NCBI RefSeq assembly: GCF_013839445.1
Contig: NZ_JACDIT010000001.1
Span: forward strand, 1,343,935-1,407,934
Length of the DNA stretch: 64,000 nucleotides
Source: Chthonobacter albigriseus
GTDB lineage: Bacteria > Pseudomonadota > Alphaproteobacteria > Rhizobiales > Pleomorphomonadaceae
Reading direction: 5' to 3'
Under the pieces are notes generated by a model, which searched no databases, was not told the DNA's origin, and saw nothing but the letters and a program-made list of their open reading frames with translations. Positions 1-64,000 of this stretch are shown in pieces. How positions within the stretch are numbered: position 1 is the first letter of the stretch; each line of letters opens with the position of its first letter. The position numbers and the translations under genes are program-made.

Positions 1-938
1 GCATGAGCGGCAAGCCGATCATGCTGCCCTTCCGGCATGCGATCAACGCGGGCCTCGCAGCGCTGATCGTGATCCTGATCATCGTGCTGGTGCAGACCGA
101 AAGCCACTTCGTCTTCTGGCTGATCGTCATCGCCTCGCTGGTTTTCGGCGGGCTGATCATCATCCCGATCGGCGGCGCGGACATGCCGGTGGTCGTCTCG
201 ATGCTGAACAGCTACTCCGGCTGGGCGGCTGCGGGCATCGGCTTCACGCTCGGCAACACGGCGCTGATCGTCACCGGCGCGCTGGTCGGCTCGTCGGGCG
301 CGATCCTCTCCTACATCATGTGCAAGGGCATGAACCGGAGCTTCATCTCCGTCATCCTCGGCGGCTTCGGCGGCGAGACCGCCGGCCCCGGCGGTGGGGC
401 GGTGGAGCAGCGTCCGGTGAAGCAGGGCTCGGCCGAGGACGCGGCCTTCATCATGAAGAACGCGTCCAAGGTCATCATCGTGCCGGGCTACGGCATGGCG
501 GTGGCGCAGGCCCAGCACGCGCTCCGCGAGATGGCCGACAAGCTGAAGCACGAGGGCGTGGAGGTGAAATACGCCATCCACCCCGTGGCGGGCCGCATGC
601 CCGGCCACATGAACGTGCTCTTGGCCGAGGCGAACGTGCCCTACGACGAGGTCTTCGAACTGGAGGACATCAACTCCGAGTTCGCCCAGGCCGACGTCGC
701 CTTCGTGATCGGCGCCAACGACGTGACGAACCCGGCGGCCAAGACCGACAAGTCCTCGCCGATCTACGGCATGCCGATCCTGGACGTGGAGAAGGCCGGC
801 ACCGTGCTCTTCATCAAGCGCGGCATGGGCTCCGGCTACGCCGGCGTGGAGAACGAACTGTTCTTCCGCGACAACACCATGATGCTGTTCGCGGACGCCA
901 AGAAGATGGTCGAGAGCATCGTCAAGAACCTGGAGTGA
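1..938 (+). CDS. pntB: NAD(P) transhydrogenase subunit beta, 3' part
   Basis: C-terminal part of the proton-translocating NAD(P) transhydrogenase beta subunit, which passes hydride between NADH and NADP+ at the inner membrane. The gene is cut by the window edge: 311 residues are readable from an internal ATG at position 3, against about 460 for the family. Visible residues 10-115 are hydrophobic helices of the membrane domain. A glycine-rich linker near 120 leads into the soluble NADP(H)-binding domain III, with [10 protein letters not shown] near 165, [15 protein letters not shown] and GANDVTNP, all family signatures. A hairpin terminator follows the stop directly, so this is the last gene of its operon. 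pntA should lie upstream, outside the window. Confidence 0.97.
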
Positions 939-976
939 ACGGACGCTGTCCGCCGCTCGAGGCCGACTGATCAGGC

Positions 977-1004
977 AAGGCCCCGGTGCAGACCGGGGCC
1001 TTTT
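977..1004 (+). terminator. Rho-independent terminator after pntB
   Basis: Perfect ten-pair stem AAGGCCCCGG / CCGGGGCCTT around a six-base loop, ending in a short T run 40 bp after the pntB stop. It separates pntB from the minus-strand genes that follow. Confidence 0.8.
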
Positions 1005-1019
1005 GCATGCCGCCCGCCG

Positions 1020-1430
1020 TCAGCGCCGCTCCAGGTGGATCGGCTCCCGATCCTCCGGCAGCCTTTGCGGCGCGCGCAAGCCCATGCTGTTCCGCCGCGC
1101 TTCGGCCAGCGTCACCGGCTGAGGCGGCCGCTGTGTGAGGGTCGCCACCCTGAGGAGCCGGCCGACGAGCCCCCCGGAGATGGCCACGAGCCAGTAGACC
1201 GCCGTGAAGTAGTAGAGCGCCGCCAGACCAAAGCCGTCTTCCGCGCCGTGCACCAGGCCTACGCCGACGAACAGCGGGATGGCCAGCACGCTGGCAAACA
1301 GTAGCCGCAGCGTGCTGAGATAGGACTGGTAGAAGCAGTCGGCCGCCAACCCGGTGGTCTCACGGAAGAACCCGACGAGGATGCCCGTGATGAACACGGC
1401 AAGCACTACCATATCGAGATAGGCAAGCAT
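1020..1430 (-). CDS. Hypothetical small membrane protein
   Basis: A 136-residue protein I do not recognise. Four hydrophobic stretches, roughly residues 4-22, 42-60, 68-88 and a shorter one ending near 92, look like membrane helices. The C-terminal 45 residues are polar, basic and proline-rich, and should lie outside the bilayer. The ATG start has a good ribosome binding site (GGAG, 8 bases away). It reads toward pntB and would share the pntB terminator region. Coding bias matches the neighbours. The function is unknown; family membership would need a profile search. Confidence 0.7.
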   Translation of the reverse strand: MLAYLDMVVLAVFITGILVGFFRETTGLAADCFYQSYLSTLRLLFASVLAIPLFVGVGLVHGAEDGFGLAALYYFTAVYWLVAISGGLVGRLLRVATLTQRPPQPVTLAEARRNSMGLRAPQRLPEDREPIHLERR

Positions 1431-1638
1431 GGCGGGGCTCCGGGACAGGGTTCTGCCGGAAATACTGAGCCGTGCGCGTTAAGGCGACGTTGCGAACCGG
1501 AAGATTCTGCGGGAAGGGGCGGCCCTGCTGCATCGCTGCGCCAATCGAGAGCCGGCGGGTGTAGAGGCGGCCGAACCCGAAACCGAACACGAGCACGGCC
1601 GGGATGCCGAAGCCGATTTCCAGACCCGGAACGGCCAC
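1360..1638 (-). CDS. Possible small hydrophobic protein, uncertain
   Basis: An open frame of 92 codons from a GTG directly downstream of the TPR gene. Only its first 30 residues look protein-like: a hydrophobic, glycine- and phenylalanine-rich segment (PGLEIGFGIPAVLVFGFGFG) followed by basic residues. The remainder overlaps the next gene by 71 bp and has no protein-like composition. There is no strong ribosome binding site. It may be a short membrane peptide whose stop was lost, or a non-coding frame. Confidence 0.25.
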   Translation of the reverse strand: MAVPGLEIGFGIPAVLVFGFGFGRLYTRRLSIGAAMQQGRPFPQNLPVRNVALTRTAQYFRQNPVPEPRHACLSRYGSACRVHHGHPRRVLP

Positions 1639-1694
1639 GACGTCGACTTCGAACGAACCGGAGTCGATCGTATCGGACGATCCCTGCCTGGTCT

Positions 1695-2540
1695 TCAGCT
1701 CACCGGGGTGGTCCTGAGGGCCTCGCGCGCAGGCTGGTAGCTGGGGTCCAGCACCGTGGCGCGCGTGATCGAGTTGCGCCCGCTGGACACGTCGCCGGTG
1801 CGGATCTGCGCGATCCCGAGACCCGTCCAGAACGGCGCGGAATTCTTGTTGCGATTGACCGCGGCGGCGAAATCGGTCAGCGCATCATTGTCCGACCCGA
1901 TCGCAAGCCGGCTGTTGCCCCGCGAATAGTAGGGCTCGGAGGCATTCGGATTGAGCGCGATGGCGACGTCGAAGTCGGCGATGGCGCGGACATGGTCGCC
2001 TTGCGCCTGATAGATCAGGCCGCGGTTGTAGTAGCCGAACGGATCGGACGTGTTGAGCCGGATCGCGCTGTTGAAGTCCTCCAGCGCCACCTGCGGCTGG
2101 CCGGCCTGGCGGTAGAGCGTGCCGCGACCGAGATAGGCAGGTGCATAGGACGGGTTGAGCTGGAGCGCCTGGTTGTAGTCGTTGAGGGCCTGCTGGTTCC
2201 GCTGCAGCCGCCGATAGACCAGCGCCCGGTTGGCGTAGGCCTGATGGAACTGGGGATTGAGCTGGATCGCCGTGGTGAAGTCGGCGACCGCCTCCTCCAG
2301 ACGTCCGGCCTGACCGAACGCCGTGCCGCGCACGTTGTAGGCGCCCGCGTCCTGCGGATTGCGCTGGATCACCGCTGTCAGCGAGCCGATGTTGGCTTCC
2401 GACCCCGCGCTCGGATCGGCGGGCACCGTGTCGAGGCTGGAGGGCGAACCGCCGCTCTGGCAGGCCGCCAGGCCGAGCGCAACGGCGAGGGCGGCCGTTC
2501 GGATGGCGGCGCCCCGCACAGATACCTGGGTCGACGTCAT
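1695..2540 (-). CDS. TPR-repeat lipoprotein
   Basis: A 281-residue exported lipoprotein. Residues 1-26 form a signal peptide ending in a lipobox (LAAC) with the acylated cysteine at residue 27. From about residue 55 to 265 there are six to seven tetratricopeptide repeats with the usual W/Y-G-A-Y pattern (for example AIQLNP, ALQLNP, AIRLNT and AIALNP at repeat ends). TPRs are protein-interaction scaffolds, and related alphaproteobacterial proteins sit in the periplasm or outer membrane. I chose the second of two nearby ATGs because GAGGAG lies nine bases before it and would abut the first. The partner is unknown. Confidence 0.85.
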   Translation of the reverse strand: MTSTQVSVRGAAIRTAALAVALGLAACQSGGSPSSLDTVPADPSAGSEANIGSLTAVIQRNPQDAGAYNVRGTAFGQAGRLEEAVADFTTAIQLNPQFHQAYANRALVYRRLQRNQQALNDYNQALQLNPSYAPAYLGRGTLYRQAGQPQVALEDFNSAIRLNTSDPFGYYNRGLIYQAQGDHVRAIADFDVAIALNPNASEPYYSRGNSRLAIGSDNDALTDFAAAVNRNKNSAPFWTGLGIAQIRTGDVSSGRNSITRATVLDPSYQPAREALRTTPVS

Positions 2541-2661
2541 TGCCAGCATCTCCTCGTTCCAGGCGCCGCGGCCCCACGACGCGTGCAGACCAATACCGGC
2601 AGATGATTCGACCGCCGCCGGCTACGAAAGGGTGCATTCATCGCATAGGTGCAGACACGAC

Positions 2662-2698
2662 AAAAGAGACGACCGCAGGGGCCGCCTCTCGTCGTCTC
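2662..2698 (-). terminator. Terminator after rpsU
   Basis: On the minus strand the stem GAGACGAC / GTCGTCTC closes a 17-base loop and is followed by TTTT, 41 bp beyond the rpsU stop. Confidence 0.65.
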
Positions 2699-2738
2699 GC
2701 AGAAAGCGTGGTGTCGAAGCCGTGTCGGGGCGCCGCGA

Positions 2739-2966
2739 TCAGCGGGCGCGGCCCTTGACGGTCAGCAGGCCTTCGCGCTGGGCGCGCTTGCGGGCCAGCT
2801 TGCGCGACCGGCGAACGGCTTCCGCCTTTTCGCGCGCCTTCTTCTCGGACGGCTTCTCATAGTGGCCGCGAAGCTTCATCTCGCGGAAGATGCCCTCACG
2901 CTGCATCTTCTTCTTGAGCGCCTTGAGAGCCTGGTCGACGTTGTTGTCGCGAACGAGTACCTGCAC
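2739..2966 (-). CDS. rpsU: 30S ribosomal protein S21
   Basis: Small-subunit ribosomal protein bS21, 75 residues, which helps the 30S subunit engage mRNA. The product begins with [20 protein letters not shown] and ends in the lysine/arginine-rich tail typical of alphaproteobacterial S21. A longer frame opens at 3056, but homology starts at the GTG at 2966, with GGGAAG upstream on the minus strand, so I use that start. It stands alone, with a likely promoter about 160 bp upstream and its own terminator. The first 30 codons of the longer frame would be leader sequence. Confidence 0.93.
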
Positions 2967-3123
2967 GCGTGATCTTCCCGTAGCCCGTCTCTTCAAGCGG
3001 TGTCCGTGTCCAGGGGCGGCTTGGCCGTCCGGATGGTCGATCACCTGAAGCGACAATCGAAACTGTGATCTTGGGGAGGCGCCTCAGCCTCCGCCGCGGT
3101 GATGCCACCGCACGAGTGGTGGG

Positions 3124-3152
3124 TGTCTAGCAAAAGACCGCGCCGCTGTCCA
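3124..3152 (-). promoter_or_regulatory. Putative sigma-70 promoter of rpsU
   Basis: On the minus strand TGGACA and TAGACA are separated by exactly 17 bp. Transcription would start near 3117 and give a leader of about 150 nt before the rpsU GTG. The match is moderate. Confidence 0.4.
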
Positions 3153-3197
3153 CCGCACGCGGACGAAAATCCGCCTGTCATGACCGGAGTCCGCCGT

Positions 3198-4286
3198 TCA
3201 GCGCGCGAAGGGCGTGACCCGGTTCACGTGCCCCATCTTGCGGCCCGGCCGCGCCGCCGCCTTCCCGTAGAGATGCAGCCGAGCCTGCGGATCGGAAACG
3301 ATCGCGGCGTAGTCGTGCGCCTCGTCGCCGATCAGGTTGACCATGCTGACGTCGCCGATGCGGTCAACCGCGCCGAGCGGCCAGCCGGCGATCGCCCGGA
3401 CGTGGTTCTCGAACTGCGAGGTGACCGCCCCGTCCTCCGTCCAGTGCCCGGAATTGTGCACCCGCGGCGCCAGTTCGTTGACGACCAGCCGCTCGCCGGC
3501 CCCATCGCGCACCACGAACATCTCCACCCCGAGCACCCCGACGTAGTCGAGCGCCTCGGCAATCCGCCGGCCGAGATCGCGCGCCGCCGCGCGGGTCTCC
3601 GCACCGATGCCCGCCGGGATCGTCGTCTCCTTCAGGATGTGGTGCTCGTGCCGGTTCTCGCCGATCTCGTAGACCAGCGTTTCCCTACCGATCCCCCGCA
3701 CGACAATGGCCGAGACCTCTACGGCGAAGGGCACGAACCCCTCCAGGATCGCGGGCGAGGCGAAGTGCCTGAAGGCGGCGCGCGCCTCCTCGATCGTCGC
3801 CACCTTGGCCTGGCCCTTGCCGTCGTAGCCGAAGCGCCGCGTCTTCAGGATCGCCGGCAGCCCGGTCACCGCGATCGCGGCTTCCAGATCGTCCGCGCTG
3901 TCGACCGCGGCGAACGGGGCGACGTCGACACCGGCCTCCCGGAGGAAGGTCTTCTCGAAAACGCGATCCTGCGTGGTGGAGAGCGCCCGCGCATCGGGGT
4001 AGAGCGGCTGGCGCAGACCGAGAATCTCGGCCGTGCGGGCCGGCACGTTCTCGAACTCGTAGGTGACGACGTCGACGAGACCAGCGAACCTGTCGAGCGC
4101 CTCGGCATCCTCGTAGGCCGCGATCGTGTGCGCGCCGGCGACCTCGAAGGCCGGGCTCGACGGGTCCGGGCAGTAAACGTGGACGTGGAAGCCCAGCCGC
4201 GCGGCGGCGAGCGCCACCATGCGGCCGAGTTGGCCGCCGCCGAGAATGCCGATGGTGGAGCCGGGGGGCAGCGGATCACGCGCCAT
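3198..4286 (-). CDS. purK: N5-carboxyaminoimidazole ribonucleotide synthase
   Basis: ATP-dependent carboxylation of aminoimidazole ribonucleotide (AIR) to N5-CAIR in purine synthesis, in the cytoplasm. The 362-residue length is normal. The N-terminal dinucleotide-binding-like motif [11 protein letters not shown] is at residues 13-23, the ATP-grasp core follows ([12 protein letters not shown] near 150, EGFVPF near 178), and the C-terminal signature [18 protein letters not shown] is near 265. The start overlaps the end of purE by 11 bp, so the two are translationally linked, purE first. Together they form the two-enzyme bacterial route from AIR to CAIR. Confidence 0.97.
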
Positions 4287-4782
4287 CGACGGGCACCTCC
4301 GCGACGGCGGCGGTCTGCGCCGCGCGCCAGGCGTCGAGCCGGCCAGCGAGCGCCTCGTCGGAAAGGGCGAGCACGGCCGCGGCCAGCAGCGCGGCGTTGA
4401 TCGCGCCCGCCTTGCCGATCGCCAGCGTGCCGACGGGTATGCCGCCGGGCATCTGAACGATGGAATGGAGGCTGTCGACGCCCTTGAGCGCGTGGCTTTC
4501 CACGGGTACGCCGAGCACCGGCAGCGGCGTCATCGCCGCCGTCATGCCCGGCAGGTGCGCCGCGCCGCCAGCGCCGGCGATGATCACCTTGAACCCGGCC
4601 GCCTTGGCGCCCTTGGCGAAGGCGACCAGTCGGTCCGGCGTCCGGTGCGCCGACACGATCTGCGCGGCATGCGCGACGCCGAGCGCGTCGAGCGTGTCGG
4701 CGGCGTGTTTCATGGTGGCCCAGTCGGACTGGCTCCCCATGATGATGGCGACGGGCGGAGGCGGTGTCTCTGTCGCGGTCAT
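4276..4782 (-). CDS. purE: N5-carboxyaminoimidazole ribonucleotide mutase
   Basis: Class I PurE, 168 residues, which isomerises the N5-CAIR made by PurK to CAIR. Family motifs are all present: [10 protein letters not shown] near residue 15, SAHRTPDR near 44, and [11 protein letters not shown] near 70, which line the substrate site. The frame is open to 4857, but homology begins at the ATG at 4782. It is the first gene of the purE-purK pair, with a candidate promoter about 60-90 bp upstream. Confidence 0.96.
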
Positions 4783-4841
4783 GGGCGCTTCAGGTCCCGG
4801 TGAGGAGAGGGGGCCGTCGGGCGCGACGGCACGCAGGTCGG

Positions 4842-4870
4842 TGCCTAGACGCAGCACGCCGGCTTGGCAA
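4842..4870 (-). promoter_or_regulatory. Putative purEK promoter
   Basis: On the minus strand TTGCCA and TAGGCA are separated by 17 bp, about 60 bp before the purE start. The -35 match is good and the -10 match is weak. Confidence 0.35.
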
Positions 4871-4896
4871 GCCCGCAGGCCGCAGGGCCCGGCCGC

Positions 4897-5103
4897 TCAG
4901 GCGATGATGTCGGGGACGATCTGGTCTTCCAGGAACTGGATGCGGTCCTTCAGCACCAGCTTGCGCTTCTTCAGCCGCTGGATCTGGATGGTGTCGTTGG
5001 TACCGAGCGTCACCATGGCCGAGATCGCAGCGTCGAGATCCCGGTGTTCCTGCCTGAGGCGCGCCAATTCCACGCGCACCGCCTGCTCATCGTGCTCGGT
5101 CAT
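4897..5103 (-). CDS. YdcH-like DUF465 protein
   Basis: A 68-residue, probably cytoplasmic protein of the YdcH/DUF465 family. It is almost entirely alpha-helical with heptad-like leucines and charged residues. The RLKKRKLVLKDRIQFLEDQI segment at residues 43-62 is the family hallmark. The family is common and often multi-copy in Hyphomicrobiales, and its function is not established. A second member lies at 6957. The much longer open frame upstream of the ATG is an artefact of high GC. Confidence 0.85.
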   Translation of the reverse strand: MTEHDEQAVRVELARLRQEHRDLDAAISAMVTLGTNDTIQIQRLKKRKLVLKDRIQFLEDQIVPDIIA

Positions 5104-5530
5104 ACGCCGCCTACCCCTGCGAACACGCCCTACCCCCGCGGGAACCGCCGGCCTCGCGTTCCCGACCGTGGTCAATCGCCCTTCTATAGCAGAAGCCGCG
5201 GCCCTTTTCATGGGGGAAGAAGAGAAGCGACCTCCCCCCGATGGGAGCAAGGTCGCTTCAAGGAGGCGGTCGAGAGTTCGGCCGGGTGTCCGGGCTGCCG
5301 GCAAGGTGGAGCCGTTCCGCAGGCAGGACAGTCGGCCGAACGGGGCGACGCTGCGACGCGGTTGGAGCGGCCGCAACCCCCAAACGGGTGATGCCGGTCA
5401 GACCTGAGCGACGCGGGGCCCGCCCCCCGAAGAGGCTCGACACGGGAAGCCATACCGAGAACTGGGCATGCAAAGGCTTGGCTTGCGCTTTAGTTCTCAT
5501 TTCAGCCCTTTGCGGTCTTCGAGGCTCCTT
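5104..5530. other. 427-bp noncoding gap with hairpin
   Basis: Divergent intergenic region between the DUF465 gene (minus) and the exported protein gene (plus). The only clear structure is a ten-pair hairpin, GAAGCGACCT at 5224-5233 with AGGTCGCTTC at 5250-5259, with an inner CTCCC/GGGAG pairing. It lacks a T run on the plus strand, so it is not an obvious terminator. No RNA family is recognised, and the open frames across the gap are arginine/proline-rich shadows. Confidence 0.5.
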
Positions 5531-6247
5531 ATGAAAACTCGTTGTCAAATACTGCTTGCCGCAGCTGTTTTGCTCTCCGGATCGCAAGGATCATGGGCCG
5601 CGGCGACGCTCACCAACGACAGGGCGGCTTGGACAGCCGCCAATCCGCAGGCGCAGGTCACGAACGGTTTCGGAGCGATCGGCTCGGCAAAGCAGACCGT
5701 CACGCTATCCGGTGGCGGAACGGTGTCGTCGAACATCCCACGTTGGATCTTTGCCGTCCCGTTCGACGGTTGGGCGAGCGATCGTTGGCTCGGCGGATAC
5801 GCCGGCAGCGTTTGGCAGCTTTGGTCGACAGGGAGTAACCAGTTCGGGTCCGGGGGCGCCAGTCCGCAAAGTTTCACATTCAACTTCAGTGCGCCGATGA
5901 AGGCCTTCTCATTTCTGATCGCGCCGATCTCTCAGGGCGTACCCGGCGGACTCACGTTCTACACGGCTCCTGTGAAGCTCATGCTCTCAACGGGCGAGGC
6001 CCTGACAGCGAATGCGACATCGCAGATGACCCAGGGCTCGGGAACCTTCTTCGGCTGGTCCGGCGGCTCGGGGGTGACCTCCTTCACCGTCAGTCAGCCG
6101 TTCGGGGGTCTGGGCATCGCCCGTTTCGCCGGCGTCGCCGAGCCGGTTGCAGTGCCAGGACCTGAAATGGGTACGGGAGCATCAGCTGTCGGAGCGCTCC
6201 TTCTGAGCTTCCTCGCCTGGCGGCGCAGAAATCCGGCCCGAGCCTGA
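5531..6247 (+). CDS. Exported protein with PEP-CTERM-like sorting tail
   Basis: A 238-residue secreted protein. Residues 1-23 are a signal peptide (basic start, hydrophobic LLAAAVLL core, AWAA-like cleavage). The body is rich in Gly, Ser, Thr and aromatics, as in beta-rich surface proteins. The C-terminus has VPGPE, then about 17 hydrophobic residues, then WRRR, which is the architecture of PEP-CTERM/VPxxP sorting signals used by exosortase-type systems. The start has GAGG six bases upstream. Base composition is visibly less GC-rich than the flanks, and gaps lie on both sides, which suggests acquisition. No exosortase gene is in the window. The exact function is unknown. Confidence 0.75.
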   Translation: MKTRCQILLAAAVLLSGSQGSWAAATLTNDRAAWTAANPQAQVTNGFGAIGSAKQTVTLSGGGTVSSNIPRWIFAVPFDGWASDRWLGGYAGSVWQLWSTGSNQFGSGGASPQSFTFNFSAPMKAFSFLIAPISQGVPGGLTFYTAPVKLMLSTGEALTANATSQMTQGSGTFFGWSGGSGVTSFTVSQPFGGLGIARFAGVAEPVAVPGPEMGTGASAVGALLLSFLAWRRRNPARA

Positions 6248-6956
6248 CGTTCGGCTGGCTTCGGCCGACGCGCCGGCGACCCACTTGCCGGGGATAGCGG
6301 GCGCAAGCCCCTCCCGGCCCGGGATCGCCTCCGATCGCGCCGCCGTCAGCCTCCCCATGAAGAGCGCCTCGATGGCCTCGCCGAACTGCGCGTCGGCTCC
6401 CGGCGCCAGCACACGGAGCCGCTCGCGCCCCGCCGAGACGACCTGCCCGCTGGTCTCCAGCAAAGCGTTCGTGGCGATCGAAGGACATGGAGACGAAAAG
6501 GCGCCAGTGACGCCGTTCGATTGCGGCAGGCCTCGTCAAAGTAGCGAAGGTAGAACCACCGTCTCAAGCCGATCGCGCTCCAGGGTTGCCGATTTGTTTG
6601 CACCGGCCCGGTCGCTCGATGCTCCGTCCTTGTTGCGTGGGATTGCAGCTTACGGAGGCTACCAAACCGGTCGGCCGCATGGCACCATGACCGTGTCGGC
6701 TACCCTTTCGCCCGCAACGCGCCCAGGTGCGCACCGCGCCCGCGGGGAGCCGATCCGGAGGTAGCAGCGCGTTCCTGCCCGGCGGCATCCACCGCCCGGA
6801 GCCTTCTGCGATTGCTCAAATTATTGAAATATTCTTACCGTGCTGCTTGTGGATTATTTTGAAAGTTGCGCCTTGAACGCCTTCCGTGTCGACTCCATCT
6901 CATTTCCGTGACATCATTGTCACGTTGGACATGCGATCAACGGAAGGAGGTTCCAG
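6248..6956. other. 709-bp noncoding, relatively AT-rich gap
   Basis: No convincing gene on either strand. GC drops to about half between 6800 and 6900. A minus-strand frame from about 6535 to 6182 has somewhat protein-like composition in its middle but no start or homology I recognise. The last 60 bp hold the dyad at 6907-6924 and the strong ribosome binding site of the next gene. Confidence 0.5.
6907..6924. promoter_or_regulatory. Perfect dyad upstream of DUF465 gene
   Basis: CGTGACATCATTGTCACG is a perfect seven-base inverted repeat around TCAT, 32 bp before the ATG at 6957. The core TGACA-N4-TGTCA has the 5-4-5 geometry of Fnr/Crp-type sites, though the sequence is not the Fnr consensus. 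The site and its regulator are inferred. Confidence 0.4.
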
Positions 6957-7142
6957 ATGTCGATCCAGTCGCACATAGCTGAGCTTGAACGTCGTCATGC
7001 CGCACTGGAGCGGCAACTCGAAGAGGCGTCGCAACACCCCAGTGTGGACCCGATCCAGGTCAAAGAGCTCAAGCGACGGAAACTTCATCTCAAGGACGAG
7101 ATCGCACGCCTAGTCGTGGGAGAACCCGCTTCACTGCACTGA
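6957..7142 (+). CDS. DUF465 small helical protein, second copy
   Basis: A 61-residue protein of the same YdcH/DUF465 family as the gene at 4897-5103. Both share the C-terminal pattern V-K-E-L-K-R-R-K-L-x-L-K-D-E-I (residues 39-53 here). The predicted helices are amphipathic. It has one of the strongest ribosome binding sites in the window (GGAAGGAGG, about 6 bases before the ATG), and the dyad at 6907 lies just upstream, so expression may be strong and controlled. It sits alone, with minus-strand genes following. Confidence 0.85.
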   Translation: MSIQSHIAELERRHAALERQLEEASQHPSVDPIQVKELKRRKLHLKDEIARLVVGEPASLH

Positions 7143-7291
7143 CGACCGGAGAGGCCCGCAAACGCCACGGCGGCGGGTAGCCGGCGGATGCCGGCACGGA
7201 TCGACGTGCTGCTTTCAAAGGGAAGCACATCACCGAACGCCTCGGACCTCGCGCCCGGGGCGTTCTTGCGTTTGAGCCGCGCCCTGCGACT

Positions 7292-8470
7292 TCAGAGGGC
7301 TGGCGCGGTTGTCGGTGCGACCTCGCGGACCGGATCCGCGGGAGCGGGAGCCGCCATACCGGTGCGATGGCTCTTCTCGGCGCGGACGGCCCAGTCGAGC
7401 CCCCACGCGATCGCGACCTGGATCAGGATGCCCGCGGCGAGCAGCCCCACCTGGGCGGTGACGGAGGGCGCGAACACCCGCATCACCACCTGCCCCGTCA
7501 TCGACAACGCCGTCCCCACCCAGAACACCACCAGCGCGTGGCGGCCGATCAGCGCCAGCGGGTTGGCGGTCGATACCGACCGCAGCCACCCCATCAGCGG
7601 GCTGTGTCCGACCACGTAGGCCAGCGACAGGACGTGCGTCAGCCGCCCAAGCGCCACCCAGGGCTTCTCGTTGATCTGGATGTTGTGCGGCAACAGCGGC
7701 ACTTCCGGGATCAGGCCGTAGAGATTGTAGCGATGATAGAGGCCAGCGCCGATGAGATAGGCGACGGCCACCCAGAACAGCGGGCGCGAATAGGGCACCG
7801 GCGTCTGCCCCGCCAGCACGCGCGCGCCGACGAAGAAGCCGATCGCGAACAGGATCTGCCAGGCGAACGGGTTGAAGAACCAGCCGCCCTCGGTCGGGTA
7901 GTTCGGCACGTTCCAGCCGTAGACGTTGGTGGCGAAGTAGATCACGACCGAGGTGGCCAACATCAGGCCGAGGCTTCGGCTGGCCAGCCACATCAACACC
8001 GGCAGGAACAGCAGCAGGCACACGTACATCGGCAGGATGTTGTGGTAGCCGATCTGGTGCGTCATCGTCGCAAGCCCGATCAGCCCCTTGGCGGGCTCGG
8101 CCAGCAGCGGGGCGATGTTGATCGTCTCCAGGAGATCCGGCGCGCCGAGCCGGACAGCCCCGAACGACATGATCCCGAGCCCGACCACGATCGAGGCGAG
8201 ATGGGCGACATAGAGCGTTCCGGCTCGCTTCACCACCTTGGCCATGGAAAGCAGGCGCGCCCCTTGCGCGAACCGCGGAAAATAGGCGAAGGCGGCCGCG
8301 ATCCCGGCCAGCAGCACGAAGGTTTCGGCGGAGTCGCTGAGGCCGAAGTTCTTGTGTGTCATCGGCTCCAGGACATTGCCCGGGACGTGGTTGATGAAAA
8401 TCGAGATCAGCGCGAGACCGCGCAGGATATCGATGCGGTGATCCCGCGCACCGAGACTCTTGACCGCCAT
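7292..8470 (-). CDS. OpgC-family membrane acyltransferase
   Basis: A 392-residue integral membrane protein of the OpgC family (PF10129), whose characterised members add succinyl groups to osmoregulated periplasmic glucans. It starts RDHRIDILRGLALISIFINHVPGN (residues 9-32), the diagnostic N-terminal helix with an Arg-Asp-Arg-Gly motif. About ten hydrophobic segments follow. WFFNPFAWQILFAIGF near residue 200 is typical of the family. The C-terminal 35 residues are cytoplasmic, rich in Ala and Pro. No glucan synthase (ndvB/opgH) is nearby, so the acceptor is inferred from family only. Confidence 0.85.
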   Translation of the reverse strand: MAVKSLGARDHRIDILRGLALISIFINHVPGNVLEPMTHKNFGLSDSAETFVLLAGIAAAFAYFPRFAQGARLLSMAKVVKRAGTLYVAHLASIVVGLGIMSFGAVRLGAPDLLETINIAPLLAEPAKGLIGLATMTHQIGYHNILPMYVCLLLFLPVLMWLASRSLGLMLATSVVIYFATNVYGWNVPNYPTEGGWFFNPFAWQILFAIGFFVGARVLAGQTPVPYSRPLFWVAVAYLIGAGLYHRYNLYGLIPEVPLLPHNIQINEKPWVALGRLTHVLSLAYVVGHSPLMGWLRSVSTANPLALIGRHALVVFWVGTALSMTGQVVMRVFAPSVTAQVGLLAAGILIQVAIAWGLDWAVRAEKSHRTGMAAPAPADPVREVAPTTAPAL

Positions 8471-8523
8471 TGGGCGACCCCCCGTGTTCTTGTCTTTTGT
8501 CTCTGGCCGTGCGCGGCTTCAGG

Positions 8524-9315
8524 TCACGACGCGGTCAAGCTTACGACAGAGTCGTATATCAATTTGACGGCAATAAGGAAAATCGACACGGATAGAACCC
8601 GGTAGAAGAGCCGCTCGTCGATGATGTGCACAAGCTTCACGCCGACATAGGTCGAGGCGATCGCAACAGGCGCCAGCAACGCCACAGCGGTCAGGGTCTC
8701 CGTGCCGAACTGGCCGAGTTCGGCGTAGGGGATCAGCTTCACGGCGTTGATGATGGCAAAGAAGATCGCCGACGTGCCGGCATAGAGCACCGGGGAAAGC
8801 CGAAGCGGGATCACGTAGGTCTGAAACGGCGGGCCTCCGGCGTGCGCCACGAAACTGGTGTAGCCGGCCAGCGTACCCCAGAAGGTGGCACTCGCGGCAT
8901 TGGGACGGGCCGGCGGCGGCTCGGCCTGCGACGCGGCAGCCCGTCGCCGGGCCCTGAGGTTGAACCACCACAGCCGGGCGAGAAAGATGAAGGCGATCAG
9001 CCCCACCAGGAGCCGCACCGCGTCGTCGGACACGAGCGACGCCGTTGCCCAGCCGATCCCGGTGCCGATCAGCCCGCCGGGCAGCAGCTGCAGGACGGTG
9101 CGCCGGTCGAAGGTGCGCCGGTAGGCGGTGACGCCCACTACGTCCATGATGACGAGGATCGGCAGCATCAGCCCGGCCGCCTGCACCGGCGAGATGACGA
9201 GCGCCATCAGCGGCACGGCCGCAAAGCCGAACGCACCGCCGAAGCCGCCCTTGGACAGGCCAGTCAGCGCCACCGCGGGGATCGCGGCCGCATAGAACAG
9301 GGGATCGGAGAGCAT
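8524..9315 (-). CDS. TauE/SafE family membrane transporter
   Basis: A 263-residue protein of the TauE/SafE (UPF0721) family, associated with export of sulfite, sulfonates or other organic anions. Two homologous halves carry the repeat signature: GLSKGGFGGAFGFAAVPLMAL near residue 20 and GYTSFVAHAGGPPFQTYVIP near 150. About eight membrane helices are visible. It lies divergently from prpE, with the dyad at 9402 in between. The substrate is not indicated by the sequence. Confidence 0.88.
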   Translation of the reverse strand: MLSDPLFYAAAIPAVALTGLSKGGFGGAFGFAAVPLMALVISPVQAAGLMLPILVIMDVVGVTAYRRTFDRRTVLQLLPGGLIGTGIGWATASLVSDDAVRLLVGLIAFIFLARLWWFNLRARRRAAASQAEPPPARPNAASATFWGTLAGYTSFVAHAGGPPFQTYVIPLRLSPVLYAGTSAIFFAIINAVKLIPYAELGQFGTETLTAVALLAPVAIASTYVGVKLVHIIDERLFYRVLSVSIFLIAVKLIYDSVVSLTAS

Positions 9316-9401
9316 GACGGGCTGAGGGCCTGGACTGAAGACGCGGCGGGACCGGCGGGACCGGCTCGCCTTCCTACGCCGTTTCCCTGACCGCCGAAAG
9401 T

Positions 9402-9420
9402 CTCACACCGAAAGTGTGAG
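9402..9420. promoter_or_regulatory. Dyad and direct repeat between tauE-like gene and prpE
   Basis: CTCACACCGAAAGTGTGAG is a perfect seven-base inverted repeat with a CGAAA spacer. CCGAAAGT also occurs twice, at 9394 and 9408, one every 14 bp. It lies 87 bp before the tauE-like gene and 78 bp before prpE, a suitable place for a shared operator. Confidence 0.45.
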
Positions 9421-9497
9421 CGCCGATCGCTTGCATTGCCGCGTCCGGGGGCGGAAAACTCCCGGCAAAATCCGTGTTTCCTGGGAGGAGGACGAGG

Positions 9498-11393
9498 ATG
9501 AGCCGTTACCGCGAGGTCTACGCACGCTGGAAGTCCAATCCGGAGGGCTTCTGGGCCGACGCCGCCAGGGACATCGATTGGATCAAGCCCGCGTCCCGCG
9601 TCTTCGCGCCCGACGAAGGCGTCTACGGCCGCTGGTTCTCCGGCGCCACCTGCAACACCGCCTGGAACTGCCTGGACCGGCATGTCGTCGCCGGCCACGG
9701 CGACCGCACCGCGCTGATCTACGACAGCCCGGTGACCGGCACCAAGGCGCGCTACAGCTATGCCGAGCTGCTCGCCCGGGTCGAGGCCATTGCGGCCGTC
9801 CTCAAGGACGAGGGGGTGAAGAAGGGCGACCGGGTGATCGTCTACATGCCGATGATCCCGGAATCGGTGATGGCCATGCTCGCCTGCGCCCGCATCGGCG
9901 CAATCCATTCGGTGGTCTTCGGCGGCTTCGCCTCCCGCGAGCTCGCCACCCGCATCGAGGACGCCAAGCCGACGGCCGTGATCGCCGCCTCCTGCGGCAT
10001 CGAACCCAACCGCATCATCGCCTACAAGCCGCTGCTCGACGAGGCGATCGGCTTCTCCGCCCACAAGCCGGACAAGGTGCTGGTGTTCCAGCGCCCGCAG
10101 GTGACGGCCGCCCTCCAGCCGGGCCGCGACGTCGACCTCGGCGCGGCGGCCGACGCAGCCGCCGGCCGGCACGTCCCCTGCGAAGAGGTGGCCGCCACCG
10201 ATCCCGCCTACATCCTCTACACCTCCGGCACCACGGGCCAGCCCAAAGGCGTCTTCCGCGACACCGGCGGGCACATGGTAGCGCTGCGCTGGTCGATGTC
10301 GGCGATCTACGACATCAAGCCGGGCGAGGTGTTCTGGGCGGCCTCCGACGTCGGCTGGGTGGTCGGCCACAGCTACATCGTCTACGCCCCGCTGCTGATC
10401 GGCGCGACCACGGTCGTCTACGAGGGCAAGCCGGTCGGAACGCCCGACGCCGGCGCCTTCTGGCGCATGGTGGAGGAATACAGGATCGCCGCGCTCTTCA
10501 CCGCCCCGACCGCCTTCCGCGCCATCAAGAAGGAGGACCCGAACGGCACCTTCCTGGCGAAATACGATCGCTCCAGCCTGCGCACGCTGTTCCTGGCCGG
10601 CGAGCGCGCCGACCCGGATACCGTGAAGTGGGCGGAGGAAAAGCTCGGCGTGCCCGTGGTCGACCACTGGTGGCAGACGGAAACGGGCTGGGCGATCGCC
10701 GGTAATCCGGTCGGCCTCGGCCTCCTGCCGATCAAGCACGGCTCGCCGACGGTGCCGATGCCCGGCTACGACGTCCAGGTGCTGGACGACGCCGGACACC
10801 CCGTGCCCAACGGAAAGCTCGGCAATATCGTGGTCAAGTTGCCGCTGCCGCCATCCTGCCTGCCGACGCTCTGGAACGCCGACGACCGCTTCCGCAAGGC
10901 CTACCTGGAGGAGTTCCCCGGCTACTACAAGACGGCCGACGCCGGCATGATGGACGACGACGGTTATCTCTTCATCATGAGCCGCACCGACGACATCATC
11001 AATGTCGCCGGCCATCGCCTCTCGACAGGCGCGATGGAGGAGGTGCTGGCGAGCCACCCCGACGTGGCGGAATGCGCCGTCATCGGTGTCGTCGACGCGC
11101 TGAAGGGCCAGGCGCCATGCGGCTTCGTGGTGCTGAAGGCGGGAGTGACCAAGGAGGCCGCGGCGATCGAGAAGGAGCTGGTCACGCTCGTCCGCGACAA
11201 GATCGGCCCCGTCGCCGCCTTCAAGACCGCGGTGGTGGTCGACCGCTTGCCGAAGACCCGCTCCGGCAAGATCCTGCGCGGCACCATGCGCCAGATCGCC
11301 GACGGCGAGGACTTCCGCATGCCGGCGACCATCGACGATCCGTCCATCCTGGACGAAATCAGGACGGCGGTGACGGGACGGGTCGTCGGGTGA
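9498..11393 (+). CDS. prpE: Propionyl-CoA synthetase, PrpE type
   Basis: An AMP-forming acyl-CoA synthetase of 631 residues, which activates propionate (possibly also acetate) to the CoA thioester. The ANL-family motifs are present: A3 YTSGTTGQPKGV near residue 245, A5 WWQTETGW near 392, A7 YKTADAGMMDDDGYLFIMSRTDDIINVAGHR near 480 and A10 PKTRSGKILR near 590, with the acetylation-sensitive lysine. The N-terminal WADAARDIDWIKP resembles PrpE rather than Acs. The start is the ATG preceded by GGAGGAGG. A divergent transporter and a dyad lie upstream. It could be annotated as acetyl-CoA synthetase; the substrate is inferred. Confidence 0.88.
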   Translation: MSRYREVYARWKSNPEGFWADAARDIDWIKPASRVFAPDEGVYGRWFSGATCNTAWNCLDRHVVAGHGDRTALIYDSPVTGTKARYSYAELLARVEAIAAVLKDEGVKKGDRVIVYMPMIPESVMAMLACARIGAIHSVVFGGFASRELATRIEDAKPTAVIAASCGIEPNRIIAYKPLLDEAIGFSAHKPDKVLVFQRPQVTAALQPGRDVDLGAAADAAAGRHVPCEEVAATDPAYILYTSGTTGQPKGVFRDTGGHMVALRWSMSAIYDIKPGEVFWAASDVGWVVGHSYIVYAPLLIGATTVVYEGKPVGTPDAGAFWRMVEEYRIAALFTAPTAFRAIKKEDPNGTFLAKYDRSSLRTLFLAGERADPDTVKWAEEKLGVPVVDHWWQTETGWAIAGNPVGLGLLPIKHGSPTVPMPGYDVQVLDDAGHPVPNGKLGNIVVKLPLPPSCLPTLWNADDRFRKAYLEEFPGYYKTADAGMMDDDGYLFIMSRTDDIINVAGHRLSTGAMEEVLASHPDVAECAVIGVVDALKGQAPCGFVVLKAGVTKEAAAIEKELVTLVRDKIGPVAAFKTAVVVDRLPKTRSGKILRGTMRQIADGEDFRMPATIDDPSILDEIRTAVTGRVVG

Positions 11394-11408
11394 TCCTGCT
11401 GCCGAGAC

Positions 11409-11430
11409 GAGCCGGACGCCTGTCCGGCTC
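11409..11430. terminator. Hairpin between prpE and trcR
   Basis: A perfect nine-pair stem, GAGCCGGAC / GTCCGGCTC, with a GCCT loop lies between two convergent genes. It has no real T run, so it may be a weak bidirectional terminator. Confidence 0.4.
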
Positions 11431-11492
11431 CCTCGCACCGTGCATGACGGCCGGGCAGCCCGGGTCGCGACGGAACGCGGACGGGCGGCCGC

Positions 11493-12200
11493 TCAGCGGC
11501 CGTCGTCCTCGTCGTCGTCCTGGGAGCGCTTCGAGGAGAAGTTGGCGAAGACGCTGTCCGCGTCGATCCGCTCTTCCTCTTCCTTGCGCGGGGCGCGGAA
11601 GGTGGCGAGCGCGTCCTCCGAGGTCGTCTCTTCCACGGGGATGAGCGTCGGCGCCGGCTCCAGCACCTTCTCCGGATTGGCCTTGGCGGCCTTCTCCACT
11701 TCCATGTCCAGCTCGATCTGCGAGCAGAGGCCGAGGGTCACGGGATCCATCGGTGACAGGTTGTTGGAGTTCCAGTGGGTGCGGTCGCGGATCTGCGCGA
11801 TCGTCGACTTGGTCGTGCCGACCAGCCGCATGATCTGCGCGTCCTTCAGTTCCGGATGGTTGCGCACCAGCCAGAGGATGGCATTGGGACGATCCTGGCG
11901 GCGCGACACCGGCGTGTAGCGCGGCCCCCGGCGCTTGGCCTCGGGCACCCGCACCTTGGGGTCGGCGAGCTTCAGCCGGTGCTCCAGGTTCTTCTCGGCC
12001 TTCTCGATCTCCTCGCGGGTCAGCTGGCCGGTGAGGATCGGATCGAGGCCCTTGATGCCCTGCGCGGACTCGCCGTCCGCGATCGCCTTCACCTCGAGCG
12101 GGTGAAGCCGGCAGAACTGTGCGATCTGCTCGAACGACAGGGCCGTGTTCTCCACGAGCCACACGGCGGTCGCCTTGGGCATCAGCGGCGTGGTGGACAT
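11493..12200 (-). CDS. trcR: Cell-cycle transcriptional regulator TrcR (DUF1013)
   Basis: A 235-residue DUF1013 protein, found almost only in Alphaproteobacteria, where it is annotated as cell-cycle regulator TrcR. The N-terminal half has two sigma-factor-like helix-turn-helix stretches: ATAVWLVENTALSFEQIAQFC at residues 10-30 and AILWLVRNHPELKDAQIMRLVGTTKSTIAQIRDRTHWN near 107-145. The C-terminus from residue 175 is acidic and probably disordered, ending in a DDDEDDGR run. It is monocistronic and convergent with prpE. DNA binding is inferred from the family. Confidence 0.9.
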   Translation of the reverse strand: MSTTPLMPKATAVWLVENTALSFEQIAQFCRLHPLEVKAIADGESAQGIKGLDPILTGQLTREEIEKAEKNLEHRLKLADPKVRVPEAKRRGPRYTPVSRRQDRPNAILWLVRNHPELKDAQIMRLVGTTKSTIAQIRDRTHWNSNNLSPMDPVTLGLCSQIELDMEVEKAAKANPEKVLEPAPTLIPVEETTSEDALATFRAPRKEEEERIDADSVFANFSSKRSQDDDEDDGR

Positions 12201-12340
12201 TTCGCAAATCCTCTTCGTCTGGTCCGCGGGGGTTCAGGTCCGCGGCCCTCGTCTCGCTCCGGCGATCCTGGGGATGGCGCGCTTATACAGATTTGCTGAC
12301 CGCTGCGCAATTCGGGAAGTGGCCCGGAATCGGCACCGCT

Positions 12341-12880
12341 TCACGCCGCCAGCGGATAGGCCTCCTCCACCAGGTAGGGCCCGCCGCCGACGGAGTTGCG
12401 CGACGAGAACAGCACGAAGCGGTCCACCTCGAAGGAGGGGCCCCGGAAATCCCCGTGCATGGCGAGCCAACGGGCCACGTCGGCGGACGAGGCGCCGCGC
12501 AGCCGGGCGATCGTCACGTGCGGGATGTAGCGCCGCCCCTCCGCCGGCAGGCCGATCCGCTGCAGGATGCGCTCGTGCTCGGCCTGGAGCTCCAGCACCG
12601 ACGGCGTCGGCTCCACCCGGGCGTAGAGCGAATGCGGCGTCTTGCCGGAAACAAAGCAGTCCAGCCCCGACAGCGTCAGCTTGAACGGCGGCCGGTAGAC
12701 CCGGTCGAGCGCATGGGCGACCTCGTCGGCCGTTCGGCCGTCGATATCGCCGATGAAGCGCAGCGTGACGTGATAGTTTTCGGGATCGATCCAGCGAGCT
12801 CCGGGCAGACCGCCCTTGAGCAGCGAGAGATGCATGGCCACGTTGGAGGGGATCTCGAGCGCGGTGAACAGTCTCGTCAT
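12341..12880 (-). CDS. thpR: RNA 2',3'-cyclic phosphodiesterase
   Basis: A 179-residue member of the 2H phosphoesterase superfamily (formerly LigT). It hydrolyses 2',3'-cyclic phosphates and can act as a 2'-5' RNA ligase. Both catalytic H-x-T-x motifs are present: HVTL at about residue 37 and HVTI at about 121, spaced as expected. The N-terminal MTRLFTALEIPS matches the family. The longer upstream frame is rejected because homology starts at the ATG at 12880. It is transcribed away from the small gene at 13004. Confidence 0.9.
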   Translation of the reverse strand: MTRLFTALEIPSNVAMHLSLLKGGLPGARWIDPENYHVTLRFIGDIDGRTADEVAHALDRVYRPPFKLTLSGLDCFVSGKTPHSLYARVEPTPSVLELQAEHERILQRIGLPAEGRRYIPHVTIARLRGASSADVARWLAMHGDFRGPSFEVDRFVLFSSRNSVGGGPYLVEEAYPLAA

Positions 12881-13003
12881 GGGCGACCTCCGGATTCGCG
12901 AGTGGCCGTCGAGGGGAAGTTTGGGCGCTGCCGGAAACCGATGCAAGTCCCTCGCCAACGCCTGGCCGTCGCGCGGCTGGGGACAACGACCGGGAGTGGT
13001 TGG

Positions 13004-13126
13004 ATGGTGAACGACGAGAACGATGCCAAGGATCCGATCGAGATCGCCGGACGGCGGATCGCCCGCGTCCTGTCGCTGATCGCGGTAGCCGGGCTTCTCG
13101 TCTGGCTCGGCGTCACCTATTTCTGA
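13004..13126 (+). CDS. 40-residue single-helix membrane protein
   Basis: A short gene with an acidic N-terminus (residues 1-12), a basic RRIAR stretch and one hydrophobic helix at residues 20-39 ending at the stop. It has an ATG start with GGGAG eight bases upstream. It lies 24 bp before the metallopeptidase gene on the same strand and is likely cotranscribed with it. Function unknown. The codon pattern and ribosome binding site support it, although it is too short for composition alone to prove coding. Confidence 0.6.
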   Translation: MVNDENDAKDPIEIAGRRIARVLSLIAVAGLLVWLGVTYF

Positions 13127-13150
13127 CGAAACAGGAGCCGGAACGTCGCC

Positions 13151-13582
13151 ATGGACATGCCCGACACCACCCGCATCGATCGCTGGCACCGCACCAGGGC
13201 CCCGGACCTGGAGGATTTCGAGGCGCTAGCTGCCAAGGCCTACGCCGAGCTTCCGCAGGCCTTCCGCGACCTCACCGGCACGATCGAGATCCGCGTCGAC
13301 GACTTCCCGGAGGATCGCGCCCTTGATGAGCTGGAACTCGAAAGTCCCTTCGACCTTCTCGGCCTGTTCCAGGGCGTCGGCCTCGCCCACGACCTCGCCG
13401 TGCCGCAGACGGGGCGGATGCCCAACCGGATCTGGCTCTACCGCCGCCCGATCCTGGACTACTGGGCCGAGCACGAGGAGACGCTGGGCGACGTGGTGAC
13501 CCACGTGCTGGTGCACGAGATCGGCCATCACTTCGGCCTCTCCGACGAGGACATCGACGCGATCGAGGCGGCCGCCGGCTGA
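13151..13582 (+). CDS. Minimal zinc metallopeptidase (DUF1025/zincin-like)
   Basis: A 143-residue protein of the bacterial minimal-gluzincin family (PF06262). The zinc-binding motif HEIGHHFGLSD is at residues 123-133: the two histidines of HExxH bind zinc, the glutamate is catalytic, and an aspartate follows. The mid-protein motif RIWLYRRPILDYW near 96 is also typical. Cytoplasmic, with no signal peptide. Proteolytic activity has rarely been shown for the family, so the role is inferred. It follows a tiny membrane protein gene on the same strand. Confidence 0.88.
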   Translation: MDMPDTTRIDRWHRTRAPDLEDFEALAAKAYAELPQAFRDLTGTIEIRVDDFPEDRALDELELESPFDLLGLFQGVGLAHDLAVPQTGRMPNRIWLYRRPILDYWAEHEETLGDVVTHVLVHEIGHHFGLSDEDIDAIEAAAG

Positions 13583-13682
13583 GCGATCAACAGCGCGGGA
13601 GCTTCATGACAGCGCCGTGCGTTGGTGCTATGAGCGCGCGACTTCGGGGCCGATCGCGCCCCGCTTCCGGCAGGATCGACGC

Positions 13683-14633
13683 ATGACCACGGCCAGGATC
13701 TTCATCGACGGCGAAGCCGGCACCACCGGCTTGCAGATCCGTGAGCGGCTGGAAGGCCGTTCCGACGTGGAGCTGCTCTCCATCGCGCCGGAGAAGCGCA
13801 AGGATGCCGCCGAGCGCCGCCGCCTGCTCAACGACGCCGACGTCGCCATCCTCTGCCTGCCGGACGAGGCGGCGATCGAAGCCGTCTCGCTGATCGAGAA
13901 CCCGCAGACGCGCGTCATCGACGCCTCCTCCGCCCATCGGGTGAAGGAGGGCTGGGCCTACGGCTTTCCCGAGATGACGCGCACCCAGAGCTCAGCCATC
14001 GCCGAGGCGCGGTTCGTGGCCAATCCGGGCTGCTATCCGCAGGGCCTGATCGCCACCGTCCGCCCGCTGGTCGAAACCGGCCTGCTCCCCGCCGGCACCC
14101 CGGTGACGCTCAACGCCCTCTCCGGCTATTCCGGCGGCGGCCGGAAGATGATCGAGGACTACGAGGCCGCCGAGGATCCGGCGCCGTTCATGCCCTACGC
14201 GCTTACCCTGAAGCACAAGCATCTGCCGGAAATGCGTGCTTACGCCAAGCTGGACCACGATCCGCTGTTCCAGCCGGCCGTCGGCGCCTTCGCGCAAGGC
14301 ATGTTGACCTTCGTTCCGTTGCAGCTCTGGAGCCTGCCCGGTCGGCCGAAGGCCAAGCAGCTCTTCGACGTGCTCGCCGACCGCTACGACGGCGAAACCT
14401 TCCTCTCGGTCGCGCCCTACGAGACAGTGGACCGCATCCCGACTCTCGACCCGCGCATCTTCAACGACACCAACCGCATGCGCATCCACGTCTTCGGCAA
14501 CGACGACCGTGAGCAGGCGTTGCTGGTGGCCGTCTATGACAACCTCGGCAAGGGCGCGTCCGGCGCGGCGGTGCAGAACCTCAACCTGATGCTCGGTCGG
14601 GACGAGACGACCGGGCTGGTGATGGCGGCCTGA
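13683..14633 (+). CDS. argC: N-acetyl-gamma-glutamyl-phosphate reductase
   Basis: NADPH-dependent reduction of N-acetylglutamyl phosphate to the semialdehyde, the third step of arginine synthesis. The 316 residues fit the short ArgC class. The N-terminal nucleotide-binding region begins ARIFIDGEAGTTGLQI, and the catalytic cysteine is in NPGCYPQG near residue 118. The Gly-rich SGYSGGGRKM segment near 145 and the histidines of LKHKHLPEM near 176 shape the active site. The frame is open to 13617, but homology begins at 13683. leuD follows about 100 bp downstream on the same strand. Confidence 0.96.
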   Translation: MTTARIFIDGEAGTTGLQIRERLEGRSDVELLSIAPEKRKDAAERRRLLNDADVAILCLPDEAAIEAVSLIENPQTRVIDASSAHRVKEGWAYGFPEMTRTQSSAIAEARFVANPGCYPQGLIATVRPLVETGLLPAGTPVTLNALSGYSGGGRKMIEDYEAAEDPAPFMPYALTLKHKHLPEMRAYAKLDHDPLFQPAVGAFAQGMLTFVPLQLWSLPGRPKAKQLFDVLADRYDGETFLSVAPYETVDRIPTLDPRIFNDTNRMRIHVFGNDDREQALLVAVYDNLGKGASGAAVQNLNLMLGRDETTGLVMAA

Positions 14634-14732
14634 TCGCCCTTCTCTCTTGACCTTTGGCGCGCAAAGTCGGAAGGACTTCAGCGGATTTCGGTGCCGCTCG
14701 ACAGGCGCCGTCGGACGACCTTGGGGATTGCC

Positions 14733-15338
14733 ATGCAGAAGTTCACCACGCTCACCGGTGTCGCGGCTCCGCTGCCGATCATCAACATCGACACCGACAT
14801 GATCATCCCCAAGCAGTACCTGAAGACCATCAAGCGCACCGGCCTCGGCGTCGGGCTCTTCTCCGAGATGCGCTACAACGACGACGGCTCGGAAAACCCG
14901 GACTTCGTGCTCAACAAGCCGGCCTATCGCAACGCGCAGGTGCTGGTGGCCGGCGACAACTTCGGCTGCGGTTCCTCGCGCGAGCACGCCCCTTGGGCCC
15001 TGCTCGACTTCGGCATCCGCTGCGTGATCTCCACGTCCTTCGCCGACATCTTCTACAACAACAGCTTCAAGAACGGCATCCTGCCGATCGTGGTGAAGCC
15101 TGAAGAGCTGAAGCTGCTGATGGAGGACGCCGAGCGCGGCGCCAACGCTACGCTGACGGTGGACCTGGAAAGCCAGACCATCAAGGGTCCGGACGGCGGC
15201 ACCATTCATTTCGAGATCGACCCGTTCAAGAAGCACTGCCTGCTGAACGGCCTCGACGACATCGGCCTCACCATGGAAAAGGCCCCGGCGATCGCCGGCT
15301 TCGAGCAGAAGCTGGGCACCGAGCGCCCCTGGGCCTGA
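14733..15338 (+). CDS. leuD: 3-isopropylmalate dehydratase small subunit
   Basis: Small subunit of isopropylmalate isomerase, which pairs with LeuC to interconvert 2- and 3-isopropylmalate in leucine synthesis. At 201 residues the length is normal. Family motifs are [17 protein letters not shown] near residue 18, [18 protein letters not shown] near 72 (substrate-binding Ser-Arg), and the swivelling-domain [20 protein letters not shown] near 98. The start has GGGGA upstream. leuC is not adjacent, as is usual in this order. Confidence 0.96.
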
Positions 15339-15431
15339 ATTTGCGGGCGGCCGTGCGTCGCCCCGTCGGCCCTGCCCTCTGCTCCTGCGGGGGCCATCCC
15401 TGAGAAGCCGAAGCGTCCGCGGAACCCTGCG

Positions 15432-16064
15432 ATGACCCTGGAAACATGGGCGATCTTCCTGCCCGCCGCCTTCGCCCTGACGCTCTATCCGGGGCCGAAC
15501 AACCTGCTCGCCATGACGCACGGTGCGCGTTACGGATTCGGCACCGCGATGCTGGCCTCCTCAGGCCGCTTTCCCGCCTTCGGCTCCTTCGTCCTCGGCG
15601 CCGCCGTCGGCCTCGGCACCATTCTCGCCGCCTCCGCCGAGCTCTTCACCGTGCTGAAGCTCGTCGGCGCGGTCTATCTCCTCTACCTCGGCATTCGCAT
15701 GATGATGTCCGGCGCCGCCGACCTGAAGGTGGAGGACGGAACCGTGCCCCGCGCCGTGCTCGTGCGGCGCGAGTTCCTGACCGCCATCACCAATCCGAAG
15801 GCCATGCTGGTCTTCACCGCCTTCTTCGCCCCCTTCGTCGACCCAGCCAGCCCCGCCTTCGGGCAGATCCTGCTGCTTGGCGGCGTTGCGCTGGTGCTGG
15901 AGGTGATCGCCGTCGCCGTCTACGCTTTCGCCGGCGCCCGTATCGGCCGCTTCACGAAAAGCCCCCGCGGCCTCACACTGGTCAACCGGCTGTCCGGCGG
16001 CGCCCTGGTGATGGCCGGCGTGATGCTCGCCTTCGCCCGCCGGCCGGCGCTCGGCTCAACCTGA
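15432..16064 (+). CDS. LysE/RhtB family amino-acid exporter
   Basis: A 210-residue membrane protein of the LysE/RhtB family, exporters of amino acids and small metabolites. The signature LYPGPNNLLAMTHGARYG is at residues 18-35. Six hydrophobic segments are visible, and AITNPKAMLVFTAFFAPF near 118 is the second conserved block. It lies between leuD and a RidA gene, a plausible amino-acid metabolism setting. The exported substrate cannot be read from the sequence. Confidence 0.9.
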   Translation: MTLETWAIFLPAAFALTLYPGPNNLLAMTHGARYGFGTAMLASSGRFPAFGSFVLGAAVGLGTILAASAELFTVLKLVGAVYLLYLGIRMMMSGAADLKVEDGTVPRAVLVRREFLTAITNPKAMLVFTAFFAPFVDPASPAFGQILLLGGVALVLEVIAVAVYAFAGARIGRFTKSPRGLTLVNRLSGGALVMAGVMLAFARRPALGST

Positions 16065-16077
16065 GGAAAACCCTTTC

Positions 16078-16482
16078 ATGGCTCGTCACCTGATCTCCAC
16101 CGGCTCCCCTTTCGAAAAAGTCGCCGGCTATTCCCGCGCGGTGATCGACGGCGACTGGTGCTGGGTCTCCGGCACCACCGGCTACGACTACGCCGCCATG
16201 AAGATGCCGGACAGTGTGTCGGACCAGACCCGCAACGCCATGAACACCATCCGCAAGGCGCTCGCCGAGGGCGGCTTCGACATCTCCGACGTGGTGCGGG
16301 TCGTCTACTACATCACCGACGCGGATATGATGGACACCGTCTTCCCCATCGTCGGCAGCTATTTCGCCGATATCCGGCCCGCCGCGACCATGGTCGTCTG
16401 CGGCCTGGTCAAGCCGGAGATGAAGATCGAGATCGAGGTGACCGCCAAGCGACGCCCGATCTCCGCCTTCGACGAGGCATGA
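16078..16482 (+). CDS. RidA family enamine/imine deaminase
   Basis: A 134-residue YjgF/YER057c/UK114 (RidA) family protein. Members hydrolyse reactive enamines and imines formed by PLP-dependent enzymes such as threonine dehydratase. Features are the N-terminal SPFEKVAGYSRAV, the central NAMNTIRKALAEGGFDISDVVRVVYYITD, and ATMVVCGL before the C-terminal strand, which ends EIEVTAKR. It starts 14 bp after the LysE gene, suggesting an operon. The strict RidA arginine is not obvious at its usual place, so it may belong to another Rid subgroup. Confidence 0.87.
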   Translation: MARHLISTGSPFEKVAGYSRAVIDGDWCWVSGTTGYDYAAMKMPDSVSDQTRNAMNTIRKALAEGGFDISDVVRVVYYITDADMMDTVFPIVGSYFADIRPAATMVVCGLVKPEMKIEIEVTAKRRPISAFDEA

Positions 16483-16606
16483 CCGGCGCACCCCCCGCCA
16501 TCGGCAGTCTCAACGACATGTGAGTGGCGCGTCATTGATCTTTTCCCGTATGCATGGACGACCGAAACGCACGAGATCGGGGCTCGTGGAACGCCATGGA
16601 CAAGGG

Positions 16607-17383
16607 ATGATGATCGAGGACCTGCCGAGGACCGTGACGACCTGCACAAGGGCCGTGTCCCTATGCTGCGCCGCCCTGGTCTTCTCCGGCCCCGTCGCCC
16701 TTGCCGGCGAGACCGAGGCGGTCGTCGAACTCTTCACCAGCCAGGGCTGCTCGTCCTGCCCGCCGGCCGACAGCACGATGGCCGAACTCGCCCGCGATCC
16801 AAAGGTCCTCGCCCTCACCTTCGCCGTCGACTACTGGGACTATCTTGGCTGGAAGGATACCTTCGCCCGACCCGAGTTCTCCAAGCGTCAGCGCCAGTAC
16901 GCCGCCGCCCGCGGCGACAGCGCGGTCTATACGCCCCAGGCCGTGATCAACGGTCAGGCGGACGTGGTGGGCTCCGACGGCGACAAGATCCGCAAGACGA
17001 TCGCCAGCCTGAAGGCGAGCGGCGGCGGGTTGACGGTCGACGTCAAGGCCCGTGTGGCCGGCGACCGGATCATCGTCGAGATCCCGGCGGGCACCCCACC
17101 CGCGCAGGGGGTCTCCGCCGTCTGGATCGCCGCCTATCGCGCGCCGGAAAGCGTCGAGATCGGCCAAGGCGAGAACTCCGGACGCAAGGTGACCTACACC
17201 AACGTGGTGGAGCGCTGGCAGGTGCTCGGCATGTGGGACGGTCAGGCGATGACGGTCGAACTGCCGCTCGCCGACATCGTCCAGGAGGACACCGCCGGCT
17301 GCGCGGTGATCCTCCAGTCCAAGCGCGACCGCAAGCCTGGCGCCATCCTCGGCGCGACCAAGATCGACCTCAGCGGCAGTTGA
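16607..17383 (+). CDS. DUF1223 periplasmic thioredoxin-like protein
   Basis: A 258-residue exported protein of the DUF1223 family. A signal peptide covers about residues 1-33 (AVSLCCAALVFSGPVALAG). The mature start has VVELFTSQGCSSCPPADSTMAEL, a thioredoxin-fold region with a CSSCP pair that could be redox active. DYWDYLGWKDTFA near 80 and TPQAVINGQADVVGS near 110 are family motifs. The substrate is unknown. The start is one of two adjacent ATGs. It is convergent with the flavoprotein gene 19 bp away. Confidence 0.85.
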   Translation: MMIEDLPRTVTTCTRAVSLCCAALVFSGPVALAGETEAVVELFTSQGCSSCPPADSTMAELARDPKVLALTFAVDYWDYLGWKDTFARPEFSKRQRQYAAARGDSAVYTPQAVINGQADVVGSDGDKIRKTIASLKASGGGLTVDVKARVAGDRIIVEIPAGTPPAQGVSAVWIAAYRAPESVEIGQGENSGRKVTYTNVVERWQVLGMWDGQAMTVELPLADIVQEDTAGCAVILQSKRDRKPGAILGATKIDLSGS

Positions 17384-17402
17384 CGGCGGCGCGCGACCCT
17401 CA

Positions 17403-18005
17403 TCAATACCCCGGATAGGGCGATGCCTTCAGAAGCCGCGCGAGGTGGGCCGTGTTGCGCGCGAGCATCCGCACGGTGGCCGACACCTTGTCCGGCACGG
17501 CGGGAAGATCTTTGAAGTCGGTGGAGCCCATCGCCTCGCCCACCCAGTAGGCCGGTCCACCGGCCGGGATGCTGAAGCCAACGTCGGCGAGCGCCTGGAA
17601 GAGCTCGGCCGAGACGTGGTGTGCCCCGTCCTCGTTGCCGACGACGACCACCGCCGCGACCTTGCCGTAGCCCGGCGTCCGGTTGTTCTGGTCGGTCTCG
17701 CCGAGGAAGGCGTCCAGCCTCTCCAGCACCAGCTTGGACACGCTCGCCGGCTGTCCCATCCAGATCGGCGTGCCGATCAGGAGGATGTCGGAGGCGACGA
17801 TCGACTGGCGGATCCGCGGCCAGCCGTCGCCGTCCCCTTCGTCCGAACTGACGCCCGGCTTCACCGCCTCGGCGGCGACACGGAAGCGGGAACCGGTCGC
17901 CTGCTCCGCGGCTAAGGCGTCCATGACGAGATCGAGGAGACGATCCGTCGAGGACGGACCGGAAGATTTCAGGGTGCAGTTGAGCGCGGTGACGGAAAGC
18001 GACAT
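17403..18005 (-). CDS. Flavodoxin-like NADPH-dependent FMN reductase
   Basis: A 200-residue protein with a flavodoxin fold. N-terminal LSVTALNCTLKSSGPSSTDRLLD binds FMN phosphate. The central ASDILLIGTPIWMGQPASVSKLVLERLD near residue 78 is the isoalloxazine loop, and VVVVGNEDGAHHVSAELFQAL near 122 completes the core. It may be a quinone or azo-type oxidoreductase. The start at 18005 matches homology. It is followed by convergent DUF1223 and preceded by htpG on the same strand about 90 bp upstream. Confidence 0.87.
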   Translation of the reverse strand: MSLSVTALNCTLKSSGPSSTDRLLDLVMDALAAEQATGSRFRVAAEAVKPGVSSDEGDGDGWPRIRQSIVASDILLIGTPIWMGQPASVSKLVLERLDAFLGETDQNNRTPGYGKVAAVVVVGNEDGAHHVSAELFQALADVGFSIPAGGPAYWVGEAMGSTDFKDLPAVPDKVSATVRMLARNTAHLARLLKASPYPGY

Positions 18006-18098
18006 GGGTGCTCCGGGAGAGTGGTGGACGAGCCCCCGCACCCGCAACCCGCGGATCGCCCGGACCGTTGCACCGCTCTCCCGAACGTGAAGACCCCG

Positions 18099-19982
18099 TC
18101 AGCCGAGCGCCTTCTCCATCAGGCTCGCGACCGCGTTGGCGAAAGCCGCGGGATCGTCCGGCGCCTCGCCGTCGAGGATCTTCGCCTGTCCGTGCAGCAG
18201 CAGCGCCGCCTCGCGAACCCGGTCCGCGCCGCCGGCCGTCGCCGTGGCGGCGAGCGCCTTGACGAGCGGATGCCGCGGGTTGATCTCCAGGATCGGCGCC
18301 GCGCCGGAACGGCGGCCCTCGTGGCGGGACAGGAGCTTTTCCGTCAGCTTGTCGAGCCCGAAGTCCGATGCGACGAGGCAGACGGGACTGGTGGCGAGGC
18401 GCGCCGAGGCCCGGACGTCCGACACCTTGCCCTCCAGCGCCTCCTTCAGCTGCGCGGCGAGCACGACGACGTCGCCCGCGGCGGCTCCGTCGTGGGCAGG
18501 CGCCTCGGTGAGCGGCACGGCGTCGAGGTCGGCGGCACCCTGCGTCACCGACTTGAACGGCTTGCCGTCGTAGCCGAGCGCGGTCTGCACCCAGAACGCG
18601 TCCACCGGATCGGTCAGGAGCAGCACCTCGATGCCGCGCGCCCGATAGCCTTCAAGGTGCGGCGAGGCGAGCACCTGCTCGCGGCTCTCTCCCAGTGCGT
18701 AGTAGAGTGCCGTCTGGTTCTCCCTGAGGTCCTTGGCGACCTCGGCGAGCGTGCGCCAGCCGTCCCCCGAGGTGGAGGTCCGGAAGCGGGCGATCTTGAA
18801 CAGCTCGTCGCGCCGGTCGGGGGCCTCGTAGAGACCTTCCTTGATGACCGCGCCGAACGCGTCCCAGACCTTGCCGAACGCTTCCGCGTCGCCTTCGGCC
18901 AGTTTGGCGAGTTCGGTGACCACCCGGCTGGTGACGCCCTTGCCGATGGACCCGAGCACCGGGTTCTTCTGCAGCATCTCGCGCGAGATGTTGAGCGGCA
19001 GGTCTTCCGAATCGATGACGCCGCGCACGAAGCGCAGCCAGGCCGGCAGAATCTCCGCCTCGTCTGTGATGAACACCCGGCGGACGTAGAGCTTCACACG
19101 GCCCTTGCGGGCGGGATCGAACAGGTCGAACGGCTTCATGTCCGGCACGAAGAGGAGCACGGAATACTCGTGCCGCCCTTCCGCCCGGTAGTGCAGCGTG
19201 ACGGCCGGGTCGCCGAACACCCCGCCGAGCGTGCCGTAGAACTCCTTGTATTCCTCCGCGGTCACCGACGCCTTGGGCTTCACCCAGAGCGCCGAGCCGT
19301 CGGCGAGCTGGCGCGTCTCGTCGCCGTCCGTCCCTACCCAGCGGATCGGAACCGGCACGTGCGCCGAATAGGCCCGCACGATCCGCTCCACCGTGTCCTC
19401 TTCGGCATAGGCAGTCGCGTCCTCCAGCAGCGACAGCTCTACCCGCGTGCCCCGCGCCGGAGCCTCCTCCAGCGCCACCGGCTCGATGGTGAAGGTGCCC
19501 TTTCCGTCGGAGGTCCAGGCGTGCGCTTCGTCGGTTCCGGCCTTGCGCGAGACCACGCGGACCTTCTCCGCCACCATGAAGGCGGAGTAGAAGCCGACGC
19601 CGAACTGGCCGATCAGCTGCTGCCCGGCCTTGGCCTGCTCCAGGCTGTCGAGGAAGGCGCGGGTGCCGGAGCGCGCGATTGTGCCAAGATTGTCCTTCAG
19701 CTCGTCAGCGGTCATGCCGACGCCGTTGTCGGACACCGTCAACCGCCGGGCGGTCGGATCGCCAGCGACGGTGATCGCGAACTCCGCGTCGCCGGAAAGA
19801 AGCGCGGGTTCGGCGATCGCCAGATAGCGAAGCTTCTCGCACGCGTCCGCCGCGTTGGAGATCAGCTCGCGTAGGAAGATGTCCTTGTCGGAGTAGACCG
19901 CGTGCACCATCAGGTGCAGAAGACGGGACACCTCCGCCTCGAACGCGTGGCTCCGCACGGCGGGCTCTTCGGTCGTGGTCAT
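18099..19982 (-). CDS. htpG: Hsp90-family chaperone HtpG
   Basis: Bacterial Hsp90, 627 residues, an ATP-driven cytoplasmic chaperone. The GHKL ATPase domain holds ELISNAADACEKLRY near residue 41, DNGVGMTADEL near 86 and GQFGVGFYSAFMVA near 128. The middle domain has the catalytic arginine region near 340 (LPLNISREMLQ), and the C-terminal dimerisation domain is intact. A heat-shock-type promoter lies 60-88 bp upstream, and a sigma-32 gene is 7 kb away. Monocistronic by spacing. Confidence 0.97.
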   Translation of the reverse strand: MTTTEEPAVRSHAFEAEVSRLLHLMVHAVYSDKDIFLRELISNAADACEKLRYLAIAEPALLSGDAEFAITVAGDPTARRLTVSDNGVGMTADELKDNLGTIARSGTRAFLDSLEQAKAGQQLIGQFGVGFYSAFMVAEKVRVVSRKAGTDEAHAWTSDGKGTFTIEPVALEEAPARGTRVELSLLEDATAYAEEDTVERIVRAYSAHVPVPIRWVGTDGDETRQLADGSALWVKPKASVTAEEYKEFYGTLGGVFGDPAVTLHYRAEGRHEYSVLLFVPDMKPFDLFDPARKGRVKLYVRRVFITDEAEILPAWLRFVRGVIDSEDLPLNISREMLQKNPVLGSIGKGVTSRVVTELAKLAEGDAEAFGKVWDAFGAVIKEGLYEAPDRRDELFKIARFRTSTSGDGWRTLAEVAKDLRENQTALYYALGESREQVLASPHLEGYRARGIEVLLLTDPVDAFWVQTALGYDGKPFKSVTQGAADLDAVPLTEAPAHDGAAAGDVVVLAAQLKEALEGKVSDVRASARLATSPVCLVASDFGLDKLTEKLLSRHEGRRSGAAPILEINPRHPLVKALAATATAGGADRVREAALLLHGQAKILDGEAPDDPAAFANAVASLMEKALG

Positions 19983-20041
19983 GGCCGTTCAGCTCTCGTT
20001 GAATGCAAAGGGGCTTGGGCGCGGCAGCGCCCGCGCCGCTG

Positions 20042-20070
20042 ATATCGGACAGCCCACGCCGCGATTCAAG
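20042..20070 (-). promoter_or_regulatory. Putative RpoH promoter of htpG
   Basis: On the minus strand CTTGAA and CCGATAT are separated by 16 bp. This is close to the alphaproteobacterial RpoH consensus (CTTGAA, then C-Y-T-A-T-N-T), with one mismatch in the -10. It lies about 60 bp before the htpG ATG. The gene identity supports the call. Confidence 0.55.
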
Positions 20071-20085
20071 CGTTTGTGAACATCG

Positions 20086-22782
20086 TCAGAAACCGGCAGG
20101 CTTCTTCAGCGGGCGGTCCGAAGCGGCGAGCAGCGGAACCAGATCCCGGGCCGACACCGGCTTGGAGAAGGCGTAGCCCTGCAGGTAGTCGCAGCCGATC
20201 TCGGCGAGCAGCCGGGCATGCTCCATGGTCTCCACGCCCTCCGCCACGACCCCGATGCCGAGCGCCCGTCCGATCTCCACGATCGATTGCAGCAGCTGGC
20301 GTTGGGCGCTCGACTGCAGCACCGGCAGGACCAGCTGCTTGTCGATCTTCAGGCGATGCGGCTTCAGCTTCATCAGGCTGATCATCGAGGCGTAGCCGGA
20401 CCCGAAATCATCGATCTCAACCTCGATGCCGAGGTCCTTGATCTGGTCGAGGTTCCAGGTGACGATATCGTCGCTCTCGTCGAGGTAGATCGACTCCACC
20501 AGTTCGAAGCCGATGCTGCCCGGACGGATGTCGAGCGACCGCAGGTGCTGGATCAGCGCGTCGTCGTGCAGCCGGCGCGCCGACACGTTGACGCTGATCC
20601 GCGGCACCGTGTAGCCGGCGGCGATCCAGCGCGACCGGTCCTTCAGCACGGCTTCCAGCATGAGACGGTCGATGGCCCCGACCGCGTTGATCTCCTCGGC
20701 GATCTGCAGGAAACGGTCCGGCGACAGCACCCCCTCGGTCGGGTGCCTCCAGCGCACGAGCGCTTCGACACCTGCGAGCTCGAGCGTCCGGGCGTCGACC
20801 TGGATCTGGTAGTAGGGCACGAACTGGTGCTCCTCCAGCCCCGCGAGGATCTCGTCGGCGATCCGCTTGGAGGTGACAATCTCCGCCTGCAGCGCCTCGG
20901 TGAACACGGCGAAGCAGTCGCGGCCGAGGCTCTTGGCGCGGTAGAGGGCGATGTCCGCGTCCACCATCAGGCGGCTGCGGCCGACCGCAGCGCCCTTGGC
21001 CTCGGCGATGCCGATGCTGACGCCGGTGCGGCAGAGGCTGTTCTCGTATCGGAACGGCTGCCGCATCGCTTCCACGAGCCGTTCGGCAAGCGACTGGGCA
21101 GGCGACGGCTTGGCATCGTGGACGCAGACCACGACGAACTCGTCGCCGCCGATCCGCGCGACGAAATCCTCCGGCCGGGCGATCGCCCGCATCAGCCGCG
21201 ACGCCTCCACCAGGATGGCGTCGCCGGCGGCGTGGCCGAGGGTGTCGTTAATCTGTTTGAACCGGTCGAGGTCGATGTGAAGCAGCGACGCGCTCTCCCC
21301 GGTGCGCGCGCAGCGCCGGGCCACCCGCTCCAGGAGGTCGTCGAGATAGCGCCGGTTGGGCAGCCCGGTCAGGAAATCGTGCAGCGAGGTGTATTCGATC
21401 CGCGCCTTGGCCGCTTCCAATTCGGCGTTCCGCGCCTCCGTGAGGGCCTGTGTCCGCCTGAGCGTGTCGGCCAGTTCCACGTCCGCCGTCACATCCCAGT
21501 TGACGCCGACGATGCGCGCATTCCGCCCGGGCTCCTCGTAGACCGAGCCGATCGCCCGGATGTGTCGGATCGAGCCGTCCGGCAGGAACAGGCGGTACTC
21601 GGAATGGTATGAACCGGACGAGAAGGCTTGGCGAAAATCGGCGGAGGCGCGGTCCAGGTCGTCGGGATGGAGCCGCGACGACCAGTGCTCGTACCACCGT
21701 TCTCCGCCGTCGGTCGGATAGCCGTAGAGCTCGTTCATCCGGTCGTCCCATGCGAGATCCTCGGTGACGATGTCCATCTCCCAAACGCCCACCTCCGAGG
21801 TGTCCAGCGCCAGCTTGAGGCGGCGGGAGATACGGGCGAGCTCGCTTTCGCGGCGGTGGAGTTCACTGACATGCGCCTGCCGCTCGGTCAGAAGGCGGCC
21901 GGCGAGAAAGGTCGGGACCACCACCAGCGCGCCGGCGACGGCGATCAGGAAGCGCAGCAGCCAGGCGCCGTCCGGCGTGACGTCCCAACCGCCTTTCGGC
22001 ACCGCCTGGATCAGCCACCGACCGGACGGCAGCACCACCTCGGCGGTGATCGGATCGCGTGCGGCGATGTCGTCCGTCCCGAAGAAGCGGACGCCGTCCG
22101 CACCGAGCGCGTCCTTGCCGACGATCGCGATATCGAGCGGCAGGTCGGGATCGCGCAGACCGCTGGCCTGGTAGAGTCGCTCCAGTTCCAGGACGGCGGA
22201 AACGATGCCCCAGAAGGTGCGCCCGCCGAAGGCCTCTCGCGTATAGACCGGATAGCGTCCGATCAGTCCCTGCCCGCCCTGCACCAGGTCCACTGGTCCT
22301 GCCAGCACCAGTTCACCGCTGGACCTCGCCCGCAATGCCGCGTCGCGCTGCGTCGGCGAGCGCCGGTAGTCCAGGCCGATGGCCTTCTCATTGCCCTGCA
22401 GGGGATGGATGAGGCGCACGACGAGGTTGGGCGCGGCGGCGACGTTGCGAAGCAGCGAACGCTCAGCGAACAAGGATTCCGCCAGTTCGGAGAAGCGCTG
22501 CTGCGACATCTGGGGTTCGGTGGCGAGCGTGGCGACCAGGCCGCGGACAAGCTGGATGCTGCTGCTGATCTCGCCTTCCAGCTTGGCGCGGATCAGGCTG
22601 ACCTGCTGCAGCACATCGGATCTCAGCCGCTGCTCGAACAGAACGCGGTTCTGGTAGTCGGCAAAGAACCCGAGCAGCACGATGACCATCAGCGCCAGGA
22701 GCGCAGGGACGTTCGCAATCCCTCTCGTCCGCGACAGCGTCATGCGCAAGGAGGAAAACACGGACGAAACGGGACGCGCCAT
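20086..22782 (-). CDS. CHASE-PAS-GGDEF-EAL cyclic di-GMP protein
   Basis: An 898-residue membrane sensor that likely both makes and degrades cyclic di-GMP. A membrane helix (about residues 25-45) is followed by a periplasmic CHASE domain (about 70-260, with GLDYRR), a second helix near 275-295, a PAS domain with PAC region (about 325-445), a GGDEF domain (about 475-640) and an EAL domain (about 650-885). The cyclase motif GGDEF and phosphodiesterase motif EAL (VEALVRW) are both intact, as are DFGSGY and the late EGVET. The ATG at 22782 is preferred to the TTG two codons upstream. No obvious cognate partner is nearby. Confidence 0.93.
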   Translation of the reverse strand: MARPVSSVFSSLRMTLSRTRGIANVPALLALMVIVLLGFFADYQNRVLFEQRLRSDVLQQVSLIRAKLEGEISSSIQLVRGLVATLATEPQMSQQRFSELAESLFAERSLLRNVAAAPNLVVRLIHPLQGNEKAIGLDYRRSPTQRDAALRARSSGELVLAGPVDLVQGGQGLIGRYPVYTREAFGGRTFWGIVSAVLELERLYQASGLRDPDLPLDIAIVGKDALGADGVRFFGTDDIAARDPITAEVVLPSGRWLIQAVPKGGWDVTPDGAWLLRFLIAVAGALVVVPTFLAGRLLTERQAHVSELHRRESELARISRRLKLALDTSEVGVWEMDIVTEDLAWDDRMNELYGYPTDGGERWYEHWSSRLHPDDLDRASADFRQAFSSGSYHSEYRLFLPDGSIRHIRAIGSVYEEPGRNARIVGVNWDVTADVELADTLRRTQALTEARNAELEAAKARIEYTSLHDFLTGLPNRRYLDDLLERVARRCARTGESASLLHIDLDRFKQINDTLGHAAGDAILVEASRLMRAIARPEDFVARIGGDEFVVVCVHDAKPSPAQSLAERLVEAMRQPFRYENSLCRTGVSIGIAEAKGAAVGRSRLMVDADIALYRAKSLGRDCFAVFTEALQAEIVTSKRIADEILAGLEEHQFVPYYQIQVDARTLELAGVEALVRWRHPTEGVLSPDRFLQIAEEINAVGAIDRLMLEAVLKDRSRWIAAGYTVPRISVNVSARRLHDDALIQHLRSLDIRPGSIGFELVESIYLDESDDIVTWNLDQIKDLGIEVEIDDFGSGYASMISLMKLKPHRLKIDKQLVLPVLQSSAQRQLLQSIVEIGRALGIGVVAEGVETMEHARLLAEIGCDYLQGYAFSKPVSARDLVPLLAASDRPLKKPAGF

Positions 22783-22928
22783 CGGCAAACCGGCGTTGGA
22801 CTTGACATTAGTCTGAGAAATCTAGCCGGCACATGCTTAAACTTGAATTTATAGGAGCGAAAAGACCATCACAAAAAGCAGGTGGTTCAGCGGACGGGTC
22901 TGAAACGACGCTCCGCCCTCTCCGGTCG

Positions 22929-23231
22929 TCAGGACATGATCATCCGCAACGCCCGGGCCATTCGCGCCTGGGCGTAGGCGACCAGCGCGTGGCGCGCATA
23001 GTCGACGTCGTCCGCTGCCTCGAAGCCCTGGGCACGGGCCCACGCCTTGAGATCGTCGGCGGTTCGCTGGTCGGCATAGGTCCGCATCGCTGCCGCGAAG
23101 GAGGTGCGGGCGACATCGAAGGCGACGGCCTCGGCGATGCACCGCTCGATCAGGCGGCCGATGGACCGATCCATCTCGGCCACCACGGGCGCCAGACGGA
23201 TCACTGCAGGCTGTAGGTTCAGATAGGACAT
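22929..23231 (-). CDS. Hypothetical helical protein
   Basis: A 100-residue protein I do not recognise, predicted all-helical and cytoplasmic with no signal. It is rich in Ala, Arg and Asp, with the segment DRSIGRLIERCIAEAVAFDVARTSFAAAMRTY central. I use the second ATG because it has GGGG about nine bases upstream and the first has none. A CtrA-like sequence lies about 100 bp upstream. It precedes the GGDEF-EAL gene on the same strand, 147 bp apart, so cotranscription is possible. Confidence 0.6.
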   Translation of the reverse strand: MSYLNLQPAVIRLAPVVAEMDRSIGRLIERCIAEAVAFDVARTSFAAAMRTYADQRTADDLKAWARAQGFEAADDVDYARHALVAYAQARMARALRMIMS

Positions 23232-23322
23232 GGTCTCGACCCCGCTCATGCAAACAAAACGGCTTGCCGTGCAGTCCGTTCGCGGGTCGCTGGCAATCGA
23301 CTAAAAATCTCCTCCGTTATGG

Positions 23323-23337
23323 TTAGCGCGGGGTTAA
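23323..23337. promoter_or_regulatory. CtrA-like box
   Basis: TTAG-CGCGGGG-TTAA has the TTAA-N7-TTAA spacing of alphaproteobacterial CtrA sites with one mismatch, about 100 bp before the hypothetical gene ending at 22929. A single degenerate site; low certainty. Confidence 0.25.
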
Positions 23338-23408
23338 CCCTGCGCCGATCGGCCGCCCGGAAAGTCGACCGCGGCCTCTTTGGGTGGAAAGTCGGACCGC
23401 ATCCCGCG

Positions 23409-23921
23409 TCAGACGCCGAACGCCTCGTGGAACCGGACGGCCCCTTCGACGCGCCCGCTGCCTGTCAGCCGGCGCGCGAGGACGTACTGCGACGGGACAC
23501 CCGCCATGGTCGGCGCTCCCTCGGAGGAGAATCCGAACCGGCTGTAGTAGGCGGGGTCGCCGACCAGCACGCACCCGGCCGCAGCCCTGGCGGTGAGGCG
23601 GGAAAGGCCGGCTTCGACGAGGGCTGAACCGATACCCGTGCGTTGCCGCGCCGGCGCGACCGACAGCGGCCCCAGCCCGTACCAGCCGATGTCGCGGCCG
23701 TCGATCAGCACCGGCGAGAAGGCGACGTGTCCGAGGATCTCGCCCGCCTTGTCGACCGCCACGAGCGACAGCGACAGCGCACCCGCCGCGCGCAGGTCGT
23801 CGACAATCCGGGCCTCGGTTCCCGACTTGTGCTGTGCATCCTTGAAGGCGGCCGTGGTGAGGCTGGAGATCGCCGCCCGGTCGCCGGGTGCCTCTTCGCG
23901 GATTTCGACGGAAGCGGCCAC
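23409..23921 (-). CDS. GNAT family N-acetyltransferase
   Basis: A 170-residue acetyltransferase related to YhbS-like proteins. Acetyl-CoA binding motif A is GLGPLSVAPARQRTGIGSALVEAGL at residues 82-106 (R/Q-x-x-G-x-G pattern). VLVGDPAYYSRFGF near 118 is typical of this subgroup. The start is a GTG with a strong GGAGG five bases before it; the longer frame runs backward through the tRNA gene and is not coding. The target molecule is unknown. Confidence 0.87.
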   Translation of the reverse strand: MAASVEIREEAPGDRAAISSLTTAAFKDAQHKSGTEARIVDDLRAAGALSLSLVAVDKAGEILGHVAFSPVLIDGRDIGWYGLGPLSVAPARQRTGIGSALVEAGLSRLTARAAAGCVLVGDPAYYSRFGFSSEGAPTMAGVPSQYVLARRLTGSGRVEGAVRFHEAFGV

Positions 23922-24012
23922 GCGGACCTCCAGGTTTGCGGCCGGGCGGCACGCCCGCACCCGCTGCGGCGTCGAGCCGTCACCCATGTGTCCGGCATGG
24001 ACAGGCCGATGT

Positions 24013-24325
24013 TGGTGTCCGCGGCGGGATTCGAACCCACGACCCCAGGATTCATACCACTTCGGCTTTCGCCGCCGCCCGGGCCGATGCGACCGGGGCG
24101 TTCGTGGTCTGGACTGTCCCTTCACCGTGGGTCCCCGAAAGGACCGGTAGGCGCCGCCCGTCCAGTCTCTACACCTTCCCTCCGAAGAGGGCTTGGCTCG
24201 GGATCGGCAGCCGCCGCGAGAGAGGCGGAGCTTTCCCCGACTTTGAGCGGATCCACTGCGCCGTTTCCGAGCGCAGCGCCCAATTACAAGGAATCCTGTG
24301 CTCTATCCTGCTGAGCTACGCGGAC
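24013..24325 (-). tRNA. tRNA-Arg(CCU), interrupted by an intron
   Basis: The tRNA lies on the minus strand in two exons: 24289-24325 (37 nt) and 24016-24052 (37 nt), plus an encoded CCA at 24013-24015. Joined, they fold fully: acceptor GTCCGCG/CGCGGAC, D stem GCTC/GAGC, anticodon stem CAGGA/TCCTG with loop TTCCTAA, and T stem GTGGG/CCCGC with TTCGAAT. The anticodon is CCU, reading AGG, a rare codon at this GC. The break is immediately after the third anticodon base. Without removal of the insert the gene cannot yield a tRNA. Confidence 0.93.
24053..24288 (-). ncRNA. Group I self-splicing intron in tRNA-Arg(CCU)
   Basis: A 236-nt insert in the anticodon loop. The 5' exon ends CCU, and the internal guide GGG (24281-24279) pairs with it, giving the obligatory U-G wobble at the splice site. 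The intron ends in G. Core elements in order: Q-like GATCCCGAGCCAAGC (24205-24191), hairpin CCTC-TTCG-GAGG (24190-24179), R with GGTGTAGAGACTGGACGG (24175-24158) and S with GACAGTCCAGACC (24118-24106). P7 forms from GACTG (24167) and CAGTC (24116). There is no endonuclease ORF. It belongs to the small IC3-type introns known from Agrobacterium tRNA-Arg(CCU). Confidence 0.92.
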
Positions 24326-24341
24326 AAACCAACAGCTCAAG

Positions 24342-24370
24342 CGTTTAACCGGACCGCCCCCGCTTCGCAA
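24342..24370 (-). promoter_or_regulatory. Putative tRNA-Arg promoter
   Basis: On the minus strand TTGCGA and TAAACG are separated by 17 bp. Transcription would start about 10 nt before the tRNA 5' end. Confidence 0.45.
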
Positions 24371-24485
24371 GAACGGATCTTGCCTCGGCCCCGAAAGCCG
24401 GCGTTCTGCCGCTGCCGGACCGGCCGACGTGGGTTTCGCCAATTCTTCGCAGTGCACATCAGTGCTTGCCCGTGGTATGGTTCCC

Positions 24486-24511
24486 GATCAGAAAAGAGCG
24501 TCGCTCTGATC
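24486..24511 (+). other. Inverted repeat in leader of nuclease-like gene
   Basis: GATCAGA (24486) and TCTGATC (24505) form a stem. An alternative inner stem AGAGCG / CGCTCT overlaps it. It lies 10 bp before the ATG at 24522 and could act on translation or as an operator. Confidence 0.3.
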
Positions 24512-24521
24512 CGGAGAACAC

Positions 24522-25313
24522 ATGGCTCGTCGACGGTTCCGGATGAGCGTTGCGCTGTACGCAAGCCTGGCCGCCCCGTCGCCGGCCATGGCGACGGACG
24601 CGTCATGCGGCGGGCCGGTGGTTGCGAGCGGGATCGTCGGAGAGGCTGGATCCGCGGTTCCGGATACAGGCGCTGCACGGGTGGACGTGCGTTTCGGCGA
24701 AAGCCGGACGTCGCGTGTCCGCCTGGAGAGCGTCCTGGTGCCGTCCTGGAGCCCCGCCGCGGTGCGCACCCGACTGGATGCGGCGGTTTCGCGCCACGCC
24801 GGCGGTGAGATCCGCGTCCACGCCAGTGACCCCGCGCTTGACCGGCGCGGACGCAGTGTGGGGCAGGCGGAGGCGGGTGGCACATGGATCCAGCAGAGGC
24901 TGCTGGAGGATGGTCTGGTCGTCTTTGACGGATCCGGCGGGCCTTGCGCCGCAGCGCTGGCGGCCGCCGAAGACCGCGCCCGGGCCGCTCGGCGGGGCAT
25001 CTGGGCGGCGGCGCGACCGATGTCGGCGACGCATGTAGCGGCGCACGTGGACCTGCCGGACTTCGTTGTTGTCGAATCCGACGTTTTTTCGGTGGGAAGT
25101 TCGGGGACGACGACCTATCTGAATTTCGGGCGGGATTTCTCGTCCGACCTGACGGTGTCGATCGGTGGTCGAATTTTGGCCGGCTTTCCGCCCGACAAGT
25201 CGGTGGCGGATCTGCAGGGCCGGACCGTACGCGTGCGCGGATGGGCCGAGGTCCGGGCCGGCGCTGACATTCGCCTGGAAGACCAGGCGGCATTGGATGT
25301 GATCAAGGAGTAG
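24522..25313 (+). CDS. Staphylococcal-nuclease-like exported protein, catalytic residues altered
   Basis: A 263-residue exported protein with a signal peptide (about 1-24, AMA-type end). Residues 50-165 resemble the SNase/thermonuclease fold: VRLESVLVPSW aligns with the family VRLxxxDxPE, DRRGRSVGQ with the DxxGR region, and AAEDRARAARRGIWA with the end. The usual Asp and Glu of the DxPE motif are replaced by Leu and Ser, and DGDT is absent, so nuclease activity is doubtful. A C-terminal OB-like module (about 185-263) ends GRTVRVRGWAEVRAGADIRLEDQ. It is followed 20 bp later by the M48 gene, likely one operon. Confidence 0.75.
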   Translation: MARRRFRMSVALYASLAAPSPAMATDASCGGPVVASGIVGEAGSAVPDTGAARVDVRFGESRTSRVRLESVLVPSWSPAAVRTRLDAAVSRHAGGEIRVHASDPALDRRGRSVGQAEAGGTWIQQRLLEDGLVVFDGSGGPCAAALAAAEDRARAARRGIWAAARPMSATHVAAHVDLPDFVVVESDVFSVGSSGTTTYLNFGRDFSSDLTVSIGGRILAGFPPDKSVADLQGRTVRVRGWAEVRAGADIRLEDQAALDVIKE

Positions 25314-25333
25314 GCGGGGAGACCGCTGGCATC

Positions 25334-26854
25334 ATGGGCGAGAAGACGGGCATTCGGATGAGCGGATCGGCTGAGGTCAGCCGTGCGCGGGTCGGCAGGG
25401 TCGTGACGGCCCTGATCGCGGCCGTGTTCCTGTCCGGCTGCAGTGCGTCCATGTGGGGCAGCGCCGACGAGAACGTTACGGCGAACCAGCTGATGGCGAC
25501 GCCCGCGGTCGACTCCGCGGTGCCGAAGCCGGATCCGCGCGAAGTCGCAATCGCCGAGCGCGAGCATCCCAAGATCCTGGCGAGCTTCGGCGGCACCTAC
25601 GAGGATCCCGAGGCGGAGATCGCGATCGCCCGCGCCGTCGGCCGGCTCGTCGCCGCCTCCGACTCGCCCGGTCGCAGCTACCGCGTCACCATCCTGAACT
25701 CGCCCGCGATCAACGCCTTTGCGCTGCCAGGAGGCTACGTCTACGTCACCCGCGGCCTTCTCGCGCTGGCCAACGACACCTCGGAGGTCGCAGCGGTGAT
25801 CGCCCACGAGATGGCGCACGTCACCGCACGCCATGCCTTCGCTCGTGCCGAGCGCGCGGAAGCGGCCGCCGTCGCGACGCGCGTCGTCCAGGACATCGTC
25901 CAGGATCCGGCGGTGGCCCGCATGGCGCTCGCCTCCACGCAGATGTCCCTGGCGCGCTTCTCCCAGGTCCAGGAGTTGCAGGCCGACGCGGTCGGCATCG
26001 CAACCCTCGTCCGCGCCGGCTATGATCCTTTCGCAGCTGCGCGCTTCCTGACCTCCATGCAGCGCTATGCGAGCTACAAGACGGCTGCCCGCGATGACGC
26101 CGGCGCCGATTTCCTGTCCTCCCATCCGTCCACGCCCGAGCGCATCGTTCAGGCTTCGGCGGTGGCGGAGGCGGCCGGGCCGACCGAGGGCGTTCGCGAC
26201 AAGGAGGCCTATCTCGCCCGCGTCGACGGGCTGATGTTCGGCGATGATCCGGTGGAGGGCTACGTACGCGGCCGCGAGTTCCTGCACGCCAAGCTGGGCC
26301 TGGGCTTCACCGTGCCGGCCGGCTTCCAGCTGGAGAACACCGCGCGCGCAGTGCTCGCCACCGATCGTGGCGGTACCGCCATGCGCTTCGACGGGGCCGA
26401 GGTGAAGGCCGGCGGCGACCTGGTCGGCTATCTCACGTCGGGATGGATCAACGGCCTGGACCCCGCCAGCGTCCGTACGATCTCGCTGAACGGCCTGCCT
26501 GCCGCGGTGGCCTCCGCATCCGCCCGCGGCTACGCCTACCGGATCGCGGTGGTGCGGCTCGGGGAGCAGACTTTCCGGTTCCTGTTCGCCACCAAGGCCC
26601 CGACACCGGCCTTCGACCAGGCCTTCGTCGACACGGTGGGGTCGTTCCGCTCGCTGTCGGCCGACGAGAAGACCGGGCTGAAGCCCATGCGTATCCGCGT
26701 TGTGACCGTGCGCCCCGGCGAAACTGCCGAAGTGCTCGCCAGCCGCATGCCGCCGCTGGAACGGCCCGTGGATCTCTTCAGGGTTTTCAACGGGCTCGGT
26801 CCAGGCCAGCAGCCGGTGGTCGGATCCAAGGTCAAGATCGTCACGGACGGCTGA
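25334..26854 (+). CDS. M48 family metalloprotease lipoprotein
   Basis: A 506-residue periplasmic lipoprotein with peptidase M48 (BepA/Oma1-like) domain. The signal ends LSGC, giving an acylated Cys near residue 36. Zinc motif HEMAHVTARH is near 157, and the third ligand region ELQADAVGIATLVRAGYDP near 215 has the conserved Asp. DFLSSHPSTPERI near 256 is also typical. The C-terminus (about 450-506, TVRPGETAEVLASRM then GLGPGQQPVVGSKVKIV) looks like a LysM-type or related module. Related proteins guard outer-membrane protein assembly. Cotranscribed with the nuclease-like gene; convergent with rpoH. Confidence 0.92.
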   Translation: MGEKTGIRMSGSAEVSRARVGRVVTALIAAVFLSGCSASMWGSADENVTANQLMATPAVDSAVPKPDPREVAIAEREHPKILASFGGTYEDPEAEIAIARAVGRLVAASDSPGRSYRVTILNSPAINAFALPGGYVYVTRGLLALANDTSEVAAVIAHEMAHVTARHAFARAERAEAAAVATRVVQDIVQDPAVARMALASTQMSLARFSQVQELQADAVGIATLVRAGYDPFAAARFLTSMQRYASYKTAARDDAGADFLSSHPSTPERIVQASAVAEAAGPTEGVRDKEAYLARVDGLMFGDDPVEGYVRGREFLHAKLGLGFTVPAGFQLENTARAVLATDRGGTAMRFDGAEVKAGGDLVGYLTSGWINGLDPASVRTISLNGLPAAVASASARGYAYRIAVVRLGEQTFRFLFATKAPTPAFDQAFVDTVGSFRSLSADEKTGLKPMRIRVVTVRPGETAEVLASRMPPLERPVDLFRVFNGLGPGQQPVVGSKVKIVTDG

Positions 26855-26865
26855 CCCCGCCCCGG

Positions 26866-27735
26866 TCACACCGAGGCGGCCATCTCCGGATGCTCGCGGA
26901 TGAGCGCGATCTTGAGCTTCTCGAGCGCCCGGTTCTCGATCTGGCGGACCCGCTCCTTGGAGATGCCCAGGCGTTCGCCGATCGCTTCGAGAGTCGCGCC
27001 GTTCTCCTTGAGCCGGCGCTCCTTCAGGATCCGCATCTCGCGCTCGGACAGCACGCCCATCGCCTGGCGCAACCACTTCAGGCGCCGCTCGCTGTCGATG
27101 GACTCGCCGACCGCTTCGTCCGGCAGCGGCTGGCTGTCGACCAGAAAGTCCATCCGGTCGGATCCGCCGCCCGTCTCCGCCTCGCCGACCGGCACGTTGA
27201 GCGAGGTGTCCGGCCCGGCCAACCGCGCGGCCATCAGCGCGACATCGTTGCTGGAGACGCCGATCGCCAACGCGATCTCGCGGTGCATCTCCTCGTCGGA
27301 CCGCGTGGTCCCGCTTTGCGCCAGCTTGGCCCGCAGGCGACGCAGATTGAAGAACAGCGCCTTTTGCGCCGACGAGGTACCGCCCCGCACGATCGACCAG
27401 TTGCGAAGGATGTAGTCCTGGATCGACGCCCGGATCCACCACGTGGCGTAGGTGGAGAAGCGCACCTGCCGTTCCGGCTCGAACCGGGCGGCCGCCTCCA
27501 GCAGGCCCACGTGCCCTTCCTGGATCAGGTCCTGCATCGGCAGGCCGAAGTTGCGGAAACGCGCGGCGACCGCGATCACCAGCCGCATGTGGGCCTGGGT
27601 GAGCAGATGGAGCGCCTGCTGGTCGCGGTCTTGCCGCCAGCGCACCGCGAGATCGTGCTCCTCTTCCCGTTCCAGGTAGGGAGCTTTCATCGCGGCTCGT
27701 ACAAAAGAGCGGTTGGCAGTCGGTGTCCTCGACAT
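26866..27735 (-). CDS. rpoH: RNA polymerase heat-shock sigma factor RpoH
   Basis: A 289-residue sigma-32 family factor. Region 2 has DLIQEGHVGLLEAAARFEP, then RFSTYATWWIRASIQDYILRNWSIVR. The RpoH box is clear in QKALFFNLRR near residue 122, which separates it from housekeeping sigma. Region 4 helix-turn-helix is LGISKERVRQIENRALEKLK near 260. The ATG at 27735 has GGGAGC upstream; the longer frame to 27834 lacks support. Many Hyphomicrobiales carry two rpoH genes, and this could be the RpoH2 type. It is a candidate activator of the htpG promoter. Confidence 0.93.
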   Translation of the reverse strand: MSRTPTANRSFVRAAMKAPYLEREEEHDLAVRWRQDRDQQALHLLTQAHMRLVIAVAARFRNFGLPMQDLIQEGHVGLLEAAARFEPERQVRFSTYATWWIRASIQDYILRNWSIVRGGTSSAQKALFFNLRRLRAKLAQSGTTRSDEEMHREIALAIGVSSNDVALMAARLAGPDTSLNVPVGEAETGGGSDRMDFLVDSQPLPDEAVGESIDSERRLKWLRQAMGVLSEREMRILKERRLKENGATLEAIGERLGISKERVRQIENRALEKLKIALIREHPEMAASV

Positions 27736-27876
27736 CGGGCAGCTCCCTCGGGCCTCGTCCGTCTCCTTCTGGGGAGAATACGGGACGAGCCGGCGTCCGG
27801 ATTTGCTTTTCCGCGCCGGCACGGCCACCCGCACGCGATCGTGATCAGGGGAACGCCGGACGACAAGCTGTCGCCG

Positions 27877-28335
27877 CTACTCCAGACGCGTCGTCCCGCA
27901 AGGGTCCAACACGGGTCCCTTGTCCCAGGTTCCCGCCACGATCCCCTCCACCACCACGCGGTCGCCAGGCCTCAGCTCCCGCCGCTCGTACTCGAAGCAG
28001 ACGAGAACCGCGTCCGGCTGCTCGCATATATAGGTGAAGGCGAGCGGGCCCTGGTGCTCGACCTTGGCGACGGTGCCCTCCAGGCGGATGCCGGGACGCG
28101 ACGGCGGCCGGTCGCGCCAGGCGGCGACGAGATCCCTCAGGTCGGGGCAGGTGGCAGGCGTCAGCGGCGGCTCGGCGGAGTTCGTTTCGGCCGGCGCAGG
28201 CAGGGGATCGACCGGCGGCGCGACCGGTTCGCCGGCGACAAGCCCTGTCGACATGGCGAAGAGGACCGTCGCGATCGCGGCGGTCCTGAGAGAGGCGACA
28301 CCGGCCGCGTCGGACCGGCGAGAGGAATGTACCAT
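27877..28335 (-). CDS. Hypothetical exported protein
   Basis: A 152-residue protein with a signal peptide (about residues 14-34, ending VAG), a proline-rich linker (35-55), and a C-terminal 75-residue domain with beta-strand pattern, GIRLEGTVAKVEHQGPLAFTYICEQ through LRPGDRVVVEGIVAG. It resembles an OB fold of the tRNA-anti-like type, but I cannot name the family. Three cysteines in the domain could form a disulfide in the periplasm. Start uncertain (28335 or 28377). It lies between carD and rpoH, all on the minus strand, with the carD terminator upstream. Confidence 0.65.
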   Translation of the reverse strand: MVHSSRRSDAAGVASLRTAAIATVLFAMSTGLVAGEPVAPPVDPLPAPAETNSAEPPLTPATCPDLRDLVAAWRDRPPSRPGIRLEGTVAKVEHQGPLAFTYICEQPDAVLVCFEYERRELRPGDRVVVEGIVAGTWDKGPVLDPCGTTRLE

Positions 28336-28424
28336 CGAAGAACCGCGACCTGATCCGTGAAGCAGCCGAAACAGCATGACAGTCGATCATGGCGCGCCCC
28401 GGGCCGACTTGCGGCAGCCGGGCG

Positions 28425-28459
28425 AAGAAAAACCGCCCGGATGGAGGCATCCGGGCGGT
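28425..28459 (-). terminator. Terminator after carD
   Basis: On the minus strand a perfect 12-pair stem ACCGCCCGGATG / CATCCGGGCGGT with a four-base loop is followed by five T, 31 bp past the carD stop. A strong intrinsic terminator. Confidence 0.85.
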
Positions 28460-28490
28460 GTTCAGGTGCAACGGTCGAAGCGGAAGGCGA

Positions 28491-29084
28491 TCAGGCGGCT
28501 TCGGCTTCGTCTTCGTCGATCTCTTCGGCCTCCGCGCCTTCGGCGTCGCCGCGGGCGGCAACCCGGCGCGGGCTCTTGTTCAGGCTGTCCTCTATCTTGC
28601 GGATCGCCTCGGTCTCGGTGGTGCGGTTCACCGCCGAGATCTCGCGCGCCATCCGGTCCAGGGCGGCTTCATAGAGCTGCCGCTCCGAATAGGACTGCTC
28701 CGGCTGCGATGACGCGCGGTGCAGGTCGCGCACCACCTCGGAAATCGCGATCAGGTCGCCGGAATTGATCTTGGCTTCGTATTCCTGCGCGCGGCGGCTC
28801 CACATGGTGCGCTTCACGCGGGCACGACCCTTGATGATCTCGAGAGCCTTATCCACCGTCTCCGTCTCGGCGAGCTTGCGCATGCCGACGGTTTCCGCTT
28901 TCGCGGTCGGGACACGCAGCGTCATCTTGTCTTTTTCGAATACGATCACGAACAGGTCGAGCTTCAGCCCGGCGATCTCTTGCTCTTCGATCGCGACGAT
29001 CTGGCCCACGCCGTGGGCCGGATAGACGATGTGTTCGTTGGTCTTGAACCCATTGCGGACGGCGGATTTCTTCGTAGTGGCCAT
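28491..29084 (-). CDS. CarD family transcriptional regulator
   Basis: A 197-residue CdnL/CarD-type regulator, which binds the RNA polymerase beta subunit and stabilises open complexes, notably at rRNA promoters. The N-terminal Tudor-like RNAP-interaction domain has KTNEHIVYPAHGVGQIVAIEEQEI (residues 14-37). The helical domain includes WSRRAQEYEAKINSGDLIAISEVVRDL near 95. An acidic tail of about 30 residues follows, enriched in Glu and Ala. The start at 29084 is set by homology. Monocistronic, with a strong terminator. Confidence 0.93.
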   Translation of the reverse strand: MATTKKSAVRNGFKTNEHIVYPAHGVGQIVAIEEQEIAGLKLDLFVIVFEKDKMTLRVPTAKAETVGMRKLAETETVDKALEIIKGRARVKRTMWSRRAQEYEAKINSGDLIAISEVVRDLHRASSQPEQSYSERQLYEAALDRMAREISAVNRTTETEAIRKIEDSLNKSPRRVAARGDAEGAEAEEIDEDEAEAA

Positions 29085-29519
29085 TCGGTCCATCCACTCC
29101 CGGTGCCGGCACGGAGGCCATGCGGACGCCGCCTCGGCCGCACGGTCGGATGACCGATGCCGCACGGGCGGAGGGTACGCAGGGTCGCCGGGCCTTTCGG
29201 CCCGAGAATGCCGACACGCTCTCGCGTTGTTTCAGCCGATCTGGGTGATGACCCGATGCTGCGGACTTGAGCCGGAGGGGATCCGGTACAGATGGCGAAA
29301 GGAGCAGGAGGGCTCGCTACCGGCCATAAAAAAGCCCCCAGAGGGGACTTCCGCGCGATCGGGACGATATGTCGACTGTCGAGGATTTGTATAGCACACC
29401 TCGGCGAAAGATCAAAGCCCCGATCGGCCGCCGCACCCCCGTGAGGTGCGTCGTCCGTCATGGCAGCTCTGCAATTTTCGCATCCCGGCGACAGCCCGTC
29501 GAACCGTCGGGCCTGCGGT
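29085..29519. other. 435-bp carD leader and fdxA tail region
   Basis: Noncoding. From the right it holds the fdxA 3' region with a terminator at 29328-29350, then the carD upstream region. A small hairpin CGGGCC-TTTC-GGCCCG is at 29189-29204, about 105 bp before the carD start. I see no clear promoter boxes and no RNA family. Confidence 0.5.
29328..29350 (-). terminator. Terminator downstream of fdxA
   Basis: On the minus strand AAGTCCCC-TCT-GGGGGCTT forms an eight-pair stem (one U-G) followed by a T run. It lies 170 bp beyond the fdxA stop. Confidence 0.65.
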
Positions 29520-29858
29520 TCAGTCCCCCTGCCCGGGCTCGGGCGAGAAGAACTTGTCCAGCTTGTTCGCCACCCCGTCCATCTCCTTGGCGTCCGACGG
29601 CGCATCGCGCTTGGCGGTGATGTTCGGCCACTTGTCCGCATACTCGGCGTTGAGCTTCAGCCAGCTGTCGAGCCCCGGCTCGGTATCCGGCTTGATGGCT
29701 TCGGCAGGACACTCCGGTTCGCACACGCCGCAGTCGATGCACTCGTCCGGGTGGATGACGAGCATGTTCTCGCCCTCGTAGAAGCAGTCCACCGGACAGA
29801 CTTCCACGCAGTCCATGTACTTGCAGCGAATGCAGTTGTCGGTGACGACATAGGTCAT
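29520..29858 (-). CDS. fdxA: Seven-iron ferredoxin FdxA
   Basis: A 112-residue ferredoxin of the Azotobacter FdI type, carrying one 3Fe-4S and one 4Fe-4S cluster for low-potential electron transfer. Cysteines 9, 17, 21 and 50 and the run C40-x2-C43-x2-C46-x3-C50-P follow the seven-iron pattern. The C-terminal extension (about residues 60-112) with [11 protein letters not shown] is typical of alphaproteobacterial FdxA. The start at 29858 matches homology. It follows the S4 protein gene on the same strand after about 170 bp. Confidence 0.95.
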
Positions 29859-30027
29859 GGCGGTGCTCCGGACCGAACGCCGGCTGGTCTCCGTTTGGTT
29901 CTCGAGCGCTGCGTAGCGGAGTTCGCCGGCCCGTGCAAGAGGGGGAACAACGCGACCGTCGGCGGGCGAGCGTCGTTCTGGCCCCGAGGGAGCGCAACGA
30001 CGACAGCGCTCGTGCGCTGCTACGGCG

Positions 30028-30459
30028 TCAGTCCTCCCCCGCGCCGCCGATACGGTCGAACCGGCGGCGGTCGCGCTTGCTAGGGCGGCCCTCACCCCGA
30101 TGGACCGTGGGTCGCCCGGATGGAGGGGCCGGCGCCTCCTCGACGGGCGGGGCACTGCCCGCCGGCTCCTCCCCCGCATCCGGGGGCATCTCCCGCGGCG
30201 CACGATCGATGTAGAGCTTCACGGCATCGGGGTAGGAGCCCCGCCGTTCCGCAAAGTCGACGATCTCCAGCACGAGTACACGGCTGCCGACGCCAATGGT
30301 CAGCACGTCGCCGCGGCGGACAGGGTGGTGCGCGGTGTCGACCTTGCGGCCGTTGACGCGCACCTTGCCGCCTTCGGCCAGAGCCTGGGCCAGCGGCCGC
30401 GTCTTCACCACGCGGGCGAACCACAGCCACTTGTCGATGCGCTGGCGGTCTTCGGCCAC
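30028..30459 (-). CDS. S4-domain RNA-binding protein, Hsp15-like
   Basis: A 143-residue protein with an S4 RNA-binding domain at residues 7-70 ([34 protein letters not shown]). It is similar to HslR/Hsp15, which binds 50S subunits carrying stalled nascent chains. The C-terminal 60 residues are proline-rich, then strongly basic and likely disordered. The start is a GTG 10 bp after the helicase stop, so the two are almost surely cotranscribed. That linkage suggests shared work on RNA or ribosomes. Confidence 0.9.
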
Positions 30460-30469
30460 GCGGATCCCG

Positions 30470-33400
30470 TCACTTCTTCTTGTTCTGCTCCATGTTCGCC
30501 TTCAGGGCGAGCAAGGCGGCGAACGGCGAATCGGGATCGACCGGCTTCTCCGGCCGGCGCGGACGTTCGTCGCGCTGGGGACGGCGATCGTCGCGGCGCT
30601 CCGGGCGCGGCCCCCGGTCGTCGCGGCGTGGGCCGCCGTGACCTTGACCCTGGCGTTCGCCGCCCGGCCGGTCACCGCGCGGACCACCGCCCTGGCGGCC
30701 TTCGCCCTGCGGGCGCGGCGCGCCCTGGCCCTGGCCCGATCGGTTGTCCCGCTGGCCTCGCTGGTCGGATCGGCCATGCTCGGGGCGCCGACCACGGTCG
30801 AACCGTCCCGGACGCCAGACGTCGATCTCGCGCTCCTCGGTCGCAACCTCGGCACTCGCCGGAGCGGCAACCGCGGCTTCGCCTTCGGCGACGGGCTCCG
30901 GTTCGGCCGGAGATTCGGCGCTGTCCGCGTCCACGACCTCCACTTCGGCGGGCGGCTCGGTGACCTCCACTTCGGCGGGGGAGTCCGACGGGATCTCCAC
31001 CGGAGCCTCCGGGGCATCGGCGACGACAGGCTCCCCAGCGGCCTCGACCGCAGCGGCGACCGGCGCCTCCACGTCGGTGCTCGGTGCATCGGCGGTCGGT
31101 GCCTCGGCTTCGGCAACGACAGTATCCACTTCCGGCGCCGCAAGGGCGGCGTCGGCGGGCGCCGCAGCAGCCGGCTTGAGCGGAACCCGGATCTTCCGCT
31201 TCTCCACGCGATAGCCGAGCGCCTTCAGGATCGAGGCGAAGTCCTCGCCGGAGCAGCCGAGCAGCGACGTCATCGACACGGTGACGGTGAAGCCACCGCC
31301 CTGCGGGATCGCGCCGTCCGGATGCTGCGCCCCGTCGCCGGTCGGCTTCCAGGCGATCAGCGGGCGGATGATGTCGGCGAGCCGCTCCAGGATGTCCAGG
31401 CGGACCGCCCGCTCGCCGGCGACGCGGAAGCCGACGAGACGATAGAGCGTCTTGTCGAAGGCCGGATCGACCTTGATCGAGGTGCGGCCGGAGGAGGAGA
31501 GCTGCGGCAGTTCGACGAGGCCGGGCATGTCGAGAGTGCCATGCTTCAGCGCCCACAGCAGAGCTACGAGGCTGGCCGGCGCCGGCTTCAGGAGCGCCGG
31601 CACGTAGATGTGGTAGGCGCCGAAGCGGACGCCATACTTGCGCATCACAGCCCTCTGCGCCTGGTCGAGCGCCTTGACGTCCTCGGCAACCTCCGCCCGC
31701 TCAAGCGTCCCCAGCGCCTCGACCAGCCGGAAGGCCACCCCGCGGGCGATGCCCTCCAGGTCGGCGGCGGTCTTCAGGTCGAGCAGCGGCTTCAAAAGGG
31801 TGGCGATATGCGCGCCGATCCACAGATCCAGCCGGCCCTGGACCTTGTCGCGGGCAGCGCCGGTCAGCTGTTCGTCGGCCAGCAGCATCACGCGGGGCGT
31901 CAGCGGATCGTCGCCGGCGACGAGCTTGGCCACCGGCTGCCCCAGCCAGCGCATCGCGCCGTCGGAGGACAGCACGATCTCCTCGTTGCCGGCCTTGGTG
32001 ATCCGTTCGGCGCGTTTGTCGAACTCGCCGGCCAGCGACTTGGCGGCGGCGGTCCGCACGGCTTTTCCGTCCGGGCCTTCGGCACTGGCCGACTGGTCTG
32101 GCACGAAGCGGAAGCCGTGGAGCTCGCCGACGTGCTGCCCCTCGACGAGCACGGCGCCGGTCTCTGTGATTTCGGCTTCGAGCATGGCGTTCTCTCTCAG
32201 GCGTTTCATCAGGACGGAAGTACGACGGTCGACGAAGCGCTGCGTCAACCGTTCATGAAGAGCATCGGACAAACGGTCCTCTATATCGCGCGCGCGCTCC
32301 TGCCAATGGACAGGATCGAAAAGCCAGTTCGGACGGTTGGCGACATAGGTCCAGGTTCGGATGTCCGCGAGACGGTTGGAGAGGGCGTCGATGTCCCCGT
32401 CCGTACCGTCGCAGTTGGCGACCTGTCTTGCAAACCAATCGTCCGGAATGACCCCGCGGGCGGTCAGGAACCGGTACAGCGAGACAACGAGATCGCCATG
32501 GTGGGACGGCGAGATCTTGCGGAAGTCCGGAACCATGCAAGTGTCCCAGAGCAGCGACACCCGCTCGTGACGATCCGCCGCGTCCTGCACGGCCGGATCG
32601 CGGAGCGCGTATTCGAGCGCCCGCACGTCGTCCGATGGCAGCGCGCGGGACAGCCCGTCGAGCCCGGGCGGACGCTCCAGCGAACGGCGGAGCGTGTCGA
32701 CCGACGAGAAGTCGAGCGCGGTGTTGCGCCACTGGAACGTCAGCACCGGATCGAAGTCGTGGCTCTCGATCGCCTGCACCACGTCCTCGTCGAACGGCTG
32801 CACCTGGCCGGTCACGCCGAAGGTGCCGTCGTTGAGATGGCGGCCCGCGCGGCCGGCGATCTGTCCGAGTTCGGACGGGTTGAGGTTGCGGTACTGGAAG
32901 CCGTCGAACTTGCGCGCCTGGGCGAAGGCCACGTGGTCGACGTCGAGGTTGAGCCCCATGCCGATCGCATCGGTCGCGACCAGGAACTCCACGTCGCCGT
33001 TCTGGAAAAGCGCCACTTGCGCGTTCCGCGTCCGCGGGCTGAGGGCGCCCATCACCACCGCGGCGCCGCCGCGCTGGCGGCGGATCAGCTCGGCGATCGC
33101 GTAGACCTCGTCGGCGGAAAAGGCGACGACAGCCGAGCGGCGGGGCAGCCGGGTGATCTTTTTGGAGCCGGTGTAGACGAGCTGGCTGAGCCGCGGCCGG
33201 CTGGTGACGCTGACGCCCGGCAGGAGTTTCTCGATCAGCGGCCGCGCGGTGGCCGATCCGAGCAGCAGCGTCTCGGCGCGGCCGCGCACGTTGAGGATGC
33301 GGTCGGTGAACACATGGCCGCGTTCTAGATCCCCGGCGAGCTGCACCTCGTCGATGGCGACGAAGGAGACGATCAGGTCGCGCGGCATCGCCTCGACGGT

Positions 33401-33718
33401 GGAGACCCAGTAGCGCGCGCCGGGCGGGACGATCTTCTCTTCGCCGGTGACCAGCGCGACCTGGTTGACCCCGGCCCGGGCGCAGATGCGGGTGTAGACC
33501 TCGCGGGCCAGCAGACGCAGAGGCAGGCCGATCGCACCGCTGTCGTGGCCGAGCAACCGCTCGATCGCCAGGTGCGTCTTGCCGGTGTTCGTTGGCCCGA
33601 GGACCGCCGTCACGTTGCGAGAGCGGACCGACACCGGCGGCAGGAAGGAAGCTTCATTCATCAAGTTCGGCCGGCGCTTGGGAAACGTCGTCTCGAGATC
33701 GCGTAGGGCATCCGGCAT
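30470..33718 (-). CDS. SUV3-like DExH RNA helicase with disordered RG-rich tail
   Basis: A 1,082-residue superfamily 2 helicase resembling mitochondrial SUV3. Motif I is GPTNTGKTH near residue 41, II is DEVQ near 124, III is GSATARP near 153, V is ATDAIGMGLNLDVDH near 248 and VI is GQIAGRAGRH near 285. About 500 residues of accessory domains follow. From residue 870 the tail is first acidic and Ala/Pro/Glu-rich, then Arg/Gly/Gln-rich with RG and GG repeats, ending FAALLALKANMEQNKKK. An ATG at 33661 is an alternative start nearer to the motifs. In mitochondria SUV3 pairs with a ribonuclease for RNA decay; that role here is inferred. Probable operon with the S4 protein. Confidence 0.9.
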   Translation of the reverse strand: MPDALRDLETTFPKRRPNLMNEASFLPPVSVRSRNVTAVLGPTNTGKTHLAIERLLGHDSGAIGLPLRLLAREVYTRICARAGVNQVALVTGEEKIVPPGARYWVSTVEAMPRDLIVSFVAIDEVQLAGDLERGHVFTDRILNVRGRAETLLLGSATARPLIEKLLPGVSVTSRPRLSQLVYTGSKKITRLPRRSAVVAFSADEVYAIAELIRRQRGGAAVVMGALSPRTRNAQVALFQNGDVEFLVATDAIGMGLNLDVDHVAFAQARKFDGFQYRNLNPSELGQIAGRAGRHLNDGTFGVTGQVQPFDEDVVQAIESHDFDPVLTFQWRNTALDFSSVDTLRRSLERPPGLDGLSRALPSDDVRALEYALRDPAVQDAADRHERVSLLWDTCMVPDFRKISPSHHGDLVVSLYRFLTARGVIPDDWFARQVANCDGTDGDIDALSNRLADIRTWTYVANRPNWLFDPVHWQERARDIEDRLSDALHERLTQRFVDRRTSVLMKRLRENAMLEAEITETGAVLVEGQHVGELHGFRFVPDQSASAEGPDGKAVRTAAAKSLAGEFDKRAERITKAGNEEIVLSSDGAMRWLGQPVAKLVAGDDPLTPRVMLLADEQLTGAARDKVQGRLDLWIGAHIATLLKPLLDLKTAADLEGIARGVAFRLVEALGTLERAEVAEDVKALDQAQRAVMRKYGVRFGAYHIYVPALLKPAPASLVALLWALKHGTLDMPGLVELPQLSSSGRTSIKVDPAFDKTLYRLVGFRVAGERAVRLDILERLADIIRPLIAWKPTGDGAQHPDGAIPQGGGFTVTVSMTSLLGCSGEDFASILKALGYRVEKRKIRVPLKPAAAAPADAALAAPEVDTVVAEAEAPTADAPSTDVEAPVAAAVEAAGEPVVADAPEAPVEIPSDSPAEVEVTEPPAEVEVVDADSAESPAEPEPVAEGEAAVAAPASAEVATEEREIDVWRPGRFDRGRRPEHGRSDQRGQRDNRSGQGQGAPRPQGEGRQGGGPRGDRPGGERQGQGHGGPRRDDRGPRPERRDDRRPQRDERPRRPEKPVDPDSPFAALLALKANMEQNKKK

Positions 33719-34278
33719 CGCAACGGGTGCGCTTCCATCCGCGCCCCGTCTCTAGCACGCCCGGCAGGCCCGCGCTCCCCTTTTCTGCCGCCGCAACGGC
33801 CGCTGCCGCGCGGCAGACCGGCACATAGGAATCAAACGGGAACGAAACAAGGTCGAATCGGTGATGACAAGAGATTCTGGATTCGTTCTCACAAAATATG
33901 GTGCCGTTCGGAGTCTCGAGCGCTCGATCTTGAATCTCTAGACTCGGAGCCCGGAGTCATCGACTCCACACCCGAATCGCTGTCAAGCGTTATTCTGAGG
34001 CGCGACTCGGTTGCGCGTAAAGGTTAACGCACCATGACTTGCCCGGGCCAAGTAGAAGCGGGTGGCGTTAACGAATTCGACGAAGCGGGAACGAAGAACG
34101 GACGAATCGCTGATGGGGCGATGTTCTGATTTTGATCACGGCCACATGTGGTAGGCGACGCGGGGCACCCACCAGCTCTGGGCCGGTGAATCGATCATGC
34201 AGGGATCGGGATGAGGATCGCGTTAAGCCCTTCGTCCCGAATTGGGTCGGGACGATCGCGGGGATGGGGGCCGAACGG
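33719..34278. other. 560-bp noncoding region crowded with GANTC sites
   Basis: No gene is supported. Thirteen GANTC sites lie between 33829 and 34192, eleven of them in the first 180 bp. GC is clearly lower than the neighbours. GTTAACG occurs twice, at 34023 and 34067, 44 bp apart, and GAAGCGGG twice, at 34055 and 34082. GGAGTC-ATC-GACTCC at 33953-33967 is a small dyad. GANTC is the CcrM methylation site of Alphaproteobacteria. It forms the long upstream region of the helicase gene. I find no convincing DnaA box. Confidence 0.7.
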
Positions 34279-34317
34279 CAAAAGGCCGCCCGGAGCCTGA
34301 AGCTCCGGACGGCCTTT
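34279..34317 (-). terminator. Terminator after DUF3108 gene
   Basis: On the minus strand a 16-pair stem with one mismatch (AAAGGCCGTCCGGAGC against GCTCCGGGCGGCCTTT) closes a five-base loop and ends in TTTT, 20 bp past the stop. Confidence 0.85.
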
Positions 34318-34336
34318 CAGGGGACGCGGTTGGCGA

Positions 34337-35179
34337 TCAGTTGGCGGCGGCCTCGGCGATGTCGGATCCATCGTCGAACTGCCGCGCCTTGACCACCAGC
34401 ATGCCCTTCATGGTCCGCACGGAGATCTTGTAGGGGAGCATCAGGCGCCCGTCGCCGGCCGGCACGAACCAGGCCTCAAGGTCCTTGTTGTCCCGCATGA
34501 ACTTGGTCGATTCCCGCCCCTCGCGGTGACCTGCCACCGGCACCCAGCGCGCGCCGCAGACGATCGCATCGCCCTGGTAGCCCGGCACCTTGATGGTCTC
34601 GGTCGACTTGTAGGTGAGGCGGATGTCGTAGCGGGTCCAGCCGTCGAAGATCGGCAGCGTCCGGTCGCACACATCGGCGCCCGTGCCTCCCTCGGTCGGC
34701 ACCAGCGCCGCGGAGAGCGGGTCGATGACATTGCGCTTCGACGCGGCAGTGATCGGCACCCGGTCGTCGGCCTGCGAGAGTTCAGGAACCGCCCGCAGCT
34801 TGCCGATACGGCCGCCGGAAAGGCCCATGGTCACCTGCGTGACCTTGTCGCCGCGGCTCATCAGCTCGTAGCTTGCGGGCGAAAGATTGCTGCCGATCCG
34901 CCCCTTCACCGTCGCGATGCTCTCCTCCGAGGAGATGATGCGCGCAAGGCCCGAGGTGGAGATATGGAGCTTGGCCGCATAGGCCCCGCGGTCGATCCGG
35001 ACCGCCAGCGAGCCCTTGGCGATGCCGAATCCCATGAAGGAGACGTCATAGACCGCCTTGGTCTCTGCGGCCGGGGCTGCGGCCTCGGCGAAGGAGATGG
35101 CGGGCAGCGCCGCCATCAGCGATGTGGCGACCAGGGGCCGGACCGCCTTGGAGAGAACACGGAAACCGAAAACGGACAC
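34337..35179 (-). CDS. DUF3108 domain exported protein
   Basis: A 280-residue protein of the DUF3108 family, common in Proteobacteria and of unknown function. A signal peptide covers about residues 12-35 (VRPLVATSLMAALPAISFAEA). The domain begins AVYDVSFMGFGIAKGSLAVRI and includes a cysteine pair (DVCDRTLPIFDGWTRYDI and IVCGARW) that could form a disulfide. It ends PYKISVRTMKGMLVVKARQF. The GTG start at 35179 has GGAGG seven bases upstream, which decides against the longer frame to 35365. Divergent from rpmB. Confidence 0.85.
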   Translation of the reverse strand: MSVFGFRVLSKAVRPLVATSLMAALPAISFAEAAAPAAETKAVYDVSFMGFGIAKGSLAVRIDRGAYAAKLHISTSGLARIISSEESIATVKGRIGSNLSPASYELMSRGDKVTQVTMGLSGGRIGKLRAVPELSQADDRVPITAASKRNVIDPLSAALVPTEGGTGADVCDRTLPIFDGWTRYDIRLTYKSTETIKVPGYQGDAIVCGARWVPVAGHREGRESTKFMRDNKDLEAWFVPAGDGRLMLPYKISVRTMKGMLVVKARQFDDGSDIAEAAAN

Positions 35180-35635
35180 TTCATTGCCTCCAGACGCCGC
35201 CGCACGGACGACCGCCTCGAGCTGGAGTCCGCCATGGCCCGCGAGCATGCGCCCGCGGTCGGCGATGGTCCAGTCGTCGAGAAACGATGTCGGCCGGGAA
35301 ACGCGGGCCACCTGCTGTTCGCCCACCTGCCACGCACCAATCATTTGCCGATATGGTAACCGCATCGTTAACGCGCGTCAGCCGGAAATCGATTGTGTCC
35401 CGGCCGCAACGGTCGACGAGCGTCACGATCGCGTCGGTCCGGCCCGCGTCGCGCGCGCTTTGCAGGGCCGTCGAATGCCGCGAAGGGTTGACGTGGCGAG
35501 GCCCTCTCAGTATAGCAAGGCCACTTTTCGAGGCGCGCCGTTCGGATGCCGGGCGGCGCTTTCGCATGGTTTAGGGGGTTCGGTCCGCTGCGAGGCGTCG
35601 ATCGGCTCCGGTCAGATGAGAGAAGGATGACCACG
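35180..35635. other. 456-bp divergent intergenic region
   Basis: Lies between the DUF3108 gene (minus) and rpmB (plus). It holds the rpmB promoter at 35488-35516 and a leader of about 110 nt. GTTAACG occurs near 35369. The open frames across it lack a start signal or recognisable domain. Confidence 0.5.
35488..35516 (+). promoter_or_regulatory. Putative rpmB promoter
   Basis: TTGACG and TATAGC are separated by exactly 17 bp, a good sigma-70-type match. Transcription would start near 35523, giving a leader of about 113 nt before rpmB. Confidence 0.6.
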
Positions 35636-35932
35636 ATGGCTCGGCGGTGCGAACTGACCGGCAAGGGCGTGTTGTACGGAAACAACGTGAGCCATGCCAA
35701 CAACAAGACCAAGCGCCGGTTCCTCCCGAACCTGCTGAACGTGACGCTGCTCAGCGACGCGCTCGGCCAGAGCGTTCGTCTGCGCGTCTCCGCCAACGCC
35801 CTGCGTTCGGTCGAGCACCGCGGCGGCCTCGACGCCTTCCTGAAGAAGGCGCACGACGAGGAACTCTCCCCGCGCGCTCGCCTGATCAAGAAGCAGGTCG
35901 CGGCCAAGCAGGCAGAAGCGGCGTCCGCCTGA
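35636..35932 (+). CDS. rpmB: 50S ribosomal protein L28
   Basis: Ribosomal protein bL28, 98 residues, part of the large subunit near the exit site. N-terminal [33 protein letters not shown] is unmistakable. No zinc-type CxxC pair is present, as is usual for Alphaproteobacteria. The ATG at 35636 matches homology, and GAAGG nine bases upstream supports it over the ATG three codons earlier. A sigma-70-like promoter lies 120 bp upstream. The transporter gene follows 32 bp later and may be cotranscribed. Confidence 0.97.
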
Positions 35933-35964
35933 GCAGACGTTCCGCGCCTCGGCGGGAGCCCGGG

Positions 35965-36522
35965 ATGATGACCGTTCTCGACCGACGCCTGATTCCATCG
36001 ATCGCCGCCATGGCGGCGATCGTGGTGGCCAGCAACATCCTGGTCCAGTACCCCTTCGAGCCCTTCGGCCTGGCCGAGGTTCTGACCTGGGGCGCCTTCA
36101 CCTATCCCTTCGCCTTCCTGGTGACCGACCTCACCAACCGCTGGTTCGGCCCCGCCCGCACCCGGCTGGTTGTCTACGTCGGCTTCGCCCTCGCCGTCCT
36201 CCTGTCGCTCGCCCTCGCCGATCCGCGCATCGCGGTCGCCTCCGGCACGGCCTTCCTGGCGGCTCAGCTCCTCGATGTCACGCTGTTCAACCGGCTTCGC
36301 GCCGGGTCCTGGTGGCGGGCTCCGCTCGTCTCCTCCTCCGTCGGTTCGGCGGTCGATACGGCCCTCTTCTTCTCGATCGCCTTCGCCGGAACCGGGCTTC
36401 CCTGGGATACCTGGGCGCTCGGCGACTTCGCGGTGAAAATGGCGATCGCCGTTCTATCGTTGCTGCCCTATGCGCAACTGATGAACCGGGTGAAGCCCTA
36501 CGGCGCCGCCCGCGCCACCTGA
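35965..36522 (+). CDS. VUT/YhhQ family transporter, queuosine-precursor type
   Basis: A 185-residue membrane protein of the VUT_1 (YhhQ) family, whose characterised members import queuosine precursors such as preQ0. Five to six hydrophobic segments are visible. The motif TWGAFTYPFAFLVTDLTNRWFGPARTR at residues 41-67 is diagnostic, and SSVGSAVDTALFFSIAFAG near 124 is the second conserved block. GGGAG precedes the start. A glutamyl-Q tRNA synthetase, which modifies queuosine, is also in the window (58156), although not linked. Confidence 0.87.
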   Translation: MMTVLDRRLIPSIAAMAAIVVASNILVQYPFEPFGLAEVLTWGAFTYPFAFLVTDLTNRWFGPARTRLVVYVGFALAVLLSLALADPRIAVASGTAFLAAQLLDVTLFNRLRAGSWWRAPLVSSSVGSAVDTALFFSIAFAGTGLPWDTWALGDFAVKMAIAVLSLLPYAQLMNRVKPYGAARAT

Positions 36523-36532
36523 CCGGTGGCCG

Positions 36533-37558
36533 TCACGGGATGAGCTCGAACTCAAGGTAGAGCGTCCGCTGCAGGAACGACCTGTTGTCGTCCGAGATCA
36601 GCGAGATCATCGTCTTGCCGGACGACGGCTCGGTCCAGATCGCCAGGCCTTCCATGTTGTCGATCTGGTGGGCGAGCGAAGCCTCGAAGATCGTCCGGCC
36701 ATTGATCAAGGCCCCCGGCACCAGTTCGGCCGCCGCCACCCGTCGGATCCGCGCCCGCACGCCGTCTCCGATCGTGAACGCCCGCTCCAGCACGAACAGG
36801 TCGTCGCCGGGTCCGAACTTGGCGTCGGTGATGTCGAAGTCGTCGTCGGTGAGCAGGAACCGCCCTTCGACCCGACCTCCGAACAACCAGCCCGGCCGCG
36901 CCTCAACGGTCAGCGTCCGCGGCGGCCGCTCCGCGATCACCACTGTCGATCCCTCGAAGGGGCCGCCCGGACGTCCGAGCGCCAGCGATTCCAGTCCTTT
37001 CGAAGCGCGAAGGTTGCGGGCGCCCGGGTGGATCCGCACTTCGTGCATCCGCCCAAAGAAGCCATCCTGCCGCACCTCACCCTCGATCACCCGCGGAAAC
37101 CCTTCCAGGCTGAGCCGGGCGATCTCCTTGCCGTCCCGTTCCACGATGTCGAGCGATTCCGTATCCGATCCGATCTTGCTGCGGACGGGTTCGCCGTTCG
37201 ATGCGGTCAGCGGCTCCATTCGGCCGTTGGACAGCCCGACGGGCCGGCCCGCGCCGTCGCGCAGGACATCCGCCTGCAGCACCAACCCGTCGTCCGAAAT
37301 GGCGATGAACGAGGCGCCACCGTTGCGCATGACGAGTCCGGATAGCCCGCCGACGGCCCGGCTCGCGCTCTCCACCTCCAGCCCGCCTCGGAAGACGAGG
37401 TCCTGAAACCGCACCACGCTGGGATCGGCGATCTGGAAATGATCGATGACGTGGGTTTCGAACGCGACCGTACTCGGCGTGCGATCGGCGGAGGCCGAAC
37501 TGCTGGCCAACAGAACCGTGGCCACCGCCGCAAGGATGCCCCGCTGCAGACCCGCCAT
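36533..37558 (-). CDS. Exported phytase-esterase-like protein
   Basis: A 341-residue exported protein with the domain annotated as esterase-like activity of phytase (PF13449), a beta-propeller-like fold. The signal peptide is residues 1-24 (GILAAVATVLLASSSASA). The domain runs from about residue 58 to 335, with GGLSGLVMRNGGASFIAISDDG near 70, NLRASKGLESLALGRPGG near 182, and ISLISDDNRSFLQRTLYLEFEL at the end. Catalysis by this family is not well established. It lies just downstream of cobT on the same strand (9 bp), so it may be cotranscribed. Convergent with the transporter. Confidence 0.85.
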   Translation of the reverse strand: MAGLQRGILAAVATVLLASSSASADRTPSTVAFETHVIDHFQIADPSVVRFQDLVFRGGLEVESASRAVGGLSGLVMRNGGASFIAISDDGLVLQADVLRDGAGRPVGLSNGRMEPLTASNGEPVRSKIGSDTESLDIVERDGKEIARLSLEGFPRVIEGEVRQDGFFGRMHEVRIHPGARNLRASKGLESLALGRPGGPFEGSTVVIAERPPRTLTVEARPGWLFGGRVEGRFLLTDDDFDITDAKFGPGDDLFVLERAFTIGDGVRARIRRVAAAELVPGALINGRTIFEASLAHQIDNMEGLAIWTEPSSGKTMISLISDDNRSFLQRTLYLEFELIP

Positions 37559-37566
37559 CCGCCGTC

Positions 37567-39519
37567 TCACTGAAGGCCCATCCGCGCCGGCGCACGGGTT
37601 GGCCCAGTCGCCGGGCTCTTCGGTGCCGGCCGTTTGGCAGGCTGGGCGCTCGCGGCGGCACGACGGCGGCTTTCCTCCTCGAACAGGGAGGCGAGCTGCT
37701 CCGTCATCGCGCCGGCGAGCTCTTCCGCATCCACGATCGTCACCGCGCGCCGGTAGTAGCGCGTCACGTCGTGACCGATGCCGATGGCGATCAGCTCGAC
37801 CGGGGAACGCGTCTCGATGTCCTCGATCACGGCCCGGAGATGCCGTTCCAGGTAGTTGCCCGGGTTCACCGAAAGCGTGGAGTCGTCGACCGGCGCGCCA
37901 TCGGAGATCATCATCAGGATCTTGCGGTTCTCCGGCCGCGCCAGGATCCGCTGGTGCGCCCAGTCCAACGCCTCGCCGTCGATATTCTCCTTCAGGAGGC
38001 CCTCGCGCATCATTAGGCCGAGGTTGCGGCGCGCCCGCCGCCACGGCGCGTCGGCGGCCTTGTACACGATATGGCGAAGATCGTTGAGCCGGCCCGGCTG
38101 CGCGGGCTTGCCGGCCGCCAGCCACGCCTCGCGCGACTGGCCGCCCTTCCACGCCTTCGTGGTGAAGCCCAGGAGTTCAACCTTGACCCCGCACCGCTCC
38201 AGCGTCCGCGCCAGGATGTCGGCGCAGGCCGCCGCCACCGTGATCGGCCTGCCGCGCATCGAACCGGAGTTGTCGATGACGAGCGTCACCACCGTGTCGC
38301 GGAAGTTGGTGTCGCGCTCCACCTTGAAGGCGAGCGGCTGCATCGGATCGGTGATCACGCGGGTGAGGCGCGCCGTGTCCAGCAGCCCCTCCTCCATGTC
38401 GAAATCCCAGCCGCGGTTCTGCTGCGCCATCAGCCGCCGCTGCAGCCGGTTGGCGAGGCGCGACACCGCGCCCTGCAGATGCACCAGCTGCTTGTCGAGA
38501 TAGGCGCGCAGCCGGTCCAGTTCCGCCGCGTCGCAGAGGTCTTCCGGACGGGTCACCTCGTCGAAACGGGTGGTGAACACCTTGTAGTCGTTCTGCGGCG
38601 GCTGGTTGCTGAATGGCAGGTCCGGCCGCTTGCTCTCGCCCGCCTCCCGCGACTGGTCCGACGCGTCCTCGTCGAGCGTCTCCTCGGAGGCTTCCGCATC
38701 GACCTCGGTCTCGCCGGCCTCCTGCTCCTCGCCCGTCGCCTCCTGCTCCTGCGGCGCTGCCTGATCGGCGGCCTCGCTGTCGTCGGTCTCGCCGGACGAC
38801 TGGTCGTCGGAGGTGTCGTTGCGGTCGCCGTCGCCGTCGTCCTCGGGCTCCTCCGGCTCGCCGCCGAGTTCCTCGGCCATGTCGAGGGAAGCAAGGAGAT
38901 GCCGCACCGCGCGGGCGAAGTCGCGCTGCTTGCCGATGACGTTTTCGAGGCCTGCGAGGTCGCGGCCCGCCTTCTCCTCGATCCACTCCCGCCATATCTC
39001 GACGACGGGTTCGGCGCTCTTCGGGGGCTTGGCCCCGGTCAGCTTCTCGCGAACCATCAGCGCCACCGCATCTTCCAGCGGCGCGTCCGACTTGTCCGTG
39101 ACTTCGTGGAAGTTGCCTCGGAAGTAGCGGTCCTCCAGCATGGCGGAGAGGTTCTCCGACACGCCCGGCATGGCCCGGGCGCCGAGCGCCTCGCAGCGCG
39201 CCTGCTCCACCGCCTCGAACACCGCGCGCGCCGTCTTGCCCTCCGGCACCAGGTCGCGGTGGACGCCCGCATCGTGGCAGGCGAGCCGCAGCGCGATGGA
39301 ATCGCCGAGTCCGCGCGTGACCGCCAGGTCGTAGGCCGTCGGCTTGCGCGGCGGCTCCGGCAGCCGGGCGCGATGGCCGGCCAGCGACGGCCTGTCCGTG
39401 GCGTAGACGATCTCCAGCTCCGGATCACCCGAGATCGCCCGCATGGCGACGCCGACCGCCTTCTTGAAGGGCTCGGTCGGCGGCTGGGTCTTGGTCGGGG
39501 AGGAGGGTTCGCGTGCCAT
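37567..39519 (-). CDS. cobT: Cobaltochelatase subunit CobT
   Basis: A 650-residue subunit of the aerobic cobaltochelatase (CobNST), which inserts cobalt into hydrogenobyrinate a,c-diamide in B12 synthesis. The N-terminal CobT domain is followed by a very acidic segment (about residues 225-300, rich in Glu, Asp and Ser), then a von Willebrand A domain with the MIDAS start [16 protein letters not shown] near 413. CobT is the partner of CobS in an AAA+ ring. cobS lies 78 bp upstream on the same strand. cobN is not in the window. Confidence 0.97.
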
Positions 39520-39597
39520 CTCTGTTCTGCTTCAGAAGTCCCGGTCGGGGGCGGGCGGGGATTGCAGTCGCCCGACACCCGGTGTCCGGTCCTCAGG

Positions 39598-40584
39598 TCA
39601 TCCCAACACCATGTTCGCGGCGCTCTCCGGCAGTTCCTTGCCGAAGCAGCGCTGGTAGAACTCCGCCACCAGCGGGCGCTCCAGTTCGTCGCACTTGTTG
39701 AGGAAGGTGACGCGGAAGCCGAAGCCGATGTCGCCGAAGATCGCGGCGTTCTCCGCCCAGGTGATCACCGTGCGCGGGCTCATCACGGTGGACAGGTCGC
39801 CGTTGACGAAGGCTGAGCGGGTCATGTCGGCGACGCGCACCATCTTGGAGACCGTGGCCCGGCCCTCCTCGCCCTTGTACTCCTTCGCCTTGGCAAGGAC
39901 GATGTCCACTTCCTTGTCGTGCGGCAGGTAGTTAAGCGTGGTGACGATCGACCAGCGGTCCATCTGGCCCTGGTTGATCTGCTGCGTGCCGTGGTAGAGG
40001 CCCGACGTGTCGCCGAGGCCGACCGTGTTCGCCGTCGCGAACAGGCGGAAGGCCGGGTGCGGGCGGATCACGCGGTTCTGGTCCAGCAGCGTCAGCTTGC
40101 CGGCCACCTCCAGCACGCGCTGGATTACGAACATCACGTCAGGCCGGCCGGCGTCATACTCGTCGAACACCAGCGCGGTGTTCGTCTGCAGCGCCCAGGG
40201 CAGGATGCCGTCGCGGAACTCGGTGATCTGGCGGCCGTCGCGGATCACGATCGCGTCCTTGCCGACGAGATCGATGCGGCTGATGTGGCTGTCGAGGTTG
40301 ACGCGCACCAGCGGCCAGTTCAGCCGCGCGGCCACCTGTTCGATGTGCGTCGACTTGCCCGTGCCGTGATAGCCGGACACCATGACGCGGCGGTTGTGGG
40401 CGAAGCCAGCGAGGATCGCGAGCGTCGTGTTGCGGTCGAAGAGATAGTCGGGGTCGTAGTCCGGCACGTATTCGCTCGGCTCGGAATAGGCGGGAACCTC
40501 GATATCGCTGTCGATGCCGAACACCTGACGGACCGAGATCTTCATGTCCGGCAGCGGCGCGGCCTCGATCGCAGTCTGAACCAT
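39598..40584 (-). CDS. cobS: Cobaltochelatase subunit CobS
   Basis: A 328-residue AAA+ ATPase of the MoxR type that powers cobalt insertion with CobT and CobN. Walker A is [10 protein letters not shown] near residue 71, Walker B is [13 protein letters not shown] near 137, and the sensor region is [20 protein letters not shown] near 180. The N-terminal [20 protein letters not shown] is typical. The start has GGAGG just upstream. It is transcribed ahead of cobT. A cobalamin adenosyltransferase for the later step is at 61567. Confidence 0.97.
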
Positions 40585-40678
40585 GGAACCTCCAGAAGAC
40601 GCGCCTTGCAATTCGCGTTGGATACGCGCGCGTCCGAACATCCGACGGAAAGCGCTTGGGGAAGGGCGGGTTCCGAGC

Positions 40679-41305
40679 TTAGCAGAAGCCCGCCGTCTTC
40701 AGGTAGTTATAGGCTTGGATGATTTGCCGCAACCGTTCCTCGGTCGAACGATCGCCGCCGTTCGCATCCGGATGGTGCCGCTTCACCAGCATCTTGAAGC
40801 GCGCCTTGATCTCCACCTTGGTCGCTTCGATGTCGAGGCCGAGCGTGTCGAGCGCCTTCTGCGTGGCGGAGGAGACCTTGCGTTTCGGCTCCTCGATCCG
40901 CGTCTGGGCGCTGGCTGCGCGCGCGCCGTGGAACATGCCGAACGGGTCGTGCACCGTCTCCGTCCAAGCCTCGCCCTTGCGCCGCGCCGCCTGTGGCTGC
41001 GCCTGGCCCCACCGGTTGACGCCCACAGACCAGGTCGGCCGGTGGCCGGTCAGCGCGTCCTTCTGATAGGCCGCGACCGCCTCGTCGCCCATGCCGGCGA
41101 AGTAGTTGTAGGACTTGTTGTAGTGCCGCACGTGGTCCATGCAGAACTGGTGGTACTGCCCCTCGCGCCCCCGGCCCTTCGGTGCCTTGTAGGGACCCGG
41201 CTGGTCGCACCCCTCCCATTCGCAGGGCGGAAACTGCTCGCGCAGTTCGTCCTCCGCGTCGGGACGGATCCGGATCTTGTCGAAGAGTTTCGAATTCGGC
41301 TTCAT
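40679..41305 (-). CDS. J-domain protein with C-terminal DnaJ domain
   Basis: A 208-residue protein with its J domain at the C-terminus (about residues 150-205), including the invariant HPD of [30 protein letters not shown]. The N-terminal half has two cysteine pairs ([10 protein letters not shown], then FCMDH) and the basic motif [17 protein letters not shown], perhaps metal binding. Such proteins recruit DnaK to specific clients. The gene is conserved beside cobS in Hyphomicrobiales. It is divergent from bolA. Confidence 0.9.
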
Positions 41306-41431
41306 CGTCGAGCGAGTATGGGGTTCGGGCCGTGCGGCGGCAAGGCGTTGACCGCGCGGATGAGATGTGCAGCAGAACGGATTGACGGCCGGTTTCGACG
41401 GCGATCGGTCCCCGGAACGGAGAAAACGCCA

Positions 41432-41701
41432 GTGACGACGCGCAAGGACCGGATCGCCCTCGCCCTGACCGAGGCTCTGTCGCCGGTGGTTCTGGAGATC
41501 GAGGACGAATCGGAACGCCACCACGGCCATGCCGGATACCGCGACGGCGGCCAGACCCACTACCGCATCAAAATCGTGTCGGAAGCCTTCGTCGGCAAGA
41601 CTCGCGTCGCCCGCCACCGCCTCGTGACGGACGCCCTTAAGGGAGAGTTCGACGACGGCATGCACGCCCTGGCCATCGAAGCGCGGGCGCCTCTGGATTG
41701 A
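41432..41701 (+). CDS. BolA family protein
   Basis: An 89-residue BolA-like protein, a KH-like fold that often works with monothiol glutaredoxins in iron-sulfur handling. LEIEDESERHHGHAGYRDGGQTHYRIKIVSEAF (residues 21-53) and the R-H-R-L-V-x-x-A-L motif at 61-69 are characteristic. The start is a GTG with GGAG upstream; no in-frame ATG fits. It is divergent from the J-domain gene with 126 bp between them, an arrangement common in related genomes. Confidence 0.92.
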   Translation: MTTRKDRIALALTEALSPVVLEIEDESERHHGHAGYRDGGQTHYRIKIVSEAFVGKTRVARHRLVTDALKGEFDDGMHALAIEARAPLD

Positions 41702-41778
41702 GGGCGCGCCTGTTGGATTGAGATGTTGGGGCGGAGGTTCACCCCCGCCGCCATTGACAGGTGACAGTCCGCCGCGTC

Positions 41779-42909
41779 TCAGCCCCGCTCCGACGCCCCC
41801 GCCAGGAACCCCTTCACCGCTTCGCCCGGGACGTCCTTGGCGATGAAGCTCTGCCCGATGCCGTGCGTCAGGATGAAGGTCAGCGTGCCGCGCACGACCT
41901 TCTTGTCCTGCGCGATCAGCGCCAGCAAGCCGTCAGCGTCGGGCAGGTCGCCGGGCACCTGGTCGAGACGCGTCGGCAGGCCGACCGCCTCGAAATGGCG
42001 GCGGACGCGGGTCGCGTCGTCCGGCCCCATCAGGTTCATGTGAACGGAAAAATCGTGAGCCAGCACCATGCCGATGGCGATCGCCTCGCCGTGCACCAGC
42101 TTGTCGGAATAGCCGGTCGCCGCTTCCAGCGCATGGCCGAAGGTGTGCCCGAGGTTGAGCAGCGCCCGGTCGCCGGTCTCCCGCTCGTCGCGCGCGACGA
42201 TCGCCGCCTTGGACCGGCAGGACGTCGCGATCGCGTGGGTCCGCGCAGCACCGCCGGCGAACACCGCCTGCCAGTTCGCCTCCAGCCAGGTGAAGAAGCC
42301 GGCGTCGTCGATCAGCCCGTACTTGGCGACCTCGGCATAGCCGGCGCGGAAATGGCGCTCCGACAGTGTGTCCAGCACGTCCGTGTCGGCGATGACGAGG
42401 TCCGGCTGGTGGAACACGCCGACGAGGTTCTTGCCGTGGCTGACGTTGATGCCGGTCTTGCCGCCGACGGAGCTGTCCACCTGGGCGAGCAGCGACGTCG
42501 GGATCTGCACGAAGCGCATGCCGCGCCGGACCACCCCGGCGACGAAGCCGGAGAGATCGCCCACCACGCCGCCGCCGAGCGCCACCACCGCGTCGCCGCG
42601 CTCGTACCGCCCGCCGATCACCTGGTCCACCACCTGCTCGAAGACGGGGAAGCTCTTGGAGGACTCGCCCGGCGGGATCACCGACGCGCTGGTCTCAACG
42701 CCCGCCGAGGCGAGCGACGCATTCAGCGTTGCGAGATGCAGGTCGGCCACCGTCGCGTCCGTCACCACCGCGGCCTTCGCCTTCGGCAGCACCTCCCGGA
42801 TCAGCGAGCCGGCCCGGGCGAGCAGCCCCGACCCGATCAGGATGTCGTAGGACCGCTCGCCGAGCGCCACGGGCACGCGGACAACGTCACCAGTCTGGTC
42901 GGATGTCAT
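41779..42909 (-). CDS. aroB: 3-dehydroquinate synthase
   Basis: The 376-residue second enzyme of the shikimate pathway, converting DAHP to 3-dehydroquinate with bound NAD and a divalent metal. Motifs: PPGESSKSF near residue 79, ALGGGVVGDLSGFVA near 110, PTSLLAQVDSSVGGKTGINVSHGKNLVG near 137, and the metal-binding NLGHTFGHALE near 252 plus LVHGEAIAIGM near 271. The start overlaps the aroK stop by four bases (ATGA), so translation is coupled. The frame continues upstream without coding character. Confidence 0.97.
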   Translation of the reverse strand: MTSDQTGDVVRVPVALGERSYDILIGSGLLARAGSLIREVLPKAKAAVVTDATVADLHLATLNASLASAGVETSASVIPPGESSKSFPVFEQVVDQVIGGRYERGDAVVALGGGVVGDLSGFVAGVVRRGMRFVQIPTSLLAQVDSSVGGKTGINVSHGKNLVGVFHQPDLVIADTDVLDTLSERHFRAGYAEVAKYGLIDDAGFFTWLEANWQAVFAGGAARTHAIATSCRSKAAIVARDERETGDRALLNLGHTFGHALEAATGYSDKLVHGEAIAIGMVLAHDFSVHMNLMGPDDATRVRRHFEAVGLPTRLDQVPGDLPDADGLLALIAQDKKVVRGTLTFILTHGIGQSFIAKDVPGEAVKGFLAGASERG

Positions 42910-43529
42910 TGAGGGTCCTCGGGCTGCGGGAGCGCCAGCCAGCGTTCCAGCGTGGAGATCACGTCCTCCACCACGTGCTCGTGCGGAACGTCGCGGCTCA
43001 TCACCGTGATGTCGGCGGCCGCGTAGATCGGGTAGCGCGCTTCCACAAGCCGGCGCAGCGTGCCCTCCGGATCCTCCGTATGGAGGAGCGGCCGGTTGGA
43101 GCGGCGCCGGACCCGGTCGAACAGGACCTCCACGTCGGCCTTCAGCCAGATCGACACGCCGCGCTCCGCGATGGCGGCGCGCGTTTCCGGGTTCATGAAG
43201 GCCCCTCCGCCCGTGGCGATGACCTGCCGGCGTTCTTTCAGGAGGCGCGCGATCACCCGCCTTTCGCCGTCCCGGAAGTAGGCTTCGCCATGTTCGGCGA
43301 AGATCTCCGGGATCGTCTTGTTGGCGGCTTCCTCGATGGCGTGGTCGGCGTCGACGAAGGGCAGCGACAGGCGCGCCGCGAGGCGCTTGCCGACGCTGGT
43401 CTTGCCCGCGCCCATCATGCCGACGAGAACGATCGACCGGTCCCTGAGGGCGGCGTTGATGGCCTGGGCGCGCTTCAGGTCCTGGACCTGCTGCGGCTCG
43501 GCGACAAGGGCGGGCTCGTTCTCCGTCAT
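42906..43529 (-). CDS. aroK: Shikimate kinase
   Basis: A 207-residue shikimate kinase, which phosphorylates shikimate at the 3-hydroxyl. The P-loop is VGMMGAGKTSVGKRLA near residue 37. The substrate-binding aspartate is in FVDADHAIE near 59, and TGGGAF near 105 is the second substrate motif. An N-terminal extension of about 30 residues precedes the domain, which is usual in Hyphomicrobiales. It is first of the aroK-aroB pair, four-base overlap. Confidence 0.96.
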   Translation of the reverse strand: MTENEPALVAEPQQVQDLKRAQAINAALRDRSIVLVGMMGAGKTSVGKRLAARLSLPFVDADHAIEEAANKTIPEIFAEHGEAYFRDGERRVIARLLKERRQVIATGGGAFMNPETRAAIAERGVSIWLKADVEVLFDRVRRRSNRPLLHTEDPEGTLRRLVEARYPIYAAADITVMSRDVPHEHVVEDVISTLERWLALPQPEDPQ

Positions 43530-43680
43530 TTCCCGATGTCTTGCGGCCGAGCCGGTGCCCTGTCAAGCGAGGGCACGGTCCGGATCGATGCTGCCGCCCC
43601 GAAAATCCTTGGCATTGCCGGCCCGGAAAGGCACGCTGGTCCAGTGCTTCGTTAACCCTTGCCGATGCATCGTCCGCTCC

Positions 43681-43896
43681 ATGCCCACGCTCTTCCGCTT
43701 CGTCCGAACCGTCGCGCTTGCCGCGGCGCTGGTCTATGCGGTGCTGTGGTCGCTCGCCAACCTCGTCGAGCCGCGCATCCGGCCGATGAGCGAGCCGATC
43801 GAGAGCCGCATCCTGCGCGACGCCGGCCGCCAGCCCGCCGTCCCGGTCGGCGCGGCCGAGCCGGGCGCCCGGCCCGGGGGACGCACCAATGGCTGA
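43681..43896 (+). CDS. Small single-pass membrane protein before xerD
   Basis: A 71-residue protein with one hydrophobic helix (residues 9-27, VRTVALAAALVYAVLWSLA), followed by EPRIRPMSEPI and a polar, proline- and glycine-rich tail. Its end overlaps the xerD start by eight bases, so it is translated with xerD. Similar short proteins lie in this position in related genomes, to my knowledge, with no known function. The ATG lacks a strong ribosome binding site. Confidence 0.65.
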   Translation: MPTLFRFVRTVALAAALVYAVLWSLANLVEPRIRPMSEPIESRILRDAGRQPAVPVGAAEPGARPGGRTNG

Positions 43897-44830
43897 CGGA
43901 CACTGGGTGGAGAGCTTCCTCGAAGCGATGAGCGTGGAACACGCTGCCGCGGAGAACACGCTCGTCTCCTACACGCGCGACCTGGAGGACTACCGCGGCT
44001 ATCTGCTCGCCCGCGGCCGCGACGTCGGAACCGCGAGCCGCGAGGACGTCGCCGGCTTCATGGCGGCACTCGCCGCCCGCGGCAACGCCCGCTCCACGCA
44101 GGCCAGGCGCCTGTCGGCGGTGCGCCAGCTGCACAAGTTCCTCTACGCCGAAGGGCTGCGCGGCGACGACCCGACCACCACCGTGGAAAGCCCGCGTTCG
44201 CACCGCCCGCTCCCCAAGGTGCTCACGCTCGACGAGGTCGAGCGCCTGCTTGAAACGGCGCACGCCCTCGCCCACGGCGTCTACGAGGACGCGGCCGAAG
44301 CGGTCCGGGCCGCCCGCTTCTGCGCCATGCTTGAGGTGCTCTACGCCTCCGGCCTGCGTGTCTCCGAACTGGTGTCGCTGCCGGCCTCGGCTGTCCGGCC
44401 GGACACCCGCACGCTGCTCGTCCGCGGCAAAGGCGACAAGGAGCGCATCGTGCCGCTGGGGGCCAAGGCCCGAGGGGCGATGCTCCACTACCGCCGCGTC
44501 CTGAAGGAGAGTGGACGCCACGCCGGCAGCGCCTTCGCCTTTCCGGCGTCGAGCGAGACCGGCCACGTCACCCGCCAGTCCTTCGCCCGGGCCCTGGCCG
44601 ACTTCGCGCGCGACCACGGCATCACCGCCTTCCAGGTCACCCCGCATGTGCTGCGCCACGCCTTCGCCAGCCACCTGCTGGCGGGCGGCGCGGATTTGCG
44701 CGTGGTCCAGGAACTTCTCGGCCACGCCGATATTGCCACCACCGAGATCTACACCCATGTGCAGGGCGACCGGCTGACGGCGCTCGTCGTCGACCATCAC
44801 CCCCTGTCCAAGGTCGCTTCCGGCCATTGA
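43889..44830 (+). CDS. xerD: Tyrosine site-specific recombinase XerD
   Basis: A 313-residue tyrosine recombinase that, with XerC and FtsK, resolves chromosome dimers at dif. The N-terminal SAM-like domain (about residues 1-100) is followed by the catalytic domain with Arg in YASGLRVSELVSL near 152, H-x-x-R in HVLRHAFASHLL near 253, and H and Tyr in LGHADIATTEIYTH near 276. Complete and of normal length, in a housekeeping context, so it is the chromosomal XerD rather than an integrase. Overlaps the small membrane gene. Confidence 0.93.
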   Translation: MADGHWVESFLEAMSVEHAAAENTLVSYTRDLEDYRGYLLARGRDVGTASREDVAGFMAALAARGNARSTQARRLSAVRQLHKFLYAEGLRGDDPTTTVESPRSHRPLPKVLTLDEVERLLETAHALAHGVYEDAAEAVRAARFCAMLEVLYASGLRVSELVSLPASAVRPDTRTLLVRGKGDKERIVPLGAKARGAMLHYRRVLKESGRHAGSAFAFPASSETGHVTRQSFARALADFARDHGITAFQVTPHVLRHAFASHLLAGGADLRVVQELLGHADIATTEIYTHVQGDRLTALVVDHHPLSKVASGH

Positions 44831-44969
44831 CGCGGGTTTCCGGCCCTGCTTGACAGGGCGAGGCCCAGTCGCCAGTGTGCCGCGCGATCGCGATCCCCCT
44901 TCGCGGACCACCCTTTGCAAGCGCCTCCGGCGCGCAGGGTGGCGCCCCGCGAGAGCCCTTGAGAGACGG

Positions 44970-45929
44970 ATGCGCAGCTACCTGGAGTTCGAGAAGCCGG
45001 TCGCCGACCTGGAAGGCAAGGTCCAGGAGTTGAAGGCGCTGGGCCAGAACGGCGACGCCGTCTCGATCGGCGACGACATCGCCAAGCTGGAGGCCAAGGC
45101 CGCCCAGGCGCTCGCCGACATCTACACCAAGCTGACGCCCTGGCAGAAGACGCAGGTCGCCCGTCACCCGGACCGGCCGCACGCGATCCACTACATCGCC
45201 GCCCTGATCGAGGAATGGACGCCCCTTGCCGGCGACCGCAACTTCGGCGAGGACGCCGCCATCCTGGCCGGCCTAGGCCGTTTCCGGGGCCGTCCCGTCG
45301 CCGTGCTCGGCCAGGAGAAGGGCCACGACACCCAGACGCGGCTGAAGCACAACTTCGGCATGGCCAAGCCCGAGGGCTACCGCAAGGCCGTCCGCCTGAT
45401 GGACATGGCCGACCGTTTCGGCCTGCCGGTGATCTCCTTCGTCGACACCGCGGGCGCCTATCCCGGCATCGGCGCCGAGGAACGCGGCCAGGCCGAGGCG
45501 ATCGCCCGCTCCACCGAGGCCTGCCTGAAGCTTTCCGTGCCCAACGTGGCCCTGGTGATCGGCGAAGGCGGCTCCGGCGGCGCCATCGCCATTGCCACCG
45601 CCAACCGCGTCTACATGCTGGAGCACTCGATCTACAGCGTGATCTCGCCGGAAGGCGCCGCCTCGATCCTCTGGAAGGATTCCGCCCGCGCGCAGGATGC
45701 CGCCGGCAACATGCGCATCACGGCGCAGGACCTGGCCCGTATCGGCATCATCGACGCCATCATCAAGGAACCGGTCGGCGGCGCCCACCGCGATCCGGAC
45801 GTCGTGCTCAAGGCCGCCGGCGACGTGATTGCCGCTGCGCTCGCCGAGTTCGACGGCAAGTCGCCCGCCGAGATCAAGCTGGCCCGCCGGCAGAAATTCC
45901 TGGCGATCGGCCGCGAACTCAAGCTCTGA
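44970..45929 (+). CDS. accA: Acetyl-CoA carboxylase carboxyltransferase subunit alpha
   Basis: A 319-residue alpha subunit of acetyl-CoA carboxylase; with AccD it transfers CO2 from biotin to acetyl-CoA for fatty-acid synthesis. The N-terminal helix YLEFEKPVADLEGKVQELK, the GHDTQTRLKHNFGMAKPEGYRKA stretch near residue 116 and the oxyanion region GEGGSGGAIAIA near 196 are all present. Length is normal. GAGAGACGG precedes the ATG at 44970; the longer frame is noncoding. Confidence 0.97.
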   Translation: MRSYLEFEKPVADLEGKVQELKALGQNGDAVSIGDDIAKLEAKAAQALADIYTKLTPWQKTQVARHPDRPHAIHYIAALIEEWTPLAGDRNFGEDAAILAGLGRFRGRPVAVLGQEKGHDTQTRLKHNFGMAKPEGYRKAVRLMDMADRFGLPVISFVDTAGAYPGIGAEERGQAEAIARSTEACLKLSVPNVALVIGEGGSGGAIAIATANRVYMLEHSIYSVISPEGAASILWKDSARAQDAAGNMRITAQDLARIGIIDAIIKEPVGGAHRDPDVVLKAAGDVIAAALAEFDGKSPAEIKLARRQKFLAIGRELKL

Positions 45930-46209
45930 GCAGGCAACAGCTTTGCTCGCCCTTGCCCATTGCCCCCTGTTTTTCCATGATTTGTCTGCGTTGCGGTAAC
46001 CAATCGGTAACTCTACTCGTCAAGGATATGGTCACGAGGAGCGGCGCTGCGCCGGTCCCGTGCGGGCGGGGGCGCCTGCAAAGCATGGCCGGACGGCGCG
46101 CTGCCTCTCCGGCCGCCTTGCGACGGCAGGCTTGATCAGGGCGGCCAGATGGGCTGGACTCCGGTTCGACCGGAGCGGCCACGGCCTTCAGAACGGCGAT
46201 ACGTCGACC

Positions 46210-47619
46210 ATGCGCGAACTGAAGCGTACCACCTCCTTCAAGCGGACCGTCGTCCGCATCGCCGGCGCCGCGGTGCTCGGCCTTGCCCTTGTCGGCTGCC
46301 AGGCCGCCGACGAGCTCGGCTACGGCCCCAAGCACCTGCGCGAGGTTTCCGCGGCGACCAGGGAGAAGATGTCGGAGCTCGGCATGAGCGAGACCTCTCC
46401 GGTCCTGATGCGGATCTTCAAGGAGGAGAGCAAGTTCGAGGTCTGGAAGAAGGACCGCACGGGCCGCTACGCGCTCCTGAAGAGCTACGACATCTGCAAG
46501 TGGTCGGGCAACCTCGGACCCAAGATCAAGGAAGGCGACCGGCAGGCCCCGGAAGGCTACTACACGATCACACCGGGCCTGATGAACCCGAACTCGCAGT
46601 ACCACCTGGCCTTCAACACCGGCTTCCCCAACGCCTACGACCGCGCCAACGCCCGCACCGGCACCGCGCTGATGGTCCATGGCGCCTGTTCCTCGCGCGG
46701 CTGCTACGCGATGACCGACGCGCAGATCCAGGAGATCTACGCGCTCGCCCGCGACGCCTTCCGCGGCGGCCAGCGCTCCTTCCAGCTGCAGGCCTATCCC
46801 TTCCGCATGACGGCCGAGAACATGGGCCGCCACTGGAAGAGCCCGCACATGGGCTTCTGGAAGATGCTGAAGGAGGGCTACGACACCTTCGAGCTGACGC
46901 GCCAGGAACCCAAGGTCGACGTCTGCGGCCGCCAGTATGTGTTCAACGCCGGCACCAAGGAGCCGCTGAGCCCCGTCGACGCCTGCCCGGCGCTGGAGCA
47001 GCCTGCCGATCTCCTGATGGCTCTGCGCAAGAAGGCGACAGAAGACGAGCAGAAGGCCATCGTTGTGGCCGCCCGGCTGGAAACCGAGGAAAAGGCGAAC
47101 GACGAGCACAAGCTGATGCTTGCCCAACGCACGGAGCAGCTGCGCGTCGCCGAACTGGAGCGCCAGCAGAAGGCCGCGACTGGCGCCGGAGACGGCCTGA
47201 TCGCCTCGGTTTGGGGCGCCGATCCGACCGCCACCACCGCTTCGCTGCCGGCTGCGGCCGGCGACGGCACGGCCTTGGCGATGGCCCCGGCGGAGGCCGG
47301 TCAGTCCCGCGGCAGCCGCTCGATGTTCACCCGCCTGTTCTCCTTCGGTGACGAGACGCCGGTTCTCCCCGCGCCGACTGCGGCGACGGCCGTTGCCGCA
47401 CCGACGGCCGGCTCCGAGGCCGCGACGGCGTCGGTCACCACCACGGTTCCCGCGCTGCCCGCCGCCCCGGTGGCTGGCACGACCGCATCCGCACAGAAGT
47501 CCGATCCGGTGGCGCTGCCGCCGCCGGAGGTCCAGTCCGCCAGCGCACCGGAAGCGCCCGTGGTCGAGCGGCACGATGGCGAAGACACCGGCTGGTGGCC
47601 GCTCCGCGGCCTCTTCTGA
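46210..47619 (+). CDS. YafK-type L,D-transpeptidase lipoprotein
   Basis: A 469-residue periplasmic lipoprotein. The signal ends LVGC, with the acylated Cys near residue 27. The L,D-transpeptidase (YkuD-like) domain covers about residues 70-220, with the catalytic motif HGACSSRGCYAMTD near 157 (His, then the Cys in RGCYAMTD). This is the YafK type, some of which release lipoprotein from peptidoglycan. Residues 275-325 are a charged helix, then a long Ala/Thr/Pro-rich, low-complexity tail to the end. The disordered tail is unusual in length. Confidence 0.9.
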   Translation: MRELKRTTSFKRTVVRIAGAAVLGLALVGCQAADELGYGPKHLREVSAATREKMSELGMSETSPVLMRIFKEESKFEVWKKDRTGRYALLKSYDICKWSGNLGPKIKEGDRQAPEGYYTITPGLMNPNSQYHLAFNTGFPNAYDRANARTGTALMVHGACSSRGCYAMTDAQIQEIYALARDAFRGGQRSFQLQAYPFRMTAENMGRHWKSPHMGFWKMLKEGYDTFELTRQEPKVDVCGRQYVFNAGTKEPLSPVDACPALEQPADLLMALRKKATEDEQKAIVVAARLETEEKANDEHKLMLAQRTEQLRVAELERQQKAATGAGDGLIASVWGADPTATTASLPAAAGDGTALAMAPAEAGQSRGSRSMFTRLFSFGDETPVLPAPTAATAVAAPTAGSEAATASVTTTVPALPAAPVAGTTASAQKSDPVALPPPEVQSASAPEAPVVERHDGEDTGWWPLRGLF

Positions 47620-47752
47620 AGCGCTGACGCACAAGCTTTGGCGATGCGGGCGCCCGTTGCGGCGCCCGCTCACGTTTTCGCGTTCGTCGCAGGCGGGAAC
47701 CGAAGCCGTTTCGGCCTTCCATAACAGGGACGGGTCGGGTTAAGCTTGCCTC

Positions 47753-48265
47753 ATGAGCACGTTGTCGATCGATGTTCGCAGGGCTCGGGTGGAGGATGCG
47801 GCCGGGATCGCGGCCGTTCACGATGCCGCTTGGCGCCTCGCCTACCGCGGCATCCTTCCCGGCCTTGACCTGGAGCGCATGGTGGAGCGGCGCGGTCCGG
47901 CATGGTGGACCAAGGCCATCCGCCGGCATGTGATCGTGCTGGTCCTGGAGGTCGATCGCCGCGTGGTCGGCTACGCCACGCTCGGCCCCAGCCGGATGCG
48001 CACGCTGCCCTACAAGGGCGAGATCTACGAAATCTACGTCCTGCCGGAGTACCAGGGCATCGGCCTCGGCCGTCGCCTGTTCCAGTCGGCCCGCCGCATG
48101 CTCGCCGACCTCAAGTTCGACGGCCTCGCGGTGCGTGCGCTGCGGTCCAACGACGGCGCGGTCGGCTTCTATCGCCGGCTCGGCGGCCACACGGTGGTGG
48201 AGACCGGCGAGCGCATCGGCGACACCATCCTTCCGGTGCTGGTGTTCGGCTGGCAGGCAGGCTGA
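47753..48265 (+). CDS. GNAT family N-acetyltransferase
   Basis: A 170-residue acetyltransferase. Motif A is YEIYVLPEYQGIGLGRRLFQSARRML at residues 92-117, with the Q-G-x-G-x-G CoA-phosphate loop. Motif B contains VRALRSNDGAVGFYRRLGG near 126. It resembles RimI-like and aminoglycoside-type members, but the target cannot be read from sequence. Convergent with imuB, 33 bp apart. Confidence 0.9.
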   Translation: MSTLSIDVRRARVEDAAGIAAVHDAAWRLAYRGILPGLDLERMVERRGPAWWTKAIRRHVIVLVLEVDRRVVGYATLGPSRMRTLPYKGEIYEIYVLPEYQGIGLGRRLFQSARRMLADLKFDGLAVRALRSNDGAVGFYRRLGGHTVVETGERIGDTILPVLVFGWQAG

Positions 48266-48298
48266 GGCCCGCGGCGGAGCATCGTCGCGCGGCGCGGT

Positions 48299-49912
48299 TC
48301 ACGCGAACAGCCCGTGCAGGTACCAGCGCGGTTGGTCCACCTCCCGCCCGTAGAGACCATCGCGGAACATCCAGAAGCGCCGGCCTTCCGCGTCCTCCAC
48401 GCGGAAATAGTCGCGCGTGAAGCCGGGCTCGCCGGTCTTCCACCACTCCGGCGCGATCCGCTCCGGCCCCTCCGCCCGCATCACGTCGTAGAGCACCCGC
48501 CGCCATCGGAAGCGCAGCGGCGGCCCGTCCGGCACGCCGGCCACCGTCTCCACCGGCTCCGGCTCGGCCAGCAGCCGGGCGGGAAAGCGCGGCGGCTCGC
48601 CGAAGTCCGGCCGCGGCGCGGCGGCCCAGGAGAGCGCCTTCTCCGCCGCCGCGGCCGCCGGCACCAGGGCGGCGGTGAGTTCCGGCACATGGCTGTCGAG
48701 CGGCAGCGCCCGTGTCACCGCCGCAAGCCCGAAACGCGCCCCGAGCCGGTCGACCAGCCGCTCCACGTCGGCGGTCCGGTCGGTCTCGCCGGAAAGGTCC
48801 ATCTGAGCCCCGTCGAGCCGGGCGGCAAGGAGAACGGACAGCCGCACCAGGTCGTAGCCGTAGCCCGGGTCGAGCCCGCCCCCGACCCGCGTCGCCAGCC
48901 GCTCGCCGATCAGCGACACCATGCTCGAGGGGTCGCGGATCGGCCGCGCCGTTCCCACCTCCACGCGCGTCACGTGGCCGTCGGCCCGGAACAGCGAAAG
49001 CTCCAGGAGCCGCGCGCCCTCCCCGCGTCCGTCCAGCCCGGCGGCGAGCGAGGCCGCCAGCGAGACCACCGCCGCCTCCACGTCGTCGAGCCGGGACACC
49101 GGCTCGGCGAAGCGGCGCTCGGCGATCGCCAGCGGCGCCGGCAGCCGCGGCGTGATCGATTCGCCGAGCCGGCCGAGCGCCTGGTCGAGACGACGGACGA
49201 GGTCGGGCCCGAACCGGGCGGTGAGCGGCGCCCGCGGCTGGCCGGCGACGTCGGCGACGGTCTTCAGCCCCACCCGGGCGAGCGCGGCGACCGTTTCCGC
49301 CGACAGCCGGAGCGCGGCGATCGGCAGCGGCATCAGCCGTTCCGCCTCCAATCCCTCTGCCACCACGCCGCCGCGATCGAAGCGGGCGGCCGCCCAGGCC
49401 GCCCCCACCGTGCCGGCCACCGCCCCACGCGCGGCGAAGCCCTGCCCCTCCAGACGCTCCAGGCAGTCGGCCAGCAGCGCCGCCTCCCCACCGAAGAGAT
49501 GGGCGCAGCCGGTGATGTCGAGGATGAGGCCGTCCGGCGGATCGAGCCCGACCAGCGGCGTGTAGCGGTCGGCCCAGTCCGCCACGGCGGCGAGCAGACC
49601 CGCGTCGGCCGCCTCGTCGGCCTCGTCGACCGCGAGCGAGGGCACCATGGCCCGGGCATCGGCAAGACCCATGCCCACCTTGATGCCGAGCCCGCGCGCC
49701 GCCTCGTCCACAGCCGAGACGCGCACAGCCCCGCCCGCCTTGACCACCACCGCATGCGGCGGTTCATCCGCCGGCCGTCCGCCGCCTCCCGCCTGCGAAC
49801 GCCACGACCGCCCCCATCGCATCCGCGCCAGCCGGTCGGTCGCCAGCCGCGGCAACCACAGGCTGAGGAAGCGGAAGGCGCGGCGCGGCGGCACGGAAGC
49901 AGCGGTCGTCAT
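48299..49912 (-). CDS. imuB: ImuB, Y-family polymerase-like mutagenesis protein
   Basis: A 537-residue Y-family-related protein (DinP superfamily). ImuB proteins lack an active polymerase site and act as the beta-clamp hub for ImuA and DnaE2 in SOS mutagenesis. The N-terminal FRFLSLWLPRLATDRLAR is canonical. The expected acidic catalytic residues of active Y polymerases are not evident. A C-terminal extension (about 400-537) is present. It overlaps imuA by 149 bp, so the two are coupled. No dnaE2 follows; the next gene is convergent. Confidence 0.9.
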   Translation of the reverse strand: MTTAASVPPRRAFRFLSLWLPRLATDRLARMRWGRSWRSQAGGGGRPADEPPHAVVVKAGGAVRVSAVDEAARGLGIKVGMGLADARAMVPSLAVDEADEAADAGLLAAVADWADRYTPLVGLDPPDGLILDITGCAHLFGGEAALLADCLERLEGQGFAARGAVAGTVGAAWAAARFDRGGVVAEGLEAERLMPLPIAALRLSAETVAALARVGLKTVADVAGQPRAPLTARFGPDLVRRLDQALGRLGESITPRLPAPLAIAERRFAEPVSRLDDVEAAVVSLAASLAAGLDGRGEGARLLELSLFRADGHVTRVEVGTARPIRDPSSMVSLIGERLATRVGGGLDPGYGYDLVRLSVLLAARLDGAQMDLSGETDRTADVERLVDRLGARFGLAAVTRALPLDSHVPELTAALVPAAAAAEKALSWAAAPRPDFGEPPRFPARLLAEPEPVETVAGVPDGPPLRFRWRRVLYDVMRAEGPERIAPEWWKTGEPGFTRDYFRVEDAEGRRFWMFRDGLYGREVDQPRWYLHGLFA

Positions 49913-50768
49913 GGCTCCACTCCATTTCAGCGACGCCGGTGCGGCCGTCGCGGTTCTTCTCCACCGTCACGCTGAAGGCTGGCAGCCCCGGACCGCTCCC
50001 GTAGCCCTCGATCGGCATCGACAGGCTGGGCCGCACCGAAAGCCGCGTCGCTGCCGCCGACGCCGCCTCCGCCGCGCCGAGGGCGGCCAGGAACACCGGC
50101 ACCCCGCTCTCCCGCGCCCGCAGCGCCAGCCGCCGCGAGGCCGTGAGGTCGAGCGCCTTGGGCAGCCCCTGCACCTCGCCCACCACCGCCGAGAGCCCGG
50201 CGCAACCGAGCCCCTCCTCCACCGCCCAGAGCACGTCCGCCGCATCGCGCGCCTCCACCTGGAGCAGCCGGGCCGGGTCGAAACCGAGGTGGACCAGCCC
50301 GAGCGGCGCCGGCCGCCCGGCCTCGTAGGCGACCCGCGCCTCGCGCACCCAGAGCACCGGCCCGCGCCGCCGCGCCCCGACCGCTACCGCCAGCCCGGCG
50401 AGGAAGCCCGCCAGCGCCCCGGCCGCCCGCGTCTCGGCCGTCCGGATCTCGGTGAGGGCGGCGAGTGGCAGCCCGCCCTTGGAGAACAGCCCGTCGAAGG
50501 CCGGCACGCCGAGGGTCAGCCGCCCCGGCCCGGCTCCCCCCGCCTTCTCCAACCGCGCGGCAGCCTCGATCCGGCCTTCCATCGCCGCCACCACCTGGCG
50601 AAGATCGGCCAGCGACAGGCATCCCTCCCCGCCGGCCGGAGCCCGTGCGCTCTCCCCCGTTCCGCCAGGCGGAACGGCTTCCGCCGAAAGGGCGGCGAGG
50701 GGCGGTCGGGGCCTGCGCAGGAACGCACGGACCCGTCCCGCATCCGAAGGACGGACGCGCGGCTGCAT
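49764..50768 (-). CDS. imuA: ImuA, SOS mutagenesis protein
   Basis: A 334-residue RecA/SulA-like protein of the ImuA family, a partner of ImuB in damage-induced mutagenesis. LTLGVPAFDGLFSKGGLPLAALTEI near residue 83 and GPVLWVREARVAYEAGRPAPLGLVHLGFDPARLLQVEA near 135 are family hallmarks. The ATG at 50768 is chosen because the LexA box lies immediately upstream (50791-50805); the longer frame would begin inside it. The end overlaps imuB by 149 bp, with the last 50 residues poorly conserved-looking. Confidence 0.9.
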   Translation of the reverse strand: MQPRVRPSDAGRVRAFLRRPRPPLAALSAEAVPPGGTGESARAPAGGEGCLSLADLRQVVAAMEGRIEAAARLEKAGGAGPGRLTLGVPAFDGLFSKGGLPLAALTEIRTAETRAAGALAGFLAGLAVAVGARRRGPVLWVREARVAYEAGRPAPLGLVHLGFDPARLLQVEARDAADVLWAVEEGLGCAGLSAVVGEVQGLPKALDLTASRRLALRARESGVPVFLAALGAAEAASAAATRLSVRPSLSMPIEGYGSGPGLPAFSVTVEKNRDGRTGVAEMEWSHDDRCFRAAAPRLPLPQPVVAAAGDRPAGADAMGAVVAFAGGRRRTAGG

Positions 50769-50790
50769 CACACTGAAAACCCGAACTGAT

Positions 50791-50805
50791 GTTCTACTTA
50801 TGTTC
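50791..50805. promoter_or_regulatory. LexA (SOS) box upstream of imuA
   Basis: GTTC-TACTTAT-GTTC is an exact match to the alphaproteobacterial LexA operator GTTC-N7-GTTC, 22 bp before the imuA start. It implies SOS control of imuA-imuB. Confidence 0.88.
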
Positions 50806-51051
50806 CTATGGATTCCGAAACCCGCGCCAAGAGTCAAGGCCGGGGATGGCGAATGGGAAAACAGCGTAGCCGGCCGGCCGCCGGAGCCCGGCGAAGAAAG
50901 CACCCGCCGGTGACCTCCGGCACCCTCGCCCGTTCACCCTTTTGCTGCATCGCACAAACGGATGACTTGGCGAGCCCGCCCGAACCCGCTAAACACGCGG
51001 GCGACGCCATGCGGCCCGGCCCGTGGCGGGACCAGACCGGAGAGACAAGCC

Positions 51052-51594
51052 ATGCGCATCGACGCCGTTCCCATCGGCAAGAACCCGCCCGAAGACGTCA
51101 ACGTCATCATCGAGGTGCCGATCGGCGGCGAGCCCATCAAGTACGAGATGGATAAGGAGGCCGGCGCGATGTACGTCGACCGCTTCCTCTACACCTCGAT
51201 GCGCTACCCCGGGAACTACGGCTTCGTCCCCCACACCCTTTCCGACGACGGCGACCCGATCGACGTGGTGGTGATCAACACCCGCGCGATCATTCCGGGC
51301 GCCATCATCAACTGCCGTCCGATCGGTGTCCTGAAGATGCAGGACGAGAGCGGCCACGACGAGAAGATCATCGCGGTTCCCTCCTCCAAGCTCACCAAGC
51401 GCTACGACAAGGTGCAGAGCCACACCGACCTGCCCGACATCACGCTGCACCAGATCGAGCACTTCTTCGAGCACTACAAGGACCTGGAGCCCGGCAAGTG
51501 GGTGAAGGTCATCGGCTGGGGCGATGCGGAAGAAGCCAAGCAGATGATCCAGGCCGCCATCGAAGCCGCCAAGGCCGAGAAGACCAAGGCCTGA
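51052..51594 (+). CDS. ppa: Inorganic pyrophosphatase
   Basis: A 180-residue soluble family I pyrophosphatase that hydrolyses pyrophosphate from biosynthesis. Active-site segments: [40 protein letters not shown] (residues 20-59) and the metal-binding [14 protein letters not shown] near 65 with the invariant aspartates. [12 protein letters not shown] is near the C-terminus. GGAGAG precedes the ATG. Followed by a strong terminator, so likely monocistronic. Confidence 0.96.
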
Positions 51595-51615
51595 GGCCTT
51601 GCGGTCCGCCTGACG

Positions 51616-51640
51616 AAAGGCCCGGGCGACCGGGCCTTTC
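51616..51640 (+). terminator. Terminator after ppa
   Basis: A perfect ten-pair stem AAAGGCCCGG / CCGGGCCTTT with a GCGA loop, followed by a T-rich stretch, 21 bp after the ppa stop. It lies between convergent genes. Confidence 0.85.
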
Positions 51641-51659
51641 TTGTTGATCGCCCGCTGCC

Positions 51660-52613
51660 TCAGCGCCCCGCGGGAGCCGGCGTGCCGGCCGCCGCGGTCG
51701 AGGCTCGCCCCTGGGCGCGCGTCGTCATCAGAACGCCGACGGTGATCACCGCCGCCCCGATCCAGGTGAGCGGCGCGTAGCGCTCGCCGAGAACCGCCAC
51801 GCCGATCAGCAGCCCCACCGCCGCGCCCACATAGCCGATCTGGCTGAGGTAGACCGGGCCGCCCACCGCCTGCAGGCGGAAGAAGAACGCGAACATCGCC
51901 GACGCCGTCGCGACCTGTCCGAGCACCAGGAGCGGCGATCCCGCAAGGAGCTCGGCTGCTTCCATATCTCCCGTGGCGATGAGAGCCGACAGAAGCAGGG
52001 CTGCCGACGCCAGGTGGCTGCCGGCCGCCAGTTCCACCGATCCCGCCTCCGTCGGCCAGTCCACCGTCCGGTAGATGTTGCCGGAAGCCAGGAACACCGG
52101 GATGAGAAGGCCGAGAAGGACCCAGCCGGCCTCCGCAGGCTGCCCGGCTTCGCCCCGCGTCAGCGCCACCGTGGCCGCGCCCGCGAACCCCACTGCGATC
52201 CCGGCGATCCCCAGCGCATTCGGCCGCCGCACCCCGAACAGGATCGACAGGCCGAGCGTGATCACCGGCGAGAGGGTGAACATGATCCCGGTGTAGCCCG
52301 CGCCGAGATGGGGCACCACGGCGAACATCAGCACGTTCGGAATGGCAAAGGATATCGCACCCGCGATCAGGGCATAGCGTACCACCCGCACCGTCAGCGC
52401 CGGTCGGATCTTGCGGACCGCCAGAACGAGGACGAGCACCCCGCCGACGCCGCCCGAGATCACCAGGGCCCAGAGCAGCGCCGGGATGCCCGCAGCCGTC
52501 GCCAGCTTGCCGAACGGCGGTGTCGCCCCGAGCAGGATGCCGGTGACGAGGAGGAGGCCGAAAGTGGAATGCCAGAGGCGGGTCATCATGCGTCTCGATC
52601 GATCGGCGGCCAT
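51660..52613 (-). CDS. DMT superfamily (EamA) exporter
   Basis: A 317-residue membrane protein with two EamA domains (about residues 20-145 and 165-300), ten hydrophobic helices in all. The family exports metabolites or drugs. Characteristic second-half motif is YLSQIGYVGAAVGLLIGVAVLGERYAPLTWIGAAVITVGVLM. A start eight codons later (MMTRLWH) is also possible. It is divergent from a MarR regulator, a common control arrangement, and the substrate is unknown. Confidence 0.9.
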   Translation of the reverse strand: MAADRSRRMMTRLWHSTFGLLLVTGILLGATPPFGKLATAAGIPALLWALVISGGVGGVLVLVLAVRKIRPALTVRVVRYALIAGAISFAIPNVLMFAVVPHLGAGYTGIMFTLSPVITLGLSILFGVRRPNALGIAGIAVGFAGAATVALTRGEAGQPAEAGWVLLGLLIPVFLASGNIYRTVDWPTEAGSVELAAGSHLASAALLLSALIATGDMEAAELLAGSPLLVLGQVATASAMFAFFFRLQAVGGPVYLSQIGYVGAAVGLLIGVAVLGERYAPLTWIGAAVITVGVLMTTRAQGRASTAAAGTPAPAGR

Positions 52614-52719
52614 GCTCTCAGCCCGCAGGCAGCGGCATTTCCGGCTTGGCGACCCCCATCGCGCAGGCTATGATTTAGCATAAAGAATCTTAGCGTCAAG
52701 ATACATGAAGGCGAGAACC

Positions 52720-53205
52720 ATGGACCGCGCCGCCCGGGCGATCATGCAGTGGCAGGCCGAGAGGCCCGACCTCGACCCCAGCCCGATGGCCGTGCTGGGC
52801 CGCCTCAGCGAAGCCGCGACCCTTGCCCGTGAGCAGCAGGCCGCCGTCTTCGCCCGCTTCGGCCTGCAGCCGGGCGAGTTCGACGTGCTGGCGACGCTGC
52901 GTCGATCAGGCCAGCCCCATGCGCTCACACCCACCGCCCTCTACGAGGCGACGATGGTCACCTCCGGCGCGATGACCGGGCGGATCGATCGCCTGGAGGC
53001 GGCCGGACTGGTCGCCCGCTCCCCCCACCCGGAAGACCGGCGCGGCACCGTCGTCCGCCTCACCCCCAAGGGATTGGCGCTCATCGACGAGGCCGTCACC
53101 GCGCACGTCGACAACGAGCACCGCATGTTGGGCGGCCTCTCTCCATCCGATCGGACGGCCCTGGCCGACCTCCTGGCCAGGCTCATCGCCACGCTCGAGG
53201 CTTGA
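52720..53205 (+). CDS. MarR family transcriptional regulator
   Basis: A 161-residue MarR-type regulator. The winged helix-turn-helix is at about residues 45-110: QPGEFDVLATLRRSG, then TPTALYEATMVTSGAMTGRIDRLEAAGLVARSPHPEDRRGTVVRLTPKGL, with the wing PEDRRGT. The start at 52720 has GAAGGCGAG four bases upstream. It is divergent from the DMT exporter, with about 105 bp between, in which GCTA-N5-TAGC (52667-52679) and TTAGC repeats may be operators. It probably controls that exporter; effector unknown. Confidence 0.9.
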   Translation: MDRAARAIMQWQAERPDLDPSPMAVLGRLSEAATLAREQQAAVFARFGLQPGEFDVLATLRRSGQPHALTPTALYEATMVTSGAMTGRIDRLEAAGLVARSPHPEDRRGTVVRLTPKGLALIDEAVTAHVDNEHRMLGGLSPSDRTALADLLARLIATLEA

Positions 53206-53329
53206 GCGCGGTCTCATTCCAAATTTCGAAGCCCCATCCGATCTCGGCATTTTCCGCACCGCCCCCTCGCGCGCTACAAGGAGGCCGCCGACGCGCCGAT
53301 CGGACGCGAGCGAGCAGAGGACGGAAAGA

Positions 53330-56300
53330 ATGCACGACGCGCCCCTGGCCAAGTACAGCCTTCAGCGGCAGGACGTCCTGAAGGAGGCGCGCATCGAGGA
53401 GGCCGCAGCTGCAGCCGCGACTCGCGGCAACCCCGAGCTCGGCGATTTCCTGCGCGTCTTCTTCGCCCGAGGCGCCGCCGAGGACCTGGCCGCCTCCACG
53501 AGCGGCGAACTGCTCGCCCTCGCCGAGACGGCAATGGCCGACCTCGCCCGCCGTACCGTCGGCCGCCACCGCGTCAGCGTCTACGATCCCGACCAGCCGG
53601 TGGCCGGCGAAGCCCACCGGTCCGTCACGGTCATCGAAATCCTCAACGACAACATGCCCTTCCTGGTCGACTCGGTGATGCACGAGTTGACCGAGGCCGG
53701 CGTCGACGTCCGCCTTCTGGTCCATCCCATCCTCAGCGTCACCCGCGATGCCGATGGCGCCCTCACCGGCTTCGCCGAGCCGGACGCGCCGGGCTCGATC
53801 CGCGAGAGCCTGATCCACGTCCACGTCGCCCGCCTGCCGGACGCCGGCCAGCGCAACGACCTCGGCGCCCGGCTGGAGCGGGTGCTGAACGATGTCCGCA
53901 ACGCCGTGTCGGACTGGCCGGCGATGCGCGCGCGCCTGACCGAGATCATCAGCGACTACCGCGACAACCCGCCGCCGCTGCCCGTCGACGCGCTGGCCGA
54001 GGCGATCGAGTTCCTGTCCTGGCTGGCCGAGGACAACTTCACCTTTCTCGGTCTGCGCGACTACGACGTCACCATGGCGAACGGCGACGCCGACCGCATT
54101 GCCTTGAAGCCGGAAAGCGGCCTCGGCCTCCTCGCCGACCCGGACGTCCGCGTCCTTCGCCGTGGCAAGGAACTCGTCCAGGTCACGCCGGAGATCCGCG
54201 AGTTCATGATGCGGCCCGAGCCGCTGATCGTCGCCAAGGCCAACGTCAAGAGCCGCGTCCACCGCCGCGCCTACATGGACTACGTGGGCATCAAGCGCTA
54301 CGACCCCGACGGCCGTCTCGTCGGCGAGGTCCGGCTCGTCGGCCTCTTCACGGCCTCCGCCTACACCCGCTCGACCAAGGCCATCCCCTACCTTCGCCAC
54401 AAGGTGGACCGGGTGATGACCCGCGCCGGCTTCGATCCGGAAAGCCACTCCGGAAAGACGCTCCTCAACGTGCTGGAGAGCTACCCGCGCGACGATCTCT
54501 TCCAGATCGACTTCGAAACGCTCTACGACTTCGCCATCGCCATCCTGGAGCTGGACGAGCGCCCGCGCATCCGCGTTCTGGCCCGCCGCGACAAGTTCGA
54601 CCGCTTCGTCTCCGTGCTGGTCTTCGTGCCGCGCGACCGTTTCTCCACGGAGGTTCGCCTGCGCATCGGCGACTACCTGCGCACCGTCTTCGAGGGACGA
54701 GTCTCGGCCTTCTACCCGTCCTTCCCCGAAGGCAGCCTGACCCGCATCCACTTCATCATCGGCCGCGACGAGGGCGCCACCCCCGACCCCTCGCGCGCCG
54801 AGCTCGAAGCGGCGGTCACCGCAATCGTCCGCACCTGGGGCGACGCCTTTCAGGAGGTCGCCCGTGCGCGGCTGCCGCTGGAGAAGGCTCGGGCGACGGC
54901 GACGCGCTGGGCGGCGATCTTCTCGCCGGCCTATCGCGACAGCTACGCGCCCGACGAGGCCCTCGACGACACCGGCCCGATCGACCGGCTGTCCACCGAA
55001 CGCCCCACGGTGATCGCCTTCCGCGTGCCCAAGGATGCCACGGCGCCTGGCGAGATCGCGTTGAAGCTCTACCACCGAGGCGGCGCGGTGCCGCTCTCCG
55101 AGCGCGTGCCGGTGCTGGAGGCCATGGGCTTTCGCGTCATCGAGGAGCAGTCCTTCGACCTGATCGTCGACGGCCAGTTGGTTTCGCTGCACGACATGCG
55201 GCTGCTCAGGGCCGACGGCGGAGCCATCGACCTCGCCGCATCCGGCGAAGCCCTTCGCGCCCTCTTCATGGCCGTGTGGCTCGGCGAGGCCGAGAGCGAC
55301 CGGCTCAACGCGCTGCTCGTCAAGGGCGGCCTGGCGTGGCGCGAGATCGCGCTTTTGCGCGGCCTGTCCCGCTATCTCCAGCAGGCCCGCATTCCCTACG
55401 AGCAGGGCTACGTCGCCGACACGCTCAACCGCAATCCGGATGTCGCGACCGCGATCGTCGCGCTTTTCACGGCCCGCTTCGACCCGACGCTCCACGGCGA
55501 CCGCGCGCTTGCCGAAGCCCGAGCCGCCAACGAGATCGAGCAGGCGCTCGAAGCCGTCACCAGCCTTGACGACGACGTCATCCTGCGGCGCTTCACCAAT
55601 CTGGTGCAGGCCGCGGTCCGCACCACCTTCTTCCAGCTGGGGCCGGACGGACGGCCGCGCCCGGTGATCGCCTTCAAGTTCGACCCGCACAGGGTGGAAG
55701 GTCTGCCCGAGCCGCGGCCCTTCGCCGAGATCTGGGTCTACTCGCCCCGCGTGGAGGGCGTCCACCTGCGCTTCGGGAAGGTCGCCCGCGGCGGGCTCAG
55801 GTGGTCCGACCGCCCGCAGGATTTCCGCACCGAGGTGCTAGGCCTGGTCAAGGCCCAGCAGGTCAAGAACGCCGTGATCGTCCCCGTCGGCGCCAAGGGC
55901 GGCTTCTTTCCCAAGAAGCTGCCGGCCGGCGGCAGCCGCGACGCCGTGTTCCAGGAGGGCACCGAGGCCTACAAGCTCTTCGTCTCCACGCTCCTCGATC
56001 TCACCGACGACATCGACGGCGAGCGCATCGTGCCGCCGGCGGCGACGGTCCGCCACGACGCCGACGATCCCTATCTCGTGGTTGCCGCCGACAAGGGCAC
56101 CGCGACCTTCTCCGACACCGCGAACGGCCTTGCCGACGCCCGCCGTTTCTGGCTTTCCGACGCCTTCGCCTCCGGCGGCTCGGTCGGCTACGACCACAAG
56201 AAGATGGGCATCACCGCCCGCGGCGCATGGGAGGCCGTGAAGCGGCATTTCCGCGAGCAGGACATCGACATCCAGGCGACGCCCTTCACCGTGGCCGGCG

Positions 56301-58159
56301 TCGGCGACATGTCCGGCGACGTGTTCGGCAACGGCATGCTGCTGTCCCGCAAGATCCGGCTGGTGGCCGCCTTCGATCACCGCGACATCTTCATCGACCC
56401 CACACCCGACGAGGAAGTCTCCTTCGCAGAGCGCGAGCGGCTGTTCGCCCTGCCCCGGTCCAGCTGGCAGGACTACGACGCGGCGAAGATCTCCGCCGGC
56501 GGCGGCGTCTTCTCGCGTCAGGCCAAGGCGATCACCCTGTCGCCCGAGGCGCAGGCCCTGCTCCAGCTGCCGAAGGCACGCGCCACCCCGCACGAGGTGA
56601 TGACGGCCATCCTGAAGGCTCCCGTGGACCTGCTCTGGTTCGGCGGCATCGGTACCTACGTCCGCGGCCCCGACGAGACCGACGCCGAGGTCGGCGATCG
56701 CGCCAACGACGCCATCCGCGTGGTGGCGACCGACATCCACGCCAAGGTCATCGGCGAAGGCGCAAACCTTGGCATGACGCAGAAGGCGCGCATCGCCTAC
56801 GGCCTGAAGGGCGGCCGCTGCAACTCCGACGCCGTCGACAACTCAGCCGGCGTGAACTCCTCCGACGTGGAGGTCAACATCAAGATCGCGCTCGGCCGGC
56901 CCGTCCGCGAAGGGCGCCTGGCGATCGCCGACCGGAACACCCTGCTCGCCGCGATGACGCCCGAGGTCGCGCGCCTGGTCCTCGCCAACAACTACCGCCA
57001 GTCCCTCTGCGTCTCGCTGGCCGAGCGCCGCGGCCTCGGCGACCTCGGCTACCAGCGTCGGCTCATGCAGTGGCTGGAAGGCCGCCGCCGTCTCGACCGC
57101 GTGGTGGAGACCTTGCCCGACGACGCCGCCCTCGCCCGGCGCGAGAAGGCCGCTCAGCCGCTGACCCGCTCGGAGATCGGCGTGCTCATGGCCTACGCCA
57201 AGATCGTGCTCTATGACGACCTGCTGGAAAGCACGCTGCCGGACGACGCCGCCCTCGAGGCCGACCTGCTCGCCTACTTCCCGGCGGAGATGCAGGCGTC
57301 CTTCCCGGACGACATCCGCGCCCATCGCCTGCGCCGCGAGATCATCGCGACAGTGCTCGCCAACGCCGTCGTCAACCGCGGTGGGCCGACCTTCCCGATC
57401 CGCATCGCCGACCAGACCGGCGTTTCCATGGCCGAGGTGGTGCGCGGCTTCCTGATGGCGAGCGAGAGCTTCGGTCTCGCCGACCTGGAGGCCGCGATCG
57501 ACGAGCTCGACAACCGTGTATCCGGCGCCGTGCAGCTCGAACTCTACGCCCGGGTGCAGGACGTTCTGACCGCCGCCACGCTCTGGTTCGTGCGCAACGC
57601 CGACATCGCCGGCGACATCCCGTCGACCGCCGCCCGTTACCGGGAAGGGATCGCCCGCTTCAGATCCTGGTCCGGCGCCGAAGGCGGGGCGGACGCCGTT
57701 GCCGCCGAGCGCGAGCGGCTGGAGAAGGCCGGCGTGCCCGCCTCCCTGGCCGCGGAGTGCGCCTGGCTGCGGCGGCTGCTCGACGCCCTCGACGTCATCG
57801 AGATCGCCGGGATCGCTCGCCAGCCGATCGAGATCGCCGCTGCCGCCGCGGAAGGCATCGCCGGGCTGTTCAGGATCGCCACCATCGACAATCTCGCCCG
57901 CCAGTTGACCCCCGCCGACTACTACGAGGGTCTCGCGCTCGACCGCGCCCGCCGCGCCCTGGCCGAGGCCCACCGGGCGATGGCCGCCGGCGTCGCGGAA
58001 CGCACCGCCCGCGGAGACGGCCTGGACGCCTGGCACGCCGCCCGTCGCGAGGAGGTCGACCGCACCGTCGCCACCATCGAAAGCCTGCTCTCCGGCACGC
58101 CCACCGTGGCCCGCTTCACGGTTGCGGCGGGTCTGCTGCAGGATCTCGCCAAGAGCTAG
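53330..58159 (+). CDS. NAD-specific glutamate dehydrogenase, 180-kDa type
   Basis: A 1,609-residue NAD-dependent glutamate dehydrogenase of the large bacterial class, which deaminates glutamate to 2-oxoglutarate. The long N-terminal region carries ACT-like regulatory domains. The catalytic domain lies near residues 780-1180, with KGGLAWR, KVARGGLRWSDRPQDFRTEVLGLVKAQQVKNAVIVPVGAKGGFF near 830, the NAD-binding GVGDMSGDVFGNGM near 990, and the late GGIGTYVRGPDE near 1105. The C-terminal 400 residues are family-specific. The ATG has GGACGGAAAGA upstream. The stop overlaps the convergent gluQ by four bases. Confidence 0.96.
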   Translation: MHDAPLAKYSLQRQDVLKEARIEEAAAAAATRGNPELGDFLRVFFARGAAEDLAASTSGELLALAETAMADLARRTVGRHRVSVYDPDQPVAGEAHRSVTVIEILNDNMPFLVDSVMHELTEAGVDVRLLVHPILSVTRDADGALTGFAEPDAPGSIRESLIHVHVARLPDAGQRNDLGARLERVLNDVRNAVSDWPAMRARLTEIISDYRDNPPPLPVDALAEAIEFLSWLAEDNFTFLGLRDYDVTMANGDADRIALKPESGLGLLADPDVRVLRRGKELVQVTPEIREFMMRPEPLIVAKANVKSRVHRRAYMDYVGIKRYDPDGRLVGEVRLVGLFTASAYTRSTKAIPYLRHKVDRVMTRAGFDPESHSGKTLLNVLESYPRDDLFQIDFETLYDFAIAILELDERPRIRVLARRDKFDRFVSVLVFVPRDRFSTEVRLRIGDYLRTVFEGRVSAFYPSFPEGSLTRIHFIIGRDEGATPDPSRAELEAAVTAIVRTWGDAFQEVARARLPLEKARATATRWAAIFSPAYRDSYAPDEALDDTGPIDRLSTERPTVIAFRVPKDATAPGEIALKLYHRGGAVPLSERVPVLEAMGFRVIEEQSFDLIVDGQLVSLHDMRLLRADGGAIDLAASGEALRALFMAVWLGEAESDRLNALLVKGGLAWREIALLRGLSRYLQQARIPYEQGYVADTLNRNPDVATAIVALFTARFDPTLHGDRALAEARAANEIEQALEAVTSLDDDVILRRFTNLVQAAVRTTFFQLGPDGRPRPVIAFKFDPHRVEGLPEPRPFAEIWVYSPRVEGVHLRFGKVARGGLRWSDRPQDFRTEVLGLVKAQQVKNAVIVPVGAKGGFFPKKLPAGGSRDAVFQEGTEAYKLFVSTLLDLTDDIDGERIVPPAATVRHDADDPYLVVAADKGTATFSDTANGLADARRFWLSDAFASGGSVGYDHKKMGITARGAWEAVKRHFREQDIDIQATPFTVAGVGDMSGDVFGNGMLLSRKIRLVAAFDHRDIFIDPTPDEEVSFAERERLFALPRSSWQDYDAAKISAGGGVFSRQAKAITLSPEAQALLQLPKARATPHEVMTAILKAPVDLLWFGGIGTYVRGPDETDAEVGDRANDAIRVVATDIHAKVIGEGANLGMTQKARIAYGLKGGRCNSDAVDNSAGVNSSDVEVNIKIALGRPVREGRLAIADRNTLLAAMTPEVARLVLANNYRQSLCVSLAERRGLGDLGYQRRLMQWLEGRRRLDRVVETLPDDAALARREKAAQPLTRSEIGVLMAYAKIVLYDDLLESTLPDDAALEADLLAYFPAEMQASFPDDIRAHRLRREIIATVLANAVVNRGGPTFPIRIADQTGVSMAEVVRGFLMASESFGLADLEAAIDELDNRVSGAVQLELYARVQDVLTAATLWFVRNADIAGDIPSTAARYREGIARFRSWSGAEGGADAVAAERERLEKAGVPASLAAECAWLRRLLDALDVIEIAGIARQPIEIAAAAAEGIAGLFRIATIDNLARQLTPADYYEGLALDRARRALAEAHRAMAAGVAERTARGDGLDAWHAARREEVDRTVATIESLLSGTPTVARFTVAAGLLQDLAKS

Positions 58160-59037
58160 CCGCTGAGCCCGACCAGACGGCGGATGTCCTCCGCCGTCGC
58201 ACCCTCCGCCCGCAGCGCGCGCAGGCTCGTCGAGGCGACCGACTTCGACAGCTTGCGCCCGTCCGGCCCGAGGATCAGCCGGTGGTGCCGGTAGACCGGC
58301 GCAGGCAGGTCCAGCAGCGATTGAAGCAGCCGGTGGACGGCTGTGGCGTGGAAGAGATCGCGCCCCCGGATCACGTGGCTGACACCCTGCGCCGCGTCGT
58401 CCACGACCACGGCGAGATGGTAGCTTGCCGGGGCATCCTTCCGGAAGAGGACGACATCGCCCCACGCGGCCGGATCGCCCCGCACCAGTCCCGTCTCGCC
58501 CGCCGGCCCCTCGCCCTCCTCCGTCCAGGAGAGCGGCCCGGTCCGCTCCACCGCCGCGTCCATCCGAAGCCGGATGGCATGCGGTTCGCCCGCCGCGATT
58601 CGCGTCGCTGCGGTTTCGACCGGAAGGTCCCGATCAAGGCCCGGATAGATCGGCGCACCGTCCGGATCGCGCGGCCAAGCCCGCCCGTCCTCGGCTTCCC
58701 GCGACGCCACCGCCGCCCGGATTTCCGCCCGGCTGGCGAAGGCCGGATAGGTGAGCCCCATGCCGGCCAACCGGTCGAGCGCCGCGCGATAGTCCGCCAG
58801 ATGCTCCGACTGCCTTCGCACCGGTCGCTCGTAGTCGATTCCCAGCCAGTCGAGATCGTCGAGGATCCGCTGCACGAAGGCCGGCCGGGCCCGGTCCAGG
58901 TCGATATCCTCGATCCGCACCAGCATCCGTCCGCCGGCCGTACGGGCCGCTTCGGCATTGAGCATGGCGGACAGCGCATGACCGAGGTGGAGATCGCCGT
59001 TGGGCGAAGGCGCGAAGCGGAAGACCGGGCGGGACAT
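58156..59037 (-). CDS. gluQ: Glutamyl-Q tRNA(Asp) synthetase
   Basis: A 293-residue GluRS-like enzyme without the anticodon-binding domain, which attaches glutamate to queuosine-34 of tRNA-Asp. The catalytic core begins PVFRFAPSPNGDLHLGHALSAMLNAEAA, with HIGH as HLGH near residue 17. The KMSKS signature is KLSKS near 265. Length fits GluQ-RS (about 290) rather than GluRS (about 470). The start at 59037 matches homology. Convergent with gdh, overlapping by four bases. Confidence 0.95.
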   Translation of the reverse strand: MSRPVFRFAPSPNGDLHLGHALSAMLNAEAARTAGGRMLVRIEDIDLDRARPAFVQRILDDLDWLGIDYERPVRRQSEHLADYRAALDRLAGMGLTYPAFASRAEIRAAVASREAEDGRAWPRDPDGAPIYPGLDRDLPVETAATRIAAGEPHAIRLRMDAAVERTGPLSWTEEGEGPAGETGLVRGDPAAWGDVVLFRKDAPASYHLAVVVDDAAQGVSHVIRGRDLFHATAVHRLLQSLLDLPAPVYRHHRLILGPDGRKLSKSVASTSLRALRAEGATAEDIRRLVGLSG

Positions 59038-59165
59038 GCCCGCCATTCAACGGCATGCCCGCGTCGAAGACAAACGCCGGGCTCCGGCTTTCCAAGGTCC
59101 AGGAAATCCGCTCGCCTCGGCCCGGGTGCTGGACGCCCCGCGGCCTGTCAGGCAAGGTCTGAGCC

Positions 59166-59810
59166 ATGCGCCTCCTTCTATCCCCCGCCGACATCGACGA
59201 AGGCCTGGACGCCCTGGTCGCCGCCGATCCGCGCCTGGCTCTGATCCGGCAGACCTGCGGCGGCACGGTCGAGATCCGCTACCGCGCCCCCGGCTTCGAG
59301 GGCGTCGCCCGAATCGTTGTCGCCCAGATGCTGTCCGTAGCCAGCGCCAACGCCATCTGGACCAAGCTGGAGCGGGAACTCGGAACCGTCACCCCGCAGA
59401 CCTTTCTGGCCGCGGACGAGCCCACGCTGCGCCGGGCCGGCCTGTCCGGCGGCAAGATCCGCACCCTGACCGCGGTGGCCGAAGCCTCCATCGACGGCCT
59501 CGACCTTGCCGGCCTCGCCACGGCTCCCGCCGACGAGGCGGTCGCCGCCTTGACTGCCCTGCCCGGCATCGGCCGCTGGACGGCGGAGATCTTCCTGCTC
59601 TTCTGCGCCCGCCACGCGGACGTCTTCCCCGCAGGCGACCTCGCCCTCCAGGTGGCCGCGGCCGAAGGCCTCGGGCTCCCGGAGCGGCCGAGCGAAAAGG
59701 CGCTGCGAGCGATGGCCGAGGACTGGGCGCCGTGGCGGGGCGTTGCAGCCAAGCTCTTCTGGGCCTACCACAAGGCCTGCCGGGAAGGCCGCAACGCCGT
59801 CCCGGTCTGA
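59166..59810 (+). CDS. DNA-3-methyladenine glycosylase, AlkA-like
   Basis: A 214-residue HhH-GPD superfamily glycosylase that removes alkylated bases. The helix-hairpin-helix is LTALPGIGRWTAEIFLLFCARHADVFPAGDLALQVAAAEG near residue 133, with the catalytic aspartate in AGDLALQ. VAQMLSVASANAIWTKLERELG near 52 matches the family. No iron-sulfur cysteines are present. It lies ahead of an esterase gene 30 bp downstream and may be cotranscribed. Confidence 0.92.
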   Translation: MRLLLSPADIDEGLDALVAADPRLALIRQTCGGTVEIRYRAPGFEGVARIVVAQMLSVASANAIWTKLERELGTVTPQTFLAADEPTLRRAGLSGGKIRTLTAVAEASIDGLDLAGLATAPADEAVAALTALPGIGRWTAEIFLLFCARHADVFPAGDLALQVAAAEGLGLPERPSEKALRAMAEDWAPWRGVAAKLFWAYHKACREGRNAVPV

Positions 59811-59840
59811 CAGATCCCGACTGCCCGGAGCCTGCCGCTC

Positions 59841-60494
59841 ATGACGCTCATCGACGGACCCCGCCTCGCGCCCGCCTCCGGGGCCGCGCCCGATGCCCTG
59901 GTGGTCTTCCTGCACGGCTACGGAGCCGACGGCAACGACCTGATCGACATCGGCCGCAGCTTCGCGCCCCATCTGCCGAGCGTCGCCTTCGTGAGCCCCC
60001 ACGCGCCGGACCCCTGCGGCATGTCGCCGATGGGCCGCGAGTGGTTCCCGATCAGCTTTCGCGACCCGACGGAATACTGGCGCGGCGTCCAGTACGCGGC
60101 CCCGGCGCTCGACGCGTTCCTGGATGCGGAGCGCAACCGCCTGCAGATCACCGACGACCGGATCGTGCTCGTCGGGTTCAGCCAGGGCACCATGATGGCG
60201 CTCCACGTCGGCCTGCGCCGGGCCACTGCGCCGGGCGCTATCGTTGGCTACTCCGGCATGCTGGCCGGCCCCGAGCATCTGGGCGAGGCGATCGCCCGTC
60301 CGCCTGTCACCCTCATCCACGGCGACCGCGACGACGTGATCCCGGTGCAGATGATGTTCCAGGCGGCCAACGTCCTGGCCGAGAAGAGCATCCCGGTGGA
60401 GTTCCACGTCTGTCCGGGCACCGCCCACGGCATCGACCAGCGCGGCCTGATGCTCGGCCTCACGGCGATTCGCACCGCGCTTGGCCTGCGCTGA
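59841..60494 (+). CDS. Phospholipase/carboxylesterase family hydrolase
   Basis: A 217-residue alpha/beta hydrolase of the carboxylesterase/phospholipase family. The nucleophile elbow is GFSQGTMM near residue 113 with the catalytic Ser. Asp is in HGDRDDVIPVQ near 157 and His in GTAHGID near 195. The N-terminal FLHGYGADGNDLIDIGRSFAPHLP near 30 forms the oxyanion region. Cytoplasmic. It follows the AlkA-like gene; the small membrane gene lies 59 bp downstream. Confidence 0.93.
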   Translation: MTLIDGPRLAPASGAAPDALVVFLHGYGADGNDLIDIGRSFAPHLPSVAFVSPHAPDPCGMSPMGREWFPISFRDPTEYWRGVQYAAPALDAFLDAERNRLQITDDRIVLVGFSQGTMMALHVGLRRATAPGAIVGYSGMLAGPEHLGEAIARPPVTLIHGDRDDVIPVQMMFQAANVLAEKSIPVEFHVCPGTAHGIDQRGLMLGLTAIRTALGLR

Positions 60495-60553
60495 GCCGTT
60501 GCCAGCCAGTCCGACCGACCCATATCCGACGCAAGCCTCGCCAAGGACCCCCG

Positions 60554-60745
60554 ATGTTGACCGTCTTCCAGTTTCTCGTACCCGTCGCGGTCGCCGCGGT
60601 GGCCGTCGTCCTCCTCATGGGACTGCGCAACATGGCCCGCGGTGGCGACGCCAACCTGTCGCAGAAACTGATGCGCTGGCGTATCGGCCTCCAGTTCATC
60701 GCCGTTCTCATCATCATGGTGACGCTCTGGCTGTTGGGCCGCTGA
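60554..60745 (+). CDS. Twin-transmembrane Hig1-like small protein
   Basis: A 63-residue membrane protein with two helices (residues 4-23 and 47-61) flanking a basic loop GLRNMARGGDANLSQKLMRWRIGLQF. The loop motif SQKLMRWR matches the HIG1/twin-TM family, in mitochondria linked to respiratory supercomplexes. The bacterial role is not known. The ATG is 59 bp after the esterase stop. It is too short for composition tests, but the motif is clear. Confidence 0.82.
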   Translation: MLTVFQFLVPVAVAAVAVVLLMGLRNMARGGDANLSQKLMRWRIGLQFIAVLIIMVTLWLLGR

Positions 60746-60884
60746 TCCGTCCCCGCACAGCGGCAGATGCGGCTTCTCTGCAACGCCGAGCGAATTCATC
60801 AACCAACCCGCCGTATCGCAATTGTGGAGCGTGACCTGACGCGACACTTTGCATGAAAGGGGCGATTCGCTGGAGATCGGGGAC

Positions 60885-61469
60885 ATGTCCGTGGGGATCC
60901 GCGCTGGGGCCGGCGCGTTGATGATGGCTCTCGTGCTCACGCCGGCTTCGGCCGCCGATCTACTCTCCCCGGAAGCGATCGCGCCGGATGCGGGAACGAC
61001 GGCTGGCGGCTTCCGCTTGTTCGACGAGGTGCGCGCCTCCGTCCTCGGCCATGACGCCTTCGGCAACGACACCGGCGTGGGCATCGGCGGCGAACTGCTG
61101 ACGTCCAACATTCCGATCAACAGCGGCAACATGCTCGTGGACGCGATCTTCGGACCGCGGATCCACTTCGGTGGCGTCGCGGCGGTCGATGCCGAGCCGA
61201 ACTACGTCTACACCGGCTTCACCTGGACCGTGCCGCTCGGCGACACCTTCTTCGTCGAGGGCGCGCTCGGCGTCTCCCTCAACGACGGCGGCGAGGATGG
61301 CCCGGTCCGCTGCGACTGGAGCTTCCGCGAATCGGCCGCCATCGGCATGGCGCTCGACGCCAACTGGCGCATCCTCGCCGGTGTGGAGCACCTGTCGCAT
61401 GCAGGCCTCTGCGGCGATTCGAACCCGGGCATCACCAGCGTCAGCGCCACGGTCGGCTATCGCTTCTGA
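60885..61469 (+). CDS. PagL-like lipid A deacylase (acyloxyacyl hydrolase)
   Basis: A 194-residue exported, predicted outer-membrane beta-barrel. The signal is about residues 1-25 (ALMMALVLTPASAA). Alternating strands follow, and the C-terminal motif GVEHLSHAGLCGDSNPGITSVSATVGYRF (about residues 164-192) has the PagL-type His-x-Ser catalytic pair and N-P-G, ending in aromatic Phe as barrel proteins do. PagL removes the 3-O acyl chain of lipid A. The start has GGAG ten bases upstream. Confidence 0.85.
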   Translation: MSVGIRAGAGALMMALVLTPASAADLLSPEAIAPDAGTTAGGFRLFDEVRASVLGHDAFGNDTGVGIGGELLTSNIPINSGNMLVDAIFGPRIHFGGVAAVDAEPNYVYTGFTWTVPLGDTFFVEGALGVSLNDGGEDGPVRCDWSFRESAAIGMALDANWRILAGVEHLSHAGLCGDSNPGITSVSATVGYRF

Positions 61470-61566
61470 TCCGGGCCGTGGCATTGTGCCGTCCTCGCGT
61501 GACGAACCGGGCTATCCGTTCTAGATACAGCCCGGACATCGGACACGAGGTTGACACGAGGCTGCG

Positions 61567-62145
61567 ATGGTCGTTCTCAACAGGATCTACACCCGCACCG
61601 GCGACGGCGGCACCACCGCCCTTTCCACCGGAGAGCGCCGTCCGAAGTTCGACCTGCGCGTCGCAAGCTACGGCACGGTGGACGAGACCAATGCGGCGGT
61701 CGGTCTGGTCCGCCTCCACACCGGCGCCTTGCCGGACGTCGACGCGATGCTCGCCCGCATCCAGAACGACCTATTCGACTTAGGCGCCGACCTAGCCACC
61801 CCTGAGACCGGCGAGCCGCTCGCCTGGACGCCGATCCGCATCTCCGCCGCGCAGGTGACGCGCCTGGAGACCGAGATCGACCTTCTCAACAAGGACCTGT
61901 CGCCGCTCCGTTCCTTCGTGCTGCCGGGCGGTTCGCCCGCCGCCGCCTTCCTGCATCAGGCCCGCACCGTGTGCCGACGCGCCGAGCGGCTCGTGGTGGA
62001 GCTTTCCATGACCGAGGGAGAGCCGGTCAGCGCCGATGCGGTGAAGTATCTCAACCGCCTGTCCGATTTCTTCTTCGTGGCGAGCCGCTGGGTGAACGAC
62101 AAGGGCGCCACGGACGTCCTCTGGGTACCCGGCCAGAACCGCTGA
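61567..62145 (+). CDS. Cob(I)alamin adenosyltransferase, PduO type
   Basis: A 192-residue ATP:cob(I)alamin adenosyltransferase that makes adenosylcobalamin. N-terminal YTRTGDGGTTALSTGERRPKFDLRVASYGTVDETNAAVGLVR is the PduO ATP-binding signature, and LPGGSPAAAFLHQARTVCRRAERLV near residue 119 holds the conserved RxxxRRAER region. It complements CobS/CobT, found 22 kb away, suggesting a functioning B12 route. The rhomboid gene follows 26 bp downstream and likely shares its transcript. Confidence 0.95.
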   Translation: MVVLNRIYTRTGDGGTTALSTGERRPKFDLRVASYGTVDETNAAVGLVRLHTGALPDVDAMLARIQNDLFDLGADLATPETGEPLAWTPIRISAAQVTRLETEIDLLNKDLSPLRSFVLPGGSPAAAFLHQARTVCRRAERLVVELSMTEGEPVSADAVKYLNRLSDFFFVASRWVNDKGATDVLWVPGQNR

Positions 62146-62171
62146 CGCCGGGCGGCGAGGGGGCCATCGGC

Positions 62172-62873
62172 ATGTTCGTTCCGCTCTACGACCACAACCC
62201 GCTGGAACACATCCCGCGACCCTACGTGAACTGGACGATCATCCTCCTCACGTCCTTGATCTGGCTGGTGTTTCAATCCGACTTCGTGGTCCCTGCCTAC
62301 AACGCTTCCATCCTCGGCCTGGGCCTGTCGCCGGTCTACCTCTTCGATGGCCTGCCGCCCCCGCCGGATATGTCCCTGGTGCCGGAATGGGCGACGCTGG
62401 TCACCTACGCCCTCGTCCACGGCGATCTCTGGCATCTCCTCGGCAACATGATCTTCCTGTGGGTCTTCGGCGACAACGTCGAGGACGCGCTCGGCCATGT
62501 CCGTTATGCCGCCTTCTACGCGCTCACCGCCGCGGCAGGAGGCCTCGCCCACGCCTGGATGCTCGCCGACAGCGACATGCCGCTGGTCGGCGCCTCCGGA
62601 GCGGTGGCCGGCGTCATTGGCGCCTACCTCATCCTTCATCCGCGCACCAAGCTGTGGATCCTTGTGCTCGGGCGCATTCCGCTGCGCCTGACCGCGCGCT
62701 GGCCGTTGCTCGCCTGGGTCGCCATCCAGTTCGGCTCGATTCTCCTCCAGGAGGAGGGTGAGACCGCATGGTGGGCCCATGTCGGCGGCCTGGCCGCAGG
62801 CATCATCCTGGTCTTCGTGATGCGCCGGCCGGGCGTCGCCCTGTTCGATCGCGACCTGCCCGTCGGGGGGTGA
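62172..62873 (+). CDS. Rhomboid family intramembrane serine protease
   Basis: A 233-residue membrane protease. The catalytic serine is in GASGAVAGVIGAYL near residue 142, the dyad histidine in AWWAHVGGLAAG near 202, and the WHLLGNMIFLWVFGDNVEDALG region near 87 is the conserved helix-2/3 block. Six hydrophobic segments fit. The N-terminus is the family PLYDHNPLEHIPRPYVN. Substrate unknown. Follows the adenosyltransferase gene. Confidence 0.93.
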   Translation: MFVPLYDHNPLEHIPRPYVNWTIILLTSLIWLVFQSDFVVPAYNASILGLGLSPVYLFDGLPPPPDMSLVPEWATLVTYALVHGDLWHLLGNMIFLWVFGDNVEDALGHVRYAAFYALTAAAGGLAHAWMLADSDMPLVGASGAVAGVIGAYLILHPRTKLWILVLGRIPLRLTARWPLLAWVAIQFGSILLQEEGETAWWAHVGGLAAGIILVFVMRRPGVALFDRDLPVGG

Positions 62874-62899
62874 GGGCCGGATGCCGCAACGTCGGAAGC

Positions 62900-62915
62900 T
62901 TGACGCGAACGTCAA
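62900..62915. promoter_or_regulatory. Perfect dyad upstream of etfBA
   Basis: TTGACGCGAACGTCAA is a perfect six-base inverted repeat around CGAA, 45 bp before the -35 box and 130 bp before etfB. It resembles operators of acyl-CoA catabolism regulators, but this is inference. Confidence 0.4.
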
Positions 62916-62944
62916 CCACGTTAGTGATGCGACCACCGTCTCCG

Positions 62945-62973
62945 TTGACAGGCGAAAGGCTCCGACACTAGGG
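62945..62973 (+). promoter_or_regulatory. Putative etfBA promoter
   Basis: An exact TTGACA is followed after 17 bp by CTAGGG. The -35 is excellent and the -10 is weak. Transcription would start near 62980. Confidence 0.4.
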
Positions 62974-63045
62974 TCCGAACCCTGTTGCGCTGCAATATAG
63001 AAGAAGACACCGGTCGTGGAGAACCGGGGTCGGGAGGTCTGAGAG

Positions 63046-63795
63046 ATGAAGATCCTCGTGCCCGTGAAGCGGGTGGTCGACTACAACGTGAAGATCCGCG
63101 TGAAGCCGGACGGCTCGGGCGTCGATCTCGCCAACGTCAAGATGTCGATGAACCCTTTCGACGAAATCGCCGTCGAGGAGGCGCTGCGCCTGAAGGAAGC
63201 CGGCAAGGCGACGGAGGTCGTCGCCGTCTCGATCGGGCCTGCGCAGGCTCAGGAGACGCTGCGCACCGCCCTTGCCATGGGCGCCGACCGCGGCATCCTG
63301 GTCCAGGTGGACGGCACCGTGGAGCCGCTCGCCGTCGCCAAGATCCTGAAGGGCATCGTCGCCGAGGAGGCCCCCGGCCTCGTGGTCCTCGGCAAGCAGG
63401 CGATCGATGACGACTGCAACCAGACCGGCCAGATGCTCGCTGCACTCTTGGGCTGGCCGCAGGGCACCTTCGCCTCCAAGGTTGCGCTCGCCGAGGGCAC
63501 CGTCGACGTCACCCGTGAGGTGGACGGTGGCCTGCAGACGGTGTCGTTGAAGCTTCCGGCGATCGTCACCACCGATCTGCGCCTCAACGAGCCGCGCTAC
63601 GCTTCGCTGCCCAACATCATGAAGGCGAAGAAAAAGCCGCTCGACGTCAAGTCGCCGGCCGACTACGGCGTCGACGTCACGCCCCGCCTCACGGTCGTGA
63701 AGACGGCCGAGCCGAAGGGCCGCACCGCGGGCGTCAAGGTCGCCTCGGTGGCCGACCTCGTCATGAAGCTGAAGACCGAAGCCGGCGTGCTCTGA
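63046..63795 (+). CDS. etfB: Electron transfer flavoprotein subunit beta
   Basis: The 249-residue beta subunit of ETF, which accepts electrons from acyl-CoA dehydrogenases and passes them to ETF-ubiquinone oxidoreductase. N-terminal [20 protein letters not shown], the AMP-binding region ([33 protein letters not shown] near residue 110) and the signature [24 protein letters not shown] near 168 are all standard. Length normal. etfA follows 14 bp later. Confidence 0.97.
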
Positions 63796-63809
63796 AGGAG
63801 TTCAAACCC

Positions 63810-64000
63810 ATGACCACTCTCCTCATCGCCGAGCACGACAACGCCTCCGTCAAGGACGCCACCAACAAGGCGCTGACCGCCGCCGCCGCCATCGGCGGCG
63901 AGATCCACGTGCTCGTCGCCGGATCGAACGCGGCTGCGGCCGCCGCCGAGGCCGCCAAGCTCGATGGCGTCGCCAAGGTGCTCCACGTCGACGCGCCCGC
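63810..64000 (+). CDS. etfA: Electron transfer flavoprotein subunit alpha, 5' part
   Basis: Only the first 63 codons are present; the window ends inside the gene. The start MTTLLIAEHDNASVKDATNKALTAA is typical of ETF alpha, the FAD-binding subunit. GAAGGAG precedes the ATG. It forms an operon with etfB, 14 bp upstream. Confidence 0.93.
   Translation, partial: MTTLLIAEHDNASVKDATNKALTAAAAIGGEIHVLVAGSNAAAAAAEAAKLDGVAKVLHVDAP

Follow-up and report, generated by a model that had tools for sequence, protein, structure and literature searches.

The window analysed here, by which we mean the whole stretch of 64,000 nucleotides at G000:C1:1343935-1407934 of a 4.64-Mb genome, contains an intergenic gap of 618 bp between the gene for a SUV3-like helicase and its upstream neighbour, a DUF3108 gene, both of which are read in the same direction (Table 1). 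A hairpin with a run of T residues is the terminator of the DUF3108 gene and sets this gene apart from the helicase, whose translation may in fact begin with the ATG at 33661 instead of at the end of the frame at 33718. Among named records the closest helicases belong to Pleomorphomonas, with 79-81% identity over about the first 400 residues. On the 3' side of the helicase, and in the same direction, there follow genes that we take, by recognition, to encode an S4-like protein, a ferredoxin and a CarD-like protein, and no tRNA was found in the 64-kb window. The sequence-only reading that preceded this work had described a noncoding region of 560 bp; noncoding it is, but the gap is longer than that and has the terminator at its end. 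What that reading missed were the NrdR-type words, the LexA-type words and the two-copy module into which they are arranged.

Table 1. Features of the gap before the SUV3-like helicase and of its neighbouring genes (positions in the window)
Feature	Position	Strand	Basis or remark
Gap before SUV3-like helicase, holding the two-copy control region	33719..34336	-	From helicase to DUF3108 stop at 34337
SUV3-like helicase, downstream of the element	30470..33718	-	PF22527 DEXQc_Suv3 (E 2.4e-25), PF00271
DUF3108 gene, upstream neighbour	34337..35158	-	PF11306 (E 2.8e-15)
Hairpin and T run, terminator of DUF3108 gene	34281..34317	-	Sequence
Module copy 2, nearest the helicase	33829..33936	-	Profile E 2.0e-17
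NrdR-type box A, copy 2, GATTCAAGATCGAGCG	33921..33936	-	5/6 core letters
NrdR-type box B, copy 2, GGCACCATATTTTGTG, 31 bp from box A	33890..33905	-	6/6 core letters
LexA-type operator 1, copy 2, GAACGAATCCAGAAT	33874..33888	-	Conserved words
Invariant GATTCG, middle of copy 2; with the preceding C, GcrA-type YGAKTCG	33854..33859	-	61/61 loci
LexA-type operator 2, copy 2, GTTCCCGTTTGATTC	33829..33843	-	Second half ATTC, not GTTC
Five extra GANTC between module copies (33941, 33954, 33962, 33974, 34004)	33941..34008	.	Sequence count
TTGACA, candidate -35, followed by GANTC sites	33981..33986	-	Also in several family members
Module copy 1, weaker, 249 bp upstream of copy 2	34078..34154	-	Profile E 1.7e-10
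NrdR-type box, copy 1, CTACCACATGTGGCCG	34139..34154	-	6/6 core letters
LexA-type operator 1, copy 1, GATCAAAATCAGAAC	34123..34137	-	Conserved words
GATTCG of copy 1	34103..34108	-	Conserved words
LexA-type operator 2, copy 1, GTTCCCGCTTCGTCG	34078..34092	-	Second half degenerate

The module is a composite of ~115 bp (about 75-115 bp) made of NrdR-type boxes, LexA-type operators and GANTC sites, and is usually present twice. In copy 2 of the window the two operators are mutually inverted, lie 45 bp apart from start to start and each have one mismatch to the LexA-type word, and in copy 1 no convincing partner box was found 31 bp upstream of the NrdR-type box. No clear -10 element was identified in the gap. 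The genome encodes CcrM, GcrA, LexA and NrdR, the identity of CcrM having been assigned from Pfam domains and from an NCBIfam model matched below its curated cut-off (630.8 vs 830 bits); a RecA peptide word gave no match in the sampled 1.26 Mb of the genome.

All thirteen GANTC starts that had been listed for the gap proved correct on recount and the eleven said to fall within 180 bp are present, at 33829-34008, as are the two GTTAACG words at 34023 and 34067, 44 bp apart. The accompanying estimate of one GANTC per ~340 bp holds as a prediction from base composition, but the window is in fact sparser, with 77 sites in total or one per 831 bp. The gap had also been called unlike the others, and indeed two sites are the most that any other 180 bp of the window contain. 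Eleven sites in 33829-34008 were reached by none of 5000 dinucleotide-preserving shuffles (mean 2.5, maximum 8), nor did any such shuffle reach the thirteen of 33719-34286 (mean 3.7). In a sample of 1,257,924 bp, window included, corresponding to 27% of the 4.64 Mb of the genome, the runner-up 180-bp stretches have four sites each and are found in six places, one of which adjoins hemE.

We compared 99 upstream rows of 580 bp each, drawn from the top 80 of 582 named records and from the genomes of the family, the helicase being found in 19 of the 20 family genomes. The order to which these belong is presumably Hyphomicrobiales, to judge by the named relatives. Over the 99 rows GANTC occurs 967 times against a shuffled expectation of 296.0 (3.27-fold), the second-ranking palindromic pentamer reaching 1.72-fold, and the gap before the SUV3-like helicase is enriched in 82 rows, meaning that the observed count was reached by at most two of 200 shuffles. 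The 17 rows with no significant enrichment include L005, L015 and L033 (Mesorhizobium, a Rhizobiaceae MAG and Pseudovibrio), in which SUV3 is preceded by neither the GANTC cluster nor the dyad described below and which constitute a natural contrast set. Because the cluster is conserved in most relatives and no sampled stretch is comparable to it, neither of the two outcomes named beforehand as fatal to its significance, namely a lack of enrichment in the orthologous gap of close relatives or a similar density in many unrelated gaps, was encountered.

The GANTC sites hold fixed relative positions across relatives, and these positions belong to a wider grammar that we count from the first GAAC on the helicase strand (position 0). 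Its core is the dyad GAACN7GAAY, N30, GTTCN7GTTC, with GAAC at 0, GAAY at 11, GTTC at 45 and GTTC or ATTC at 56 (60, 57, 60 and 57 of 61 loci, respectively). The 99 rows include some genomes twice, and the 61 loci are those left at ≤90% identity from 93 rows with the dyad; as the loci were anchored on the GAAC and GTTC words, the counts of these words are partly built in. The box letters and the GANTC at +29 are independent of the anchoring. Left out of the dyad counts are the three rows of the contrast set and L046, L072 and L074, in which both operators are present one base closer together (44 bp). Upstream of the dyad stands the NrdR-type core CnAnATnTnG at -45 (box A) and -14 (box B), scored at 5/6 or better in 51 and 55 of the 61 loci, respectively, with no other offset exceeding 5 loci. 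GANTC recurs at -49 and +11 (49/61 each), +21 (38/61), +40 (31/61) and +51 (28/61), and at +55 in 17 of the 93 rows, that of the window among them, while the extended word YGAKTCG at +28, which contains the GANTC at +29, is present in all 61 non-redundant dyad loci. A second and weaker copy is found upstream in 55 of the 61 loci at a threshold of at least 10 of 14 anchor letters, which can sometimes be reached by chance; the GANTC at +29 of the upstream copy, which does not depend on the anchors, is present in 75 of the 87 rows with such a copy. The two tandem copies are mostly 220-290 bp apart. The Sinorhizobium meliloti locus L011 has copy 2 and, at this threshold, no copy 1, and Ensifer L053 has both.

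The words of the dyad resemble LexA operators. The alphaproteobacterial LexA motif is GTTC-N7-GTTC (PMC3323433), and it can overlap GANTC (PMC7987155). Operator 2 has this form: among the 61 loci, which were anchored on these words, GTTC makes up the first half in 60 and the second half in 46, the latter count rising to 57 if RTTC is allowed. Operator 1 is usually GAACN7GAAT, with GAAT as its second half in 83 of 93 rows vs GAAC in five. The genome's own lexA promoter has an inverted GAACN7GAAC and GTTCN7GTAC, 26 bp apart. The module is like this promoter in word, spacing and inverted order; unlike the lexA promoter, it places its operators 45 bp apart, and unlike the SOS operators it has one half-site that is usually GAAT and is itself usually doubled. 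Neither is the SUV3-like helicase among the alphaproteobacterial SOS genes named in the available text of the literature. An inverted operator pair at 45 bp, with at least 7 of 8 letters in each operator, occurs once in 1.26 Mb, at this locus, and inverted pairs at all spacings of 15-69 bp number 12 in the same sequence.

The boxes can be compared with what is known of NrdR, whose structure shows conserved C-G at 9/18 and 40/49 of the bound DNA, hence 9 bp within a box and 31 bp between boxes (PMC9110341). Most NrdR sites have spacers of 15-16 bp, corresponding to 31-32 bp between box centres, and binding by E. coli NrdR falls 530-1000-fold when only one box is intact (PMC12051234). In the module the C at -45 and -14 and the G at -36 and -5, 9 bp away, are each conserved in at least 90% of the 93 rows, and the spacing between the two boxes follows the structure in copy 2 of the window and is exactly 31 bp in 86 of the 91 copy-2 rows with box B; in copy 1 the partner box is found in 16 of 79 rows only. 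The B12-dependent ribonucleotide reductase of this genome is preceded by two box pairs with spacings of 32 and 31 bp, each of which combines a 6/6 box with a 5/6 box. The module therefore shares with NrdR-regulated reductase promoters the paired boxes, the CnAnATnTnG core, the C and G 9 bp apart and the 31 bp between boxes, and with the reductase promoter of this genome the box words themselves, whereas it differs from them in having a helicase as its target and in that the boxes abut LexA-type operators. A box pair at 31 bp with at least 11 of 12 letters occurs twice in 1.26 Mb, once at this locus and once within a frame recognisable as rsmG. At 5/6 per box, however, 31-bp pairs are not commoner than pairs at other distances, so that the box pair alone proves little and it is its conservation that counts. 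The 700 bp that precede the B12-dependent reductase gene also contain five GANTC sites.

The invariant YGAKTCG is the published activating motif of GcrA (PMC7987155), and the helicase loci are like GcrA/CcrM promoters in having GANTC together with this methylatable extended word. In Brucella GANTC is abundant in the ChIP-seq peaks of GcrA, among which are those of lexA and further repair genes; of the repair genes tested, only ogt and mutL changed upon GcrA depletion (PMC6813329). Caulobacter promoters of this class are sparser, more than one site within 50 bp being reported for only 11 of 96 GANTC-bearing cell-cycle starts; unlike them, 54 of the 61 helicase loci have 6-18 GANTC in the 580 bp upstream. 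The sequence-only reading had proposed a promoter timed by methylation, a replication or segregation site, or a methylated locus of another kind, with GcrA and CtrA as the readers of such regions. The part of this proposal that stands is a methylation-linked regulatory region of the helicase, with CcrM and GcrA encoded in the genome and the cluster conserved. CtrA drops out, the full TTAA-N7-TTAA being present in only two of 61 loci (700 bp).

It may be asked whether methylation by CcrM and its recognition by GcrA are the whole function of the promoter, all other words being incidental. The excess of GANTC over every other palindromic pentamer, the invariance of YGAKTCG and the extra sites between the two copies argue for such a reading. 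Against it, the operator GTTCN7RTTC persists in 28 of the 33 loci in which no GANTC lies at +51, and several genomes have lost the cluster and retained the dyad and box B. Pseudochrobactrum (L030) and the record L019 keep the dyad and GATTCG and have lost most other GANTC. The reduced, AT-rich genomes L245-L248 of the order (GC 31-33%) show no deviation in the anchor words, GATTCG or box B, but this GATTCG is the sole GANTC of their element. We therefore regard a promoter driven by methylation only as distinctly unlikely.

The reach of the element was examined with a sequence profile made from copy 2 of the 61 loci. It matches all 20 family genomes, with a second copy in 19 of them and nothing else better than E 0.007. 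Searches in the order and in the class used stricter filters at the cost of weak matches. They found the element in 156 of 199 genomes and 79 of 99 genera of the order (E up to 0.1), where the matches at E 0.05-0.1 (G043, G080, G107, G140 and G167) may be due to chance, and in 21 of 190 genomes of the class (E up to 0.01), 18 of which fall outside the order; the 43 order and 169 class genomes with no match to the profile were counted irrespective of the presence of SUV3. The gene beside the element is SUV3 in 66 of the 69 regions inspected (39/40, 8/9 and 19/20), which comprise the better matches and hand-picked weaker ones and are not a random sample, and the one exception among the 40 is a contig end. 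In the second exception, a single-contig genome of 1.7 Mb (L237), 14 bp separate the end of the dyad from the start codon not of SUV3 but of a LolA_like gene (PF17131). The third is an additional, more degenerate module away from SUV3 in an 8.8-Mb genome (L242, G186:C100), in the gap before an open frame of 153 codons, and the same genome carries the element at SUV3 as well.

The 17 loci outside the order have one to three GANTC in the element. In 15 of them box B is present, at offsets of -12 to -15 relative to the GAAC dyad and 13 times with 6/6 letters, but none of the 17 shows a partner box at a distance of 30-33 bp upstream of box B, a further difference from NrdR-regulated reductase promoters that makes the assignment to NrdR outside the order a weak one. 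The dyad and the NrdR-type box B are thus conserved further out than the GANTC cluster, and the simplest history would start from an ancestral element of box B, the GAAC/GTTC dyad and a single GATTCG, with the dense cluster and the box pair as later additions within Hyphomicrobiales. The lone box B at an almost fixed place, together with the fact that the words at 0, 11, 45 and 56 make up one symmetric 60-bp dyad and that no other strong place with this arrangement exists in the 20 family genomes, could also point to one undescribed gene-specific DNA-binding complex, the likeness to NrdR and LexA sites being partly coincidental. The words, however, match known operators and recur at the lexA and ribonucleotide reductase promoters of this very genome, and the exact spacing of the boxes in copy 2 fits NrdR, on account of which we consider a single complex rather doubtful.

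A site serving the chromosome, be it as origin, in segregation or in titration, could lie before the helicase by mere happenstance. Origins and repABC loci can be GANTC-rich (PMC3973325, PMC11514494), the GTTAAC words would suit such a site, and one exact DnaA-type word, TGTGGATAA, lies close to the element of L014; L039 and L074 have no such word. Position speaks against it. In this genome hemE is on another contig, within a few kb of rsmG-parA, at a place (G000:C17:205332) that has a small GANTC group of its own (four sites in about 65 bp) and is probably the chromosomal origin region, and in four relatives hemE is about 355-700 kb away from the element. The element is thus not at the hemE/parA region, and the chromosomal origin was ruled out by position. 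Moreover, the orientation of the element to the helicase is constant in the aligned rows, and in L237 it adjoins the start of another gene. The earlier suggestion of an origin or segregation site was accordingly abandoned, and we consider a chromosome site of any of these kinds very improbable. GC skew in the partly sampled contigs has opposite signs at the two ends of contig 1 and did not place origin or terminus.

Long conserved noncoding DNA could also be the mark of a structured RNA, either a gene of its own or a leader. RNAalifold found 0 pairs in the 61 copy 2 sequences, and Rfam gave no match at gathering score, nor did any hit in the gap fall under E 0.9; this reading is hardly credible. 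A piece of plasmid was likewise rejected, the gap being without match in 72,556 plasmid records (distant mode).

Taking the anatomy of the module and its conservation together, we think it rather probable that the cluster is part of an operator and promoter region of the helicase gene that integrates dNTP level, DNA damage and replication-dependent methylation. From the motifs we infer binding by the three regulators, and with it promoter activity and a direction for each effect. NrdR on the box pair would repress at high dATP, LexA on the inverted operators would repress until DNA is damaged, and GcrA would activate from CcrM-methylated sites, including the invariant YGAKTCG. Passage of the fork would leave the GANTC sites hemimethylated, and the two tandem copies may serve looping or redundancy. 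The helicase would then be up when forks are active, when dNTPs are low or when DNA is damaged. Because letters of GANTC overlap the LexA-type operators (at +11, +51 and +55), LexA may be in competition with the methylation state of these sites.

On this reading of the switch, the helicase would be wanted during replication, dNTP shortage and DNA damage, and the close packing of sites like those of a dNTP sensor, a damage repressor and a methylation reader suggests that it is tied to the replication of the chromosome and its accidents. We know of no other promoter with the three-input combination of NrdR, LexA and CcrM/GcrA, and to our knowledge the combination, the density of sites, the depth of conservation and the target gene are new. 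In the literature searched, which was full-text and included few subscription journals, we found no description of the element or of such regulation of a SUV3-like gene, nor any functional description of a bacterial SUV3-like helicase, and "helicase" is absent as a word from the main text of PMC11514494, PMC11711589, PMC3973325 and PMC7987155. Mitochondrial SUV3 acts together with PNPase on RNA as well as on R-loops, is able to unwind RNA-DNA hybrids and has been connected, again with PNPase, to the homeostasis and maintenance of mtDNA (PMC10362022). By analogy with these reports on SUV3 and PNPase, the most likely candidate for the role of the helicase would be the removal of RNA-DNA hybrids (R-loops) in S phase, which is a guess. 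Tentatively, and with less than even confidence, it is possible that the alphaproteobacterial relative of mitochondrial SUV3 serves as a helicase for replication stress, controlled by one NrdR/LexA/CcrM-GcrA switch, and that hybrid removal in mitochondria is an inherited bacterial task. Should the switch work as proposed, the open question of the ancestral role of SUV3 could be approached by a simple reporter and an R-loop experiment, and the region would offer a conserved and site-dense test case for LexA occupancy versus CcrM methylation on overlapping letters.

The record L019 is labelled Bacillus subtilis SK6B4; its helicase is 70% identical to that of the window and its element very like that of Pseudochrobactrum L030, so the record is probably mislabelled or contaminated. 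Three tandem copies of the module stand before the helicase at G122:C1:4254413-4254980 and at L249.
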